This document shows positions 1 through 64,000 of a DNA stretch of 64,000 nucleotides, one piece after another. Position numbers and translations under genes: made by a program. Numbering within the stretch: position 1 is the stretch's first letter; each line of letters opens with the position of its first letter. The notes under the pieces were generated by a model that was given only the letters and a program-made list of their open reading frames with translations, was not told the DNA's origin and searched no databases. The stretch covers positions 2,592,001-2,656,000 of the forward strand of contig NZ_CP095740.1 in the NCBI RefSeq assembly GCF_023078455.1, given 5' to 3'. The stretch is from Luteibacter aegosomatis (GTDB lineage: Bacteria > Pseudomonadota > Gammaproteobacteria > Xanthomonadales > Rhodanobacteraceae).

Positions 1-1378
1 TCGCCGAGGTACCGAGTACCGCGGCCATGCCACCGCCGCCGGCCCTGCCCATCAATTCGCCTCGCTTCTGCACCAGCCGAAGGCCCGTCTCGAAAGAGAA
101 GACGCCCGCCGCGTGCAGGGCGTTGTACTCGCCGAGGCTGTGGCCCGCGAAGAACGTGGCGGCACGGTCGCCGCCGGTCTGTTGCTGCCGGTAGTAGTGC
201 AGCGCGTTCACCACGTACAGCGCGGGCTGGGTGTATTGCGTCTGCGAGAGCAGCCCCCCGCTATCGTTGAGGCACAAGTCTTCCACGGAGTAGCCGAGGA
301 TGTCCGACGCGCTCTTCACCTTGTCGGGAAAGAGCGGAAAGAGGTCCTTGCCCATGCCCCTGAACTGCGAGCCCTGGCCCGGGAAAATGACTGCCTTCAT
401 GGTGGATGACTCCGATATGCGCGTGTGTCGTACCTGCGTCTTGCGGGGCGCGAGCGCATCCAGCCGCGCCACGTCGCCACCGAACGGCGACATGAGCGGA
501 TACACCTGGGATGCCGTGCCTGCGGGCAGGCCGTATTTCAGGAAGGTGGCCATCGTGCCGCCGGGGCTCGCGTCGACGTAACGACGGCTCCCGCTTGCCT
601 CGATCCGCTCGAGCGTCCGCGGCAGGTCGATCCGATCGCGTACGACAGACCAGAAATGGCCATCGGGCGCGCGATCGAAGGCTTCGGCCTTCGCGCAGCA
701 GATGACCGGAAGCCGCCCCTCACGCATGGACAGCGTGCCCAGGAAGGATTGGTAGGCCGGCCGCGCCGCGTCTACCCAGCGCGAATGGAAGGCAAACGCT
801 ACCGGTAGCCGATGAAAGGTGAGACCGGCACGGCGCAAGCATGATTCGACGGCGTCGACATGCCGCTCGGGCATCGCGAGCACGGAGTGCGTGGCGAAGT
901 TGCGTGCGGCCACGTCACACAGCTCGAGCAGCTCCGCATCGAGAAAGCGCTCAGGCTCTCCCATCACCGCGATCATGGCGCCACGCTCCGCATGCGCTTC
1001 CAGCGCGAGAGCCTGCTCGATCACGGCGATCAACGCGGTTTCCATGTCGAGCCAACCGGCGATCGCCGCCGCCGCGAACGAGCCGAGGCTTGCGCCCATC
1101 ACCGCGTCGATGCGCAGCCCGCGATCGAGCAACGCCATGGCGAGCGCATGTTCCACCATGAAGATGGCGGCATGACTGTGCAGCAAGCGGTCGAACGGAA
1201 CGTCGCGCGTGTTGCGCTCCGCATACAGCACGTCGACGACCGACTCGCCGCAGCGTTCGCGAACGACGCGATCGGCTTCGCGCATGTGGAAGCGAAAGCC
1301 GGCATCGCCGCCGAACAACTCCCGTCCCATCTGGAAATGATGGGATCCCTGCCCTGCAAAAAGTAGTACGTTTTCCAC
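1..1378 (-). CDS. Tandem acyltransferase protein of a trans-AT polyketide synthase (partial)
   Basis: Reading the minus strand from a GTG at 1378 (preceded by TAGGGA about 10 nt upstream) gives an open frame to the left edge, at least 459 codons. Residues about 1-310 form one acyltransferase domain: AGQGS near the start, nucleophile motif GASLG near residue 95, and a histidine in FAFHSRW near residue 200. At residue 327 a second domain begins in the same frame ([17 protein letters not shown], then [10 protein letters not shown]) and runs off the window. The second domain keeps the arginine of the LVQKRG motif, which holds the malonyl carboxylate. The first has IEQAL there, so Gln replaces Arg, as described for PedC-type proofreading acyl hydrolases. 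In trans-AT systems such pairs edit and load the synthase in trans, often fused to an enoyl reductase; anything after domain two lies outside the window. Confidence 0.88.
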
Positions 1379-1584
1379 GAACGACGCATCCCTACAGGCG
1401 CGTGAACCCGTCGCCGCGCCGTATAAGCGGGCGGATCGATACGGCATCCACGGCTGACCGAGCAGCCAACTCCCCTCCCCTCAGAGGTACACGAACGACC
1501 CGCGGCAGGTCATCCGAAACGCAGCGCAACCCCCCAGATATTCAAAGACCGAATGAATTAATTGAGTCAATGCTTACGAATAAC

Positions 1585-1680
1585 GAAACGCGTTCGATGC
1601 ATGCATCGCGTTTCTTTCGCTTCGTAGATTCTTCGAAGAATGTGACAGGCTTTGCAACGCGCAAGTTCTTGCGGTGTTGC
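1585..1680. promoter_or_regulatory. Cluster of palindromes in the gap upstream of the acyltransferase gene
   Basis: The 1379-1893 gap holds no convincing gene. It is noticeably richer in A+T than its surroundings from about 1540 to 1860, as expected of a promoter region. Three dyads sit close together. GAAACGCG (1585-1592) pairs with CGCGTTTC (1607-1614) around the perfect 14-mer CGATGCATGCATCG (1595-1608). ATTCTTCGAAGAAT (1628-1641) is a second perfect 14-mer. At 1654-1680 there is a nested repeat GCAAC..GCAAG tt CTTGC..GTTGC. They lie about 210-300 bp upstream of the acyltransferase start and could be operator sites; no regulator is identified. Confidence 0.4.
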
Positions 1681-1893
1681 CGAAGACTTGCATGCATTTG
1701 CGTCAAACACCGTCGAATGGCCCATGGATGGTGTCGTGTATCACGATTCAACGACAAGCCATTCCGGCACGCACGGGAAAAGAAATGCCGAAATTGCGCT
1801 ACGCATGTTGCGTTACGTGAACTGCGTCCAAAATGAAGTTCATTCCATGTGGTGAAAGCTCCGAACTTTTCCTAGGCATTATTCCCGCGCAAG

Positions 1894-1926
1894 AAAAAGC
1901 CCTTCGCGTCTCGACGCGAAGGGCTT
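1894..1926 (-). terminator. Rho-independent terminator of the small exported peptide gene
   Basis: AAGCCCTTCGCGTC (1897-1910) is followed after two bases by its exact reverse complement ending at 1926. Read on the minus strand, the stem is followed by a run of T (AAAAA at 1894-1898 on the plus strand). It lies 21 bp after the stop codon of the small gene starting at 2130. Confidence 0.85.
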
Positions 1927-1947
1927 CTGGAGAAACGATCCAACCGA

Positions 1948-2130
1948 TCAGTTTGGAACGCAGCGCCACGTCGCCTTGCCGTTGACGACACCCACGAACT
2001 CGGCATGCTCCCCATCCGGGCACACCGGCGCGTTGCCGTAGCCGTGATTCACGTCGCGAACGCCGAGACCGGCGGCGTTGACGGAAACGGCGGCGACGAG
2101 CATGACCAGACCCGCGAATACGATCTTCAT
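1948..2130 (-). CDS. Small exported protein of unknown function (60 aa)
   Basis: The ATG at 2130 is preceded by GGGAGA at good spacing. The protein opens with MKIVFAGLVMLVAAVSVNA, a classic Sec signal peptide with a likely cut after residue 19. The mature part of about 41 residues has two cysteines (CPDGEHAEF and WRCVPN) that could form one disulfide. I do not recognise the family. The gene has its own promoter (2161-2219) and terminator (1894-1926), so it is probably transcribed alone. Exported to the periplasm or beyond; function not inferable from sequence. Confidence 0.75.
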   Translation of the reverse strand: MKIVFAGLVMLVAAVSVNAAGLGVRDVNHGYGNAPVCPDGEHAEFVGVVNGKATWRCVPN

Positions 2131-2160
2131 ATCGACGTTCTCCCATGGAGTGAGCACGAT

Positions 2161-2219
2161 CCACGTTCGATAACGTGGACATCGCTGCTGGCTATACTCC
2201 CCGCACATCCGGCTTTCAA
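2161..2219 (-). promoter_or_regulatory. Sigma-70-type promoter and palindrome of the small exported gene
   Basis: On the minus strand a -35 TTGAAA (2214-2219) and a -10 TATAGC (2191-2196) are separated by exactly 17 bp, which puts transcription start near 2184. Just downstream lies the perfect dyad CCACGTT-CGAT-AACGTGG (2161-2178), about 30 bp before the ATG. It could be a repressor site or a leader hairpin. Confidence 0.6.
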
Positions 2220-2309
2220 TGAAGTTGCCGTTATTGCTTGATCCACGGGCAGCTGTTCGCGATCGCCGGCAGTGCCCCGGGGGCGCCGGCCTCCGACGCG
2301 TGCGATCGA

Positions 2310-5300
2310 TCACCAACGCATGCGGAACCCCGCCGTGCCGTTGAACACGTGACTGTCTCCTCCCTTGCTCGCCTGTATCTCGCCGTAAACCGAATACCGG
2401 CCGCCGCCCCAATCCAGCGACGTGCCGACACCGAGCCCTCCCCACGTACGCTCGGTACGCGAGGAGACATCCACTTCGGCGACGTCGGCCCGCGCATTGT
2501 CGTCGATGTTGCGGTAGACGTTGGCGATGGCGTAGACGTGTGTCGCCATGCCCTGGTACGTGCGCCGGTAATCGATCGACACGCCACCCCGCGCCGTGAG
2601 AGCGTTGCCCTCCGGCTGCGACACGCGCGTGCCGAAGCTGTCGTTGAAGCCGTCGAAGCGCGCGTTTCCGTAGGACAACTGCGCCTGCGGCACCACCGAC
2701 CAGCTTTCGTCCAGCCCCAGGCGCTGTCCGAGTTCCGCGCTCATCGCATAGCCATACCCCTTGTTGTCGCCCTTGAGCATCCGGGCCAGCGTGGTGGATC
2801 GTATGTCGCTGTCGAACCGCATCCAGCGCGCCTGTCCGTCGGCGTAGAAGCCCCCGTCGCCATACCAGGTGAGCGACGCGCCCACGCCATAATCGTCGAT
2901 GTCGATCCTGCCCTGCCCATAGATCGAACGTACGCCGGCATGATTGCGTCCGTACCTCAACGTGGCGCCGCCCACCAGTTGACCGGCTTCGCCCTCGGTC
3001 AGCGTGGTATCGACGCCTGCTTCGGCTTTCCAGGTGGATACGTCGTAGTTCGCGCCGCTGGTGCTGGTGTCCGGTCGGATCGTGCGATCGCCGCCGCTCA
3101 CCCGCATCCACAGGCCCTCGCCCGGCTGCATGTCGTTGCCCTTGTCCGGCCCTTGCCATTCGCGATCGCCCGTGCGCTGGGCCAGCGTATCGAGCGTGTT
3201 CAGCTGTTGCAGCATACCGGCATAGGCTTCATACAGAGGCACGCCGGGCTGGTAGAGCGGCGACGGGCCACTCGGCGGATCCTGGTCGCCTGACCCGGTG
3301 GTCAACGCCGACCGCAGGTACCAGTCGCCGTCGGCGCCGTCCGTGCCGTCCTTGTACAGCCGATAGGCATACGCACCGGCGACGACGGCCTGCTGGCCTT
3401 CGAAGACGTAGTCGCCCTTGAGCGAGAACGTGCCGTTGGATTGGCCCTTCACGTCGATGAGCTTGATGCCCTTCGTGGTCTGCGCACCCGCGCCACCGAC
3501 GTTGTTCACGCGCACGTCGGTGGCGCCGGAGGTATTGCCCGCCACCACCAGCGTGTCGGTGACCGAATCGTCGCCGGCGAGCGCGGCGTCGAAGGACAAC
3601 GTACCGCCCTGCCCGACGTAGTCGCCGTGCACGGTCAGCGTCGTGCCCGGTACCTGGCCAAAGCGCACCGTACCCGCGTTGGCCAGCGATCCCACGTGCT
3701 GGGAGAAACCGGCGAGGTCGAGCGTGGCGCCGTCGTTCACGCCGAAGGCCGACGATGCGTCGAAGGCATCGCCCAGGGCGGCGGCGAGCGTGCCTCCAGC
3801 CACCGTCGTCGCACCGCCGTACGTGGACGCACCGCCGAGCACGAGCGTGCCGCCGCCGGTCTTCGTGAGGCTGCCGGTTCCCGTGATGCCACGCGCGACA
3901 TCCAGCGTGGTGCCCGTATCGGTATCGAAGCTGGCCGCGCCGCCCAAACCGACATCGCGCGAGGTCAGCACGTCGCCGGTGGTGTGCACGGTGGCGTCGT
4001 CGACATACAGGCCACCGCTCGGATCGCCGAGATTGCCGTCGCCGGATACCTGCAAGGTGCCCGCATGCACCGTCGTGCCACCCGTATACGTGTTGGGGCC
4101 GCTGAGCACGAGGGTGCCCAGGTCGTCTTTCACCAGCATGGCCGAACCCACGAGGGGCGCGTCGATCGTCGCCGTTACGGCCGCGCCCGCGGCGGTGCCG
4201 TCGCCCACGCGCACGGTAGCCGCGCTGGCGTTGAGCATGAGCGCATCGCCCGTGATGCGATAGCCGTCGGTCTGGAACTGCATCCCGCCCGCGGCGACCT
4301 GGCCGTTGCCGTTGTCCACGGTCACGGTACCGGGCGTTCCCGCGAACACCGCGAACGATGCGTCGGTGAAGGGCGCGTTGATCGCACCATCGGGTTCGGT
4401 CCAGTAGTCGTTGTCCGCGCGACGCCACGTTCCGTCGCCACCGGTGATCGAGCCATCGTTTGCATGGCCCGGGCCATCCCAGAAGCTCAGCGTCAGCCCC
4501 GTCGTGTTGACCAGGTTGACCTGATGGGCGATCGACGTCTGCACGAATGCATCGGTCGTGGGCGAACCCAGGGCGAGACCGCGGTCGATCAATGCCCCGT
4601 CGTAGCTGAAGACGCGATAGACGCCGGGTCCGAAGTTGCCTCCCGGCGTGGTGGTGGCGTCCAGCGTGCCGTCCAGCGTGAGGTCCCCGTGCACCACGGT
4701 GAGGTCGTTGAGCGAGCCGCCCACCGTGCCGGGCTGGCCGAATTGGTACGCCAGGCGCGCGCCCGCGACGAGGGTGAGATCGCCATCGATGGTAAGCGTG
4801 CCTGCCGAGCCATCGGCCGCTCCCGGACTGAGCGTGCCGCCGTCGGCGACGGACACGTCGCCACCCAGGCTGCCCGAGCCGCCCAGCGTGCCTCCGGCGA
4901 GCACCGACGTCATACCGGTGGCCGCCGACTGATGACCGTTCACCCTGAGACTGCCGCTGCTCACCGTCGTGGTGCCCGTATAGCTGTTGTCGGCGGTGAG
5001 CACGGTGGTGCCGGAGCCGCGCTGATCGATGCCGCCGCTGCCCGATACCGTGCCGTCGAAGGCGTGCACGTCGGAGCGATCGAAGGCCAGCGTCCCGTTG
5101 TCCGTGACGTCGCCCAGGATCGAACCGCCAGCGCTCCCTTCGCCGAGCTGCAAGGTACCGCCGACGATGGTCGTGTTGCCCGTGTAGGTATTCTCGCCGG
5201 CGAGAACGAGCGTGCCCAGGTCGCTTTTGGTCAGGCCCTCGACGCCGGTCAGCGTGGAAGCGATCGTCGCGGTCATGCCGATGCCCGCCGTCGTGCCGTC

Positions 5301-8300
5301 GCCCACGCGAACGACGGGGTTGTCGACCAGTGCGATATCGTCGCCTTGGATACGGTAACCGCCTGTCGCGAACTGCATGCCGCCGCTGGCGACCGCACCG
5401 AGGCTCGCATCCACGGTAACCGTGCCTGCCGTGCCCGCGAAGATGGAGAACGACCGGTCGTCGTAGGGCGCGTTGACGCTGCCGTCGGGTACGGTCCAGT
5501 TTTCGTTGGTGGCGTCGTTCTGCCATACGCCGTCGCCGCCCTGCACCTGGCCGTCATTGTGCGCATGGGGGCCGTCCCAGAAATTCACGTCCAGGCCCGC
5601 GGTGTTCAGGAGATTCACCTGGTGCGCCACCGAGGTCTGCAGGAAATAGTCGGGTGACGGCACCGATCCGATGGCCAGGCCATGGTCGGTCAGCGCTCCG
5701 GCGTAACCGATGATGCGATAGATGCCGGGATCGAAGCTGCCGCCGGACGACACCTGGACATCGAGCGTACCGTCCAGCGTGAGATCGCCGCCGACTTGCA
5801 CGAGGTCGTTGAATGGGCCGCCGATGACGTTCGCCTGGCCCATGGTGACGTCGAGGCCGGATGCGTCGCTGAACGCGAGGCTTCCCTTTACCGTCAGCGT
5901 ACCCGGCGCGTTACCCACGCCGCCCGGCGAAAGCGAGCCACCGTCGGCCACGGTCACGTCGCCGCCGATGAGGCCCTTGCCGCCCAGCGTGCCACCGGCG
6001 TCGACCGAGGTGATTCCCGTCGCCGCGGTCTGGTCGCCGTCGATGAACAGGCTACCCGCGCGCACGGCGGTGAGGCCCTGGTAGCTGTTGGTTCCCGTCA
6101 GCACCGTGGTGCCGTTACCCTGCTGCTCGATGGCGCCGCCGCCGGTGACGGTGCCACCGATCGTCAGGTCGTCGGAGCGGTCGAAGACGAGCGTACCGTC
6201 GTTCACGACGTCGCCGACGAGCGAACCCGCCGTACCGCCATTGCCCAATTGCAGCGTGCCCGCGTTGATGGTGGTGCCGCCGGCATAGTCGGCGTCGGCG
6301 GAAAGGACCAGCGTACCGCCGCCATGCTTGGTCAGCCCGCCGGCACCGCCGACGCCACCGCCGAGCGAGAGGTCGCCTTGCGTATCGAACGTACCGCCGC
6401 CCGCGCCCAGCGTGACGTCGCGTGTCGACGTGACCGCCGCGGTGTTCAGCAGCGTACCGCCGTCGAGCGCCAGCGCACCGGCGGCATCGCCGAGGTTGGC
6501 ATCGTCGGAGATCGTCACGGTGCCGCCGTCGATGCGTGTCCCGCCCGTGTACGTGTTGACCGCGCCGAGCGTCAGCGTAGCCGCGCCGGTCTTGGTCAGC
6601 GCACCGGCACCCGCGATGGCGTGGGTCAGGCCCAGGTCGGCCTGCGTATCGAATGTGACACCGCCCTGGCCGACCGTGACGTCCCGCGCGCTGACGAACG
6701 CCCCGGTATTGCGTAGCGTTCCGCCGTCGAAACCGAGGGGTCCCGCGGTGGATCCCAGGTTGCCGTCGCTCGATACCTGCAGCACGCCGTCGTTGACCTG
6801 GGTGCCGCCTATATAGGTGTTGGTGCCGTCGAGCACCAGGGTTCCCAGGTCGTCCTTCACCAGCTTGCCCGCGCCGGTCAGCGCGGCGTCGATGGTCGCG
6901 GTCATGCCCGCGCCCGCGGCCGTACCGTCGCCCACGCGTATCAAGGCGTCGCCCGCCACGAGCGTGATCCCGTCACCCGCCACGCGGTACCCGTCCACGG
7001 CGAACTGCATGCCCGAACTGGTCACGGCGCCAAGCGTATCGTCCACGGTCACGGTACCCGCCGTGCCCATGAAGATGCCGAACTGGCCGCTGCCGTAGGG
7101 TGCGTTGAAACGACCGGTCGGATCGGTCCAGTTGCCGTTGCCGGTATCGTTCTGCCATGCGCCGCTGCCGCCATCGACGGTGCCGTTGGCGTGGCCTGTC
7201 GGGCCGTCCCAGAAGTTCAGCGTGATACCGCTGCTGTCGAGCAGGTTGACCTGGTGCGCGACCGAGGTCTGCACCTGATAAGTGCCCTGCGGCACCGTGC
7301 CGAGGGCAAGGCCATGATCGTTGAGCGTGCCGTCGTAACTGACGATGCGATACAGGCCGGCGCCGAAACTGCCGCCCGGCGTGGCCGCGACGTTGAGCGT
7401 GCCGTCCAGGTCGAGGCTGCCATGCACCACCGTGAGATCGTTGAGCGAGCCGCCGACCACGTCGGGCTGACCGAGCTGGTAGTTCATCGTGGCGCCGTCG
7501 GCCAGCGACAGGTTGCCGTCGATGGTGAGCGTTCCTGCCGCGGCGGACGCGCCGCCCGGGCTCAGTGCGCCACCCTGCTGCACCGTCACGTTGCCGCCGA
7601 GCGTGCCGCTACCGCCAAGCGTGGCACCGCTTCGGACCGTCGCATCGCCGGTAGCGGCGGACTGGTTTCCGTTGACCAGCAGCGTGCCGCTCTCGACCGT
7701 CGTCGCCCCGCCGTAGGTATTCGCCCGCGCCAACACCGTGGTCCCGCCGCCGCGTTGGGTGACGCCGCCGGAGCCGGACACCACGCCGTTGAACGTACGG
7801 ACGTCCGATCGATCGAAGGCGAGCGTACCGTTGTCCGCCACGTCGCCGAGGATGCTGCCGGTCGTGCCGCCGTTACCCAGCTGCAGCGTACCGGCGGAGA
7901 TCGTCGTGCCACCGCCGTACGTATTGTCGGCGGTGAGTACCGTCGTGCCGCTTCCCGCCTGGCGTATGCCGCCGGAGCCCGTGACGAGGCTGCCTAGCGT
8001 GAGCTGGTCGGAACGGTCGAACGCGAGCGTGGCGCCCGATTCCACGAACGCGGTGGCGCTGGCGATCGATCCCGCCGTGCCGCCGTTGCCCAGTTGCAAC
8101 GTACCGCCGTTGACGTTGGTGACGCCGGTATAGGTATTGGTGCCGGTCAACGCCCAGGTACCCGTACCGTTCTTCACGACCGTCGTGGCTCCTCCCGAGC
8201 CGTCGATGATCGTGCCGCCCATGGTGTTGAGATCGGCATTGGTACCGCCCAGGCCGAGGGTGCGGTTACCCGTGCCGGTATAGGCCGCCGACCCCGTGTT

Positions 8301-11300
8301 GGCGAACACGATGGCGCCCGTACCGGAGGACTCGATGACACTGCTCCCGGTCGCGAGCGTGAACAGGCGATCGGTAGTGTCGCCCGCGCCCGTGTAGCGC
8401 AAGGTGGCGCCCGTGCCGATGACCAGGTTGGCCGCCGCGCTGGAAGAAGCTCCGATGCTGCTTCCCTCGCCGCCGTCGGTGAGATGATCCACGCCCAGCA
8501 CGCCACCGGCGATACGCGTCACCCCGGCATAGGTGCTGTCGGCGTTGCGCAGGATCCACGTGCCCGTACCCGTCTTGGTCAACGACGTCTTTCCCGTGCC
8601 GTTGTCGGTGATCTGCGCGGCGAGGCTGTTGTCGGCCGTGCTGGTGCCGGTGAGCGTCACGGTCTGCGCCGTGTTCTGCGAGGAAAAGTCGACCGCCCCG
8701 GTGTTGGTGAACCGCACCGCGCCCGTGCCGGACGCGTCGAGCGCGCTGGTGGCAGATGCGCCGAGGGTGAACAGCCGGTCGGTACCGCTACCCGTGCCCA
8801 CGTACTGCAAGGTGCCCCCGTCGAGCACGAGGTTGGACGCACCGGCACCGGACGCGCCGATGGAACTGGCGTTGCCGCCGTTGTCCAGGCAATTGACCGA
8901 GAGCGTGCCTGCGCTGACCGTGGTGGAACCGGCATAGTCGCTACCGCATCCGCTGAGCAGCTGACGATAGTTTCCGCCCTTCACCACCGCGCCGCTGCCG
9001 CGAATGGTGCCCGCGAACTCGGGAACGCCGTTACCCGACCCGGTGAGGCTCATGGTCGCGCCACCCAGCAGTACGCTGCCTCCGGTGGTGCCGCCCCCGG
9101 AAAGCGAACGGACGGTGGTGTCGAATCCGTTCAGGTCGAGCGTCGCGCCGGCCGTGTTGTCGATGGACATGGTGCCCGTGCCGAACGCCTGGCTGCTGCC
9201 CGCCTTCGCCACGCCCTGCTGAATACGCGTACCGCCGGCATAGGTATTGGCGCCGGTCAGAAGCAAGGTGCCCTCGCCTCCTTTCGCCAACTGGCCCGCC
9301 CCCTGAACGGTGCCGCTGATGGTGAGCGTGGCCGATGCATCGTTCACGGCCACTCCGCCGTTGCCGGTGAGCTGCATGGAACGGTCGATGCCGACGTTCG
9401 ATCCCGTGTAGTTGAGCCATCCGCCGTTGAGCGTGAGGTTCGTGGCCGCGCTGCCGGATGCGCCGATGCCGCTGGCCTGGCCACCATTGGCGAGGCAGTC
9501 GGTGGTGATGCTGCCCGAGACGATCGACGTGGGTCCGGTGTAGGTATTGCCGCAGCCGCTGAACGTTTGCGACGAGCCGGCCAGCGCCGATACGCCGCCC
9601 GCACCGCTGATGACACCGGTAAAGGTTCCGGCGCCCCTCAGTTTCAGCAATCCGGTGGTCGCGCCAAGCGCGACGCTGCCTGCGCCGTTGAGGCCGGTCA
9701 CCCATACCTGGTGCCCGTCCAGGTCGGCAGTGGCCCCGCCGGCGACGGTCAACGCACCGGCACCCGCGCCATTCGCCGCGCCGCCGAAGGCGAGGTCCGT
9801 ACCCGCGCGCAACGTGCCTGCCGTGACGTTGTTGCCGCCCGTGTAGGCGTTGCTGCCGTTCAGCACCAGGGTGCCGGCGCCGTCCTTGACCAGGCTTCCG
9901 CCGCCGACGACGGTGCCGCTCATCGTCAGCGTCGTCGCGGCCTGCGCCACGTCGACATGACCCGGGCCGCCGCTCAACGTGAAGCCGCGATCCGACGACG
10001 TCGTGCCGCCCGTGTACTGCAAGGACGCGCCACCCGCCACCGTGAGGTTCGCCGCATCGCTGGCCGATGCGCCGAGACTGCTTTGCTGGCCACCGTCGGC
10101 GATCGTGGCCACCGACAAGACGCCACCGCCGACGACGACCGGGCCGACGAAGTCGTTCGTCGCGTTGGTCAACGAGAGCGTGCCGCCGCCCACCTTGGTG
10201 AAACCGGCATCGTCCGGGCTGGTGACCAGGCCGCCGAAGGTGAGGTTCGCCGTGCCGTCCACCTGGATGGTGCGTGACGGGCCGCCGTTCACCAGCGTGA
10301 GGCCGCGGTCGGTCGACGCGGTGGCACCGACGTAGCGCAACGTGCCGTTCTCGAACAGCAGGTTCGACGCATCGGCCGACGACGCGCCCAATGCGCTGGC
10401 CGACCCGCCGTTCGCGACGGTGTTGAAGATCAGCGTGGCACCGCTCACGGTCGTCGTGCCCGTATAGGTATTGGCACCCGTCAGGTTGACGGCACCGGTG
10501 CCCGAGCCGCCGACGGTGAAGTCGGTGGGCATGCCGTTATCGGTGATCGTCGAAGCGACGGTGAACGTGCCCGTGGCGTTCTGCTGCACGCCCAGGGCAC
10601 CGCCGCCCGGACTGCCGCTGAGCGACCCTCCCTGGATCTTCTGCCCGCTGCCTCCGGCACTGGACGTCACCAGGATGGTGCCGTCCACGTCCAGCACATT
10701 GCCGGCACCGACGTTCACCGTCGAGTTGGCCAGCGCGGTGTACTTGAGCCCGCCCAGCACGACATTGCCGTTCACGGTGTTGGCGAAGGGCGTGTTCGCG
10801 TTGCCGCCCGCATCGCTGACGATGTCGCCGTTGAGCCACTGGCCGGCATCGTCCTTGTTCTGGTAGCCGGTGAATGCGGTGATCACGCCTCCGCTTACCT
10901 GCGCGTAGTCCGTGCCGTTGACCGTGGCCCAGCCACCCAGGGCACCGTCGGCATGGGTGGTGGCGATCGTCGCACCGGTGCCGGAGGTGAAGTCGATCAG
11001 GCCGCCGCTGCGGGCGATCCCGCCCAACGACAACGACAGCGTGCCGCCGCTGCCGGCCGTGGCGTTGATGCGGTTATTTCCCGCCGTGACGGTCAAGCCA
11101 CCGAAGTCCTGGGCGCTCGCCGACGCACCCTTGACCGAGAGCGTGCCACCGCTCATGACGAGCGCGGACGCGTTGCCCAGGATGTTGGACGCGGGAGCGC
11201 CGGCGGCGCCGAAATCCAGCGTCAAGGTGCCGCCACCGACGGTGGTGGCACCCGTGTACGTGTTCGCGCCCGTGAGCGTCTGCGTGCCCAGGCCGAGCTT

Positions 11301-13184
11301 GGTGAGGCCACCGCTGCCGCCGATGCTGCCGGCGTACGACGCGCTCCCCGAAGCGGATTTCAGCGTCAGCGTGCCGCTGCCGAGGTCGACCGCGCCACCG
11401 GTGCCGGCGAGCGAAGGTGCCGTCATCGAGAAATCGTTGAGATCGAGCGTACCGCCGTTCACCACGAAGCCCTTGGTCGCACCCAGGGCGCTGGCGTTAC
11501 CGGCGGTCAGCGTGCCGCCGGTGACCGTGGTGGTGCCCGCGTAGGTATTCGCGCCGTCCAGCCTCCAACTGCCGGTACCGCTCATGGCGAGGTTGCCGGT
11601 GCCGGAAAGCACACCCGAATAGACGTTCGCGTTACCGCCGCCGAAGGTGATCGCATCGATGCCGCCGGCGACGTAGCTCGCATCGCCGGTGAGCGTCAGC
11701 GCGCCGCTACCATCGTTCGAGATGAGGTTGTTCGCGCCGTCGAACTTGAAGGTACGATCGGCGCTGCCTCCCGTGCCCGTATAGCTGAGCCTGCCGTTGA
11801 CCAGCGTGACCAGTCCGAGTACGCCGGTGCCGTTGCCGGCACCGAACGAGCTGTTCGTCCCGGTATCGGCCAGCACAGGCGCCTTCACCGTAATGGCGTT
11901 GATGCTCGTCGGCCCGGTATACGCGTTGTCCCCGCCCAACGTGATCGTCTGGCCCGCGCTGCCTACATAGGAGAATGCGCGATCGGACTCCGAACCGAGG
12001 ACGCCGGACAGGACGATGTCAGCGGAAAAGGCGCTGAATGTCATGGTGCCGAGCCACTGGTTCACGCCTGCGATGTTGCCGGTGAGGACAAGCGGACCGG
12101 TCCCCCGGTTGACCAGTGCGGTGCCACCGCTGGAGGTGTTCTGGAACTGCCAGTCACGATTCGACTGGCTGCCGGCACCGCTGTAGTTGAGCGTTCCGCC
12201 GAGGCCGCCGCCGGCCTGGACGACGATCACGCCATCGGTCGCGTTGACCGGCGCGCCGAGCGCACTGGGAAGACCGAGATCGGCCACGGAGGTGAACCCG
12301 TAGGTACCACCGCCGATGAACCCGGTGATGCCCGTGTAATCGCTCGCCGCGTTGCTCATGGTCACGCCGCTGGCCGCGGCGATGCCACCGGTGCCGGAAA
12401 AGCGTGCCGCACCCAGCGCCCCACGAAGATTGGCCCTGCTGTTGGTGGCCCCGGACAAGGTGACGACACGAGTACCGGCCAGCGCGGCGTTGGCGGTGAG
12501 ACCGGCCCCCGCGGCCAACGTCACGCCGTTGCCCGCGGCGCCCAGGCCGTTGTCGGACGAGACGACGAGCGTGCCGCCGAACACGTTGACGCCTCCGGTG
12601 AAGGTGTTGGCGCCTCCCAGGGTGAGCGTGCCGGCACCGTCCTTGGTCAGGCCGCCGTTGCCTGCGACGACCGAGTTGATCGTGCCCGTACCCGTGAGGG
12701 TCGGCGCGGTGCCCGCCAATGTCAGCGTCCCATCCTTGATCGTGTAGTTCGCCGTGGCGAACGTGATGTTGTGTACGGTCACGGGACTGCCGAGGCTGAC
12801 GATTCCCGCCGTGCTGCCCGCGAATATCGCGTTGTCCAGCGCCGCGTTGTTCCAGACGATGAAGGGCCCCGCGATGCCGTCGCTCGCAGAATTCCATATC
12901 GCCTGCGTGGTGTTCCACGTGCCCGTGCCGCCGCTGTCGGACGCGCCGGTATTCGGATCCCAGTAGCGCTCCGCCGCATGCGCCAGCGGTGCGTGCCAAG
13001 CCGCGATGGCGAAGAGGATGCCGGCCGCCAGCCCGATGCCTCGGCGGCTGCCGCGTGCGACGCGTCCATCGCCGCTCGTGCCGCTCCTGCGCCCCCTTCC
13101 CTTGCGATGCCTGCCGGCGAGTTCGGAAGCCACCACCCAGGCATTCAGTTCCCTGGACCAGACGACGCGGAACACACGATTCAT
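2310..13184 (-). CDS. Giant autotransporter with PATR beta-helix repeats
   Basis: A type Va autotransporter of about 3,624 aa, very long for the family. I start it at the ATG at 13184 because the protein then opens with MNRVFRVVWSRELNAWVVAS, the extended signal peptide region typical of large type V proteins, followed by a hydrophobic stretch ending in AHAAE. The passenger is an almost unbroken series of autotransporter-associated beta-strand repeats of the form GANTYTGGTTVxGGTLxLG. Three long modules recur, each starting with NFWDGP or SFWDGP near residues 1995, 2535 and 2905. The C-terminal 270-300 residues form the outer-membrane beta-barrel and end in the aromatic FRMRW. There is no evident enzymatic domain, so adhesion or aggregation is the likely role. 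Base composition matches the neighbours. Confidence 0.92.
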   Translation of the reverse strand: MNRVFRVVWSRELNAWVVASELAGRHRKGRGRRSGTSGDGRVARGSRRGIGLAAGILFAIAAWHAPLAHAAERYWDPNTGASDSGGTGTWNTTQAIWNSASDGIAGPFIVWNNAALDNAIFAGSTAGIVSLGSPVTVHNITFATANYTIKDGTLTLAGTAPTLTGTGTINSVVAGNGGLTKDGAGTLTLGGANTFTGGVNVFGGTLVVSSDNGLGAAGNGVTLAAGAGLTANAALAGTRVVTLSGATNSRANLRGALGAARFSGTGGIAAASGVTMSNAASDYTGITGFIGGGTYGFTSVADLGLPSALGAPVNATDGVIVVQAGGGLGGTLNYSGAGSQSNRDWQFQNTSSGGTALVNRGTGPLVLTGNIAGVNQWLGTMTFSAFSADIVLSGVLGSESDRAFSYVGSAGQTITLGGDNAYTGPTSINAITVKAPVLADTGTNSSFGAGNGTGVLGLVTLVNGRLSYTGTGGSADRTFKFDGANNLISNDGSGALTLTGDASYVAGGIDAITFGGGNANVYSGVLSGTGNLAMSGTGSWRLDGANTYAGTTTVTGGTLTAGNASALGATKGFVVNGGTLDLNDFSMTAPSLAGTGGAVDLGSGTLTLKSASGSASYAGSIGGSGGLTKLGLGTQTLTGANTYTGATTVGGGTLTLDFGAAGAPASNILGNASALVMSGGTLSVKGASASAQDFGGLTVTAGNNRINATAGSGGTLSLSLGGIARSGGLIDFTSGTGATIATTHADGALGGWATVNGTDYAQVSGGVITAFTGYQNKDDAGQWLNGDIVSDAGGNANTPFANTVNGNVVLGGLKYTALANSTVNVGAGNVLDVDGTILVTSSAGGSGQKIQGGSLSGSPGGGALGVQQNATGTFTVASTITDNGMPTDFTVGGSGTGAVNLTGANTYTGTTTVSGATLIFNTVANGGSASALGASSADASNLLFENGTLRYVGATASTDRGLTLVNGGPSRTIQVDGTANLTFGGLVTSPDDAGFTKVGGGTLSLTNATNDFVGPVVVGGGVLSVATIADGGQQSSLGASASDAANLTVAGGASLQYTGGTTSSDRGFTLSGGPGHVDVAQAATTLTMSGTVVGGGSLVKDGAGTLVLNGSNAYTGGNNVTAGTLRAGTDLAFGGAANGAGAGALTVAGGATADLDGHQVWVTGLNGAGSVALGATTGLLKLRGAGTFTGVISGAGGVSALAGSSQTFSGCGNTYTGPTSIVSGSITTDCLANGGQASGIGASGSAATNLTLNGGWLNYTGSNVGIDRSMQLTGNGGVAVNDASATLTISGTVQGAGQLAKGGEGTLLLTGANTYAGGTRIQQGVAKAGSSQAFGTGTMSIDNTAGATLDLNGFDTTVRSLSGGGTTGGSVLLGGATMSLTGSGNGVPEFAGTIRGSGAVVKGGNYRQLLSGCGSDYAGSTTVSAGTLSVNCLDNGGNASSIGASGAGASNLVLDGGTLQYVGTGSGTDRLFTLGASATSALDASGTGAVRFTNTGAVDFSSQNTAQTVTLTGTSTADNSLAAQITDNGTGKTSLTKTGTGTWILRNADSTYAGVTRIAGGVLGVDHLTDGGEGSSIGASSSAAANLVIGTGATLRYTGAGDTTDRLFTLATGSSVIESSGTGAIVFANTGSAAYTGTGNRTLGLGGTNADLNTMGGTIIDGSGGATTVVKNGTGTWALTGTNTYTGVTNVNGGTLQLGNGGTAGSIASATAFVESGATLAFDRSDQLTLGSLVTGSGGIRQAGSGTTVLTADNTYGGGTTISAGTLQLGNGGTTGSILGDVADNGTLAFDRSDVRTFNGVVSGSGGVTQRGGGTTVLARANTYGGATTVESGTLLVNGNQSAATGDATVRSGATLGGSGTLGGNVTVQQGGALSPGGASAAAGTLTIDGNLSLADGATMNYQLGQPDVVGGSLNDLTVVHGSLDLDGTLNVAATPGGSFGAGLYRIVSYDGTLNDHGLALGTVPQGTYQVQTSVAHQVNLLDSSGITLNFWDGPTGHANGTVDGGSGAWQNDTGNGNWTDPTGRFNAPYGSGQFGIFMGTAGTVTVDDTLGAVTSSGMQFAVDGYRVAGDGITLVAGDALIRVGDGTAAGAGMTATIDAALTGAGKLVKDDLGTLVLDGTNTYIGGTQVNDGVLQVSSDGNLGSTAGPLGFDGGTLRNTGAFVSARDVTVGQGGVTFDTQADLGLTHAIAGAGALTKTGAATLTLGAVNTYTGGTRIDGGTVTISDDANLGDAAGALALDGGTLLNTAAVTSTRDVTLGAGGGTFDTQGDLSLGGGVGGAGGLTKHGGGTLVLSADADYAGGTTINAGTLQLGNGGTAGSLVGDVVNDGTLVFDRSDDLTIGGTVTGGGAIEQQGNGTTVLTGTNSYQGLTAVRAGSLFIDGDQTAATGITSVDAGGTLGGKGLIGGDVTVADGGSLSPGGVGNAPGTLTVKGSLAFSDASGLDVTMGQANVIGGPFNDLVQVGGDLTLDGTLDVQVSSGGSFDPGIYRIIGYAGALTDHGLAIGSVPSPDYFLQTSVAHQVNLLNTAGLDVNFWDGPHAHNDGQVQGGDGVWQNDATNENWTVPDGSVNAPYDDRSFSIFAGTAGTVTVDASLGAVASGGMQFATGGYRIQGDDIALVDNPVVRVGDGTTAGIGMTATIASTLTGVEGLTKSDLGTLVLAGENTYTGNTTIVGGTLQLGEGSAGGSILGDVTDNGTLAFDRSDVHAFDGTVSGSGGIDQRGSGTTVLTADNSYTGTTTVSSGSLRVNGHQSAATGMTSVLAGGTLGGSGSLGGDVSVADGGTLSPGAADGSAGTLTIDGDLTLVAGARLAYQFGQPGTVGGSLNDLTVVHGDLTLDGTLDATTTPGGNFGPGVYRVFSYDGALIDRGLALGSPTTDAFVQTSIAHQVNLVNTTGLTLSFWDGPGHANDGSITGGDGTWRRADNDYWTEPDGAINAPFTDASFAVFAGTPGTVTVDNGNGQVAAGGMQFQTDGYRITGDALMLNASAATVRVGDGTAAGAAVTATIDAPLVGSAMLVKDDLGTLVLSGPNTYTGGTTVHAGTLQVSGDGNLGDPSGGLYVDDATVHTTGDVLTSRDVGLGGAASFDTDTGTTLDVARGITGTGSLTKTGGGTLVLGGASTYGGATTVAGGTLAAALGDAFDASSAFGVNDGATLDLAGFSQHVGSLANAGTVRFGQVPGTTLTVHGDYVGQGGTLSFDAALAGDDSVTDTLVVAGNTSGATDVRVNNVGGAGAQTTKGIKLIDVKGQSNGTFSLKGDYVFEGQQAVVAGAYAYRLYKDGTDGADGDWYLRSALTTGSGDQDPPSGPSPLYQPGVPLYEAYAGMLQQLNTLDTLAQRTGDREWQGPDKGNDMQPGEGLWMRVSGGDRTIRPDTSTSGANYDVSTWKAEAGVDTTLTEGEAGQLVGGATLRYGRNHAGVRSIYGQGRIDIDDYGVGASLTWYGDGGFYADGQARWMRFDSDIRSTTLARMLKGDNKGYGYAMSAELGQRLGLDESWSVVPQAQLSYGNARFDGFNDSFGTRVSQPEGNALTARGGVSIDYRRTYQGMATHVYAIANVYRNIDDNARADVAEVDVSSRTERTWGGLGVGTSLDWGGGRYSVYGEIQASKGGDSHVFNGTAGFRMRW

Positions 13185-13211
13185 CACCACCCCCTTTCCA
13201 TATGAAGGGGG
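13184..13211 (-). promoter_or_regulatory. Hairpin sequestering the autotransporter Shine-Dalgarno sequence
   Basis: In the transcript the sequence CCCCCUU (from plus 13205-13211) pairs perfectly with AAGGGGG (13190-13196) across the 8-nt loop CAUAUGGA. AAGGGGG is the only ribosome-binding sequence in front of the ATG at 13184, 5 nt downstream. The strong Shine-Dalgarno is therefore predicted to be locked in a 7-bp GC-rich stem. Confidence 0.6.
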
Positions 13212-13376
13212 CGAGCACGCTCCACCGCCACGCGCAGTTCATGCACGCGGAGCGGAATCAGACGTAAAGACGTCCCCCTGGTAGCGGAGGATCATACGCA
13301 GGCGTGATACACATATGAAACACATCACGCATCCATGAACATGTCGATTTCGGGATGCGCATCACGTTTTAGGACT

Positions 13377-15590
13377 TCACTCGCTTGGTCGTCGCACGTC
13401 GTCCGACGACACGGGAAGCTGCGCATCGAGAAATGCGTAGATGTCCGCCCATTGCGACGCTTCCGCACCGAGGGACGACTGGATCCCATGGCCCCCGTTC
13501 GCGTCGGTACGAATCCAGACAGGCTTTCCGCTCTCGTTCTGCGCCCGTATCTTCGCCACGAACTTACCCGTCTGCCAAGGCGACACGCGGCTGTCGTTGA
13601 GACCGACGAGAAACATCATTGCCGGATACGTGCCATGTGGCCGGATCTGCTGATAGGGATCCATCGCGAGGATGGCGGGAAAATCCTCCGCCTTGCGCGG
13701 GTCGCCCATCTCGCCGATCTGGTTCGCGCCGTTGGGGGCGTGCATCAGTCGCACGGGATTGAGTATGGGCACGAGAAAGATGGCCGCGCCGAACGCATCC
13801 GGGTACGCCGTGACGGCACCGCCGACGAGCAAGCCACCGGCACTGCCTGATATCAGCGCCGTGCGTTGCGGGCGGCTGTAGCCGAGGTCGCTCAGGCGGC
13901 CGACCGCCGCCACGAAATCCTCCACGCCCTTGTGCTTGTTCGCCCCCTTGCCCGCGAGATGCCAGGCCTCGCCTTTCTCGCCTCCGCCCCGCACGTGGGC
14001 GTACGCGAAGACGTTACCCTTCTTGACCCACTCCATGCGCACCGGCTTGAACGACGGTTGCAGCGTGAGTCCGTAGCTTCCGTAGCCGAACACGATGGCG
14101 CGATGGCTTCCGTCGAGCTTCGCGTCTTTCCGGTGCAGGATGGTAAGCGGAATACGCGTACCGTCCTTGCTGACCATGTCCGTTTCGGTCACGTCGATCA
14201 TGCCGTAGTCGGCGGGGCTGGCCTCGTCCTGCCCCAGGCTTTTCATGGTGCGGGTGCAGGGTTCGTAACGCCACGATTTCGGCGGCGCGGTCCAGCCGCG
14301 CAGTTCGAGCAGGAAGCCGTCCTCGGCATCGTTGGCGCGCAGCAGCGAGGCCGTGCCGGCCAGCGGCATCCTCACGGCATCCATCCTGCCGGTGGCGTAG
14401 TCGATGCGGCGAACGCCGTCGATGCCGTTGACGGACACCTTGAGATAGAGCGCATCACGCGCCGGGGCCAGGGTCTGCGCGTCGCTGAGGGTGAGGCCCA
14501 CGATGATCTCGTCGTCCCTCAGCCGGGTCACGGGCTTCGCGTCGCGTAGTCCGGCATCCTTCTTCGAGAGGTCGAGGGAAAGCACCTCGCCGTTCGAGTG
14601 CTCGCGCGTCGAGATCAGGTAAAGCGTGTCGCCGTGCAGCGCCGCGCCCACCACCTTGTCGTCCGGCGTGGCGATGCATCGCCATGCGGCGGAGGGCTTG
14701 GTCGCCTCCTCACGCGGCGTCACGCAAAACGCCGATTCGTTCTGCGCTCCCGACGCCGTGCCGAGCGCCCAGCGCGAGCCGGCGGGGAACTCCACCGTGG
14801 GAAAGCGATTGCTCGGCACCGGAAACGACGCGCTGGCCCCTGGCCCCGTGCCCGCGCGAAGCAGCACGGGATCGTTCGACGTGGGCGTACCCAACCGGTG
14901 CACGCGCAACCGCATGTCCTGCAGCGGGTCGCCGCCGGTGCGTTCGTTCGGCGGCGCCATCTGCGTATACGTGAATCCCGTGCCGTCGGGCAGCCAGTGC
15001 ACGTCGAACTCACCCCACACCGGTTCCACGGCGTCGACCTCGGAGGCCTTGCCGGAGGCGACATCCAGCACGTCCACCCGCGTGATTTCGTTGCCGCCGC
15101 GGTCGACGTTGACCGCCACCTTGCGGCCGTCCGGCGATGGCGAATAGTTGGTGATGGACGGCGACCCGCCCTGGCCTTGCAACGTGGCGGGGTCGAGCAA
15201 TGCGCGCTCGCGGCCGTCCGCGTCACGCACCATCAAGGTACCGCTGCCCTTCCCGGTCTGCAGGATGAAGAACATCCTCCCACCGGCGACGCGCTGCATG
15301 CGATGGATCACCGCGCTCGTGCCGCTGGCTTTCAGCGCCCGCAACCACGCGTCGAGCGTGGGCAGGGCATCCAGCTTCGTCCGCGTATCGTCGCCCTGGG
15401 CCGCCAGCCAGGCCTGGAATTCGGCGTTGTGTTCTCCCTCCATCCATCGGTAGGGATCGTGAAGCGTCTTGCCGAAAACGTTCTCCACCACGTCGTCGCG
15501 ACGGGCGACGGGTGGCGTGCCCGAATCGGCGGCGAGAACGGGGGCGGCCGTGACGACGGCGGCAAGCAGGGCGAGAACGATCGGGCGCAT
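13377..15590 (-). CDS. Exported prolyl oligopeptidase (peptidase family S9A)
   Basis: 737 aa. An N-terminal signal peptide (MRPIVLALLAAVVTAAPVLA) sends it to the periplasm or outside, unlike cytosolic family members. The first part carries the N-terminal beta-propeller typical of S9A (DPYRWMEG near residue 45). The hydrolase domain shows RGGGEKGEAW, the nucleophile motif ISGSAGG near residue 580, the acid in LNDSRV near 663 and the histidine in GGHG near 699, so the catalytic triad is complete. GSAGG resembles oligopeptidase B more than classic prolyl oligopeptidase GGSNGG, so substrate preference is uncertain. It should cleave short peptides after proline or basic residues. The gene stands 193 bp upstream of the autotransporter on the same strand; there is no sign that it processes that protein. 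Confidence 0.9.
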   Translation of the reverse strand: MRPIVLALLAAVVTAAPVLAADSGTPPVARRDDVVENVFGKTLHDPYRWMEGEHNAEFQAWLAAQGDDTRTKLDALPTLDAWLRALKASGTSAVIHRMQRVAGGRMFFILQTGKGSGTLMVRDADGRERALLDPATLQGQGGSPSITNYSPSPDGRKVAVNVDRGGNEITRVDVLDVASGKASEVDAVEPVWGEFDVHWLPDGTGFTYTQMAPPNERTGGDPLQDMRLRVHRLGTPTSNDPVLLRAGTGPGASASFPVPSNRFPTVEFPAGSRWALGTASGAQNESAFCVTPREEATKPSAAWRCIATPDDKVVGAALHGDTLYLISTREHSNGEVLSLDLSKKDAGLRDAKPVTRLRDDEIIVGLTLSDAQTLAPARDALYLKVSVNGIDGVRRIDYATGRMDAVRMPLAGTASLLRANDAEDGFLLELRGWTAPPKSWRYEPCTRTMKSLGQDEASPADYGMIDVTETDMVSKDGTRIPLTILHRKDAKLDGSHRAIVFGYGSYGLTLQPSFKPVRMEWVKKGNVFAYAHVRGGGEKGEAWHLAGKGANKHKGVEDFVAAVGRLSDLGYSRPQRTALISGSAGGLLVGGAVTAYPDAFGAAIFLVPILNPVRLMHAPNGANQIGEMGDPRKAEDFPAILAMDPYQQIRPHGTYPAMMFLVGLNDSRVSPWQTGKFVAKIRAQNESGKPVWIRTDANGGHGIQSSLGAEASQWADIYAFLDAQLPVSSDDVRRPSE

Positions 15591-15667
15591 GCTGGACTCC
15601 TGGCGAAGCGATGGGCGCGAGCGACCACGCGTTATGCTGTCAGCCTACGCAGCGCTCAAGGACGTCG

Positions 15668-16888
15668 ATGAAGATCGCCATCGCAGGATACGGAACCGCG
15701 GGACAGGCTACAGCCATCCTGCTGGATGCGCAGGGGCATGAAGTCACGGTTTTCGAAAAGAGCCCGGTGCTCGGCCCGGTCGGCACGGGATTCCTGTTGC
15801 AGCCCACGGGCCTGGGCGTGCTGGCACGGATGGGCCTGGCGGATCGCGCGCTATCGCTGGGCCAGCGTATCGACGAACTCCATGGCACGACGCCGCGCGG
15901 ACGCGCCGTGATGGCGATGCGCTACGGCGACCGGCGGCCCGGCTGTTTCGGCCTGGGCATGACGCGCGGTGCCTTGTTCGAACTCTTGCGTTCGGCATAT
16001 CCGGGAGCGACGGCGGTGCATACCGGCGTGCGCATCGTCTCCCACGACGAACGCGCGGGTACGCTGCGCGACGATGCCGGTCACGAACATGGCCCGTTCG
16101 ACCTCGTGATCGCCGCCGATGGGGCGAACTCCAGCCTGCGGGCGCAGGTGCCCGATGAGGTACGCCGCGACACGGTCTATCCATGGGGTGCCGTCTGGTG
16201 CCTCCTGCGTGCCGACGCGTGGACGGCCCACGACCGACTGTTGCAGCGCTACGCGGGAACGCGACGGATGATCGGCATGCTGCCGGTGGGACGTCGGCCC
16301 GGTCACGACGGCCGGTGGGCGACGTTTTTCTTCAGCCTGCCCGGCGACGAGGTGGATCGCTTCGCCGATGATGCATTGGCCGACCTCAAAGCCTCGGTGG
16401 CGTCGATATGGCCCGAGCTGATGCCGCACGTGGAAGATGTCGGCGAAGCGACGCAACTGCACAAGGCACGCTATCGCGACGTGGTGCTCAAGCGTCCGCA
16501 CCGTGGACGTCTGGTCGTGATCGGCGACGCCGCGCACGCGATGAGCCCGCAGCTCGGCCAGGGCGTGAACATGGCGCTGCTCGACGCCATGGCGCTGGCC
16601 GAGGCCTTGCGCGAACACGATGGGGTGGACGCCGCACTGCACGCCTATCGCCGCGAGCGCCAGGCCCATGTGCGCACCTATCAACGACTCAGCCGATGGC
16701 TGACGCCGCTCTTCCAGTCGGACCGTGCCTGGCTCGGCCACGGCCGCGACGCCCTCTTCGGCCCACTCGGCCGCTTGCCGGGTTCGCGCGGCAACGCGCT
16801 GAGCATCCTTACCGGAGAGGCCCGGCTGCCTCGTCGCCAGTCACGTAGCGATATCGCGTTACCCGACGCCCTCGACGAGGTGCAGTAG
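15668..16888 (+). CDS. FAD-dependent monooxygenase (UbiH/salicylate hydroxylase class)
   Basis: 406 aa from the ATG at 15668, chosen because AAGGA lies 6 nt upstream and the dinucleotide-binding fold starts at once (MKIAIAGYGTAGQATAILLD). The Rossmann GxGxxG is at residues 7-12, the conserved ADGANSSLR near 150, and the flavin ribityl site GDAAHAMSPQLGQGVNMALL near 285. These three motifs define class A flavoprotein aromatic hydroxylases. Substrate not predictable. It is transcribed divergently from the oligopeptidase gene, and its 3' end overlaps the convergent acetyltransferase gene by 30 bp. Confidence 0.88.
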   Translation: MKIAIAGYGTAGQATAILLDAQGHEVTVFEKSPVLGPVGTGFLLQPTGLGVLARMGLADRALSLGQRIDELHGTTPRGRAVMAMRYGDRRPGCFGLGMTRGALFELLRSAYPGATAVHTGVRIVSHDERAGTLRDDAGHEHGPFDLVIAADGANSSLRAQVPDEVRRDTVYPWGAVWCLLRADAWTAHDRLLQRYAGTRRMIGMLPVGRRPGHDGRWATFFFSLPGDEVDRFADDALADLKASVASIWPELMPHVEDVGEATQLHKARYRDVVLKRPHRGRLVVIGDAAHAMSPQLGQGVNMALLDAMALAEALREHDGVDAALHAYRRERQAHVRTYQRLSRWLTPLFQSDRAWLGHGRDALFGPLGRLPGSRGNALSILTGEARLPRRQSRSDIALPDALDEVQ

Positions 16889-17305
16889 CGGAAACGGCCT
16901 GCCCTCGCCGTCGGTTTCCGAGCGGCCGGCCACGGTGAATCCTTTGGCGCGGTAGAAGTCGAGCGCTTGCGGGTTCTGTTCGTTCACGTCCACCGTGAGC
17001 GCGCCCTTGCGCGAGCGGGCATGCTCGAGCAGGCGCGATCCGCCGCCTTTTCCGGCATGCGGGGGATCGATGAAGAGCGCCTCCAGCTTCGTGCCGTCCA
17101 GGCCCATGAAGCCGATGGGCTGGCCGTCGGCCTCCAGTACCCATACCTCGAGGAAAACCAGGGCACCGTCCCTCACGGCGGGAATGAGCGCCTCGATATC
17201 CGCCTCGCTCAGGAAGGTATGCGTAGCGCGCACCGAGCGCAGCCACAGGGCGAGGAGTCGCTCGCCATCCTCCGGCGTGGACTGCCGGATCGTGATGTTG
17301 TCCAT
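16859..17305 (-). CDS. GNAT-family N-acetyltransferase
   Basis: 148 aa from the ATG at 17305 (MDNITIRQSTPEDGERLLAL); a start 8 codons upstream is possible. Acetyl-CoA-binding features are LEALFIDPPHAGKGGGSRLL near residues 80-100, then LTVDVNEQNPQALDFYRAKGF, the usual motif B of single-domain GNATs. It resembles YjaB-type enzymes. The acetyl acceptor is unknown. It is convergent with, and overlaps, the monooxygenase gene. Confidence 0.85.
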   Translation of the reverse strand: MDNITIRQSTPEDGERLLALWLRSVRATHTFLSEADIEALIPAVRDGALVFLEVWVLEADGQPIGFMGLDGTKLEALFIDPPHAGKGGGSRLLEHARSRKGALTVDVNEQNPQALDFYRAKGFTVAGRSETDGEGRPFPLLHLVEGVG

Positions 17306-17526
17306 GGGTGAATCCCTTTCGTTCGACATGTAAGCGTATACGAACGCGGTGCCTCCGCACAGGTGTGATGCACGCCTCATTACCGGCACCACAGGCGAGA
17401 ACGGCTTCCTTCGGCATGAAGCTGTCACAGATACTCCGGACACTCCCACCGCAGGGCAAAAAACCACGACGTCGCCGCGCACCCCCATGGTGAGGGGCAT
17501 CGCCGCGTCCACCACAAGGGTGAGTC

Positions 17527-19620
17527 ATGACCTCGGAAGATCGCCGTAATTTCCTGAAACTGTCACTTGGCGCGATGGCGGCCGGCGCGATGCCGGCGTC
17601 GATCCAGAAAGCGCTGGCGGCACCCGCGCTGCGCCGCACCGGCACGATCATGGACATCGAACACGTGGTGATCCTCATGCAGGAGAACCGCTCGTTCGAC
17701 CACTACTTCGGGAGCATGCGCGGCGTGCGCGGCTTCGGCGATCCGCGCCCCTTCACCCTGGCCAGCGGCAAGTCGGTGTGGCACCAGCCGCGTACGCCCG
17801 GCAGCGACGACGTGCTGCTGCCGTTCCGACCCGAGGCCGACGACCTCGGCCTGCAGTTCATCGAAGACCTGCCGCACGGCTGGAACGACACGCATGCGGC
17901 CTGGAACGCCGGCCGTTACGACGCCTGGGTGCCGAGCAAGGGCACCACGACCATGGCCTACCTCACTCGCGAAGACATCCCGTTCCACTACGCGCTGGCC
18001 GATGCATTCACCCTCTGCGACGCCTACCACTGCTCGCTGCTCACCTCGACCGACCCCAACCGCTACTACATGTGGACGGGCTACGTGGGCAACGACGGCA
18101 CGGGCGGCGGCCCGGTGATCGACAACGCCGAGAAGGGCTATGGCTGGACGACCTATCCCGAGCGCCTGGAAGCCGGCGGCGTCTCGTGGAAGATCTACCA
18201 GGACATCGGCGAAGGCCTCGATGCCGCCGGCTCCTGGGGCTGGACGCACAACCCGTACATCGGCAATTACGGCGACAACTCGCTGCTCTACTTCAACCCG
18301 TACCGCAACGCCCAGCCCGGCAGCGCGCTCTACGAGAAGGCACGCACCGGCACGAACGCCCTGTCGGGCCAGTCGCTGTTCGAGATCCTGCGGGCCGACG
18401 TGATGGCCGACAAGCTGCCGCAGGTGTCGTGGATCGCGGCTCCCGAGGCGTACACCGAGCACCCGAGCTGGCCGGCGAACTACGGCGCCTGGTACGTCGA
18501 TCAGGTACTCGACGCGCTCACCGCCAATCCCGAGGTGTGGGGCAAGACGGCGCTCTTCATCACCTATGACGAGAACGACGGCTTCTTCGACCACGTCGTG
18601 CCGCCGTATCCGCCCGCATCGCGTGACCAGGGCCTGTCGACGGTAAGCATCGACGGCGAGATCTACGCCGGCGGCCACGGCTTCACCACCGGCGCCTACG
18701 GCCTCGGTGTGCGCGTGCCGATGATGGTGGTCTCGCCGTGGAGCAAGGGCGGCTGGGTCTGTTCGGAAACCTACGACCACACCTCGATCATCCGTTTCCT
18801 CGAACGCCGTTTCGGCGTGCGCGAGCCGAACATCTCGGCGTGGCGCCGCGCGATCTGCGGCGACCTCACCAACGCCTTCGACTTCTCCCAACGCGACGCC
18901 GATGCCCCGCGCCTGCCCGCCACGACGGGCTACCGACCGGACCAGGGCAACCATGCGACCTTCCATCCGGTCGCGCCGTCGACGGGTCAGCGATTGCCCG
19001 AGCAGGAACCCGGTCGCCGCCGCGCCCGCGCGTTGCCCTACGCCGTCGACGTCACCGGCCGCCTCGACCTCGACGAAGGCCGCTACTGGATCGACTTCGA
19101 CAACACGGGCTCGGCCGGTGCGTTCTTCCACGTCTCCTCCGCCGCGCGTTCGGACGGTCCGTGGGCGTATACGGTCGAGGCGGGGAAGCGGCTTTCCGAC
19201 TATTGGACGAGCGCGTACAGCGGTAACGCCTACGACCTCACCGTGCACGGTCCGAACGGATTCCTGCGCCAGTTCGCCGGCACGCAGCCGTCGGGCGCCG
19301 GCGATCGGGATCGCATGGCGCTGCCCGAGGTGAGCATCGCGCATTCGGGTCTTCCGGGACTGCTTCGCGTGGTGCTGGAAAACCACGGCAGCCGTCCGTG
19401 CTTCGTCACCGTGAAGTCGAACGACTACGGCCGGCAACCGCCACGCCGCCACCTCCTGCTTCCGGGCGCGAGAATGGAAAGCCTCTGGGACATTCTCGGC
19501 AGCGACCACTGGTATGACCTCAGCGTCACCTGCGACACCGATCCGCGCTTCCTGCGCCGGTTGGCGGGGCATCGGGAGACCGGCAGGGCGTCGTTGAGCG
19601 ATCCGGCGTTGTCGCGCTGA
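17527..19620 (+). CDS. Tat-exported phosphocholine-type phospholipase C
   Basis: 697 aa. The N-terminus has a twin-arginine signal (EDRRNFLKLSLGAMAAGAMP), meaning folded export through Tat. Residues about 40-400 are the bacterial phosphoesterase domain, with VVILMQENRSFDHYFGSMRG near the start, HPSWPANYGAWYVD and TYDENDGFFDHVVPPYPP. The last 200 residues match the repeated C-terminal module of PlcH/PlcN-type enzymes (AGAFFHVSS, LRVVLENHGSRP). It should hydrolyse phosphatidylcholine or related phospholipids outside the cell. The Shine-Dalgarno AAGGGTGAG precedes the ATG. The 17306-17526 gap separates it from the divergent acetyltransferase gene and should hold both promoters. Confidence 0.92.
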   Translation: MTSEDRRNFLKLSLGAMAAGAMPASIQKALAAPALRRTGTIMDIEHVVILMQENRSFDHYFGSMRGVRGFGDPRPFTLASGKSVWHQPRTPGSDDVLLPFRPEADDLGLQFIEDLPHGWNDTHAAWNAGRYDAWVPSKGTTTMAYLTREDIPFHYALADAFTLCDAYHCSLLTSTDPNRYYMWTGYVGNDGTGGGPVIDNAEKGYGWTTYPERLEAGGVSWKIYQDIGEGLDAAGSWGWTHNPYIGNYGDNSLLYFNPYRNAQPGSALYEKARTGTNALSGQSLFEILRADVMADKLPQVSWIAAPEAYTEHPSWPANYGAWYVDQVLDALTANPEVWGKTALFITYDENDGFFDHVVPPYPPASRDQGLSTVSIDGEIYAGGHGFTTGAYGLGVRVPMMVVSPWSKGGWVCSETYDHTSIIRFLERRFGVREPNISAWRRAICGDLTNAFDFSQRDADAPRLPATTGYRPDQGNHATFHPVAPSTGQRLPEQEPGRRRARALPYAVDVTGRLDLDEGRYWIDFDNTGSAGAFFHVSSAARSDGPWAYTVEAGKRLSDYWTSAYSGNAYDLTVHGPNGFLRQFAGTQPSGAGDRDRMALPEVSIAHSGLPGLLRVVLENHGSRPCFVTVKSNDYGRQPPRRHLLLPGARMESLWDILGSDHWYDLSVTCDTDPRFLRRLAGHRETGRASLSDPALSR

Positions 19621-19652
19621 TCCGATAGATGCCATTCACGCAATGAAGCTCT

Positions 19653-20537
19653 TTACTCGAAAAGGGAATCGATGTGCTCCATCCACTTCTTGCGGCGCTC
19701 AACAGTGGACGACTTAGTTTCTTTCGCCATCGCATCCAGCAATGCTTTTCTTGCATTCTCTCGAATATAGGGATGTAGATACTTAATGGTTACAATTGTA
19801 TTATTTTCTTTTCGCGTTCGCGCATCGACAAGGCCAGCCGCCCCCATGCTTACTAAGTAGCCTCTGAAGTAATCGGCCCATGAAGCCAAGCCTTCCGGTC
19901 GCAAAGACGCCAGATCCAGATCTTTTCCCCTCTCCTCTGCTCTAGATGCAGCAAAGCAGAGCATCATACCGGCGGGCGACGAGTCTTCAAGGAAGTTTTG
20001 TACGAAGGTAGTGTTAAAAGTCCCTTCTTCTTCACGCTCGACACCGTTCTGCGATAGATTGTCTGCCTGTGTCGCCATCGCCTTGAGTGAATCATCGAGC
20101 GCGTTAAAACGATCCGGAATCTGCCCGAGTAAGTCTCGGATAGACTCGTGCTGATCTTTAATCCTAGTGAGGTTATCGGAAATTTCTCCGGAAACCACTC
20201 TCAATCGCTCCTGCTCATCTTCCATACTCTTCGCCTGAGCCTCCCCTGAGGAAACCAGCGCCCTCATTATTTCTTTCGAATGTTGGATCTCTCGCGAAAT
20301 AGCGCCTAGGCTACCTAAGCTCTGCGCCAGACCCGAATTAGCTACGAAGGAATAGATTATCGCAACTAGGCCGAGCATTAACGACGTAATGGTCGCGACA
20401 TTGGTAAGATAGGTTGTGAAATCTGGCACCCCCATCCAGTAGAGGACGCTCAGGTTGATAATGACCAACACTGCGAGAATGCCGCAATAAATAAAGTGAA
20501 GCCTGAGTCGCTCATACGCTACAAATTCGGTGCTCAT
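19653..20537 (-). CDS. Unrecognised membrane-anchored coiled-coil protein, low GC
   Basis: 294 aa, with a good Shine-Dalgarno (GGGGGAG) before the ATG at 20537. Two hydrophobic segments near residues 13-35 and 43-67 make an N-terminal hairpin anchor. A charged, probably coiled-coil stretch follows from about 75 to 165 (ISREIQHSKEIMRALVSSG, then SMEDEQERLRVVSGEISDNL). A soluble C-terminal domain spans about 175-290. I recognise no family. The gene is clearly poorer in G+C than the genes on both sides, a sign of horizontal acquisition. It is not obviously part of an operon: 91 bp separate it from the GH78 stop upstream, and the phospholipase gene is convergent. Confidence 0.7.
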   Translation of the reverse strand: MSTEFVAYERLRLHFIYCGILAVLVIINLSVLYWMGVPDFTTYLTNVATITSLMLGLVAIIYSFVANSGLAQSLGSLGAISREIQHSKEIMRALVSSGEAQAKSMEDEQERLRVVSGEISDNLTRIKDQHESIRDLLGQIPDRFNALDDSLKAMATQADNLSQNGVEREEEGTFNTTFVQNFLEDSSPAGMMLCFAASRAEERGKDLDLASLRPEGLASWADYFRGYLVSMGAAGLVDARTRKENNTIVTIKYLHPYIRENARKALLDAMAKETKSSTVERRKKWMEHIDSLFE

Positions 20538-20628
20538 GACTCCCCCTTAAAGACGTTTCTTGTTTGATTCCAACTCTACCTCATCAACGGCGGGGTGCTC
20601 CACTCATCAACTGAGTAAGTGTCAGCAC

Positions 20629-23172
20629 CTATCGCAGGCGAAGCACATGCCTCCCGCTGCCGAAAACGACTTCGGTTTTCCCCGGAAGCCCGACGGACGC
20701 TTGTGCCCCCACCGGCACCACCACGTCGATGGTCACCTCGCGTCCGTCCCTGCGCCAGGCCACCGACGCCTCGCCATAAGGCGTCATCACCGCCGCCGAG
20801 GCATGGTCCAGCCATGCCGTCAGCGCGGGTTTCACCCCGATGCGTTTCCAGCCGGGCGCCAGCGGCCGCAGTCCCGCCACGTCCTCGAACAGCCAATCGT
20901 CGACGGTGCCGAGGAAATAATGCCCGCGCGAGCGCGACGCGAGTTTCCAGTGTTCCCAGAGACTCGTGGCTCCGTTCGCGCGCCAGAAGCCCCAGCTCGG
21001 AAAGCTGACCTGCGTGGCGATGGCCCACGCCTCGTCCGCATGCCCCGTAGCCGTGAGTACGGGAAGGATCAGCTTGGTGGCGAGCGCACCGGTGTCCAGG
21101 TGATCGCCCCGGGACTTCGCATCGGCCGCGACGCCGGCGGCCACGCGATCACGAAGTGCGTGCGGAACGAGTCCGAAACCGAGCGCCAGGAGCTGGTGGG
21201 CCTGCCGGTATCCCCGGTCGTTCTCGCCGCGGTAATGGTCGCCGTCGAGGAAACGCCGGTTGAACGCGTCCCGCACCTTCGCCGCCATGCCGTCGAAACG
21301 CGCGGCGGCCACGGCATCACCCTTGAGGCGATACATGTCGGCCACGGTGCGTTCCATGCGATACAGGTAGGCCGTCGCGGCGACACGCTTGTCCTCCGGC
21401 GCGTTCTCGCCGGCCGGATCGGTCTCGGGACTCACCCAATCGCCCAGTTCGGTATCGGCGATACCGCCGGGCGAACGCGCGTCTTCCATGGCGACGTAAC
21501 CGGCGATGCCATCGAGGTGTTCGTCGATCGGCCCACGGTCGCCGGCATACGTCCACAACGACCACGGCACGAGCACGTAGGCGGCGTGCCAGGTGGGCGC
21601 GCGCACGTCGCCCCAACCGGGGTTCGGCGCGATCAGCAGCGGCGCGCCCTGCGCGTTGCGCGCATCGGCGATGTCCCGCACCCACTTGGCGAGCAGGCGG
21701 CTCGCGTCGAAGTTACGCAGGAACATGTCGGCACCGAGCATGCCGTCGCCCGTCCAGCCGTTCTTCTCGTACATCGGCGTGTCGGTGGGGATGCCGTACA
21801 GGTTGTTGAGCATGGTGTCGACCGCGGCACGATGGATCCAGTTCAGCAGGTCGTTGCTGCTGTCGAACCGTCCCGTGACCGCGACATCGCTATGCACGAC
21901 CTGCGCTTTTACCGCGTCGAGGGACGGCCTGCCCGGCCAGCCTTCGACCTGCACGTAACGAAATCCCTTGTAGGAAAAACGCGGATGCCAACGCGTGCGT
22001 CCCCCGGCCAGCGTCAGGCGATCGGTCTGGAAGCCCTGCTTGAAATAGTGATGTTCGTCGCGCGCATCGACCGTACCGTCGGACATGAGCTTTTCGCCAT
22101 AGCGGGCGACGACCGTGCTACCTGCCGGCCCGCTGGCGTCGAACGCCGCCCATCCGGCGATGACGCGCGGAAAGGCGAACACGAACACGCCCGGCTTCGG
22201 TTCGCTGACCGAGGTCGCGTCCAGCGTGGACACGATGCGGATCGGCGGTTCGATCTGCGCCGCCAGGCGTCCCGCCGGTGCGGGCAGTTCGGCCGCGGGC
22301 TTCCATGCGCGGGGCGTCGCGCGACGGGCATCGTAGTGCTCGCCGCCGTACAGGTCGTCGAGCACGGTGGGACCGTCGGCCAGCTGCCAATCGTGACCCG
22401 TCGCGACGTCCTCGACGCGGCCGTCCGCATGGACGATGCGCAGCAAGGCACGGAAGCGCGGCTGACCATGCCAGGGGGCTCGCTCCCAATGCCAAACGTT
22501 CGGGTTGGTGAGGCCGAAGAAGCCGCGACCGAGCTCGACGCCCAGCGTATGCGACCCCGGTGTGAGCGACAGTTCGGTCGCCACGACCTCCACGCGCTTG
22601 CCGTAGTCGGTGAAGCCCGGTGAGAGCACCGCGTCGCCGACCGCCCGACCGTCGAGCGTGACGTCGGCATACCCGCCGGCGGCCACGTAGAGCATGGCGC
22701 GCACGACCTGGCCCTCGGTATGGAAGGTCTTCCTCAACAACGGGGCCGCGAGATCGTTCGCGTCGGCCTTGCCGATCCAACGTGCGACCGCCCATTGCGA
22801 GTCATCCAGAGCGGTATCGAAATGCGATGCGGTGGAGGCGTCACCCTCTGAGGTATGCACGTCCACGCGCCAGTCGTAGTGTTCGCCGGCACGAAGCGCC
22901 GGTCCCGCATAGGCCACGTCGAACGACCGGTCGGAACGCACCTCACCGCTATCCCAGACCGTATTTCCGCCCTGCCCGACCACGAGCCGATAACCGGTCT
23001 GCACCGTGCCGTTGCGTGACGCCCGCACGATCCACGAAAAACGCGGCCGCGCCACGTCCACGTAGGTTGGGGCATCCATTCGCTCGACGCGCGGTTGCAC
23101 CAGCGTCGCGGCACCGGCCGGCAAGGCGAAGAAAAGACACGGAAGGACGAGGACGCGCGCGCCCCTACCCAT
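20629..23172 (-). CDS. GH78 alpha-L-rhamnosidase, exported
   Basis: 847 aa with an N-terminal signal peptide (ARVLVLPCLFFALPAGAAT). An N-terminal fibronectin-like region (PRFSWIVRA) is followed by beta-sandwich domains and the (alpha/alpha)6 barrel. The barrel holds the family's catalytic block DTPMYEKNGWTGDGMLGADM near residues 460-480. The end has the usual C-terminal beta-sandwich (GWKRIGVKPAL, VSLPGKTEVVF-like). It should release terminal alpha-L-rhamnose from plant glycans, flavonoid glycosides or bacterial polysaccharides. The start overlaps the end of the nitronate monooxygenase gene by 8 bp, so the two are translationally coupled. Confidence 0.9.
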   Translation of the reverse strand: MGRGARVLVLPCLFFALPAGAATLVQPRVERMDAPTYVDVARPRFSWIVRASRNGTVQTGYRLVVGQGGNTVWDSGEVRSDRSFDVAYAGPALRAGEHYDWRVDVHTSEGDASTASHFDTALDDSQWAVARWIGKADANDLAAPLLRKTFHTEGQVVRAMLYVAAGGYADVTLDGRAVGDAVLSPGFTDYGKRVEVVATELSLTPGSHTLGVELGRGFFGLTNPNVWHWERAPWHGQPRFRALLRIVHADGRVEDVATGHDWQLADGPTVLDDLYGGEHYDARRATPRAWKPAAELPAPAGRLAAQIEPPIRIVSTLDATSVSEPKPGVFVFAFPRVIAGWAAFDASGPAGSTVVARYGEKLMSDGTVDARDEHHYFKQGFQTDRLTLAGGRTRWHPRFSYKGFRYVQVEGWPGRPSLDAVKAQVVHSDVAVTGRFDSSNDLLNWIHRAAVDTMLNNLYGIPTDTPMYEKNGWTGDGMLGADMFLRNFDASRLLAKWVRDIADARNAQGAPLLIAPNPGWGDVRAPTWHAAYVLVPWSLWTYAGDRGPIDEHLDGIAGYVAMEDARSPGGIADTELGDWVSPETDPAGENAPEDKRVAATAYLYRMERTVADMYRLKGDAVAAARFDGMAAKVRDAFNRRFLDGDHYRGENDRGYRQAHQLLALGFGLVPHALRDRVAAGVAADAKSRGDHLDTGALATKLILPVLTATGHADEAWAIATQVSFPSWGFWRANGATSLWEHWKLASRSRGHYFLGTVDDWLFEDVAGLRPLAPGWKRIGVKPALTAWLDHASAAVMTPYGEASVAWRRDGREVTIDVVVPVGAQASVGLPGKTEVVFGSGRHVLRLR

Positions 23173-24220
23173 GTGCCGCGTCGCCGAGGTAGCGGGTCAG
23201 CTCGGCCGAGGTCATGTCCCTCGCGAGGGCGGCGGCCTGCCCCGCCCACATGTTGCTGAAGTCCGGTTCGTTCACTTTCTCCGTCACTGCGCGCAGCGGT
23301 ACCAGAGCGGCCGCCGCGGTCGGAAACGCCGGCGCCACGTCGGACAGGGGCCCGACCTCGCGCATCAGGCGGTTGAGGATGCCGCGCGCCGGGCGGCCGG
23401 TGAAGACGTTGGTCACCGCCGTGCCGTCGTCGGTCGCCGCATGGAGGGCTTCACGATGGAACGCCGTGATCCTGGCCTCGGGAGTGAAAAGATATGCCGT
23501 GCCCACCTGGACGGCCGATGCGCCGAGCGCGAACGCGGCTCGCACGCCGCGCGGATCGGCGATGCCGCCGGCGGCGATCACCGGAACCGCCACCGCGTCG
23601 ACCACCTGCGGCACGAGCGCCATCGTGCCCACCTGGGTCGCCATGTCGTCGCCGAGGAAATTGCCGCGATGGCCGCCCGCCTCGTAACCCATGGCGATGA
23701 CGGCATCGACATCGCGCGCGGCCAGCCATCGCGCTTCGGCCACCGTCGTGGCGGACGCGATCACCTTCGCCCCCGTGCGCTTCACGCGATCGAGCAACGC
23801 CCCCTGCGGCAAACCGAAGTGGAAGCTCACCACCTCGGGCCGATAGGCCTCGACGAGCGCACAGTACGCCTCGTCGAACGGCGCCCGTCCCCCGGCCGGC
23901 AACGGCGCGGCGGGATCGAGTCCGCGCTCGACGTAATAAGGCGCGAGCGTCGCGCGCCAGGCCATCTGCGCGGCGGGATCGGGCGGCGGCGCGGTGTGCG
24001 CGAAGAAGTTGAGGTTGATCGGCTTCGTCGTGGCGATGCGAATCGTCTCCAGCGCCGCCGTCATCTGCTCTACCGACAACGCCGCGCCGGGCAACGAGCC
24101 GAGGCCGCCGGCCTCGCTCGCCGCGATCACCATGTCCGGCGTGGTCGCCCCGGCCATGGGCGCTTGCACGATGGGCCGCTCGATGCCGAACAGCTCCAGG
24201 ATGCGGTTGTTTTGGGCCAT
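23165..24220 (-). CDS. Nitronate monooxygenase (2-nitropropane dioxygenase family)
   Basis: 351 aa from the ATG at 24220 (MAQNNRILELFGIERPIVQAPMAG). The TIM-barrel FMN enzyme signature is present: QAPMAGATTP near residue 20, FHFGLP near 135, the catalytic region GYEAGGHRGNF near 185 and VPVIAAGGIADPRGVRAAFA near 225. FMN-dependent oxidation of alkyl nitronates is the family reaction; the physiological substrate is often unclear. It sits between the tautomerase gene (31 bp upstream) and the rhamnosidase gene (8-bp overlap), so the three form one operon. Confidence 0.88.
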   Translation of the reverse strand: MAQNNRILELFGIERPIVQAPMAGATTPDMVIAASEAGGLGSLPGAALSVEQMTAALETIRIATTKPINLNFFAHTAPPPDPAAQMAWRATLAPYYVERGLDPAAPLPAGGRAPFDEAYCALVEAYRPEVVSFHFGLPQGALLDRVKRTGAKVIASATTVAEARWLAARDVDAVIAMGYEAGGHRGNFLGDDMATQVGTMALVPQVVDAVAVPVIAAGGIADPRGVRAAFALGASAVQVGTAYLFTPEARITAFHREALHAATDDGTAVTNVFTGRPARGILNRLMREVGPLSDVAPAFPTAAAALVPLRAVTEKVNEPDFSNMWAGQAAALARDMTSAELTRYLGDAAHG

Positions 24221-24251
24221 CGCGTTCACCCCGTGTGGTTGACCCGAAAGC

Positions 24252-24491
24252 TTACTTTGACTCGGCATCGAGCTGTTGCTGCCGGTATTCCGGCGTGGTG
24301 ACGCCACCCACGCCCCAGTTCTCCAGTTCCACCTCCTCGATCACCACGAAGGTGGCGCTCAACGGCTTTCCCATGACGTCGAGAAGCAGCTCGCTCACGC
24401 CCTTGATGAGGGCCTTTTTCTGTTCCGGGGTGGTGGCGCTCGCGCCCGGCGCGGTGCCTTCGCGGGTCACCTTGATGTTCACGTACGGCAT
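24252..24491 (-). CDS. 4-oxalocrotonate tautomerase-like enzyme
   Basis: 79 aa. The ATG at 24491 is chosen because AGGAGGAGAA lies just upstream and because translation from it places the catalytic amino-terminal proline at residue 2 (MPYVNIKVTREG). The usual helix TPEQKKALIKGVSELLLDVMG follows. Members of this family use Pro-1 as the general base in keto-enol isomerisation. First gene of a tautomerase-nitronate monooxygenase-rhamnosidase operon, divergent from a LysR regulator. Confidence 0.9.
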   Translation of the reverse strand: MPYVNIKVTREGTAPGASATTPEQKKALIKGVSELLLDVMGKPLSATFVVIEEVELENWGVGGVTTPEYRQQQLDAESK

Positions 24492-24508
24492 GTCCGTTCT
24501 CCTCCTGT

Positions 24509-24525
24509 GGGAGCGGGTCGCTCCC
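24509..24525. repeat. Short perfect palindrome related to the REP core
   Basis: GGGAGCG-GGT-CGCTCCC has 7-bp arms and a 3-bp centre. It shares the string GTGGGAGCGG with the long repeat at 29077-29249, so it may be a decayed half repeat. It lies in the tautomerase/LysR divergent gap and could also be an operator. Confidence 0.45.
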
Positions 24526-24582
24526 CGTCGATACACAGTCTAGGCACGTCCGGGCATGCGGAGAATTCGCTAATATCGAGCA

Positions 24583-25470
24583 ATGACTGAGCAGAAACGC
24601 ACAGATCCCGACTGGCAGGACCTCCGCGTCTTCCTGGCGCTGGGACGGCACGGCAGCCTTTCCGCCGCCGCCCGCGCCCTGGCGGTAAACCACGCCACCG
24701 TAGCCCGGCGCATCCAGTCGCTGGAGGCGAGTCTCGGCGAGAAGCTGGTCGAACGGCGTCCCGACGGCTACGTGCTCACGCCCGCCGGAGTCCGTACGTT
24801 GTCCGCCGCCGGCGACATGGAAACCGCCGTGCAGACCCTCGGGCGTGGCGACGGCGACGACGCGCCGCGCGGCACCGTCCGCGTCAACGCACCCCCGGGG
24901 CTGTCGCAGGGATTCCTCATCGAACGACTGGCCGAGTTGCCACTGCGCCATCCAGGGCTCGACATCGACCTCGCCACGGACCTGCGCTCGGTCAGCCTGG
25001 AACGTCACGAAACGGATATCGCCATACGCGTGGATCGTCCGCTGGACGGCGACTTCGTCGCCCGCCCGCTGGGCCGCATGGCCTATGGTTTCTACGGCAC
25101 GCCTTCGCTGTGCGAACGCATGGCGAACGGCGCGCCGCCGGTGTTCATCGGTTTCAACGAAGCGAACGCCTATCTTCCCGAGGCGGCGTGGCTGTCGCGG
25201 GAATACCCGCAGGCACGCATCGCCTTCCGCGCGAACAACCAGTTCGCCCAGGCGACGGCCGCGCGCTCGGGCGTGGGGCTCGCGTTGTTGCCGCATTACA
25301 TCGGGCGGCAGGTAACGGAACTGCGTTCGTGCGAGATGCCCGCGGTGCCGCCCGCTCGGGACATATGGGTGTTGACGCGCCGGCAGGACCGGAAGGATCT
25401 ACCGATACGCGTGGTCGTGGAGCATGTGACGAAGGCCTTTGCCGACGAGAAGGGATCGTTCGAAGCGTGA
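24583..25470 (+). CDS. LysR-family transcriptional regulator
   Basis: 295 aa. The N-terminal winged helix-turn-helix is complete (LGRHGSLSAAARALAVNHATVARRI near residues 18-42, SLEASLGEKLVERR). The effector-binding domain starts around residue 95 (GTVRVNAPPGLSQGFLIERL). It is transcribed away from the tautomerase/nitronate monooxygenase/rhamnosidase operon and most likely controls it. There is no clear Shine-Dalgarno. A -10-like TAATAT (24571-24576) ends 6 bp before the ATG, so the message may be nearly leaderless. Confidence 0.9.
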   Translation: MTEQKRTDPDWQDLRVFLALGRHGSLSAAARALAVNHATVARRIQSLEASLGEKLVERRPDGYVLTPAGVRTLSAAGDMETAVQTLGRGDGDDAPRGTVRVNAPPGLSQGFLIERLAELPLRHPGLDIDLATDLRSVSLERHETDIAIRVDRPLDGDFVARPLGRMAYGFYGTPSLCERMANGAPPVFIGFNEANAYLPEAAWLSREYPQARIAFRANNQFAQATAARSGVGLALLPHYIGRQVTELRSCEMPAVPPARDIWVLTRRQDRKDLPIRVVVEHVTKAFADEKGSFEA

Positions 25471-25563
25471 CGCGTGCACGAAACGCCGTTTTCCCGTCGC
25501 GTTCCCCGCCCGGACGACGAAGCGTACAATCCTTGAGTCATTCAGCCGGCGGGGGGCATCCGA

Positions 25564-25776
25564 ATGGATCGCAAGCACTACTGGTTCGGCCGCAAACGCG
25601 TCGGCATCGGGTTCGGTCCCATCGCCTGGCAAGGCTGGGTGTTGATCCTCGCTTACATCGTCGCCATGCGCTCGATCGCCTGGTTCACGCCGCATCCCGA
25701 ACACGCCGTGCTGATGATCGCGGCATCCGCCGTCGCGCTCGGCCTCGCCCTTTGGAAATTTCATCCCCGTGCGTAA
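25564..25776 (+). CDS. Small membrane protein with two transmembrane segments
   Basis: 70 aa; GGGGGG before the ATG gives a good ribosome site. Two hydrophobic helices (AWQGWVLILAYIVAMRSIAW and HAVLMIAASAVALGLALW) flank a short loop, with a basic N-terminus (MDRKHYWFGRKRVG). I do not recognise the family. Its stop overlaps the GH97 start by 8 bp, so the two are probably co-translated. Confidence 0.7.
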   Translation: MDRKHYWFGRKRVGIGFGPIAWQGWVLILAYIVAMRSIAWFTPHPEHAVLMIAASAVALGLALWKFHPRA

Positions 25777-27541
25777 TCGCCTTCTCCTGCTCGCCGCCTC
25801 GCTGTTTTCCTTTCCCGCCTTCGCCATGCCCGAGGCCACGCTGAACCTTCGCGACGGCGGAAAACCGGTGCTCTCCATCCGGCCCGACGGCATCGCGCCC
25901 ATCGAGGTCACGCTCGGCCTGCGCCTGGCCGACGAAGACCTCACCCAGGGTTTCGCCTTGGCCGGCTCGTCGAAGCGACAGTGGGACGAGCATTACCGCA
26001 TGCCCACCGGCAAGCGGCTCGAGCGCGAGGCGCACTTTCGCGAAACGCGCTACGCCTTGCGTAAGCCGTCGGGAGAACGGCTCGACGTGGTCGTGCGCAG
26101 CACGGCCGACGGCGTCGCCTTCCGATACGAGATACCAGGGCGCTCGTCGGCGACGGTGACCGGGGAAGCCACCGGCTTCACCCTCCCTGGCGATGCACCG
26201 GCGTGGTTGCTGCCCTACAGTCCCGAATACGAAAAGGAGCGCATGCAGGCCACCGCGGCCAGCGCGCCGGCCGGCGATTACGGCTATCCGTCGTTGTTTC
26301 GCCTCGGCGACACCTATGTCCTGCTGACCGAGGCCAACAACGACGGACGTTACGACGGCAGCCGGCTCGGGCACGCCGCGAATTCGGGCACCTACGCGCT
26401 CATGCTGGCCGATCCGAGCGTGCAGGCCACCGACGTCACGCCGTGGCGCGTCGCGATCATGGGCGACCTGGCCAGGGTGACCGAATCCACGCTGGTCGAC
26501 GATCTCGCCGATCCCTCGCGCTTGACCGACACCGCCTGGATCAAGCCGGGCAAGGTCTCATGGTCGTGGCTGAGCGAACACCAAAGCCCCTCGGACTTCG
26601 AACGTCAGAAGGCCTACGTCGATTTCGCCGCCCGCCACCACCTGCCCTATACGCTGGTCGACGAAGGCTGGAGCGATGCCTGGGTACCGGAACTCGTGCG
26701 ATACGCCAACGCGAAGCACGTGGACATCCTGCTGTGGTTCAACTGGGCGAAGCTCGACACGGCCGCCAAGCGAACGGCCGAGCTGCGCAAGGTGAAGGCC
26801 TGGGGCGTGAAGGGCGTGAAGATCGATTTCATGGAATCGGACTCGCAGGACCGCTACCGTTGGTACGACGCCACGTTGGCCGACACGGCCGCCCTGCACC
26901 TCATGGTGGATTTCCACGGCGCCACCATTCCGCACGGCCTGGCGCGCACGTGGCCGCACCTTGTCACGATGGAAGGCGTTCGCGGTGCGGAGAACGACCC
27001 GCCCGTCGTGGGCAACACCATCCAGCCCTTTACGCGCAACGTCGTGGGATCGATGGATTACACGCCGGTGGCTTTCGACGCGGGACGCAAGCAAGCCTCG
27101 ATCGCGCACGAAGTGGCCCTGCCCATCGTCTTCGAATCGGGCCTGACGCACCTGGCCGATCGCCCCGAAGCCTATGAAAAGCGCCCCGTGGCCATGGCCT
27201 TCCTCGAGCAGGTACCCACCGTGTGGGACGAAACGAAACTGCTCTCCGGCACGCCCGGCCGGGATGCCGTGTTCGCACGTCGCAGCGGCGATCGCTGGTT
27301 CGTCGGTGCCATCGAGGCGGGCGGTGCGCGCAAGCTCACCGCCGACCTGTCGAAGCTCGGCGGCGGTCCATGGCATGCCGACATCGTGCGCGACGGCGAT
27401 GGCCGCGGCGACGTGGTCCGGACGTCCCGCGAGGTCGCGAAGGGCGGCTCGCTCGCGTTCGACGTACCGCTCAATGGCGGTTTCGCGGCGATACTCTGCG
27501 CCATGCCGGAGAGCGCCAAGAACGGGACGTGCTATCGCTGA
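25769..27541 (+). CDS. GH97 family glycoside hydrolase, exported
   Basis: 590 aa with a signal peptide (MRNRLLLLAASLFSFPAFA). The N-terminal beta-sandwich (PIEVTLGLRLADEDLTQGF) leads into the (beta/alpha)8 barrel with YTLVDEGWSDAW, LLWFNWAKLD, VKIDFMESDSQ near residue 352, MVDFHGATIPHG and TMEGVRGAE near 400. The aspartate of KIDF is the position used as nucleophile in the retaining branch of GH97 (alpha-galactosidase type). The inverting SusB branch uses glutamates instead, so I lean to a retaining enzyme. The barrel is followed by the small C-terminal beta-sandwich. It should act on alpha-glycosides in the periplasm. Confidence 0.88.
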   Translation: MRNRLLLLAASLFSFPAFAMPEATLNLRDGGKPVLSIRPDGIAPIEVTLGLRLADEDLTQGFALAGSSKRQWDEHYRMPTGKRLEREAHFRETRYALRKPSGERLDVVVRSTADGVAFRYEIPGRSSATVTGEATGFTLPGDAPAWLLPYSPEYEKERMQATAASAPAGDYGYPSLFRLGDTYVLLTEANNDGRYDGSRLGHAANSGTYALMLADPSVQATDVTPWRVAIMGDLARVTESTLVDDLADPSRLTDTAWIKPGKVSWSWLSEHQSPSDFERQKAYVDFAARHHLPYTLVDEGWSDAWVPELVRYANAKHVDILLWFNWAKLDTAAKRTAELRKVKAWGVKGVKIDFMESDSQDRYRWYDATLADTAALHLMVDFHGATIPHGLARTWPHLVTMEGVRGAENDPPVVGNTIQPFTRNVVGSMDYTPVAFDAGRKQASIAHEVALPIVFESGLTHLADRPEAYEKRPVAMAFLEQVPTVWDETKLLSGTPGRDAVFARRSGDRWFVGAIEAGGARKLTADLSKLGGGPWHADIVRDGDGRGDVVRTSREVAKGGSLAFDVPLNGGFAAILCAMPESAKNGTCYR

Positions 27542-28029
27542 ACCGGCGACCGATGCCCGTCGGCGATGCGCCCCGTGTCGACTTCGATCATCTTCTGCCC
27601 GGCAAGGATGGCCAGCCGGTCGCCCAGTGGCCTGGCGCGCGATTCGTGGACGCTCAGGGCAAGCAGGTTGGGAGCCGACCATTCCGCCAGCGGCTCGAAC
27701 ACCTCGCTGGCCTTGAGCACCTGGTCGCGCATGCCGGGCTCGTGCCCGCCGATGCGCACCCTGAAGGTCACCTGGCCGGAGCGGCGCGCGATGCGACGAA
27801 CGATGTGACAGGCATTGGTCTCCACTTCATCGCCGAGCGCGAGGTCGTCGATGAGGAACGGTATGCAGCACAGCGTGAAGCGCCCACGCGCCGTCCTGCG
27901 CCACCAGAGCTGTTCCCATCGACTGCGTCCGCCATGGACGCCGGCGAGCATGTGGAAAACGCTGGTCGCCCTGTCCCGCCAGACGGGGTGCTTGTGGGCG
28001 ACGACGAGTCCGCGCTCCTGATGTTTCAT
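27532..28029 (-). CDS. DUF4265-like protein
   Basis: 165 aa from the ATG at 28029 (MKHQERGLVVAHKHPVWRDR). The block FTLCCIPFLIDDLALGDEVET near residues 70-90 is the hallmark of DUF4265, a family without known function that appears in scattered bacteria. No signal peptide or membrane segment. It is convergent with GH97 and overlaps it by 10 bp; 196 bp of non-coding DNA upstream separate it from the divergent methyltransferase gene. Confidence 0.7.
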   Translation of the reverse strand: MKHQERGLVVAHKHPVWRDRATSVFHMLAGVHGGRSRWEQLWWRRTARGRFTLCCIPFLIDDLALGDEVETNACHIVRRIARRSGQVTFRVRIGGHEPGMRDQVLKASEVFEPLAEWSAPNLLALSVHESRARPLGDRLAILAGQKMIEVDTGRIADGHRSPVQR

Positions 28030-28225
28030 AATGCTCCTCCATGAAGGCCCACGAACGGCCTCGATGCGATCTCGTCCAACATGTCCGCTCAATGACTTAC
28101 CCGTCTCACGACGAGGGCGCGCACCATACGCAATTTCTTGCGAACGGGTCAACTCCTGCCCGCTGCGACGACGGCGTGGCCGTGACGGTCATGCTTCGTC
28201 CGATCGATTCTTGCCGGAATTACAC

Positions 28226-29068
28226 ATGTCTCATTACACCGGGCCGCTGCTCACCCGCGACATCGCCACCGACCTCCTCGCCGCCCGCGATGCCGGGAGT
28301 ACGTCGTGGACGGGATCGTTCGACCTCGGGCGTTCGCAAAGCTCGGCCGTGCTCTCGCCGGACGGCTGGCGGTGGCATGACCGCGACCATCCGTACCCGT
28401 CCCGCCTCAGGGACCGCACGATCTACTACCTCGACGGTGAGGATTTCGAACCCGTTTCGCGGTTTTCGGGCTCGCTCATCAAGCTGGTGCCCACCGAGTG
28501 GGGTGCTCCCACCTTCGAGATCGACGGCATCAAGATGCTGCCCACCGCGAAGGAGTCGCCCCTCGACGATGCGCGGCGCAAGGTGGCGCTGGTCGAACCG
28601 CGCGGCAAGTCCGTGCTGGATACGTGCGGCGGCCTGGGCTATTTCGCGGCCTGCTGCCTCGATGCGGGCGTGGCGAGCATCCGTTCGTTCGAGAAGAACG
28701 ACGACGTGCTGTGGCTTCGCACGATCAATGCCTGGTCGCCCGATCCGGCATCCGCCGAAAGCGGCGGCCGCCTGTCGCTCACCCACGCCGACGTCGCCGA
28801 CGCCATCCAGGGCATCGCCGATGCCTCGATGGACGCCGTGCTGCACGATCCGCCTCGGTTCGGCATCGCAGGCGAGCTGTATTCCCAGGCGTTCTACGAC
28901 CAGTTGGCCCGCGTGATACGGCGCGGCGGGCGCCTGTTCCACTACACCGGAAGCCCCAACAGGCTCACCAGCGGACGCGACGTGCCACGGGAAGTCGTCA
29001 AACGTCTCGAAAAAGCCGGCTTCGTCGCCCGTCCGGAACTCGACGGCGTCTTCGCCACCCGGCGCTGA
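28226..29068 (+). CDS. SAM-dependent methyltransferase (COG2521-like)
   Basis: 280 aa from the ATG at 28226 (MSHYTGPLLTRDIATDLLAARD). The SAM-binding motif I is VLDTCGGLGYFAACCLDAG near residue 132. The motif IV position reads DAVLHDPPRFG near residue 205, with DPP as in base N-methyltransferases. FRxSGSLIKLVP and the general plan match the methyltransferases first described from archaea as COG2521. The substrate is unknown; an RNA or protein target is plausible from the DPP motif, but this is inference. Stand-alone gene, followed by a REP-like hairpin. Confidence 0.72.
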   Translation: MSHYTGPLLTRDIATDLLAARDAGSTSWTGSFDLGRSQSSAVLSPDGWRWHDRDHPYPSRLRDRTIYYLDGEDFEPVSRFSGSLIKLVPTEWGAPTFEIDGIKMLPTAKESPLDDARRKVALVEPRGKSVLDTCGGLGYFAACCLDAGVASIRSFEKNDDVLWLRTINAWSPDPASAESGGRLSLTHADVADAIQGIADASMDAVLHDPPRFGIAGELYSQAFYDQLARVIRRGGRLFHYTGSPNRLTSGRDVPREVVKRLEKAGFVARPELDGVFATRR

Positions 29069-29076
29069 CGCACCGC

Positions 29077-29249
29077 CTACCGAAGGAGTGGGAGCGGATC
29101 CTGTCCGCAACCCTCGGGTTTTCCCGTCGCGGACGGGCCCAGGCATTCGGATGCGAGCGGTACATACCGCACGATGATCGCAAGGCTTCATTCGCACCGG
29201 GGGCCACCCTGAGGGTTCGCGGATAGGATCCGCTCCCACCCTTCGGTAG
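29077..29249. repeat. Inverted REP-like element (two 39-bp arms)
   Basis: Arm 29077-29115 and arm 29211-29249 are near-perfect reverse complements, differing by one substitution and two single-base indels. The core is GTGGGAGCGGATCC followed by TGTCCGC or TATCCGC. The architecture and the GTGGGAGCGG core recall the REP/REPIN elements of Pseudomonas. It lies between the methyltransferase stop and the siderophore promoter and may also stop or stabilise the upstream transcript. Confidence 0.75.
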
Positions 29250-29287
29250 CTAACGTCACGAATGAGCCTCGCGTCACACAAATGCAA

Positions 29288-29315
29288 TTGATAACGATTG
29301 TCATTTAGATATACT
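29288..29315 (+). promoter_or_regulatory. Fur-boxed promoter of the siderophore operon
   Basis: A -35 TTGATA (29288-29293) and a -10 TATACT (29310-29315) are 16 bp apart. Between them GATAACGATTGTCATTTAG (29290-29308) matches the 19-bp Fur consensus at 13 positions. Iron-loaded Fur bound here would block RNA polymerase, so the operon should be induced by iron starvation. Transcription would start near 29322, leaving a short leader before the ATG at 29345. Confidence 0.82.
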
Positions 29316-29344
29316 GCGCACCTCTTCGGTTCCGGCCCCTGTCC

Positions 29345-30091
29345 ATGGATTGCCACGTCGGCCTGCTCAATTCGGTGCCCTCGCCGCTGCTGTGCGAGAT
29401 GTTCGGCGCGGCCGGATACGGGTTCGTCGTGCTCGATCTCGAGCACCAGTTGCTCTCTCCAGGCGACCTCCAGCATGCGATTCGCGCCTGCGAGCTCGGC
29501 GGCTGCGAGCCCTGGGTACGCGTGCCCGAGGTCGATGCCAAGCTGATCGGCCGCGTGCTCGACGCGGGCGCGAAAGGCATCGTGATCTCCCGGCTCGAAA
29601 CCGTCGAACAGGCGCGCCACGCCGTGGAAGCCGCGCACTTTCCGCCGCTGGGCAGGCGCGGCATCACCGGCGGGCGGGTGACGGGATTCGGCAAGGTGTC
29701 TCTGGCCGACTACATCGCAGCGTCGCGCGACGCGATCCGTATCGTACCGATGATCGAAAGCGAAGCAGGCATCGACGCCCTTCCCGGCATCCTCGCCGTG
29801 CCGGGTATCTGCCTCGTGATGGAAGGCGCGCTCGACCTCGCGCTCGACATGGGCCTGGGACCGGATCCGCTGCATCCGCGCGTGTGGCAACGCCTGCTCG
29901 ACATCGCCGGGCATTGCGACGAAGCCGGCGTGCCGTTCTGTCCCAACCCCCGCACACCTCACCAGCGCGAGCACTGGCTCGCGCGACGCCCCCGCTGGCT
30001 GCTCGCCGGCGAGGACCGCGGCCTGCTGCTCGGCGCGCTGCGCGAACGGCGTCGCGAACTGGTTCCCGACGTTCAAACCACCCCTGCCTGA
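29345..30091 (+). CDS. HpcH/HpaI aldolase family protein, possible siderophore citrate synthase
   Basis: 248 aa TIM-barrel. Conserved family positions are VVLDLEHQ near residue 30, AKGIVISRLETVEQAR near 80, MIESEAGID (metal-ligand Glu) near 138 and MEGALDLALDMGL (metal-ligand Asp) near 160. It is the first gene after the Fur promoter, and the receptor gene follows after 14 bp. In staphyloferrin B clusters a member of this family (SbnG) makes citrate for the siderophore. As vibrioferrin also contains citrate, the same job is a reasonable inference here. No convincing Shine-Dalgarno is visible before the ATG, which is close to the predicted transcript start. Confidence 0.8.
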   Translation: MDCHVGLLNSVPSPLLCEMFGAAGYGFVVLDLEHQLLSPGDLQHAIRACELGGCEPWVRVPEVDAKLIGRVLDAGAKGIVISRLETVEQARHAVEAAHFPPLGRRGITGGRVTGFGKVSLADYIAASRDAIRIVPMIESEAGIDALPGILAVPGICLVMEGALDLALDMGLGPDPLHPRVWQRLLDIAGHCDEAGVPFCPNPRTPHQREHWLARRPRWLLAGEDRGLLLGALRERRRELVPDVQTTPA

Positions 30092-30105
30092 AGGACCGAC
30101 CCTCC

Positions 30106-32208
30106 GTGCGTGCGATTCTGCGACTTTCCTGCCTCAGCCTTGCCGTCGGCGGCGCCCTCTTCGTCGACCCGGCCCATGCCGAGGACACCGATACGACCAA
30201 ACCGCGCGATCTCCAGGCGGTGACGGTGCAAGGCAACGTGCTCGGCGCATCGAAAGCCGAAGACGTGCGCACGTACGCGGGAAGCCGCCAGGTGATCGAC
30301 GCGAAGACGCTTTCGACCGGCGCCTACCGTTCCCTCGACGACGCCCTCCAGCACGTGCCCGGCATCAAGATCTTCGACGAGACCGGCACCGGCGCGTTGC
30401 CTCAGATCATGCTTCGCGGCCTGTACGAGAGCCGCAGCGGACGCGTGCAGGTGCTCGAGGACGGCATTCCGCTCTCGCTGGCCCCGTATGGCCAGACCAG
30501 CCTGTCGCTGTTCCCGGTCACCATGAACCAGGTGGATCGCATCGACGTCGTGCGCGGCGGCGCCGCCGTGCAGTACGGCCCCAATAACGTCGGCGGCGTG
30601 ATCAACCTGGTGAGCAAGGCCATCCCCGAGGCATGGACGACCACGCTGGGCGAACGGGTCACCGCCGGCGGCAAGGGCACCTACCTGAAGGACACCAGCC
30701 TCAGCACCGGTGGCTATCTCACGCCGAGCTTCGGCATGCAGCTGGATGCCGATTGGCAGAAGGGTCGGTACTGGCGCGACCACAGCGACACCGACGTGAA
30801 GAACGTGCGCCTGCGCACCGAGTGGTGGGTCGACGACGACAAGCTCATCAAGGCGGACATCGGCCGTTACGTGGCCAATATCGATCTCGCCGGCGCGCTG
30901 TCGCCGGCCGACTATCGCGACAACCCGCGTCAGGCCACGCGCCCTCTCGACCGCTTCACCGGCCGCACCACGCGCAGTTCGCTCACCTACCAGCAGGATC
31001 TCGGCGCCTGGGGCCCGTTCGACCGCTCGCAGTTCGACTGGACGAACTTCGGCGCGGAAAGCTCGCGCAATTTCATCGTGGGAATGCGCCGCGCCTCCAC
31101 CGAGACGTGGCGCTCCGACCTGCCGCCGCAACTACTTCAGAGCGCGCCGCGCGGTTTCAGCGTGTACGGCAGCGAACCGCGCGTGTCGCTGCACGTGGAC
31201 GGCAGCGTCACCCAGACCATCACCGCCGGCGTGCGCGCCGAGCGCGAGGACATCGACTTCCTCGTCGGCAACACCGGCCTCGATAACGGCGTGTATACGC
31301 TGGTGCGCAACTGGAAGTTCAATGATCGCGCCTTCGCGGCCTATGTCAGCGACGCCATCGGTTTCCTCGACGATCGCCTCACGGTCACGCCGGGCATCCG
31401 TTACGAGCACCTGGACTCCGACTACCGCGACCTCTCCAGCGGCAAGACCACGCAGAACAACATCCGCAACGGCCTGCCCGGCCTTACCGTGGGCTACAAG
31501 CTGTCGTCCACGTGGTACGTGTACGCCGACGCGCAACGCTCGCTGCGTGCGCCGCAGGTCACCCAGATCGTGTTCGGCGACAACCTCGATTCCGAACTGG
31601 CCTGGAACTACGAAGCGGGCTTCCGCTACTTCCCCACCGAGGGCACCCGCCTCAACGTCGACGTGTACCGCATCGATTTCGACAAGCAGATCGTGCTGGA
31701 CAACACCACGCGCACCTACGGCAACATCGGCAAGACCCGCCACCAGGGCGTCGAAGCCCAATTCGAATGGAGCCCCGCGAACCTTCGCGAGCTGAAGTTC
31801 GACGTGGGCTACGCCTACCTCGACGCCGCGCAGCAATCGGGTGCCTTCGAGGGCAAACGCGTGCCTTACACCTCGCGCAACCAGTACAACCTGGGCGCGT
31901 CCTACGACCTGGGCGAGACCACCTTCGCGCTGAACGGCTACTACTTCAGCAAGGCCTTTACGGACGCAGCGAACACGCCCATCGAGAACGCCATCGCCTC
32001 GGTGGGTCCGCTGCCTGCCTATGCGGTGTGGAACGCGCAGGTCACGCACACGTTCATGCGCAACGGCAGCAGCTCGCTGAAGGGTTCGCTGGCCGTGAAC
32101 AACCTCGCCGACCGTCGCTATTACTTCCGCGGCATCGACACGAGCCCCTGGGGTCGCGAATCCGCGCCGGGCCGTACCTTCACGGCCGGCGTGGAGCTCG
32201 CTTTCTGA
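30106..32208 (+). CDS. TonB-dependent ferric-siderophore receptor
   Basis: 700 aa from a GTG at 30106, chosen because AAGGA lies 10 nt upstream and the product begins with a signal peptide ending in DPAHA. The plug follows: TonB-box-like LQAVTVQG near residue 35, LDDALQHVPGIKIFDETGTG, IMLRGLYESRSGRVQVLEDG and VVRGGAAVQYGPNNVGGVIN. The beta-barrel ends in TFTAGVELAF with terminal phenylalanine. It is FecA/PsuA-like and, being inside the siderophore operon, should import the ferric form of its product. Cell location: outer membrane. Confidence 0.93.
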   Translation: MRAILRLSCLSLAVGGALFVDPAHAEDTDTTKPRDLQAVTVQGNVLGASKAEDVRTYAGSRQVIDAKTLSTGAYRSLDDALQHVPGIKIFDETGTGALPQIMLRGLYESRSGRVQVLEDGIPLSLAPYGQTSLSLFPVTMNQVDRIDVVRGGAAVQYGPNNVGGVINLVSKAIPEAWTTTLGERVTAGGKGTYLKDTSLSTGGYLTPSFGMQLDADWQKGRYWRDHSDTDVKNVRLRTEWWVDDDKLIKADIGRYVANIDLAGALSPADYRDNPRQATRPLDRFTGRTTRSSLTYQQDLGAWGPFDRSQFDWTNFGAESSRNFIVGMRRASTETWRSDLPPQLLQSAPRGFSVYGSEPRVSLHVDGSVTQTITAGVRAEREDIDFLVGNTGLDNGVYTLVRNWKFNDRAFAAYVSDAIGFLDDRLTVTPGIRYEHLDSDYRDLSSGKTTQNNIRNGLPGLTVGYKLSSTWYVYADAQRSLRAPQVTQIVFGDNLDSELAWNYEAGFRYFPTEGTRLNVDVYRIDFDKQIVLDNTTRTYGNIGKTRHQGVEAQFEWSPANLRELKFDVGYAYLDAAQQSGAFEGKRVPYTSRNQYNLGASYDLGETTFALNGYYFSKAFTDAANTPIENAIASVGPLPAYAVWNAQVTHTFMRNGSSSLKGSLAVNNLADRRYYFRGIDTSPWGRESAPGRTFTAGVELAF

Positions 32209-32283
32209 GCCTTCCGGCGCGCGGTGCGATTCCCTCGGGCCGCGTGCGGCACAACGTATCTCCCCACCAAGGTGAAGCTGGTC

Positions 32284-33501
32284 ATGGACACGTTCCCGCT
32301 CGTCATCCTTACGCACGTCCGCCATCCGGCCGTCACCGAGGGATTCCTTCCCGCGGCCCATCGGCTGGGCCTGCCCACGGTGCTGCTCACCGACCACCGC
32401 ATGGACCACCTGCGCCATTTCGATGCGCACCCCGGCGATGCGCCGGCAGCGATCCTCGAATGCGACGTCTTCAATCCGCTGAGCGCCATCGACGCGTTGC
32501 GCGGCGCGGGCATCCGGCCCGCCGCGGTGTTCTCCAACAGCGACCACCTGCAGGCCTCCACCGCGCTCGTGGCGGAAGGCTTCGGTCTTCCGGGCAAGGA
32601 CTGGCGCACTTGCTACGCCGCGAAGAACAAGGCAGCCATGCGCGAGCGACTGCGCGAACGAGGCCTGCCGACGCCGTGGTTCCACAGCCTCGTCCCCGGC
32701 GCCACGCCCCCGCTCGATACCCCATGGCCCGTGGTGGCCAAGCCCCGTGAAGGCGTGGCCAGCATGGACGTGAGCCTGTGTGCCGACGCGCCTGCCCTCG
32801 AGCGCTACCTGCAAGCGTTCTGGCGCCGCCACCCGGGCCGCACGGTGCTGCTCGAGGCCTTCGTCCAAGGCCCGCTGTTCACGCTGGAAACGCTGGGCGA
32901 CGGATACGGCATCCACGCGATCGGCGGCTTCGACGTGACGCTTTCGGCGCCGCCGCATTTCATCGAGCTGGAAGCCCGATGGAACGGTCCCGCCGTCACG
33001 CAGGGCAAGGGCGCCGCCCTCGCCCAGGTCGAAGCGTTCGGCGTGGGCTTCGGCATCTGCCACAGCGAGTTCATCCTCACCGACGACGGCCCGGTGCTGG
33101 TGGAGATCAACTACCGAAGCATCGGCGACGGCCGCGAATTCATGCTCGATCGCATGCATGGCGGCCGGTGGTTCGAAACGATCCTGCGCCCGCATCTCGG
33201 TCACCCGGTCGCGCTACCCGAGGCGGTGCACAGGCATGCGCGGGTCGAGTACGTCGTCGCGACCGAAGAAGGCCGCATCGACGCGGCGAGCGGCGATCGT
33301 TCGCACTGCGATGCCTCATCCTACGTGGATTACCGCGCCCTGCGTCACGAAGGCGACACGATACGGCTGACGCATTCCAACAAGGACTACCTCGGCATTC
33401 TCCATGTAGTCGGCGACGACGAAGCCAGGCTCGACGACGCGCTGCACGCGATGCGGTCCACGCTCCGTTGGGATATCGCCACGACGGAAGCCGCCGCATG
33501 A
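32284..33501 (+). CDS. pvsA: ATP-grasp ligase of vibrioferrin-type siderophore synthesis
   Basis: 405 aa from the ATG at 32284. The ATP-grasp fold is visible in PVVAKPREGVASMDVSL near residue 150, TVLLEAFVQGPLFTLETLGD near 185 and VLVEINYRSIGDGREFM near 270 (metal-binding Glu and Asn). In Vibrio the first gene of pvsABCDE is an ATP-grasp protein, and the order of all five genes here is the same. It should form an amide link with one of the amino building blocks (alanine, serine or ethanolamine); the exact step is not settled by the sequence. Its stop overlaps the start of the next gene (ATGA). Confidence 0.82.
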   Translation: MDTFPLVILTHVRHPAVTEGFLPAAHRLGLPTVLLTDHRMDHLRHFDAHPGDAPAAILECDVFNPLSAIDALRGAGIRPAAVFSNSDHLQASTALVAEGFGLPGKDWRTCYAAKNKAAMRERLRERGLPTPWFHSLVPGATPPLDTPWPVVAKPREGVASMDVSLCADAPALERYLQAFWRRHPGRTVLLEAFVQGPLFTLETLGDGYGIHAIGGFDVTLSAPPHFIELEARWNGPAVTQGKGAALAQVEAFGVGFGICHSEFILTDDGPVLVEINYRSIGDGREFMLDRMHGGRWFETILRPHLGHPVALPEAVHRHARVEYVVATEEGRIDAASGDRSHCDASSYVDYRALRHEGDTIRLTHSNKDYLGILHVVGDDEARLDDALHAMRSTLRWDIATTEAAA

Positions 33502-35273
33502 CTGCCCGTCCCCGGCCGGTGTCCACGGACGAAGCCTACGTCGCCCGGCGCATCGTCGACTGCTGCCTGCGCGAAGACCTGCGGGGCCTGATCGAACGCG
33601 GCCGCCGCGCCGAACCCGACGCCGCGCTGCTGCGCGCATGGCCGCACGAGGCGCCTCCCTTCTGGTGGCGCGTCGCACACCTGCCGGGCGGCATGTTGTG
33701 GATTCCCGCCGAACCCCGCGACTACATGCAGGCCATCGGCACGTCGAGCCATGGATGGCTGCATGAGCGCGACGGTGTCGCCCGCTACGAAGACGATGCC
33801 GCGCGCTGGCTCGAACGACTCGGCGAGGCCCTCGACGACGACACCGTCGCCCTGCATCGGCAATACGCCGAGGAAGCCGCCTGTGCCGCCGCCCATCGAC
33901 GGCTCGCCCGCGAAGGCTATGCCGCACATGCGGATCGCCTCGTCGCGGCGTTGACGCACGCCGACGACACCGAGCGCGCACTGCTCTGCGACCAGGTGGC
34001 GAGCTATCGGGATCACCCGTTCTATCCCACGGCGCGCGCCAAGTCGGGCTTCGGCGACGACGACCTGCGCGCCTACGCTCCCGAATTCGCCCCGACGTTC
34101 GCGCTGTGCTGGCTCGCCGTGCCGAAGGCCTCGTTGACCCTGACCACGCCCGCGCCTTCGTTCTGGCCGTCGATGGCCGACGTGGGCCTGCCGCCGGGCC
34201 TGGAGGCCACCCACGCCGTCCTGCCCGTGCATCCGCTGACCTGGGATCGCCTGGACGCGTTCGAACTGCCCGAAGGCACGCTGCGTGCGCCGGATCGCTT
34301 TCTCTCCGTGCGCCCGACGCTTTCCGTACGCACCGTGGTGCCGGTGGCGCATCCCCGCCATCACGTGAAGCTGCCCCTGCTCATGCGCACGCTGGGCGCG
34401 CTCAACCTGCGCCTCATCAAGCCGTCGACGATCTACGACGGGCACTGGTTCGAACGCGTGCTGCGTCACCTCGGCGACACCGATCCCGCCCTGCGTGGGC
34501 GCTACGTGCACGTGGACGAGTCCCATGGCGGCCATGCCGACGAAGCGCGCCACCTCGCCTACATCGTGCGCACCTATCCCGCCTCGCAAGGCGAAACGCT
34601 GGTTCCCGTGGCCGCCTTCTGCGCTCCCATGCCCGACGGAAGGCCGCTCGCCCTGCACGTGGCCGATCGCTTCCACCGAGGCGACGTGTCGGCATGGTGG
34701 AGCGCCTACGTCGCGCTGATGTGCGACATCCATCTGCGGCTGTGGCTCCGCCACGGCATCGCGCTCGAATCGAACCAGCAGAACGCGGTGCTCGCGTATC
34801 GACACAATGGTCCGCCCGTCCTGTTGATGAAGGACAACGACGCCGCCCGCGTGCGGCTGGATCGCCTCCACGCCACCTCGCCGTCGCTGAAGGATCTGGG
34901 TCTTCCGCGCGATCCCCGCATTTCCGTCGATGGCGACGACGCGCTCGCGCGCATGTTCTGCACCATCACGCTCCAGCTCTGCCTGCTCGCGGTGCTGGAA
35001 GGCGTGGCGGAACACGCACCCGGATGGCGCCGTCCCTTCTACGCCGTGTTGGCAGGCACGCTCGACCGGACCCTGCAAACGCTCGCCGCCGAAGGCATCG
35101 ACGTTTCGCCGGCGCGGCGCCTGCTCGATGGCGAAACGCTCCCCGTGAAATACCTGCTTAGCGCGGGCAGCCTGCTCAGCAAGCAGGCCACCGGCGCTAC
35201 CGACATCAACAAGTTCTACGGCGACAGCGGCCCCAACTTCATGCGCGATCCCGCGTTGCGCGGAGCACGCTGA
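33498..35273 (+). CDS. pvsB: NRPS-independent siderophore synthetase (IucA/IucC family), PvsB-like
   Basis: 591 aa; the ATG overlaps the previous stop as ATGA, so translation is coupled. The IucA/IucC domain shows HPFYPTARAKSGF near residue 175, VHPLTWD near 245, PTLSVRTVVPV near 275, KLPLLMRTLGALNLRLIKPS near 295 (nucleotide site) and the FhuF-like C-terminal part with LESNQQNAVL and SKQATGATDINKFYG. It adenylates a carboxylate (citrate or 2-oxoglutarate) and joins it to an amine or alcohol. In vibrioferrin synthesis two such enzymes are needed, and the second one is at 36420. Confidence 0.9.
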   Translation: MTARPRPVSTDEAYVARRIVDCCLREDLRGLIERGRRAEPDAALLRAWPHEAPPFWWRVAHLPGGMLWIPAEPRDYMQAIGTSSHGWLHERDGVARYEDDAARWLERLGEALDDDTVALHRQYAEEAACAAAHRRLAREGYAAHADRLVAALTHADDTERALLCDQVASYRDHPFYPTARAKSGFGDDDLRAYAPEFAPTFALCWLAVPKASLTLTTPAPSFWPSMADVGLPPGLEATHAVLPVHPLTWDRLDAFELPEGTLRAPDRFLSVRPTLSVRTVVPVAHPRHHVKLPLLMRTLGALNLRLIKPSTIYDGHWFERVLRHLGDTDPALRGRYVHVDESHGGHADEARHLAYIVRTYPASQGETLVPVAAFCAPMPDGRPLALHVADRFHRGDVSAWWSAYVALMCDIHLRLWLRHGIALESNQQNAVLAYRHNGPPVLLMKDNDAARVRLDRLHATSPSLKDLGLPRDPRISVDGDDALARMFCTITLQLCLLAVLEGVAEHAPGWRRPFYAVLAGTLDRTLQTLAAEGIDVSPARRLLDGETLPVKYLLSAGSLLSKQATGATDINKFYGDSGPNFMRDPALRGAR

Positions 35274-36442
35274 TGCGCGTGCTGGGGCCGGTGCTGGCCG
35301 CGCACTACCTCGCGGCCTTCACCGCGCTGGGCATGCCCGTGTTCATGCCGCGCGTGCTGGCGCAGATGGCGCCGCATGCGCCGGCCTGGCTCGCCGGCGT
35401 GCTCTACGTGCTGCCGACGATCTGCACGGCATGGACCGCCACCATCTGGGGACGACTCGCGGACCGTTACGGCAGGCGGCTGTCGTTGCTGCGCGCGCAG
35501 GCCGGTCTCGCGCTCGGCTTTACCCTGGCCGGTTTCGCACCGAACCTCGCCTGGTTCGTGGTGGCCCTGGTGATCCAGGGCACATGCGGCGGCTCGTTGG
35601 CCGCCGCCAACGCCTACCTCGCCACGCAGTTCGGACGCGAGGCGCCGCGAGGTTCCCTCGCGCGGGCGCTGGACTGGACGCAGTTCTCCGCACGGCTGGC
35701 GATGGTGTCCGCACCCGCGCTACTCGGGCTGGCGATGGGCTGGGGTGCGGCGCAGGGCCTGTATCGCTACCTCGCCTTGTTACCGCTGGCCGCCTTCGCG
35801 GTGACCCTGGCCTTGCCGAAAGACCGGCCGCACGCGGGGAGCGCCGTGGTCGCACGTGTCGCCCCCACCTGGCGCGACTGGAGCGGACTGCTCGCGGTTC
35901 AATTCCTGTTCTGCTTCGCGATGGTGGTCACCTTTCCGTACTTCGTACCCTACGCCGAACACCTCGGCATCGCCCACGACGCCACGGCGGGCCTGCTCTA
36001 CAGTCTTCCGCACCTGGTCTACCTGGTGGCGCTGCCGTGGTGGCGCGGCTCGGCGGTATCGCCGCAACGTCCGCTGCTGATCGGGCTCGCGATGTTCTCC
36101 GTCGCCTGCCTCATCCAGGCGTGGACGAACGCCGCCCCATGGATCGCACCCGCGCGCTGCCTTTACGGCGCGGGCATGCTGCTGGCCATCGGCGGGCTCA
36201 ATCGCGCGCTGGGCGCGCGCGCCGGCGGGGGCAACGCCGGCCACGTCTTCGGCTTGTTCGATGCCTGCGGCAAGTGGGCCGGTGCGCTCGGCGGCCTCGC
36301 CGCGGGCGTCCTCGTGTCGCGCATCGATCTCTCCGCTCCCTTCGCCGCCGCCACGCTCGCCGGCCTCGCCGCCGTGGCCGCTGCCGCCTACGTCTTCCGT
36401 CCCCCGAAGAGGCCGCTCCATGTCCCCGCTAGCGATACGTGA
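35273..36442 (+). CDS. pvsC: MFS exporter of the siderophore operon, PvsC-like
   Basis: 389 aa with about 12 hydrophobic segments. The MFS signature RLADRYGRRLSLLRAQAG lies in the loop after helix 2 near residue 62, and PFFVPYAEHLG-like sequence opens the second half. Its ATG shares a base with the previous stop (TGATG). In vibrioferrin and staphyloferrin B operons the MFS gene in this place secretes the finished siderophore across the inner membrane. The last 23 bp overlap the next gene. Confidence 0.88.
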   Translation: MRVLGPVLAAHYLAAFTALGMPVFMPRVLAQMAPHAPAWLAGVLYVLPTICTAWTATIWGRLADRYGRRLSLLRAQAGLALGFTLAGFAPNLAWFVVALVIQGTCGGSLAAANAYLATQFGREAPRGSLARALDWTQFSARLAMVSAPALLGLAMGWGAAQGLYRYLALLPLAAFAVTLALPKDRPHAGSAVVARVAPTWRDWSGLLAVQFLFCFAMVVTFPYFVPYAEHLGIAHDATAGLLYSLPHLVYLVALPWWRGSAVSPQRPLLIGLAMFSVACLIQAWTNAAPWIAPARCLYGAGMLLAIGGLNRALGARAGGGNAGHVFGLFDACGKWAGALGGLAAGVLVSRIDLSAPFAAATLAGLAAVAAAAYVFRPPKRPLHVPASDT

Positions 36443-38168
36443 ACAGTGGAACCAGGCGCAAGCCGAAGCGCAGGCCATCGCCTGCTGGCTCAACTGCTAT
36501 CTGCGCGAGTTCGCCCTGCCGCGCGCGCAGGTCGAACTGGACGATGGGAGCCGTGACGTACCCTCCGGGTTGCTTCACGGCGAAGGGCACCTGCTGCGCA
36601 TCCACTTCGCCGATCCCGGGTACCTGCTCTGCGTTCGCATCCGGCGACGCAGCCGCCTGGGCCGTTGCGACTACGCCTCGCCGCCCTACCTGAAATCGCC
36701 GGGCGAGCCCTGGCGTTGCGCCGATGCCGCCACCGTCGTGCACTTCCTGCTCGAACGGCTGGCGCCCGAATGCGGCTTCAACGCCGAGTTGCACGCGCAG
36801 ACGATGAACAGCGTCGCGATCGCCCGCGAGTTGCTCGCCCGTTCGCTCGACGTTCCGCCCACCGGCGATACCTTGCTCGACGCCGAACAAGGCATGCTCT
36901 GGGGCCACGCCATGCATCCCACGCCAAAGAGCCGCGAGGGGCTTCCGTTACCGGTGGTGCTGGATGCATCTCCTGAAGTACGCGCACGCGTGCCCCTGTT
37001 CTGGTTTCGCATCGATCCCCGACTGTTTCGCGGGCGGGGGCGTGACGTCCGCGCCACGCTGGAGAAGGTCTCGGGTGCCGCCGACCTTTATCCTTGCCAC
37101 CCCTGGGAGGCCGAACGCCTGCTCGCCCAGCCGCCGATGCGCGCCGCCATCGCGGCGGGCTGGATCGAGCCGCTGGGCGCCATGGGCGAAGCGCTTCACC
37201 CGACGTCGTCCGTGCGCACGATGTACCACCCGGACCTGGACTATTTCCTCAAGCTCTCCATCCACGTGCGCCTGACCAACTGCGTGCGCAAGAACGCGTG
37301 GTACGAGCTGGAAAGCGCCGTGGCGCTCACCACCCTGCTCGCCCCGGTGTGGCGCGACGTGGCCCGGCAGGTACCCGGTTTCGACGTGATGGCGGAACCC
37401 GCGGCCACCACGCTGGATTTCGGTCCGTTCGCCGACGACGCCGATGCGTTGCGCGAGCTCACCGAGGGGTTCGGCGTGCTCTATCGCGATAACCTCACGC
37501 GCGTGCAGCGCACGCGTTACCGGCCTCAGGTCGCCGGTGCGCTGTTCACCGTGGACCGCGACGGCCGAAGCATCTGCCGCGGGATGGTCGAACGCCTCGG
37601 CGGCCCCTATGCCCCCATGGCGCTGTGCTGGTTCGACGCCTACGCGTCGCTGCTCCTCGACGGCACCTGGCTGGCTTTCTTCCGACACGGCGTGGTGCTG
37701 GAGCCGCATCTCCAGAACACCGTGATCGGCTTCGATCGCGGCGTGCCGGCGCGCGTCTGGATTCGCGACCTGGAGGGCACCAAGCTCGTCGACGGAGCCT
37801 GGCCGCCGGAACGTCTCGACGGACTGTCGCAACGCGCTCGCGCCTCCGTGCTCTACGCGATGGAACTGGGCTGGAAACGCATCGCCTATTGCGCCCTGGT
37901 GAACAACCTCGCCGAGGCGATCTTCCATCTTTCCGGCGACGACGCGGATCTCGAAAGCCTGATGTGGCAAGCCGTCGCCGACATCGCCGAGCGCTGGCAA
38001 GCCCGATACGGCAGGCAGCCGCTGCTGGAAGGACTGATCGACGGGGAACCGCTGCCCAGTAAGAACAACCTGCGCACGCGCCTGTTCAAGCGGGCCGACC
38101 GCGATTCGGATTACACCGACCTGCCCAGCCCCATCGGCGCGTCGTCGCCTTCGCGGGTCGTCGCATGA
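36420..38168 (+). CDS. pvsD: NRPS-independent siderophore synthetase (IucA/IucC family), PvsD-like
   Basis: 582 aa from the ATG at 36420; AGAGG lies 8 nt upstream inside the exporter gene. Motifs: HPTPKSREGLP near residue 162, YPCHPWEAERLL near 223, PTSSVRTMYHPDLDYFLKLS near 260, the catalytic-loop stretch LTNCVRKNAWYELE, EPHLQNTVIGFDRGVP near 430 and LPSKNNLRTRLFKR at the end. It is the second synthetase of the pathway and in Vibrio acts with the neighbouring decarboxylase to make the citryl-ethanolamine half. The stop overlaps the next start (ATGA). Confidence 0.9.
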   Translation: MSPLAIREQWNQAQAEAQAIACWLNCYLREFALPRAQVELDDGSRDVPSGLLHGEGHLLRIHFADPGYLLCVRIRRRSRLGRCDYASPPYLKSPGEPWRCADAATVVHFLLERLAPECGFNAELHAQTMNSVAIARELLARSLDVPPTGDTLLDAEQGMLWGHAMHPTPKSREGLPLPVVLDASPEVRARVPLFWFRIDPRLFRGRGRDVRATLEKVSGAADLYPCHPWEAERLLAQPPMRAAIAAGWIEPLGAMGEALHPTSSVRTMYHPDLDYFLKLSIHVRLTNCVRKNAWYELESAVALTTLLAPVWRDVARQVPGFDVMAEPAATTLDFGPFADDADALRELTEGFGVLYRDNLTRVQRTRYRPQVAGALFTVDRDGRSICRGMVERLGGPYAPMALCWFDAYASLLLDGTWLAFFRHGVVLEPHLQNTVIGFDRGVPARVWIRDLEGTKLVDGAWPPERLDGLSQRARASVLYAMELGWKRIAYCALVNNLAEAIFHLSGDDADLESLMWQAVADIAERWQARYGRQPLLEGLIDGEPLPSKNNLRTRLFKRADRDSDYTDLPSPIGASSPSRVVA

Positions 38169-39373
38169 ATCCTTACGCCTCGCTGCCACGCCTGCGCGCC
38201 GCATGGGACGAACTGCGAAGGGAAGCCGACGAACCCGTCTGCGCCTACGTCTACGACCTCGACGCGCTGGCCCTGCACGCACGCTGGATGCGCGAGACCC
38301 TGCCCGAAGGCTGCGAGCTGTATTACGCGGCCAAGGCCAATGCCGATGCACCTATCCTCGGCGCGCTGGCGCCCTGGGTGGACGGCTTCGAAGCCGCCTC
38401 GGGAGGCGAGTTGCGTTGGCTGCGCGAGCACCAGCCCGGCAAGCCTCTGCTGTTCGGCGGTCCGGGCAAGCTGGACAGCGAACTGGCCTACGCCGTCGCC
38501 GAGCCGGGATGCACGCTTCACGTGGAGAGCCTGGGCGAACTCCGTCGACTCGCGGCCATCGTGGCACGCGCGTCGCACGGGGCACGCGTGTTCCTGCGCA
38601 TGAACATCGGCGTGGACGGCGTCGGCGACACGCGCCTCATGATGGGTGGCAAGCCCACCCCGTTCGGCATGGACGAAGCCGATCTCCCCGCGGCCATCGC
38701 ACTGTTGCGGGAACACCCGTCGCTGACCCTGGAAGGTTTCCATTTTCACCTGATGTCGCATCAGCGTGACGCGGACGTACAACTTCGCCTCGTCTACGCC
38801 TATCTCGACGCGGTGCATCGTTGGCAACGCGAATACGGGATCGCGGTGCATACCGTCAATGCCGGCGGCGGCTTCGGTGTGGACTATGCCGACCCTTCGC
38901 GATCGTTCGACTGGGCGGCGTTCTGCCGGGGCCTGCGACGCATGCAGTCGGATCGCGGCGAAACCCTGCGCTTGCGCTTCGAACCGGGCCGCTTCATGAG
39001 CGTGGCCTGCGGCTGGTACGTGATGGAGGTGCTCGACATCAAGCGTAGCCACGGCGAGTGGTTCGCCGTGGCTCGCGGGGGCACGCATCACTTCCGCACG
39101 CCACCGGCGCAGGGGCATGACCATCCCTTCGTCGTGCTGCGGGGCTCGGGCACTCCCTCGCTGAACGGCGAGCGCGTCACCCTGGTCGGCCAGCTCTGCA
39201 CGCCCAAGGACGTACTGGCACGTTCCCAACCCGTCGACGCGCTCGCCGTGGGCGACTGCCTGGCTTTTCCGCTGGCCGGCGCCTATGCCTGGAACATCTC
39301 GCACCAGAACTTCCTGATGCATGCGCCGCCGCGGATGGTGTACCTGTCGTCACGGGTGGTGGAAGCCGCCTGA
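38165..39373 (+). CDS. pvsE: PLP-dependent decarboxylase of siderophore synthesis, PvsE-like
   Basis: 402 aa, fold type III (alanine racemase/diaminopimelate decarboxylase type). The PLP lysine is in ELYYAAKANADAP near residue 58; LEGFHFHLMSHQRD, NAGGGFGVDY, RFEPGRFMS (phosphate site) and LCTPKDVL near 345 are the other family landmarks. Relatives in NIS operons (SbnH, PvsE) remove a carboxyl group from a citrate-bound amino acid. Here serine to ethanolamine is expected if the product is vibrioferrin. Last gene of the operon, followed by 170 bp without a gene. Confidence 0.9.
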   Translation: MNPYASLPRLRAAWDELRREADEPVCAYVYDLDALALHARWMRETLPEGCELYYAAKANADAPILGALAPWVDGFEAASGGELRWLREHQPGKPLLFGGPGKLDSELAYAVAEPGCTLHVESLGELRRLAAIVARASHGARVFLRMNIGVDGVGDTRLMMGGKPTPFGMDEADLPAAIALLREHPSLTLEGFHFHLMSHQRDADVQLRLVYAYLDAVHRWQREYGIAVHTVNAGGGFGVDYADPSRSFDWAAFCRGLRRMQSDRGETLRLRFEPGRFMSVACGWYVMEVLDIKRSHGEWFAVARGGTHHFRTPPAQGHDHPFVVLRGSGTPSLNGERVTLVGQLCTPKDVLARSQPVDALAVGDCLAFPLAGAYAWNISHQNFLMHAPPRMVYLSSRVVEAA

Positions 39374-39543
39374 GCGTCGGCGCGGAAAACGTTGCACGCC
39401 GGATACCCTGCCCTTCGTCGTCGCAATACTCAGCGAATCCACGCCAGAAAATCAGGCTTTTCCTTAGCGTCTCGCATGAACGAGCTTCCTAGGCTGGAAC
39501 CACCGGCGCCCTGCCCGCCGGCCATCACCCCAGGGAGTCCATC

Positions 39544-41064
39544 ATGTCAAAGAACATACTCGTCGTCCTGCCTTACAGCGGGCGCGCCTTCGGCGGCGGC
39601 GTCGCCGTCTTCAATGAGGAGCTGTGCAAAGCGCTCGGCGACGATAACGATGTCAAGCTGCTGACGTTCGATCTGTGGAATTCGACGGACCAGAAGTCGA
39701 TCAATCCGTCTTCCGGGAGCCACAAGGCCGAGATCATCTACATCAACGACGTCACGCGTCGTGAACTGGCCAACCCCAGGGGCGACGACGCGGAGCGTGC
39801 GAAGCTCTACGACGAAATCAACGATCCTTCCATCCTGTTCGCACGGGATTGGGCGAAGGATCTCGGGCCGGAATGGAAGCCCGACATCATCATCGGCCAT
39901 TCGCGCTTTTCCGGTCCCGCCGCCATCCGGATAAAACAGACGCTCTTTCCGAGCGCGTACGTGCAGTATTTCCTCCATTCCTACCCGGTCGAGGGCACCG
40001 TGCTGGTCGGGCACAAGGCCTATGGCGAGGACATCGACCAGCGAACCGCCGCGAAGAAACTCGAGGACGAACGCCATTGGATGGCCCAGGCCGACATGAT
40101 CGTACCCGTGGGCGGTTTGCTGCGGGCCGGTGCGAAGCTTCTCGTCGGTACCCACCCGGTGCGCATCCACGAGTGCATCGGCGGCGCCGAGATCCATGCG
40201 ATCGACGAGCGCAGGGCGCCGGACGACGGCCACTTCCACCTGCTTTTCAACGGCCGCGCCAATGCTCCCATCAAGGGCCTGGACGACATCCTCGTGGCCG
40301 CCGGACGCTTGAACGTCATGGCAGACGAGTACGCGGAGAAGGACAAGGAAAAGGTGAAGCCCTTCCCGACGATCGACATCCACGTGCGGTACTGGCAGGA
40401 GAAGACGATCACCCTTGGCGACGCGAAAAAACCCGGTAACGACCCGACGAACGTCGACGTGAACACCGTCCAGGAGTACGTCGACGGCACGCTCCGCAAG
40501 CTCGACGGCGATAAACGTCCGATCCCCCGCAAGGTGAGCCTGAAGATTCACGGCATATCGGACAACATCATGAGGGACATGCTCGCATCGCATGCGGTGC
40601 TCATGCCGTCCTACATCGAGCACTTCGGCCTCGTGCCCGGCGAGGCGTTGGCGCTCGGCGTGCCCGTACTCATGAACGAAGTGAGCGGCGCGGCGTTTTT
40701 CTTCTCGGACTCCAAGCGCTTCGGCGACGCCGGCAAGGCCTTCGTCGTACCCGATTTCTGCGAGCGGATCAGCCCCTCGCGGCCAGAAAGGTTCCTCGAT
40801 CCGGGCGTCGTTGCCGTGGACGCGTATGAGAACCGCGACGAAGCCTGGGCAAACGCCATGCTGGACCTGGTCGAGCACCTGGGCGAGCGTATCGAACAGG
40901 CCGCGGAGATCGGCCGGATCCTGCAAAAGGACTACACCTGGAAACACTGCGCCAAGGCGCTCGTCGCCGCGGCCGCGATAACCTACGGCAGCTATCCGAT
41001 CACCCAGCAAGGCCCTGGCGGCTCGCTCTGGAACGAGCAAAGCGAGCCGCTGACGACGACGTGA
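39544..41064 (+). CDS. GT4-like glycosyltransferase, orphan
   Basis: 506 aa with a clear GGGAG ribosome site. It is a GT-B enzyme: the first half begins ILVVLPYSGRAFGGGVAVFNEEL with DIIIGHSRFSGPA near residue 115, and the second half has HFHLLFNGRANAPIKGLDDIL near 235 and the donor-binding EHFGLVPGEALALGVPVLMNE near 360 (E-x7-E type). The acceptor is unknown. It has more lysine (EYAEKDKEKVKPF) than neighbouring proteins and a long insertion near residues 265-335. No other glycan genes are adjacent, so it is not part of an evident polysaccharide locus. Confidence 0.8.
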   Translation: MSKNILVVLPYSGRAFGGGVAVFNEELCKALGDDNDVKLLTFDLWNSTDQKSINPSSGSHKAEIIYINDVTRRELANPRGDDAERAKLYDEINDPSILFARDWAKDLGPEWKPDIIIGHSRFSGPAAIRIKQTLFPSAYVQYFLHSYPVEGTVLVGHKAYGEDIDQRTAAKKLEDERHWMAQADMIVPVGGLLRAGAKLLVGTHPVRIHECIGGAEIHAIDERRAPDDGHFHLLFNGRANAPIKGLDDILVAAGRLNVMADEYAEKDKEKVKPFPTIDIHVRYWQEKTITLGDAKKPGNDPTNVDVNTVQEYVDGTLRKLDGDKRPIPRKVSLKIHGISDNIMRDMLASHAVLMPSYIEHFGLVPGEALALGVPVLMNEVSGAAFFFSDSKRFGDAGKAFVVPDFCERISPSRPERFLDPGVVAVDAYENRDEAWANAMLDLVEHLGERIEQAAEIGRILQKDYTWKHCAKALVAAAAITYGSYPITQQGPGGSLWNEQSEPLTTT

Positions 41065-41213
41065 TCCGATCGATCGGCGTCACTCCGGCGACAGGGCACG
41101 AACACGGGGCCCTGTCCCGGCTCTTCGGTCGTCAGGAACTTTCCCGTTCGCTTCCGTAACCAAACGGTATCGCGGCGCGAATTCACCCCCATGACCCCGG
41201 CATCGGCAAGAGC

Positions 41214-42149
41214 ATGAATCGGCGACAAGCCCTTGCGGCGTTCGGCACGGGGCTGGCCGCCATCGCGGCCGCCGCCGTGAGCCGTGAAGCCGCGAAGCGC
41301 CCGTCCGACACCTCGCTCGACGTCACGGGCGGCCGGATCGACGTCGTCTTCGACGACGCGCAAGGCCTCGATCGCGACAGGGTGCTTGGCTGGGTACGCC
41401 AGAGCGCGAGGGCGATCGAAACCTATTTCGGCCGGTATCCGGCGGCCCGACACGTGATCGTCGTCGACGTTCAGGAAGGCGCCCAGGTGGGCCATGCGAC
41501 GACGTGGGGTGGGAACGGATCGTCCCTCACCCGCATCCACGTCGGTCGCGAAGCCGATGCCGATACGTTCGCTCGCGACTGGGTCATGGTGCACGAGATG
41601 GTCCACGCCTCCCTGCCCGACCTGCCACGTCGCGCGCTCTGGTTGCAGGAGGGCAGCGCAACCTGGGTCGAACCCATCGCGCGGGTCCAGGCGGGCCAGC
41701 TTCCGCCCGAAGCGATCTGGTCGCAGGCCGTCGCCGGCATGCCGAAGGGCCAACCCGGTGCCGATGCGGGCGGCATGGACGGCACCGAGGCCTGGGGCCG
41801 TCTCTACTGGGGCGGCGCCACCTTCTGGTTGCGTGCCGAGATCGCCATCCACGAAGCCAGCCATGGCACGCGCGGCCTGCGCGACGCATTGCGTGCCATC
41901 GCCCGGTCCAGCCGCGGCAACGTCGTGGCATGGACGCCCGAACGGATGATGCGCGAGGGCGACGCGGCCGTGGGCAACGACGCCTTGTCGTCCCTGTATC
42001 GGACCTTCGCCACCCGTAGCGTGTCGACGAACCTCGACGCGCTGTTCGCACGACTCGGCGTAGAACCGACGCCTCACGGCATCGCTTTCGACGATCGGGC
42101 TCCCCTTGCCGCGCTGCGCCGCAAGATCGGCGAAGCCGGGCCGGGATGA
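41214..42149 (+). CDS. Exported zinc metalloprotease-like protein
   Basis: 311 aa. The start MNRRQALAAFGTGLAAIAAAA is a signal sequence with a double arginine, possibly Tat. HEMVH near residue 127, followed after 14 residues by the glutamate of WLQEGSATWVEP, is the zinc-binding pattern of peptidase-MA-type gluzincins. An AWGRLYWGGATFWLRAE helix follows. The substrate is unknown. Short spacing (24 bp) to the next gene suggests co-transcription. Confidence 0.75.
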   Translation: MNRRQALAAFGTGLAAIAAAAVSREAAKRPSDTSLDVTGGRIDVVFDDAQGLDRDRVLGWVRQSARAIETYFGRYPAARHVIVVDVQEGAQVGHATTWGGNGSSLTRIHVGREADADTFARDWVMVHEMVHASLPDLPRRALWLQEGSATWVEPIARVQAGQLPPEAIWSQAVAGMPKGQPGADAGGMDGTEAWGRLYWGGATFWLRAEIAIHEASHGTRGLRDALRAIARSSRGNVVAWTPERMMREGDAAVGNDALSSLYRTFATRSVSTNLDALFARLGVEPTPHGIAFDDRAPLAALRRKIGEAGPG

Positions 42150-42173
42150 TTTTCCCACGCACGGAGACATGCC

Positions 42174-42479
42174 ATGACCCGCAAGACCCTGTACGTCGAG
42201 TTGCACGCGAAACCCGGCAAGGAGGCCGAACTGGCCGATTTCCTGAAGAGCGCCCAGCCCCTGGCCGTCGCGGAAACGGGCACGGTGACGTGGTTCGCCG
42301 TCCGCTTCGACGAACGCACGTTCGCCATCTTCGATGCCTTCGACGACGAGGCCGGTCGCGACGCCCACCTCAACGGCGATATCGCCAAGGCGCTCATGGG
42401 GCGCGCCGACGACCTGCTCGCCTCCGCGCCGCAGATTCGCAAGGCCGACGTGCTCGCCGACAAGCTTCCCGGCAGGTAA
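42174..42479 (+). CDS. Antibiotic biosynthesis monooxygenase (ABM) domain protein
   Basis: 101 aa, a single ferredoxin-like ABM domain: LYVELHAKPGKEAELADFL, then TWFAVRFDERTFAIFDAFDDEAGRDAHLNGDIAKAL. Such small proteins are usually dimeric quinol or heme-type oxygenases with broad or unknown substrates. It sits 24 bp after the metalloprotease gene. Confidence 0.85.
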   Translation: MTRKTLYVELHAKPGKEAELADFLKSAQPLAVAETGTVTWFAVRFDERTFAIFDAFDDEAGRDAHLNGDIAKALMGRADDLLASAPQIRKADVLADKLPGR

Positions 42480-42554
42480 CGGCAGCCACACGCTCAAGCC
42501 GGGGCTCCCGCGGCCGATAACCGATCCATCGGAACCGTCCGCAGGAAGCCCGGC

Positions 42555-44084
42555 ATGATCGATCCCCTCCGACCGAATCCCGCATCGCAGGCGACGCTGA
42601 CCCAGGGCTGGGTGGCGCGCCTTTCCTCGGCCGTGTCGAACGTGCGCGTCGCCGCCGCGCCGACGCCGTCGGTGCGCTTCACCGTCAGCGATGGCACCCC
42701 GCCGGGCGATCCGACGTATGCCGCCGCCCTCGCGGATCCGGCCAAGGCGTATTCGAACGATGCGCTGGCCGCACTGCTCGATCGCAACGCCGATGCCGCC
42801 ACCGCCTCGGGCCAGTTCGCGAGCCTCGGCAAGGCCTTGCTCACGCGCTTCGGCGCCGACGGCGGCGACCTGTCGCTGGCCACGACGCCCGCCGCCACCG
42901 TCGACGGACCGGCACCCGTGCACGCCGGGCCCGATTCGGACGCATCGCTCTCGATACGCACGACGGGCGGCGCCACCGTCAAGGTCACGCTCCATCATGG
43001 CGACGACGGCCTGTCCATCGCGATGAAGAGCGACGGCCCGCTGAGCGACGACGACCGCCAGGCGGTGTCGAAACTCGCCGGTGCCTTCCAGGATGCGCTC
43101 GACGGCCTGGGTGCCTCCCCGCCCCGGCTGGCGCTCGACGGGCTGATGGGCAACGATCCGCGGCTCGCGTCGGTGGACTTCGACGCGAAGGTGGACGATG
43201 GCCAGGGCAAGCCGCAGACCCTCGCATTCCACGCCGGCAGCGACACGCGCAGTCTCAAGGTCGACGGTCCCACGGGCACGCTGAGCGTCGGCATCGACAT
43301 GACGTCGCCCGCCCTGTGGGGAAACCAGGCGCAACGGCAGGCCTCCGTCGCCAACTATCTCGCCCAGATCGACGATGCCGCGCAGCGCGGTCATGGCGAC
43401 GCCTCGCTCATCGCGATGTTCAAGGACGCGTTCGGCCAGATGAACTCGAATTACCCATCCGCGCCGGATGCATCGGCGGTCGGTCCCAAGGTCGGCCAGG
43501 GCGACCACGCGGCCCTGACCGGCCTGGCCGACTTCACGGCATCGTTGAGCCAGGCCACCTCGGCTCCCAACCCGCTGAGATCGAACGAGATGGACACCTT
43601 CAGCTACGACCTCGCGCAGCAGTCGCGCCTGGGCGGCCTCGACGACGCCTCGCGGACCATCGACCAGCACCAGTCGTCGCACCTGAAAGCCAGCTACCAC
43701 CAGGCGCTGTCGGCCGACGCCACCTTGCAGCTGACCGAGGATCCCAACTCGCAGAACTACCTCTATCGGCTGATCGACGACAGCGCGAGCGCCGATACGC
43801 ACATCGCCTACGACAAGGGCGAGCTCGCGGAGGCCTCCGTCACGCGCACGGCGAACCAGAGCACGCACGACATGAAGTACGTGCTCAACCGGCTGGTGGA
43901 AGACACCACCACGCCGTCGACCCGATCACGAACCGACGATCTGCGGGCGCTGATCACCCCGGCGTTGCTCGGGAACGGCCGGTCCGGGTTTTCGCCGGCA
44001 TCGCTCGCCCGTGCCCACGCGGATATCGCGCTGACGTCCGAGCCTTATCTGCTCGGCCCCGCGTCGCCGACCGCCTCGCCGTAG
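42555..44084 (+). CDS. Unrecognised soluble protein (509 aa)
   Basis: The ATG at 42555 follows AGGAAG. No signal peptide and no membrane segment. The N-terminal 130 residues are rich in Ala, Pro, Thr and Asp and look flexible (TPSVRFTVSDGTPPGDPTYA). A more ordered region follows (STHDMKYVLNRLVEDTT near residue 435). I recognise no domain. The N-terminal composition resembles that of secreted effectors, but there is no secretion locus nearby, so this is only a thought. Its stop codon lies within the dispersed palindromic repeat 44077-44104. Confidence 0.65.
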   Translation: MIDPLRPNPASQATLTQGWVARLSSAVSNVRVAAAPTPSVRFTVSDGTPPGDPTYAAALADPAKAYSNDALAALLDRNADAATASGQFASLGKALLTRFGADGGDLSLATTPAATVDGPAPVHAGPDSDASLSIRTTGGATVKVTLHHGDDGLSIAMKSDGPLSDDDRQAVSKLAGAFQDALDGLGASPPRLALDGLMGNDPRLASVDFDAKVDDGQGKPQTLAFHAGSDTRSLKVDGPTGTLSVGIDMTSPALWGNQAQRQASVANYLAQIDDAAQRGHGDASLIAMFKDAFGQMNSNYPSAPDASAVGPKVGQGDHAALTGLADFTASLSQATSAPNPLRSNEMDTFSYDLAQQSRLGGLDDASRTIDQHQSSHLKASYHQALSADATLQLTEDPNSQNYLYRLIDDSASADTHIAYDKGELAEASVTRTANQSTHDMKYVLNRLVEDTTTPSTRSRTDDLRALITPALLGNGRSGFSPASLARAHADIALTSEPYLLGPASPTASP

Positions 44085-44104
44085 GCACCGGCCTGCGCCG
44101 GTGC
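44077..44104. repeat. Dispersed palindromic repeat, copy 1
   Basis: A 28-bp string starting CGCCGTAGGCACCGGC is identical to the first 28 bases of the element at 63011-63046. It contains the hairpin GCACCGGC-CTGC-GCCGGTGC. The stop codon TAG (44082-44084) of the upstream gene is inside it. The rest of the 44085-44446 gap has no gene. Confidence 0.7.
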
Positions 44105-44226
44105 GACGGGCTCGCGAAGGCGTGGCGCCTGGGCATGCCGGTCCTTACGACGGGTCGTCCGGTTATCGCGAAATCCTCCGAGACCGGGCGCCGTTGGACG
44201 AAAAGCGCTTCCTTTGACGAAACGCG

Positions 44227-44299
44227 TTCGCAATCATTTGCGAATATGAGGTTTTTGTTCGGAAACGGCTTGTCACTCAAGTGACGGTGGCGTTATGTT
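44227..44299 (+). promoter_or_regulatory. Palindrome and promoter upstream of the second TonB receptor
   Basis: A perfect dyad TTCGCAA-TCAT-TTGCGAA (44227-44244) is followed 25 bp later by a -35-like TTGTCA (44270-44275) and a -10-like TATGTT (44294-44299), 18 bp apart. The dyad is placed where an activator would bind. About 147 bp of leader would precede the receptor ATG. Confidence 0.5.
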
Positions 44300-44446
44300 G
44301 GTGTTACGCCGTCATGTCCAGGGGATTGGACGGCGCGGGTTTCCCCACCCTCCCCAATTCAAACCCCACAGGATGGTGCCTTCCCCAGGGTGCCGTCCCT
44401 TTCCGAAGTTGCCGTTCCGTCGCGAGACGGGGCGCGGAGGTCCACC

Positions 44447-47278
44447 ATGAATACGAACTCCTTCCGGGGCGTGCCGAAGCGCACCGCTCTTGTCGTTGCT
44501 CTGAGCACCTGCCTGCTCTCGGCCGCCGTCTACGCTCAGGACGCCGCTCCCGACGCCAGCAAGTCGCAGAACCTCGAGACCGTCACGGTCACCGGTTCGC
44601 GCATCCGCTCGGTGGACGTCGAAACCTCGCAGCCGATCTTCACGATGGATCAGCAGGCGATCAAGGCCACCGGCCTGACCAACGTCAACGACGTGCTGGC
44701 CCGCCTGCCCTCCACCGGCACGCCGGACATCACCGGCCAGAACCCGCTCGCCAACGGCGACGGCGTCGGCGGCAGCTACGTCAACATCCGCAACCTCGGT
44801 TCCAAGCGCACGCTGGTGCTGGTCAACGGCCGCCGCTGGAGCACCAACCTCTCCGGCCTCACCGACATCTCGACGATTCCGGTCTCCATCATCGACCGCA
44901 TCGACGTGCTCAAGGACGGCGCCTCCTCGATCTACGGCTCCGACGCGATCGGCGGCGTGATCAACATCGTCACCAAGCAGAAGTTCGACGGCGCCGAAGC
45001 CAACGTGTATTACGGCACCAACGGCAAGCACGACGGCGACCAGAAGAACTACGAGTTCACCTGGGGCCACAGCACCAAGGACAACTCGATCATCCTGGCC
45101 GCCACGCAGCAGGAAACCGATCCGCTGATGAGCAACACCCGTTCGCTGACGCGCTACCCGCAGGGCCCGCGCCACCCGAACGATCGCCTGGGCCTCACGA
45201 ACGAAGGCAACGTCTTCGCGCCGGACGGCACCAGCTACGTGCTGCGTCCGGGCGGCAACGCCGCCAACCTCGGCGACTACGACCAGCGCGACGCCAACGG
45301 CTACAACACCCAGGCCGACTCCACGTTCCGCTCGGGCACCAAGCTGCGCAACCTGTTCATCACCGACCGTTACAACCTGACCGACAACGTCATCCTGCAC
45401 GCCACGGGCAGCTACAGCGTGCGCGATTCGTCGAGCGTGGTGGCGGGCTATCCGTTCAGCACCTCGTCCACGGGTCTGCAGCTGTCGGGCGAGAACGCCT
45501 ACAATCCGTTCCCGGGCCAGGACGTCGACTTCGCCCGCCGCATCACCGAAGAGCCGCGCAACTCCTACAACAAGGACCGCATGGCTCACCTGGACGTGGG
45601 CGCGGAAGGTTTCTTCACCTTCTTGAACCACGACTGGAACTGGGACGCGACCTACACCTACTCGCAGTCGAAGGTGAAGCAGGTCTATGACGGCAACGTC
45701 TACCTGCCGAACGCCGCGAAGGCCCTCGGCCCGACCACGATCATCGACGGCCAGGTCGCCTGCGCCAACGCCGCCGATCGCGCGGGCGGCTGCCTGCCGT
45801 GGAACATCGCCGGCGGTCCGGCCGCCATGAGCCCGGCCCTGTGGCAGTACCTGGGTTACCTCGCCACCGATCGCGCCACGCAGAAGACCAACGACTTCAG
45901 CGCCAACGTCGGCGGCGGCCTGTTCGACCTGCCGGGCGGCACGGTCAGCATCGCCGGCGGCATCGAGCATCGCAAGGAACAAGGCAGCTTCACGCCCGAC
46001 GCCATCGATGCCCTCGGTCTCACCACCAACCCGGCGACCCAGCCGACCAATGGCGGTTACATCGTGAACGAGGCCTACCTCGAGCTCGACGTGCCGCTGC
46101 TGCGTGACCTGCCGGGCGCGAAGGAACTGGGCGTCAACGTCGCCAGCCGCTACTCGCACTACAGCAACTTCGGCAGCACCACCAACAACAAGTACAGCTT
46201 CCGCTACCGTCCGATCGAAGACCTGCTCGTTCGCGGCACGTTCGCCGAAGGCTTCCGCGCTCCCAGCATCCAGGATCTCTTCCAGGGCCAGGCGCAGACC
46301 TTCGACAACTACCTCGACCCGTGCGACGCCGTGTTCGGTTCGGCCGCCGCGAAGCCGGTCTGCGCCGCGCAGGGCGTGCCGGCGAACTTCCGCCAGGTCA
46401 ACCAGAACGGCCAGCCGATCACCAGCGCCAACGGCGACTCGGGCCAGGTGCCGTTCCTGCAGGGCGGCAGCACCCAGGTGAAGCCGGAGAAGTCGATCAC
46501 CCGTACCGCGGGCCTGGTCTACAGCCCGCACTACGTGCAGGGCCTGGACTTCACCCTCGACTACTACAAGGTCGAAGTCACCAACGCGATCACCAACCTG
46601 ACCGCGAACGGCGTGCTGAACTTCTGCTACATCCAGAACATCCCGTCGTTCTGCAACAACGTGACGCGTGATGCCACGGGTACCATCACCAACCTGCTGG
46701 AAACCCCGGCCAACGTCGGCAAGATCCAGACCCAGGGCTACGACTTCGGCGTGCACTACCGCCTGCCGGAAACCTCGATCGGTACGTTCTCGATCGCGTC
46801 GGACAGCACCTACCTGAAGCAGTACGACGAAACCGCGGGCCCAGGCGCTCCGGCGCGCCACCTGGTGGGTTACCAGGTGAACCAGGCCGTGGCCACCAAC
46901 GCCACCGCCGGCGAGTTCCGCGTGCGCTCCAACCTGGCGCTGAACTGGGAATACAAGTCGTTCGGCGCGAGCTGGACGATGCGTTACTTCTCGGGCCTGA
47001 AGGACGTCTGCGTCGACGATTTCGAGTGCTCCAACCCGACGGCGATCAACAACGACACCGGTACGCTCGGCGTCGCCAAGAAGGGTTCGGTCACTTTCAA
47101 CGACGCGCAGTTCCGTTACAAGGCGCCGTGGCAGGGCACGTTCTCGGTCGGTATCAACAACGTGTTCAACCGCAAGGGCCCGCTGTACTACGACGCCGCC
47201 ACCTCGGGCGTGCCGCCGTACAACTCGGCCTTCGACGTGGATCGCTTCTTCTACGTCAGCTACGACCAGAAGTTCTGA
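44447..47278 (+). CDS. TonB-dependent receptor
   Basis: 943 aa from the ATG at 44447, with GGAGG 6 nt upstream. Signal peptide ([19 protein letters not shown]), TonB-box-like [11 protein letters not shown] near residue 42, and a plug domain with [48 protein letters not shown]. The long barrel ends [15 protein letters not shown] with terminal Phe. The length and GSRIR motif are those of the large receptors used by xanthomonads for carbohydrates or other nutrients rather than classic siderophores. The ligand is unknown. It is convergent with the graspetide ligase gene. Confidence 0.92.
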
Positions 47279-47291
47279 TCCAGCGGGATAC

Positions 47292-47323
47292 CGTCGCCAC
47301 GGGCCTTCGCGGCCGTGGCGACG
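47292..47323. terminator. Stem-loop between convergent receptor and graspetide genes
   Basis: CGTCGCCACGG (47292-47302) and CCGTGGCGACG (47313-47323) are perfect 11-bp arms around a 10-nt loop. It lies in the 60 bp between two converging genes and could end transcription from both sides, although there is no long T run. Confidence 0.65.
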
Positions 47324-47338
47324 CCTCTCCCGCGGCGG

Positions 47339-48436
47339 TCACTCGATCGTCAGCAACGGCCGCTCCGGCGGCCGTTCTTCTATCCGCTCGCCCAGCGCCT
47401 CGATCGCGTCGGACCGGCGGAACGACGCCATGTCCACGCCCTGCACCGCCTCGAGCGGCGCATCCGTGCGTCCCGTCATCAGCATCGCCGTGAGGCAGCG
47501 CAGGATGGGATACTCCGGGGCCATCTCCTCGACGAACAGGAACTGCCCCGCCTGGTTCACTTCCAGGAAGTGATACCCGCCCTCGGTGTCGATCACCAGG
47601 TCGACGGCACCGAAGACCAGGTTCAGTTCGCGCATCAGCGCGCGCAGTTTCGCCTCGACGTCGCCCGGCAACGTGAACGCCTCGGCCAGCACCGCGCCCT
47701 TCTTGGCGTGGTCGCGCCAGTCGACGAAACCTCCCCCGCCCATCCGCTTCGTCAGCTTCAGCGGAAACATCCGCTCGCCCATCACCGTCACGCGCACGTC
47801 CGCGGACTTTTCGATGTAGCGCTGGTAGATGCCCGGGCATACCGCGATGGACTCGGGCGGCAACTCGCTGTGTTCGTCCAGCAACGTGACGCCGACGGCA
47901 TGCATGCGGCCGTTCTCGCTCTCCTCCCAGTGGTGGACGAGAAAGCTCTTGAAGATGATCCTGCCCCAACGACGGCGCAGCGCATCCACCTGCGCGGCGT
48001 CGGTGGTCACGATCGTGTCGGGAATGGGAATGCCCACCCGGCGGCATGCCTCCAGCTGCACGATCTTGTACTCGGCGCGCTGGGCGGCGGGAAAGGGGTT
48101 GATCCACAACGCGTCGCCGAACGTCTGCGGAAGGTTGAACAGGCCCCGCTGGAAGAGCTTCCATTCCCACTCGGCGAACGTGCGGTCCGCATCGGCGCAG
48201 TGCGGCGTCGGGTCGTGCAGGCGACGGTTCCACACCGCGCTGATGCCGTCGCCGCCGCGCAACGAATCCTCGAGCGATACCTCGTCGTCGGAAACACGGA
48301 AGGTGTAGTGCACGCCGGGCCGCGCCTGCAACGAAGGCATCCACAGCGGGCTTACGCCCTGTCTTTCGAGCGCCCAGGCGAGGGCACTGGCGTGCGGATC
48401 GGTGTCGGGCGCGAGGATGAGGGGGCGTTTGCTCAC
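47339..48436 (-). CDS. Graspetide (omega-ester RiPP) ATP-grasp ligase
   Basis: 365 aa from a GTG at 48436. The sequence resembles the MvdD/MvdC ligases of microviridin-type graspetides: N-terminal LILAPDTDPHASALAWALER, VWNRRLHDPTP near residue 68, INPFPAAQRAEYKIVQLEACRRVG near 112, RIIFKSFLVHHWEE (ATP lysine) near 158, YQRYIEKSADVRVTVMG near 205, the KLTKRMGGGGFVDWR loop, and the metal-binding FLEVNQAGQFLFVEEMAPEY near 295. These enzymes phosphorylate Asp/Glu side chains of a precursor and close ester or amide rings. The precursor gene is 69 bp upstream on the same strand. There is only one ligase and no adjacent protease or transporter. Confidence 0.85.
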   Translation of the reverse strand: MSKRPLILAPDTDPHASALAWALERQGVSPLWMPSLQARPGVHYTFRVSDDEVSLEDSLRGGDGISAVWNRRLHDPTPHCADADRTFAEWEWKLFQRGLFNLPQTFGDALWINPFPAAQRAEYKIVQLEACRRVGIPIPDTIVTTDAAQVDALRRRWGRIIFKSFLVHHWEESENGRMHAVGVTLLDEHSELPPESIAVCPGIYQRYIEKSADVRVTVMGERMFPLKLTKRMGGGGFVDWRDHAKKGAVLAEAFTLPGDVEAKLRALMRELNLVFGAVDLVIDTEGGYHFLEVNQAGQFLFVEEMAPEYPILRCLTAMLMTGRTDAPLEAVQGVDMASFRRSDAIEALGERIEERPPERPLLTIE

Positions 48437-48465
48437 GTAGGGATTCCGTCTGCCTGGGGATCGAA

Positions 48466-48493
48466 GGACACGCGGCTGTCGCGCCGCGTGTCC
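48466..48493 (-). promoter_or_regulatory. Intercistronic hairpin between graspetide precursor and ligase
   Basis: GGACACGCGGC (48466-48476) and GCCGCGTGTCC (48483-48493) are perfect 11-bp arms around a 6-nt loop. It lies 12 bp after the precursor stop and 29 bp before the ligase start. There is no T run on the minus strand, so partial termination or protection of the precursor mRNA is more likely than a full stop. It would make more precursor than enzyme. Confidence 0.65.
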
Positions 48494-48505
48494 GAGATCG
48501 ATGTA

Positions 48506-48661
48506 TCAGCCCAGGCCGCCCGGGAATTCCGGCTCGGGACGGTCGTCGGTGTTGACCGTGAGGAACAGGCCCTTGTTGTCCTGGTCCTTGGTGAGTTCGG
48601 TGACGTCCGAGGCGTTGATGCGGGCGAAGGCGCGGGTCGTGGTCGTTTCTTGGGACTGCAT
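48506..48661 (-). CDS. Graspetide precursor peptide
   Basis: 51 aa; AGGAG lies about 9 nt before the ATG at 48661. Residues 1-30 form the leader, with TTRAFARINASDV placed like the ligase-binding helix (PFFARFL-type) of microviridin leaders. The C-terminal part is FLTVNTDDRPEPEFPGGLG (residues 33-51): Thr35 and Thr38 are possible ester donors, Lys25 or Lys30 possible amide donors, and Asp39, Asp40, Glu43 and Glu45 possible acceptors. It has no TxKxPSD motif, so it is not a classic microviridin. The identification rests on the adjacent ligase and this composition. Confidence 0.8.
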   Translation of the reverse strand: MQSQETTTTRAFARINASDVTELTKDQDNKGLFLTVNTDDRPEPEFPGGLG

Positions 48662-48745
48662 GGGACAGATCTCCTGAAGGTTGATCGCACGTTGGATGGC
48701 GCACGGTGTGCTCCCCACGCCGTCACGGCGCACGGAGACCATCCG

Positions 48746-48791
48746 ATACTAAGCATCCGGACATGGGGCGCCCGACGTAACGGCCGTTACG
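48746..48791 (-). promoter_or_regulatory. Putative promoter and 16-bp palindrome of the graspetide locus
   Basis: On the minus strand a -10-like TAGTAT (48746-48751) stands about 85 bp before the precursor ATG, without a good -35. Centred about 45 bp upstream of the expected start site is the perfect 16-bp palindrome CGTAACGGCCGTTACG (48776-48791). A missing -35 plus a dyad at this distance suggests an activator-dependent promoter. Confidence 0.5.
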
Positions 48792-48895
48792 CGGGACATT
48801 TGCCGATTCGACGTGTCGATTCGAAGGTTCTTGCCATCGCGTCACTGCATGAGGCGGCGGAAGAAGCCGATGCGGCGATATCGCTCGCCCGTGCG

Positions 48896-48983
48896 CAAGG
48901 CGCTGGGCTCCTGCCTGCGCAGGAACGACGTGAGGATGTTCCATGCGGACAGATAATCGTGTAGCAAGTCGTTCCTACGCAGG
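48896..48983. repeat. REP-like inverted repeat, left part, interrupted by the IS
   Basis: The left arm is 48896-48929. The right arm begins at 48968 and is cut at 48983 by the insertion sequence. It resumes at 50259-50276 after the duplicated CGCAGG. Joined, the right arm is 34 bp and matches the reverse complement of the left arm at 32 of 34 positions. The arms contain GTCGTTCCT and CAGGCAGGA strings; a 38-bp loop lies between them. The element looks like a proteobacterial REPIN-type hairpin. Confidence 0.82.
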
Positions 48984-50252
48984 TGTATAGACCGGACACA
49001 TAGCTGACAGGTGTGCCAGGACATGGTTTACACCTCGACCGCCAACCTGTGGCGGCCAGAGGCCCATCCCATGCCCTGGAAGGAAGCGTCAGTCATGAGT
49101 TTGCGTGCCGAGTTTCTCGCCCTGGCCCGGCGCCCGGACCAGCCCGTGGCGCCGCTGTGCCGGCGGTTCGGGATCAGCCGGACGACCGGCTATAAATGGC
49201 TCCGCCGGGAGGCGGCCGAGGAGCCGCTGGCGGACCGGTCACGTCGTCCGCACCGCAGTCCTGGGCAGACGGCGGCCGAGGTCCAAGCCCGCATCGTGGC
49301 GCTACGGCAGACCTACCCGCATTGGGGCGGGCGCAAGCTGGCCAAGGTGCTGGAACGGGAAGGTTGCGATGCGCCCGCGCCCAGCACGATCACCCACATC
49401 CTGCGTCGCCATGGCCTGCTGTGGCGCCCCACCGAGGCGGTGATCACGCCCTGGCAGCGCTTCGAGCACAGCGCGCCTAACGATCTGTGGCAGATGGACT
49501 TCAAGGGATCGGTGCCGGTGGGGGCGGGCCAGTGCGATCCGTTGACCGTGCTCGACGATCACTCCCGTTTCAACCTGGTGCTGGCCAACAACGCCGATAA
49601 GACAGGCCTGACGGTACGACGCCTGCTCACGGCGGCGTTTCGTCGCTACGGGCTGCCGTTGCGCATGAACATGGACAACGGCACGCCGTGGGGCGTGGGC
49701 AACGGCCCGGCACGCCATCTGTCGACCTTGTCGGTGTGGCTGGTGGAGCTGGGTATCCACGTGAGTTTCAGCCGTCCGTTCCATCCCCAGACCAACGGCA
49801 AGGACGAGCGTTTCCACCGAAGCCTGGACGTGGAGGTGCTGCGCGGCCGGGCTTTCCTCAACCTCAGGGAGCTGGGCCTGGCGCTGGATCACTGGCGGGA
49901 GATCTACAACCACGTGCGTCCGCACGAAGGCATCGGCATGGTCACGCCGGTGCCGCGTTACCGGATCAGTCCGCGCGCCTTTCCCGAGCGGATCGCGGCG
50001 TTTGAGTACGGCCCGGATGACTTGCGGTTACATGTCGACCAGCGAGGTCGAACCCAGCTGCTGGGCCATCCTCTGACGGTGTCGTCGGCCCTGAAGGCCC
50101 AGATCATCGCCGCCCGCCCGCAGGACGGGCAGGACGGCATCTATGACCTGTATTTCCGTCATCACTGGCTCGACACCGTCAACCTGCGAGACCTGGACTA
50201 AAGTGTCCACCATGTCCTGGCACACCTGTTCACCATGTGCCCGGTCTGTACA
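48984..50252 (+). mobile_element. IS481-family insertion sequence, intact
   Basis: About 1,269 bp. Both ends start TGTA: the left end (48984-49033) and the reverse complement of the right end (50203-50252) agree at 42 of 50 positions, with the block ACAGGTGTGCCAGGACATGG perfectly shared. The flanks repeat CGCAGG (48978-48983 and 50253-50258), a 6-bp target duplication, typical of recent transposition. One full-length transposase gene fills the inside. Confidence 0.92.
49071..50201 (+). CDS. IS481-family transposase
   Basis: 376 aa from the ATG at 49071; longer reading from 49011 would start inside the terminal repeat. An N-terminal helix-turn-helix (APLCRRFGISRTTGYKWLRR near residue 25) precedes the integrase-type catalytic core. 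The DDE residues are in WQMDFKG, NMDNGTPWG and NGKDERFHR. No frameshift or stop is seen, so it is probably active. It ends at 50201, 1 bp before the right terminal repeat. Confidence 0.93.
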   Translation: MPWKEASVMSLRAEFLALARRPDQPVAPLCRRFGISRTTGYKWLRREAAEEPLADRSRRPHRSPGQTAAEVQARIVALRQTYPHWGGRKLAKVLEREGCDAPAPSTITHILRRHGLLWRPTEAVITPWQRFEHSAPNDLWQMDFKGSVPVGAGQCDPLTVLDDHSRFNLVLANNADKTGLTVRRLLTAAFRRYGLPLRMNMDNGTPWGVGNGPARHLSTLSVWLVELGIHVSFSRPFHPQTNGKDERFHRSLDVEVLRGRAFLNLRELGLALDHWREIYNHVRPHEGIGMVTPVPRYRISPRAFPERIAAFEYGPDDLRLHVDQRGRTQLLGHPLTVSSALKAQIIAARPQDGQDGIYDLYFRHHWLDTVNLRDLD

Positions 50253-50258
50253 CGCAGG

Positions 50259-50276
50259 CAGGAACCCAGCGCCTTG
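50259..50276. repeat. REP-like inverted repeat, right-arm remainder beyond the IS
   Basis: CAGGAACCCAGCGCCTTG completes the right arm started at 48968-48983. It pairs with 48896-48913, the beginning of the left arm. Confidence 0.82.
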
Positions 50277-50307
50277 AATCCGGTTTTCGCGAAGCGGCGA
50301 TGCGGCT

Positions 50308-51583
50308 CTAAACGACTACCGGCAAACTCATCCTCGCCACCGCGCCCCGCCCATCCTCACGCGGATGCAACTCCAGCGTCCCGTCCTGCGCCTCCACGAT
50401 CTGCCGCGACAAGGCCAACCCGATGCCCGCCCCTTGAGGTTTGGTGGTGAAGAACGGCACGAACAGGTTGCCGCTCGAGGGCAAGCCCGGTCCGAGGTCG
50501 CTCACTTCGATGAGCACGCTCCTTCCCTGCCGCCGCCAGCCGAGCAGCACCTCGTTGTCGCCGCCCGCCTCCACCGCATTGCGCAGCAGGTTGATGAGCA
50601 CCTGCTCCAGTTGGTCCGGATCGCCCATCAGTTCGAGGGAATCGCCCGGCAGCACGCGAATGCGCGCATCGTCGAATAGCCTCACCACACGCTCGGCGAG
50701 CGCAGCTACACCGACCCGGACGCGCTGCGGCGGCGGCAGGCGGGCAAGTCGCGCATAGTGTCCCACGAAACGCTGCAAGGCGGCGCTTCGCTGGCCGATC
50801 ACCTCCAAGCCGTGGCGCAGGTCGGCATCGAGTTCGTCGCCGAGCGGCTGGCCCGCCCCCGGCAGCAAACCATGCAGGGTTTCCACCATGGAACCGATCG
50901 GCGCCATGGAGTTGGTGATCTCGTGGCTGAGCACGCGCAGCAACCGCCGAAAGGCTTGGGCTTCTTCCTCGCGCAACGCGCGCTCCATCGGCTGCACCAC
51001 CAGCAGGCGCCCTTCCTGGCTGCGGCTGCGCAGCGAGGCGTGCCCCACCTGCCAGCGACCCGACTGCCCGGCGAACCGCCGCGCGACGATCTCGCCCGAC
51101 GGCACCTCCAGCAACGACGCAAGCCCCAACGCCCCGGCATCGGCACCCAGCAACTCCACCGCGGACCGCCCCAGCAGGCGCTCGCCAGCCGGATTGACCA
51201 GGCGCAGGCGGCCGTCGCGCTCGAAGGCGAATACGGCGCCGTCCAGCGCCGCCAACGTCTTGCTCAGCAGTTGCACCGATTCCTGCAACCCGCGCTGCTC
51301 ATCCTGCAAGCGCACGGCCAGTTCGTTGAAGCGGCGCGCGATGTCGCCGAAATCGTCGGTACGCTCCGCTCCGGAGGCACGCACGCCGTAGTCGCCTTCA
51401 CGCAAGGCCTCGAGCAGGTTCGCCACGGTCTGCAGACGGCTTGGTCGCTCGCCGACGAAACGCCATGCCACGACGGTGAGCCATACCACCAGCGTCGATA
51501 ACGCCACCGCTTCGGCGGGACGTGGCGAGCCGGCGAGCAACACTCCCGCCAGCGCCAGCAAGGCCGGCGCGGCGACGATGAGG

Positions 51584-51597
<14 letters not shown>
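50308..51597 (-). CDS. NtrB-type sensor histidine kinase
   Basis: 429 aa from the ATG at 51597, overlapping the end of the regulator gene by 14 bp. Two transmembrane segments near residues 5-25 and 30-50 with almost no periplasmic loop are followed by a HAMP linker, a PAS domain (ALDGAVFAFERDGRLRLVNPAGERLLG near 115) and the phospho-acceptor helix RVLSHEITNSMAPIGSMVE near 220. The HATPase domain shows NLLRNAVEA, DLGPGLPSSG and TTKPQGAGIGLALS. The lack of a large outer domain suggests sensing within the membrane or cytoplasm, perhaps of transporter activity, as it is the last gene of the exporter operon. Confidence 0.9.
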
Positions 51598-52972
<1,375 letters not shown>

Positions 52973-52992
52973 GGCTTCCAGTCTAGACGCCG

Positions 52993-55434
52993 TCAGTCGA
53001 CGCGCAAAGCCTGCATCGGCCGCACGCGCGCCGCACGCCACGCCGGCGGCAGGCTCGCCAGCAGGCCGGAAAGCCCGAGGGTAAGCAGAACCGCGCCGAT
53101 GGCCAGCGGATCGAGGGCATCGATGCCGAAAAGGAAACCGGCCAGCAGGCGCGACAGCGCCATGGCCGTCGCCAGCCCGATCGCCAGGCCCAGGCCCACC
53201 TGCACCGCCGCCGAGCGAATCACGGTCATCAGCAGGCGGTTGCGGGTGGCACCGAGCGCCGCGCGTACGCCGTAGTCGTGCCGATGCGCCGTCACAGCCA
53301 CCGACATCACCGCGTACAGGCCGACGCAGGCCAGCACGAGGGCCATGCCCGCGAAGAGGCCGACGAGCAGCAGGTTGAGGCGTTGCTCGGTGGTCGTGGA
53401 CGCCACCACCGATTCGAGTGTCTGCACGTTGGAGATGGGCTGGCCCGGCGCCGCCTGGTTGACCGCGTCGCGCAGCGTGGCCTCGCCCAGGACCGTGCCC
53501 GGATGCAATCGAACGGCGAAGGAAAAGCCGCCGAACTGACGGAGGAACGACCATACACCCGGCGGCATCTGCATGCGCGGCGTGTAGAAAACCGGTGGCG
53601 CGGGCTTGGCGGGACCGTACTGACGCACGTCGCCGACCACGCCCACCACCCGCATGCCCACGTTGCTCTCACCGCCGATATGCAACGTGACGATCCGCCC
53701 CAACGGACTCGATGCCCCGAAATAGCGCCGGGCGAACGACGTGCTGACCACGCAGACCGGATCGGCGCCCGCGACGTCGGTCGCCGCGATCATGCGACCC
53801 GCAAGGAGCGGAATGCCCACCGTCTCCAGAAATCCCGGGCTGGTGATCCGGTACTGGACGCTGACCATGCCACCGTCGGGAAGGACGACCGGCCAGTTGA
53901 GCTGGTCCGCCGTGGGCAGCGTGGTGGATTCGCCGGCGGACTCCACCTCGGGCAGGCGGCGCAGGCGTTCCAGGACGTCGTGGGTCAGCGAGGCGACGTC
54001 GGTGGCCGTCACGTAGCGTTGCTTCACCGGCGACAGCGCAAACGTCGTGACGTTGCGGGTGCTGAAGCCCATCGGTACCGATTCGAGTTCATACAAGGTA
54101 CGCGTGAACAAGGCCGCGCCCACCAGCAGCACGACCGCCACGGCCACCTGCGCCACGACCAGCCACCGCCCCACCCGGCCGTCCTCGCGACTGATACCGC
54201 CGCGGCCCCCACCGACGAGTTCACCGCGCCAGTCGCGACGCCGCCCGCGAAGCACGGCGAGCACGGTCGCTCCCGTGGCGGCGACCAGGCCGGCCAGCGT
54301 GGCGAACGCCACGCTCATGCCGGTCAACGTCACCGGCTCGCCACGCGTCCATTCGGGCGGAACGAAGCCGCCGACGAGTCGCAAGCCGATCCATGCCAGC
54401 AGCAGGCCGCATGCCGCGCCCAGCAGGCCGACCAGAAGGCCTTCGCCCAAGGCAGGCAGGCTCAGCCGTCCGGTCGATGAACCGAGCGCGGCGCGCACCG
54501 CGTACGCATGCGTGCGCGACAACGAGCGCATCAGGATGAGGCTGGCGAGGTTGATGATGCCGATCAGCATCACGCATGCCGCCGCGCCGAGGAACAGCCA
54601 GATCGTGCGACCGCTATTTCCGACGAACACGCTCCGCATGATCGGAATCGCCCGTGGCGGTTCCTGGGCGAGTCGTTGGCGCGCTTTCTCCGGATCGATC
54701 ACCGAGGCCAGCAGAAGTGGGGTGGCGATGCTCGCCGTCGCCGCGGATACGCCCGCCACCGTCGCGTCGGGTCTCATCCGCCCGAGAACGAGCTGGTTCT
54801 CGTTCATGTCGTCGGATGCGGGGTCGGGCTGCATGGCGACCACCAGATCGATGGCATCGGGCCATCGAAAGGCCGCGGGCAGCACGCCGACGATCTGCAT
54901 GCCCTTGCCCTCGACTTCCAGCAGGCGCCCCACCGCCGTGGGATCGCCGCCGAAGCGGGTTTTCCAGAACCCGTACGAAAGGAGCACCGCCCCGGGACCA
55001 TGGGGAAGGCTTTCCGCTTCGTTGAAGTTGCGGCCGACGGCCATCGGCAGTCCCAGCGTTTCGAGGAAGCCGCGGTCGGCCTTCAGGGCCGCCACCACAT
55101 GGGGGCGTCCATCCAGTACGACGTTCTCTGATTGCACGCCGGCCATCGCGATGCCCGCGGACTCGAGCAAGGGCATGGCCTTGAGCGGCCGGTACAAAGC
55201 GATGCCCGCGGCGTTCCGGTCCTCGCCCATCATCGTGCCCAGGGTCACCAGCCGCTCGGCATGCGGGAATGGCAATGGTTTCAGCAACGCCTGGTCGAGC
55301 AGCGCGAACATGGCGGTGACCGTCGCCACGCCGAGCGCCAGGGTGAACGTCGCCAGCAGAAGGAACGCGGGGCGGCGGAACAGGCCGCGCCACGATTGGC
55401 ACAGCTCGGCGAATACGACCGACATCGCGATCAT
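52993..55434 (-). CDS. MacB/FtsX-type ABC permease, copy B
   Basis: 813 aa. It begins with a helix LFRRPAFLLLATFTLALGVATVTAMFALLDQ, then a periplasmic MacB core (ERLVTLGTMMGEDRN), three FtsX helices, a second periplasmic region and a final three-helix FtsX domain (YAVMSVAVTAHRHDYGVRAALGATRNRLL). This two-unit plan (8 membrane segments) is that of the long acidobacterial/xanthomonad MacB-type permeases. It is a tandem paralogue of the next gene upstream, with 29 bp between them. Alternative ATG 9 bp further in. Confidence 0.9.
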   Translation of the reverse strand: MIAMSVVFAELCQSWRGLFRRPAFLLLATFTLALGVATVTAMFALLDQALLKPLPFPHAERLVTLGTMMGEDRNAAGIALYRPLKAMPLLESAGIAMAGVQSENVVLDGRPHVVAALKADRGFLETLGLPMAVGRNFNEAESLPHGPGAVLLSYGFWKTRFGGDPTAVGRLLEVEGKGMQIVGVLPAAFRWPDAIDLVVAMQPDPASDDMNENQLVLGRMRPDATVAGVSAATASIATPLLLASVIDPEKARQRLAQEPPRAIPIMRSVFVGNSGRTIWLFLGAAACVMLIGIINLASLILMRSLSRTHAYAVRAALGSSTGRLSLPALGEGLLVGLLGAACGLLLAWIGLRLVGGFVPPEWTRGEPVTLTGMSVAFATLAGLVAATGATVLAVLRGRRRDWRGELVGGGRGGISREDGRVGRWLVVAQVAVAVVLLVGAALFTRTLYELESVPMGFSTRNVTTFALSPVKQRYVTATDVASLTHDVLERLRRLPEVESAGESTTLPTADQLNWPVVLPDGGMVSVQYRITSPGFLETVGIPLLAGRMIAATDVAGADPVCVVSTSFARRYFGASSPLGRIVTLHIGGESNVGMRVVGVVGDVRQYGPAKPAPPVFYTPRMQMPPGVWSFLRQFGGFSFAVRLHPGTVLGEATLRDAVNQAAPGQPISNVQTLESVVASTTTEQRLNLLLVGLFAGMALVLACVGLYAVMSVAVTAHRHDYGVRAALGATRNRLLMTVIRSAAVQVGLGLAIGLATAMALSRLLAGFLFGIDALDPLAIGAVLLTLGLSGLLASLPPAWRAARVRPMQALRVD

Positions 55435-55463
55435 GAGGTCTTCCTATCGGATAAGGGCATGGA

Positions 55464-57908
55464 TCAATCCACGCGCAGGGCCTGCATGGGTTTCACCCGC
55501 GCGGCACGCCAAGCCGGTGGCAGGCTCGCGAGGAGCCCACAGGTACCCAGGACGAGCAGGACCGAGCCGATGGCCAGCGGATCGAAGGCCTTGACGCCGA
55601 AAAGGAAACTCGCGAGCAAGCGCGACACCGCCATGGCCAGGGCAAGGCCGATGGCCAGGCCCAGGCCGACCTGGACCGATGCCGAACGCAGCACCGTGAG
55701 CAGCAGGCGCCGCCGGGTCGCGCCGAGCGCGGCGCGCACGCCATAGTCGTGGCGATGGGCCGCCACGCCGACCGACATGACCGCGTAGAGTCCCACCGAG
55801 GCGAGCAGCAGGGCCAGTCCGGCGAACAGGCCCACCAGCATCAGGTTGAGGCGCTGCGCGTCCGTCGTCGAGGCGACCACCGCGTCGAGCGTCCTCACGT
55901 TCGAGATCGGCTGGCCGGGCGCCACGTCCTCGACGGCCTTGCGCAACGCACCGTCGTCGAGGCCCACGCCGGGGTGCAGGCGAAGCGCGAAACTCAGCGG
56001 ACCGAAGTCGCGCAGCGTGGCCCAGATGGGGGGAGGCACCTGGTTCAACGCCGTATAGACGATGGGTGGGGCCATTTCCGCCGGACCGAATTGCCGGACG
56101 TCACCGACGACGCCGACGATGCGCAAGGCCAGGGTCTTTTCGCCGGCCGGCATCGTCACGGCATGTCCGATGGCATCGCCGCCGAAGTACTCGCGCGCGA
56201 AGCTCGCGCTCACCACGCAGACGGGATCGGCCGTGGAGGCGTCCGTTTCGGCGATGCCCCTGCCCGCCAGCAGCGGGATGCCCACCGCATCGAGAAACCC
56301 CGGGCTGACGATCCGGTACTGGCCCGCGATCATCGAATGGTTCGGCAGCACGATCGGCCAGTTGAGCTGCGTGCCCGTGGGCAGGTTCGTGGACGCGCCC
56401 GCGGCCTCGACGCCGGGCGAACGCAGCAACCGGTCGATCACGCCCCGCGCCAGCACCGCCACGTCGGCGGACGTCGGGTAGCGCGCCTTGACCGGCGAGA
56501 GGGTGAAGGTGGTCACGCCATGGCTGGCGAACCCCATCGGCACGGATTGCAGCTCGCGCAACGTGCGGGTGAACAGGGCCGCTCCGACCAGCAGCACCAC
56601 CGCCACCGCGATCTGCGCCACCACCAGCACCCGCCCGAGGCGTCCGTCTTCACGGCTCAGGCCGCCACGGCCACCACCTACCAGTTGGCTGCGCCATTCC
56701 CGCCGACGCCCACGCACGACGGCCAGCAGGGTCGCGGCCATGGCGGCTCCGATGCCGGCGATCCCGGCGAAGGCGACGCTCGTGCCGGTGAGCGACACGT
56801 CTTCGCCGCGAAGCCAGGCGGGTGGCACGAACCCGCCGAGCAGGCGCAGGCCGATCCAGGCGAACACCAGCCCTCCCGCCGCGCCGACGATGCCGATGAG
56901 CAGGCCTTCGGCGAACGCGGGAAGGCTCAGGCGTCCCATCGACGATCCCAGCGCGGCCCGCACGGCGCTCGCGTGGGTCCGCGACAGCGAACGGAGGAAC
57001 ACCAGTCCGGCGAGATTGACGACGGCGATCGACAGCACGCACACCGCCGCACCGAGGAACAGCCACAAGGCATTTCCCGTCGTGCTGGCGAAGATGCTTC
57101 GAGTGATGGGTATCGCGGCAGGCGGTTGCGAGTTGGCGAGGGCTTCGCGCATCCGCTCCGGGTTGGATGACGATGCGATGAGGATCGACGTCATCACGCT
57201 CGCCGTTTCCGCCGATGCGCCGGCGACGGTGGCACCCGGTTTCAGGCGCGCCACGATCATCTGGTTCATCGACGAATCGGTCGACGCGAGGTCCGGCTGC
57301 ATCGAGACGATGAGGTCGACATGTTGCGGCCACCGAAACGTCTTCGGCAGCACGCCCACGATCTGCATGCCCTTCCCTTCGACCTGCAACGTACGCCCCA
57401 CCACCGAGGGATCGGCGCGGAAGCGGCTGCGCCAGAACGCATCCGACAGGATCACCGCCCTGGGGCCGTTCGGACGGTTTTCCGCGTCGTCGAAATTGCG
57501 CCCGATCGCCATCGGCAGGCCGAAGGTCGCCACGAAATCACGGTCGGCGCGCCATGCGGTCGCCACTTCGGCGTGGTCGTCGGGGGCGATATTGATGTCC
57601 GCGGACCCTCCCATGGCCATCCCCGCCGATTCCACCGACGAGATCGCTTTCAGGCGAGCGTAGTAGACCGGCGCCACCGAATTCATGCTCGGATTCTCGC
57701 TGTCGACGAAACCGAGCGTGACCAGCCTGTCCGCATGGGGAAACGGCAGCGGTTGCAGCAGCGCCTTGTCCAGCAGCGCGAACATCGCGGTGACCGCGCC
57801 CAGGCCGAGCGCGAGGGTGAATGTCGCCAGCAGGAAGAAGGCGGGGCGGCGCAGCAGTCCTCGCCATGCCTGGCGGAACTCGCCCACCGCGACGGCGGCG
57901 GTCGTCAT
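55464..57908 (-). CDS. MacB/FtsX-type ABC permease, copy A
   Basis: 814 aa from the ATG at 57908, which overlaps the ATPase stop (ATGA). Same domain order as copy B: WRGLLRRPAFFLLATFTLALGLGAVTAMFALLDK, periplasmic MacB core, FtsX unit (ASAVRAALGSSMGRLSLPAFAEGLLIG near residue 345), second periplasmic region and last FtsX unit ending LPPAWRAARVKPMQALRVD, identical or almost so to copy B. The two permeases plausibly form a heterodimer driven by one ATPase. Substrate unknown. Confidence 0.9.
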   Translation of the reverse strand: MTTAAVAVGEFRQAWRGLLRRPAFFLLATFTLALGLGAVTAMFALLDKALLQPLPFPHADRLVTLGFVDSENPSMNSVAPVYYARLKAISSVESAGMAMGGSADINIAPDDHAEVATAWRADRDFVATFGLPMAIGRNFDDAENRPNGPRAVILSDAFWRSRFRADPSVVGRTLQVEGKGMQIVGVLPKTFRWPQHVDLIVSMQPDLASTDSSMNQMIVARLKPGATVAGASAETASVMTSILIASSSNPERMREALANSQPPAAIPITRSIFASTTGNALWLFLGAAVCVLSIAVVNLAGLVFLRSLSRTHASAVRAALGSSMGRLSLPAFAEGLLIGIVGAAGGLVFAWIGLRLLGGFVPPAWLRGEDVSLTGTSVAFAGIAGIGAAMAATLLAVVRGRRREWRSQLVGGGRGGLSREDGRLGRVLVVAQIAVAVVLLVGAALFTRTLRELQSVPMGFASHGVTTFTLSPVKARYPTSADVAVLARGVIDRLLRSPGVEAAGASTNLPTGTQLNWPIVLPNHSMIAGQYRIVSPGFLDAVGIPLLAGRGIAETDASTADPVCVVSASFAREYFGGDAIGHAVTMPAGEKTLALRIVGVVGDVRQFGPAEMAPPIVYTALNQVPPPIWATLRDFGPLSFALRLHPGVGLDDGALRKAVEDVAPGQPISNVRTLDAVVASTTDAQRLNLMLVGLFAGLALLLASVGLYAVMSVGVAAHRHDYGVRAALGATRRRLLLTVLRSASVQVGLGLAIGLALAMAVSRLLASFLFGVKAFDPLAIGSVLLVLGTCGLLASLPPAWRAARVKPMQALRVD

Positions 57909-58654
57909 GTGTTCGATTCCTGCAGCAGCGGCATCGGCTTGTCGTCTTCGTTGCGCATCCGTTCGAAGGTGTCTTCGTCGACGATGCGTCCGTCGAGCAT
58001 GTGCACCACGCGATGGGCGCGACGCGCGAACGCCGGATCGTGGGTGACCATGCACAAGGTGGCGCCGTCGCGGTTGAGCTGTTCGAGCAGTTGCATCACC
58101 GCCTCGCCGTTGCGCGAATCGAGGTTGCCCGAGGGTTCGTCGGCGAGCAGGATGCGCGGCTCGCCGACCAGCGCGCGCGCCACGGCGACGCGCTGCTGCT
58201 GGCCGCCCGAAAGCTGCCCCGGATAGTGGCGATGGCGATGGCTCATGCCGACCTGATCGAGCACGTCGCGCACGCGGCGTTGGGCCACGTCGCGACGATA
58301 GTCGCTGCGAAAGGTCAGCGGCAGCGCGACGTTCTCCTCCACCGTGAGGTCGGCGATGAGGTTGAAGGCCTGGAAGATGAAGCCGATCTTCGCGTTGCGC
58401 ACCTGGGCCTGGCTGCGCAGGTCCAGTCCCGCCACGTCGGCACCGTCGAGCAGGAAACGCCCCGACGACGGCGAATCGAGCAGGCCCAGCATCGACAGCA
58501 GCGTGGACTTGCCGCAACCCGAGGGGCCGGTGATCGCCACGAAGTCGCCCGCGGCGATGTCCAGCGACACGCCGGACAACGCGTGGGTCTCCACTTCGTC
58601 GGTATGGAACACCTTCCCCAGCCCTTCCAGGCGGATCAGCGGCTCATGGTTCAT
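57905..58654 (-). CDS. ABC transporter ATP-binding protein (MacB/LolD type)
   Basis: 249 aa from the ATG at 58654, chosen for the GGAGAA ribosome site; a start 5 codons upstream lacks one. Walker A GPSGCGKS near residue 42, Q-loop FQAFN near 94, signature LSGGQQQRVAVARAL near 148, Walker B ILLADEPSGNLD near 168 and switch H in VTHD near 204 are all intact. It powers the two permeases whose genes follow at once. Confidence 0.95.
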   Translation of the reverse strand: MNHEPLIRLEGLGKVFHTDEVETHALSGVSLDIAAGDFVAITGPSGCGKSTLLSMLGLLDSPSSGRFLLDGADVAGLDLRSQAQVRNAKIGFIFQAFNLIADLTVEENVALPLTFRSDYRRDVAQRRVRDVLDQVGMSHRHRHYPGQLSGGQQQRVAVARALVGEPRILLADEPSGNLDSRNGEAVMQLLEQLNRDGATLCMVTHDPAFARRAHRVVHMLDGRIVDEDTFERMRNEDDKPMPLLQESNT

Positions 58655-58670
58655 GCGACGGTTCTCCATA

Positions 58671-59921
58671 TCAGCGTAAACGTAGGGTGTCATAGCCATT
58701 CCACTGGCTGGTATCCGAAAGGATGGCCTGGTCGCCCGCATGCAGGCCCTCCAGCACCACGGCCCGGTCGCTCGACATGGCGCCGAAGCGGACGGGCACG
58801 CGATGGGCGGTGTCTTCGCCCGCATGCACCACGAACAGGCTGCCCGTGGTATCCGGTGCCGCGCCGTAGGGGCGGCCGATGTTCACGACGTGAGGCAGCG
58901 TACCCAGGACGACCCGCCCGTCCACCGACAGATCGGGCCTCGCTCCGGCGGGAAGCGGTTTGTCGAAGGCCACGTCGACGGCGACGCCACCGTTGCGCAC
59001 GGAGGGATCCACGCGGATCAGCCGCCCGCGCGCCATGCCGTTGCGCGTGTCCACGTCCACGGGCAGGTCGAGCGTGAGGCTGCTGGCCAGGGTCTCCGGC
59101 ACCAGGAGCCGGGCAATGAGTTCGTTCGGCCGGGCGACCCGCGCCAGCTTGGCGCCGGCGGCGATCTGCTGGCCGGGTTCGACGTCCACCTGCTGGAGAA
59201 TGCCGTCGATGCCGGCGCGCACGCTCATCGATTCCAGCTGTTGGCGAGCGATCTCCAGCGCGCTGGCCGCCTCGTCGCGCTTGGCTTCTTCCGAGCGCAT
59301 CTGCGCGACGATGTTGTTGCGGATGGCCGCCACGCGTTGCGCCTGGATATCCAGGCGCTTGCGGTCCTGCTCCACGGTGATCTGGCTCTGCTTGACCTCG
59401 ATGGCGGCGGAGGCGCCCTTGTCGAACGCGCGCTCGTTGGCGATACGCTTGATGTCCGCCGTGAGCAGGTCGGATTCCGCCTGGGTGCGGACAGCCTGCG
59501 CATCGAGCAACTGGGACTGCAGCAAGGCGCGCTGCGCCGACACGGCGGCCTCGGCACCGGCCAGGGCCGCCTTCTGCTTTTCGAAGTTCGCCTGCAATTC
59601 GGGATTGACCAGTTGCAGGATCGCGGTATCCGCCGCGACCCGCGCGCCGGGCTCGACGATCACCTGCTGCACGGTGGCCGTGGCACCGGCCGTGATCCAG
59701 CGGATCTGTCTCGGTATGAGCGTGCCGTTGGCGCGGATCTCGCGCTTCATCTCGCCCAGTTGCGCGGTGCCGATCCAGACGTCGGAGCGGGTGACCGACG
59801 GAGCGGCCTTGCCGAGGGCCAGGGAGGCGGCGAGCACGACGACGAGGGCGGCGGTGCCGCCGGCGAGCCAGAGGGTTCTCGGCCGTCGGAGGATGGGGGT
59901 GGAGGGTTTGGCGATGTCCAT
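58671..59921 (-). CDS. HlyD/MacA-type membrane-fusion adaptor
   Basis: 416 aa. One N-terminal membrane helix (LWLAGGTAALVVVLAASLAL) is followed by a barrel-sandwich half (IRWITAGATATVQQVIVEPGARVAAD), a long coiled coil from about 105 to 235 (LQANFEKQKAALAGAEAAVS), the second lipoyl half (AGIDGILQQVDVEPGQQIAAGAKLARV) and a beta-barrel. It links the inner-membrane ABC pump to the outer membrane. First gene of the six-gene operon; the ATPase gene starts 16 bp after its stop. Confidence 0.9.
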   Translation of the reverse strand: MDIAKPSTPILRRPRTLWLAGGTAALVVVLAASLALGKAAPSVTRSDVWIGTAQLGEMKREIRANGTLIPRQIRWITAGATATVQQVIVEPGARVAADTAILQLVNPELQANFEKQKAALAGAEAAVSAQRALLQSQLLDAQAVRTQAESDLLTADIKRIANERAFDKGASAAIEVKQSQITVEQDRKRLDIQAQRVAAIRNNIVAQMRSEEAKRDEAASALEIARQQLESMSVRAGIDGILQQVDVEPGQQIAAGAKLARVARPNELIARLLVPETLASSLTLDLPVDVDTRNGMARGRLIRVDPSVRNGGVAVDVAFDKPLPAGARPDLSVDGRVVLGTLPHVVNIGRPYGAAPDTTGSLFVVHAGEDTAHRVPVRFGAMSSDRAVVLEGLHAGDQAILSDTSQWNGYDTLRLR

Positions 59922-59932
59922 GCGTGCCTCAG

Positions 59933-59948
59933 TGCACGGGACGTGCCA
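59933..59948 (-). promoter_or_regulatory. Candidate sigma-54 promoter of the exporter operon
   Basis: Minus-strand TGGCACGTCCCGTGCA fits the -24/-12 consensus TGGCACG-N4-TTGC with one mismatch and the correct GG-to-GC distance of 10 bp. The predicted start would be only about 2 nt before the adaptor ATG, which is unusually close, and the site is also a small palindrome (GCACG-GGA-CGTGC). A regulator site is therefore an alternative. Confidence 0.42.
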
Positions 59949-59998
59949 ACGCTACGAATGGCTTGCGGCGGTGGCTTGCATGTCGCTGAGCGTACGCA

Positions 59999-60019
59999 GG
60001 CGGACACCCCCTGTCCGCC
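59999..60019. promoter_or_regulatory. Perfect dyad upstream of the exporter operon
   Basis: GGCGGACA-CCCCC-TGTCCGCC has 8-bp arms. Its centre is about 86 bp upstream of the start predicted from the sigma-54-like site, the usual place for an NtrC-type activator. It also follows the MFS gene start-to-stop direction, 19 bp after that gene's stop, so it could be its terminator, though no T run follows. Confidence 0.45.
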
Positions 60020-60037
60020 CGCGTACCTTCGATCGTT

Positions 60038-61522
60038 TCAGCCTTTCGCGCTACGCAGCGGCACGTCGCGCATGCCCCAGGCCAGCACGAAGGCGATGGC
60101 GATCACGGCGGCGGCCACGTGGTAGACCGTATGCAGCGACGAGCCGAACGCGTGGACGTAGGCCGTGTGCTGCGCCGGGGGCAGCTTGTTCAACGCATCG
60201 GGCCCCATGCCATGCGGCCCCTGCGTGGCCGCGCCGCCCAACCGCGAAGCCAGCCCGTCGCTGAAGATCGCTCCGAACACCGACACGCCGAGCGATCCGC
60301 CGATGGAACGGAACAGGGTCACGCCGGAGGTGGCCACGCCGAGCAGGCGCATGTCCACGCTGTTCTGGGTGGCGAGGATCAGCACCTGCATCACCATGCC
60401 CAGGCCGAGCCCGAGCAGCGCAGCGTAGGCGTAGATCACGGCCAGAGGCGTGTCGTCGCGTAGCGTGCCGAGCAGCAGCAGCGCGATCGTGGCGATGAAC
60501 GTGCCGACGATGGGAAACATGCGATAGCGACCGATGCGGCTGATCACGCGGCCGCTCACCATGGAACTCACCAGCACGCCGCCCATCAGAGGCAGCAGCT
60601 GCAAGCCCGCTCCCGTGGGCGACACGCCCTTGACCACCTGGAGGTACAACGGAAGGAACGTGGTGGAGCCGAACAAGGCCGCGCCGACGAACAGGCCGAT
60701 GAGGCAACTGAGAAGGAAGGTGCGATGGCGGAACAACCCCAACGGAATGATGGGTTCTTCGGCCACGCTCTCCTCGTAGACGAAACCGACCGCCCCCACC
60801 ACGGCGAAGCCGAGGATGAACCACAACTGCGGCGACGACCACGGCAACACCGTGCCGCCCTCGGTGGTGAACAGGATGAGGCAGCTCAGGGCGAGCGTGA
60901 GCCACCCGGCGCCCCAATAGTCGATGCGGTGCTTCACGTGGCGCACGTGGGGATGGAAGGCCGTGGCGATCACCAGGAGCGAGACCACGCCCAGCGGCAG
61001 GTTCACGTAGAAGATCCAGCGCCACGAGAGGTGGTCGACGAGGAATCCGCCGAGCAGCGGGCCGACCACCGTTGCCAGCCCGTAGGTGCCGACGAACAGG
61101 CCCTGGTAACGCCCGCGTTCGGCGGGAGGGATCACGTCGCCGATGGCGGCCATGGTCACCACCAGCAGGCCGCCGCCGCCGAGCCCCTGCAACGCGCGCA
61201 TGAGGATCAGCTGGGTCATGTCCTGCGCCATGCCGCAGAGCATGGAGCCGGCCAGGAAAATGCCGATGGCGACCTGCAACACCACCTTGCGGCCGTAGAG
61301 GTCGCCGAACTTGCCGTACAGCGGCACGACCACCGTGGAGGTCAGCAGGTAGGAGGTGACCACCCACGAGAGCTGGTCGAAGCCCCCCAGCTCCCCGACG
61401 ATGGTCGGCAAGGCAGTGGAGACGATGGTCTGGTCGAGCGCGGCCAGCAGCATGGCCAGCATCAGCGCGGGGAAAAGCAGGCGTAGCGACGGCGTCGCGG
61501 TCGCGGGCGTAGGAGTGGACAC
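60038..61522 (-). CDS. Drug-efflux MFS transporter (DHA2/EmrB-QacA type)
   Basis: 494 aa from a GTG at 61522. About 14 hydrophobic helices; LDQTIVSTALPTIVGELGG near residue 30 is the DHA2 helix-1 signature, GKFGDLYGRKVVL near 70 the MFS loop motif, and GPLLGGFLVDHLSWRWIFYVNLPLG near 155 motif C plus the following helix. It exports hydrophobic compounds by proton exchange. It is divergent from a TetR gene across a 115-bp AT-rich region and is very likely repressed by its product. Confidence 0.92.
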   Translation of the reverse strand: MSTPTPATATPSLRLLFPALMLAMLLAALDQTIVSTALPTIVGELGGFDQLSWVVTSYLLTSTVVVPLYGKFGDLYGRKVVLQVAIGIFLAGSMLCGMAQDMTQLILMRALQGLGGGGLLVVTMAAIGDVIPPAERGRYQGLFVGTYGLATVVGPLLGGFLVDHLSWRWIFYVNLPLGVVSLLVIATAFHPHVRHVKHRIDYWGAGWLTLALSCLILFTTEGGTVLPWSSPQLWFILGFAVVGAVGFVYEESVAEEPIIPLGLFRHRTFLLSCLIGLFVGAALFGSTTFLPLYLQVVKGVSPTGAGLQLLPLMGGVLVSSMVSGRVISRIGRYRMFPIVGTFIATIALLLLGTLRDDTPLAVIYAYAALLGLGLGMVMQVLILATQNSVDMRLLGVATSGVTLFRSIGGSLGVSVFGAIFSDGLASRLGGAATQGPHGMGPDALNKLPPAQHTAYVHAFGSSLHTVYHVAAAVIAIAFVLAWGMRDVPLRSAKG

Positions 61523-61534
61523 GGCGGCTCGCTG

Positions 61535-61560
61535 AAATTAATTAATGGTTGATTTAATAT
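61535..61560. promoter_or_regulatory. AT-rich operator/promoter region between MFS and TetR genes
   Basis: A 26-bp A+T-rich stretch in an otherwise GC-rich window. It contains the 10-bp palindrome ATTAATTAAT (61537-61546) and the spaced dyad ATTAA-N8-TTAAT (61541-61558). It is placed to overlap the MFS promoter and is the natural site for the TetR protein. Confidence 0.6.
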
Positions 61561-61637
61561 ATGATCCACGCCAGGGCATCGTCAATGTGCCGCCCGCCAT
61601 GCTATCCATGTACCGGATAAGTACCGCTGGAGACCTC

Positions 61638-62297
61638 GTGTCCGCCCCCACTCCCCGACGCGGACGGCGCCCCGGCCGTCCGCCCTCCCAGCCCGACGGC
61701 CCCGACCAGCGCCAGCGCCTGATCGACATCGCGCTGCGCCTGTTCGCCTACCAGGGCTACGCCGAAACCACCCTCGCCTCCATCGCCCGCGAGGCGGGCA
61801 TGACGCCGGCCGCGGTGCACTACTACTTCAAGACCCGCGAGCAGCTGTTCGACGTGATCTACGACGAACATATCCTGCCCATGCGACAACGCATCGGCGG
61901 CATCTTCGAGACCCACGCCGACGATCCCGTCGAAGCGTTCACCGAGCTGGCCCAGCGCTTCATCGAGCTGGCCGCCGAGCACGCCTGGGTCGGCCCGGTG
62001 ATCTTCGGCGAGATGCTCAGCGACAGCCACGTGTTCAAGGATCACATCCGCCGGCGCATGGGCGACGACGGGCGGCCCGCGCGGCTGATCGAGACCATCC
62101 GCCGCTGGCAGGCGGACGGCAAGCTCAATCCCGAACTCGACCCGGCCCTGCTCCTGGGTACGGTGCTCAGCCTCACCGTGCTGCCCATGACGGCGTCGCG
62201 ACGCTGGAAGGGCGATCCCATCCGCGGCCACGTCACGCCAGCCGACATCGCGCGGCACGCCGTCGCGCTGCTCAGGCAGGGCCTGCGGCCCCGTTAG
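61638..62297 (+). CDS. TetR-family transcriptional repressor
   Basis: 219 aa from the GTG at 61638, which has GGAG 7 nt upstream; an ATG at 61545 in frame would add a 31-residue extension and start inside the operator region. The N-terminus is basic and disordered (RRGRRPGRPPS). The helix-turn-helix domain is TTLASIAREAGMTPAAVHYYFKTREQLFDVIY near residues 45-75. The ligand domain has no recognised specificity. It should repress the divergent MFS pump until a substrate binds. Confidence 0.9.
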   Translation: MSAPTPRRGRRPGRPPSQPDGPDQRQRLIDIALRLFAYQGYAETTLASIAREAGMTPAAVHYYFKTREQLFDVIYDEHILPMRQRIGGIFETHADDPVEAFTELAQRFIELAAEHAWVGPVIFGEMLSDSHVFKDHIRRRMGDDGRPARLIETIRRWQADGKLNPELDPALLLGTVLSLTVLPMTASRRWKGDPIRGHVTPADIARHAVALLRQGLRPR

Positions 62298-62328
62298 AAT
62301 CATCGACGTTCCTTCCGGAGTTTCCCCC

Positions 62329-63000
62329 ATGTCTTTTTCCCTGGTCATCTTCGACCTCGACGGCACCCTCGTGGACAGCGCGGCCGATATCGCCGAAGCG
62401 GTGAACCGCACGCTCAGCGACTGGAAGCTGCCCACCTACGACGTGACGACGATCACCGGCTGGGTGGGCGAAGGCTCGCGCCAACTGATCACCTACGCGT
62501 TCGAGGATGCCGGCAGCGATGCGGACATCGACGACGTGATGCCCGGGTTCCTCGAGCATTACGCCGAAACGGCGCTCGACGGCATCGCCTACGAGGGCGT
62601 GGTCGATACGTTGAAGGCCCTGCACGCGCGCGGCGTGAAGCTGGCCGTGTGCACGAACAAGAACGAGGAGTTCGTTCGCCCCCTGCTCGAGGCGCGGGGC
62701 ATGCTTGCGTACGTCGACGACATCGTGGGCGGCAATACCTTGCCCCAGCGCAAGCCCAGCGGCGTGCCGTTGACGTATCTCGCCGAAAAGGCCGGCGTGC
62801 CGCTGGACGAGGTGCTGATGGTGGGCGATTCGGAGAGCGACGTGCTGTCGGCCAAGGATGCGGGCGTCGCCTTCGTGATGGTGAGCTACGGGTATCGCAA
62901 GTCGCTCGATATCCACGGCGTGGGGGCGTTGGCGGTGATCGATCGCATGGAAGATCTGTTGAACGTGCCCGGGTTGAAGATCGAAAGCTCTGCCGCCTGA
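62329..63000 (+). CDS. gph: Phosphoglycolate phosphatase-like HAD hydrolase
   Basis: 223 aa with CGGAG before the ATG. HAD motif I FDLDGTLVDSAADI (nucleophile Asp near residue 9), motif II in AVCTNK near 108, motif III lysine in PQRKPS near 142 and motif IV VGDSESDVLSAKDAGVA near 165 are complete. The cap domain is the C1 helical type. The usual reaction is hydrolysis of 2-phosphoglycolate arising from DNA repair. 31 bp after the TetR gene. Confidence 0.88.
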   Translation: MSFSLVIFDLDGTLVDSAADIAEAVNRTLSDWKLPTYDVTTITGWVGEGSRQLITYAFEDAGSDADIDDVMPGFLEHYAETALDGIAYEGVVDTLKALHARGVKLAVCTNKNEEFVRPLLEARGMLAYVDDIVGGNTLPQRKPSGVPLTYLAEKAGVPLDEVLMVGDSESDVLSAKDAGVAFVMVSYGYRKSLDIHGVGALAVIDRMEDLLNVPGLKIESSAA

Positions 63001-63010
63001 CCTGGCGTTT

Positions 63011-63046
63011 CGCCGTAGGCACCGGCCTGCGCCGGTGCCTACGGCG
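63011..63046. repeat. Dispersed palindromic repeat, copy 2 (perfect hairpin)
   Basis: CGCCGTAGGCACCGGC-CTGC-GCCGGTGCCTACGGCG has perfect 16-bp arms. It lies between two convergent stop codons (63000 and 63057) and could terminate both transcripts. Its first 28 bp recur at 44077-44104. Confidence 0.8.
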
Positions 63047-63056
63047 AGGCAATCGG

Positions 63057-64000
63057 TTATCGCCGATAGGCCTCGATCGCCGCCGCGATCAACCCAACGT
63101 CGTCCTCGATCCCGTACGTCGGCGGCGCCGAATACCCGAAACGCGTCACGACGATGCCTTGCGACGGCACCACGTAGATCCGCTGGCCCATCACGCCGCT
63201 GGCGAAGAAGCCGTCTTTCGGAAACCCGCCGTCCACGCGCATCTTCGCCACGTCGCTCGGCCCGTCGTTGGTCCAGAATCCCGCGCCGTAGGGCGAGCCC
63301 AGGGTGGACATGCGCGACCATGCGACCCAGCCTTCGGGCAGCAGGCGCGTACCGTCCGGCGCCACGCCGTCTTCCAGGTACAACTGCCCGAGGCGGGCGT
63401 AATCGCGCGCCGTGGCGTAGACGTAGGTCGAGCCGACGAAGGTGCCCTGCCCGTCGAATTCCATGGTGACATCGCCCATGCCGAGCTTGTCGAACAGCTC
63501 CCGCCGGGCGAAGTCGCGCATCCCCGCCGGTCCGCCACCTACGATATCGCCGATCTTGCGGTCGAGCAGCAGCGTGTCGGCGGAGGTATATTCCCAGCGC
63601 GTGCCAGGGGCCTCCTTCGCCGGTTGCGCGGCGGCGAAACCGGCCATGTCGGCGTGCAGGAATTCCATCTTCGCGACGAAACTGAACGCGGATTCCGACT
63701 CGTCGGCGTCCAAACCGCTGCTCATGCGCATGAGGTTCTCCACCGTGATCGCGGATCGCCCGTCCCTCCATTCCGGGGCGCCGAGCGGTGCCTTCACGTC
63801 CACCTTGCCCTGGCGGGCCAGCACGCCGATGAACGCATTGGTGAACGATTTCGCCACCGAGAAACTGATCAGCGGCGTGTGCTCATCCACGCCGGGCGCA
63901 TAGCGTTCGGCCACCACGCGACCGTCCTTCACCACGACCACGGCCTTGACGTGCTTGGGCGAACCCTCGGCATGCTCGGCGAAAACACGGTCGAGGGCAG
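63057..64000 (-). CDS. Serine hydrolase of the class C beta-lactamase family (partial)
   Basis: The frame is open from the right edge to the stop at 63057, at least 313 residues; the N-terminus lies outside the window. The active-site SxxK is SVAKSFTNAFIGVLARQG, followed by the partner tyrosine in WEYTSADTLLLDRKIG and MGQRIYVVPSQGIVVTRFGY near the end. The family includes esterases, D-aminopeptidases and true beta-lactamases; sequence alone does not choose between them. Confidence 0.88.
   Translation of the reverse strand, partial: ALDRVFAEHAEGSPKHVKAVVVVKDGRVVAERYAPGVDEHTPLISFSVAKSFTNAFIGVLARQGKVDVKAPLGAPEWRDGRSAITVENLMRMSSGLDADESESAFSFVAKMEFLHADMAGFAAAQPAKEAPGTRWEYTSADTLLLDRKIGDIVGGGPAGMRDFARRELFDKLGMGDVTMEFDGQGTFVGSTYVYATARDYARLGQLYLEDGVAPDGTRLLPEGWVAWSRMSTLGSPYGAGFWTNDGPSDVAKMRVDGGFPKDGFFASGVMGQRIYVVPSQGIVVTRFGYSAPPTYGIEDDVGLIAAAIEAYRR

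Follow-up and report, generated by a model that had tools for sequence, protein, structure and literature searches.

The window, a stretch of 64,000 nucleotides of DNA, carries a short open reading frame followed by the gene of a single ATP-grasp ligase. Does this pair of genes produce a graspetide, which residues of the short peptide would then close its rings, and has such a ring pattern been described before? The preliminary description had proposed that the locus is a minimal graspetide locus whose core is single and not repeated, and the comparison of genomes reported below supports it, the pair being conserved at 15 loci, one of them with a truncated ligase. Taken as a whole, the best explanation is that the locus makes a two-ring graspetide, a reading that we hold with high confidence. 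EPE is used here as the label of this precursor and ligase family, which has the core E43-P44-E45.

Table 1. Features of the EPE locus and of its surroundings, in window coordinates.
Feature	Position	Strand	Remarks
Predicted graspetide precursor	48506-48661	minus	51 aa, MQSQETTTTRAFARINASDVTELTKDQDNKGLFLTVNTDDRPEPEFPGGLG
Shine-Dalgarno-like AGGAGA of the precursor	48670..48675	minus	8 nt 5' of the ATG, direct reading
Predicted graspetide synthetase (ATP-grasp ligase)	47339-48436	minus	365 aa, GTG start
Intercistronic hairpin	48466..48493	minus	11-bp stem GGACACGCGGC/GCCGCGTGTCC, loop 6
TAGTAT, candidate -10 element	48746..48751	minus	90 nt upstream of the precursor ATG
IS481-family element	48971-50265		transposase 49011-50201, 63-nt imperfect terminal repeats
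MacB-type ABC operon with two-component system	50308-59921	minus	upstream of the precursor, beyond IS481
MFS pump	60038-61522	minus	upstream of the precursor

A conserved precursor and ligase pair

Direct reading found both frames where the preliminary description had placed them, with a gap of 69 nt from the precursor stop to the ligase start. The leader of the precursor contains the recognition motif R10-A-F-A-R14, and its core reads F33-L-T35-V-N-T38-D-D-R-P-E43-P-E45-FPGGLG. The precursors of its relatives are preceded by AGGAG or AGGGAG, as read from their sequences.

Some relative (E ≤ 1e-20) was present in 43 of 233 genomes of the same family, and 14 of the 233, the window's included, possess a full-length ligase (at least 57% identity) together with the precursor. 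A precursor frame that was not conserved beside orthologous ligases had been named beforehand as grounds for giving up the proposal; the frame adjoins all 14 full-length orthologs, that of the window among them. The precursor is also kept at a fifteenth locus, in G116, where the ligase is truncated near a contig end and a transposase-like sequence begins, so that 15/15 EPE loci carry it. This last locus (L056, at the end of contig 17 of G116) has an EPE precursor and a hairpin, and its ligase frame stops after about 93 residues.

When the 233 family genomes were searched with a precursor profile of 21 rows, 15 matches were obtained at E < 1e-20, all of them at EPE loci, and four weak ones (7e-6 to 0.007) lay beside related ligases with other cores. 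Non-synonymous differences were rarer than synonymous ones in 8/8 pairs of precursors (pN 0.008-0.273 against pS 0.096-0.67), pairs that are not all independent, as some loci were used twice. The reading frame of the precursor is thus confirmed as real and conserved above chance. The gene pair, its conservation, the family of the enzyme and the conserved residues are direct observations.

By genus, the loci are distributed as follows: six with a full-length ligase, plus G116, among the 23 genomes of the window's own genus (g1), five in g8 (which includes Dyella mobilis, D. flava and D. acidiphila), two in g19 (which includes Oleiagrimonas citrea) and one in g20. The nearest named relatives are from Luteibacter (87% in Luteibacter sp. 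PPL201, 86% in a Luteibacter MAG), so that the window probably comes from this genus. Among 398 genomes from the order, every match of at least 57% identity falls in the same family, and a search of plasmids gave a single match, of 34% identity, in Bradyrhizobium.

The ligase is of the graspetide synthetase lineage

The best NCBI profile for the ligase is TIGR04187 (8.7e-49), yet the match stays far below the family cut-off. The preliminary description had called the enzyme MvdD-like, a name that goes too far, as it scores 123 bits on the MvdD-family profile of NCBI against a cut-off of 475. Compared by sequence with MdnC, it gives 1.8e-24. With a structural model of the ligase, the top nine entries are graspetide synthetases, all ranking above every RimK. 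Pfam returned no match for the ligase. The window's genome holds a single ligase of this family at E ≤ 0.001. Judged by profile, sequence and model, the ligase is a graspetide synthetase of the MdnB/MdnC/PsnB/CdnC lineage.

Where names are given in the source records, they are mostly "hypothetical", "ATP-grasp" or RimK-type. A RimK-like enzyme would add glutamates or another amino acid to a small protein, without cyclisation. We regard this as extremely improbable here: the graspetide profiles score far higher, nine graspetide synthetase entries outrank every RimK, and the locus resembles other graspetide loci in its gene pair, in its leader motif and in its conserved Thr/Glu core.

Two threonines and two glutamates remain as predicted ring partners

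In the 21-row precursor alignment, which amounts to 19 different rows since P0003 and P0004 repeat G113, the invariant residues are R10, F12, A13, R14, A17, F33, T38, E43, P44 and E45, and M1, A11, V20, L34, T35 and P42 are nearly so. T35 is replaced by Ser in G070 and G141. The G116 precursor, added after the alignment, keeps all invariant residues except R10, which is His. The pattern F[LI][TS]xxT, then 3-5 residues, then EPE, fits 20/20 distinct precursors.

According to the preliminary description, the ring pattern could not be read, and Asp39, Asp40 or a Lys figured among the candidate partners. The alignment narrows this choice. Asp39 and Asp40 are not conserved, no core Lys is found in the 20 distinct precursors, and in 6/20 (G080, G076, G070, G068, G074, P0006) the two Glu of EPE are the only acids from Phe33 onwards. 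With just these two Glu in six cores, and no Lys in any, neither Asp39 nor Asp40 nor a Lys can be an obligatory partner, which leaves Thr35 and Thr38 with Glu43 and Glu45. Two Thr/Ser donors and two Glu acceptors would therefore give two macrolactones. Some precursors have an extra Thr (TITT, TTHT) or Asp (TIDT, DPDRP) in or before the loop, so that a third ring or other partners are possible in those rows; by sequence, acids in the linker before Phe33 are possible partners as well.

The leader motif across EPE precursors is R-[A/T]-F-A-R. The leader signature Phhx(1,2)h was found in 0/20 of them: its Pro is Ala or Thr, and the FAR part is kept. In the text of a survey of 2022, which counts 174 precursor families and relies on the signatures Phhx(1,2)h and GG, the former occurs in about half of the precursors (PMC8939145), so its absence does not exclude membership of the graspetides. 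A GG motif is present in the leader of 4/20 EPE precursors, just before LFLT. With no Pro signature, GG mostly absent and the NCBI cut-offs missed, such loci are easily left unannotated.

A clan of synthetases with different cores

In a tree of 51 ligases, the 14 EPE rows form one clade (support 100/99). The EPE, THAT, SPAD and TTG core types are each confined to a single clade; two changes are required for the SG type and six for the unassigned rows, all with labels assigned by eye from the precursors. The other branches of this clan have similar leaders (RPFAR, RPLAR, RPFGR) and cores of the forms HFLTMITMT...SPADGGLDYD, ...SG...DxPD, ...TTG...DEKP and GG-TTHATGPNGDDPxDP.

THAT-type precursors belong to Lysobacter and relatives. 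From the string THAT and the genus, this type is probably the published group 16, thatisin, which reportedly contains two interlocking macrolactones. Like EPE, it has a short single-core precursor with several Thr and with acidic residues next to Pro. The two differ in the core (TTHATGPNGDDPxDP against T/S-x-x-T ... E-P-E) and in the GG site, which THAT precursors carry and EPE precursors mostly lack. THAT ligases are 37-41% identical to that of the window, and up to 45% to an EPE ligase.

Further graspetide-like precursor types were seen beside related ligases in genomes of the same family, at L022, L058-L062, L064, L024-L026, L029, L030 and L032, and also at L067, L068, L063 and L065. Some genomes have several graspetide-like loci (G070 has four ligase matches and G232 has five), and at L051 and L066 two THAT-type precursors stand in tandem before one ligase.

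Three other known systems can be compared with EPE. In plesiocin (group 2), a single ligase forms two Thr-Glu esters in each core, which has the motif TTxxxxEE. The rings of plesiocin are described in the text of the 2026 survey as a "ring within ring" (PMC13097080). Its inner Thr-Glu spacing is similar to that of EPE; in contrast, plesiocin has repeats, and EPE has a single core, as the preliminary description had noted for the window, and TTxxxxEE matches 0/20 precursors. Microviridin (group 1, MdnA/MdnB/MdnC) uses two ligases and an acetyltransferase on a TxKxPSD core that acquires a lactam, whereas the EPE pair has one ligase and no core Lys, and TxKxPSD matches 0/20 precursors, again in line with the earlier statement. 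Fuscimiditide and the graspimiditides (group 13) have a short leader element, RPFG, comparable to the R[A/T]FAR of EPE; in the graspimiditide precursor ThfA, this tetrapeptide was identified as the one that serves for recognition (PMC13003496). They are described as having two nested cross-links (PMC12291112, PMC13003496), and differ by a larger loop and by a methyltransferase giving an aspartimide; beside the EPE pair, no third gene at a constant place was seen among the clusters listed.

Has the EPE family been classified already? The text of the 2026 survey adds 19 new groups to 24 earlier ones, lists more than 20,000 graspetides, and uses a network threshold of alignment score 70 (PMC13097080). 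Scores calculated in the manner of such networks were 63-78 between EPE and THAT (median 71, 84 pairs) and 117-214 within EPE (91 pairs). Since the former straddle the threshold, the EPE clade could join the THAT cluster or sit next to it. It is an even call whether the family already lies in a published group, for example as an outlier of group 16 or among the 19 groups of 2026: the straddling scores and the size of that list speak for it, and against it stand the EPE core, the general lack of GG and the missing peptidase-exporter, all of which differ from the THAT type, as well as the absence of Luteibacter, Dyella and Rhodanobacter from the main texts of both surveys (PMC8939145, PMC13097080).

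The EPE locus is a sound but rather unremarkable representative of the graspetides, a class already known. In the texts consulted, precursor plus synthetase alone is already described for groups 27, 28 and 35 (PMC13097080), clusters from Xanthomonas and from Lysobacter are mentioned as having distinct core patterns (PMC8939145), and a group 19 graspetide with three linkages was obtained from Lysobacter capsici (PMC9576775). No Luteibacter or Dyella graspetide is named in the titles or abstracts found. An unspecified "RiPP-like" cluster is reported in five L. mycovicinus strains in the text consulted (PMC11165876), and could be an EPE-type locus. In the literature examined, with the surveys taken by their main texts, the EPE ring-forming pattern was not found. 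What EPE adds is the conserved core pattern T/S-x-x-T-x(3-5)-E-P-E. With five or more core types spread over a single synthetase tree, the clan lends itself to the questions of how a scaffold changes its ring pattern, and why some members adjoin a peptidase-exporter and others do not. Core switching in the clan and the missing exporter are of more interest than the EPE locus alone.

Proposed product

We infer the chemistry, the number and connectivity of the rings, and the role of the hairpin. The synthetase would bind the leader at R-[A/T]-F-A-R and use ATP to phosphorylate Glu43 and Glu45 on their side-chain carboxylates. Attack by the hydroxyl of Thr38 and by that of Thr35 (a Ser in two relatives) would then form two macrolactones, with a mass change of -36 Da. 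Leader removal and export, if any, would be ensured by genes elsewhere in the genome. By analogy with the graspetide class, the product may be a protease inhibitor. A literature search found no mass spectrum or activity for the EPE family.

For the connectivity, we prefer a hairpin arrangement, in which a Thr38-Glu43 ring would be nested inside a Thr35-Glu45 ring. Nearly as likely, if somewhat below an even chance in our estimate, is an interlocked pair, Thr35-Glu43 and Thr38-Glu45. Interlocking would agree with what is said of thatisin, probably the product of THAT, the nearest branch that may have a characterised product, the ligases of which reach 45% identity with EPE ligases. However, core types differ strongly within the clan, so connectivity need not carry over, and the inner Thr-Glu spacing of 3-5 residues in EPE resembles that of the plesiocin motif, which speaks against interlocking.

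A hairpin between the two genes

The hairpin of the window has a z of -3.7 for the 69-nt gap. In 15/15 EPE loci, the gap between the genes (55-76 nt) contains a hairpin whose stem has 9 bp or more (z from -1.8 to -6.3); stem sequences vary among the loci and pairing is retained. Outside EPE, the 24 other Rhodanobacteraceae rows of the clan have a stem of at least 10 bp (z -1.5 to -6.3), mostly in longer gaps, and among the six THAT rows such a stem was found in two, with z no lower than -2.0; these stem counts are raw. T-rich stretches follow some of the hairpins (best in G080), and none follows that of the window. A terminator scan of the window called none, the hairpin being without a T-run. 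The hairpin is likely a partial (leaky) terminator or a stabiliser of the mRNA 3' end, which would give more precursor than ligase. In the proposed scheme, its probable effect is that the precursor mRNA outnumbers that of the ligase.

Upstream of the precursor, a box TAGTATCG was found in 9/15 loci, and its close variants TAGACTCG, TAGACTTG and TAGAGTCG in five more, a pattern that was picked by eye and then counted. The box lies 62-92 nt upstream of the precursor, and there is none in G114. A sigma-70 scan of the window found nothing. The idea of a structured 5' leader, running from the TAGTAT box to the ATG, was set aside, as folds differ between loci, and two sub-threshold Rfam matches were taken as chance.

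Export, leader removal and neighbouring genes

In 6/6 genomes, the THAT ligase has a C39 peptidase domain close by, at a distance of about 2.5 kb or less, and group 16 (thatisin) frequently has an NHLM-type peptidase transporter. In contrast, none was found within 100 kb of the EPE ligase in 13 genomes, those of all EPE loci except G113 and G116. Nor was a C39 domain found within 30 kb on the same contig for the other clan ligases (0/15 genomes, some contigs being shorter). As an internal control, distant graspetide-like ligases (31-35%) had a C39 domain within about 2.5 kb in five of eight genomes (present in G108, G073, G056, G232 and G070, absent in G450, G460 and G456). Thus, with C39 in 0/13 and GG in 4/20, the EPE locus is without a neighbouring processing exporter. 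Two open frames with C39 domains (722 and 368 aa) exist elsewhere in the window's genome, more than 1 Mb away, and could act on the EPE peptide in trans.

A bolder proposal, which we consider rather unlikely, is that the whole Rhodanobacteraceae branch of the clan works without a GG site or a neighbouring peptidase-exporter, and that its peptides act inside the producer cell. They would for instance regulate a protease of that cell, the hairpin would set the dose, and core types would switch by clade, with the leader and the two-gene layout staying the same.

The preliminary description had reported no transporter nearby, which is literally untrue: the MacB operon and the MFS pump are both located upstream (Table 1). 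The operon comprises an HlyD-type protein, an ATPase, two MacB/FtsX permeases, a sigma-54-type response regulator and a histidine kinase; the regulator was compared as a whole open frame, including upstream residues that are probably not translated. Could the peptide have a dedicated transporter here, be it the MacB-type exporter together with the two-component system or the MFS pump? The ABC and MFS genes are all on the same strand, upstream, in the window. In G113, a histidine kinase gene 74% identical is directly upstream of the precursor (there is no IS there), and an MFS gene 70-80% identical is directly upstream in G107, G108 and G117. However, these last three loci share further upstream genes, as in extended synteny, and the Dyella, Oleiagrimonas and g20 loci have only distant matches (25-31%), at few loci and in other places. 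The MFS gene is moreover found in 19 of the 23 genomes of the genus, 13 of them without an EPE ligase, is far from the locus in G114 and about 36 kb away in G116. A dedicated transporter among these genes is therefore quite improbable: in most relatives the EPE locus is not accompanied by their close orthologs, and on present evidence the MacB operon and the MFS pump are neighbours, not partners.

Neighbouring frames were compared in two ways at 14 EPE loci. Those of at least 90 aa were each matched against all others across about 20 kb (4.6 kb for G113); the second comparison took frames of 25-150 aa in the region that reaches 2.5 kb before and 4 kb after the ligase start. Among the clusters listed, the only ones present in most loci were the ligase, the precursor and their out-of-frame or antisense shadows; the precursor cluster counted 13/14 in the second comparison, the length limit having dropped one. 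Other clusters spanning genera, among the 26 listed for frames of at least 90 aa, concern three to six loci at changing distances, and the 25-150 aa comparison also gave one low-complexity and one three-locus cluster. No third gene at a constant place beside the EPE pair was seen in the clusters listed for the 14 loci. A TonB receptor was rejected as a partner: it has a match at E ≤ 1e-100 in 23/23 genomes of the genus, but close copies (at least 86%) were limited to the window, G117, G107, G105 and G113, where the copy is in pieces. Of these, the window and G113 alone have it next to the EPE locus.

The IS481 transposase scores 257 bits on profile NF033577 (cut-off 224). The element sits between the histidine kinase operon and the precursor, and is absent from that place in G113. 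Short inverted repeats with CCTGCGCAGGAACGACG-like arms flank it (48896-48983 and 50253-50276) and are reminiscent of REP-type elements. Elsewhere in the window, a 509-aa frame at 42555-44084 has no Pfam or NCBIfam match at E ≤ 0.1, and a glycosyltransferase of the GT4-conflict family (PF20706, 1.7e-48) is encoded at 39544-41064.
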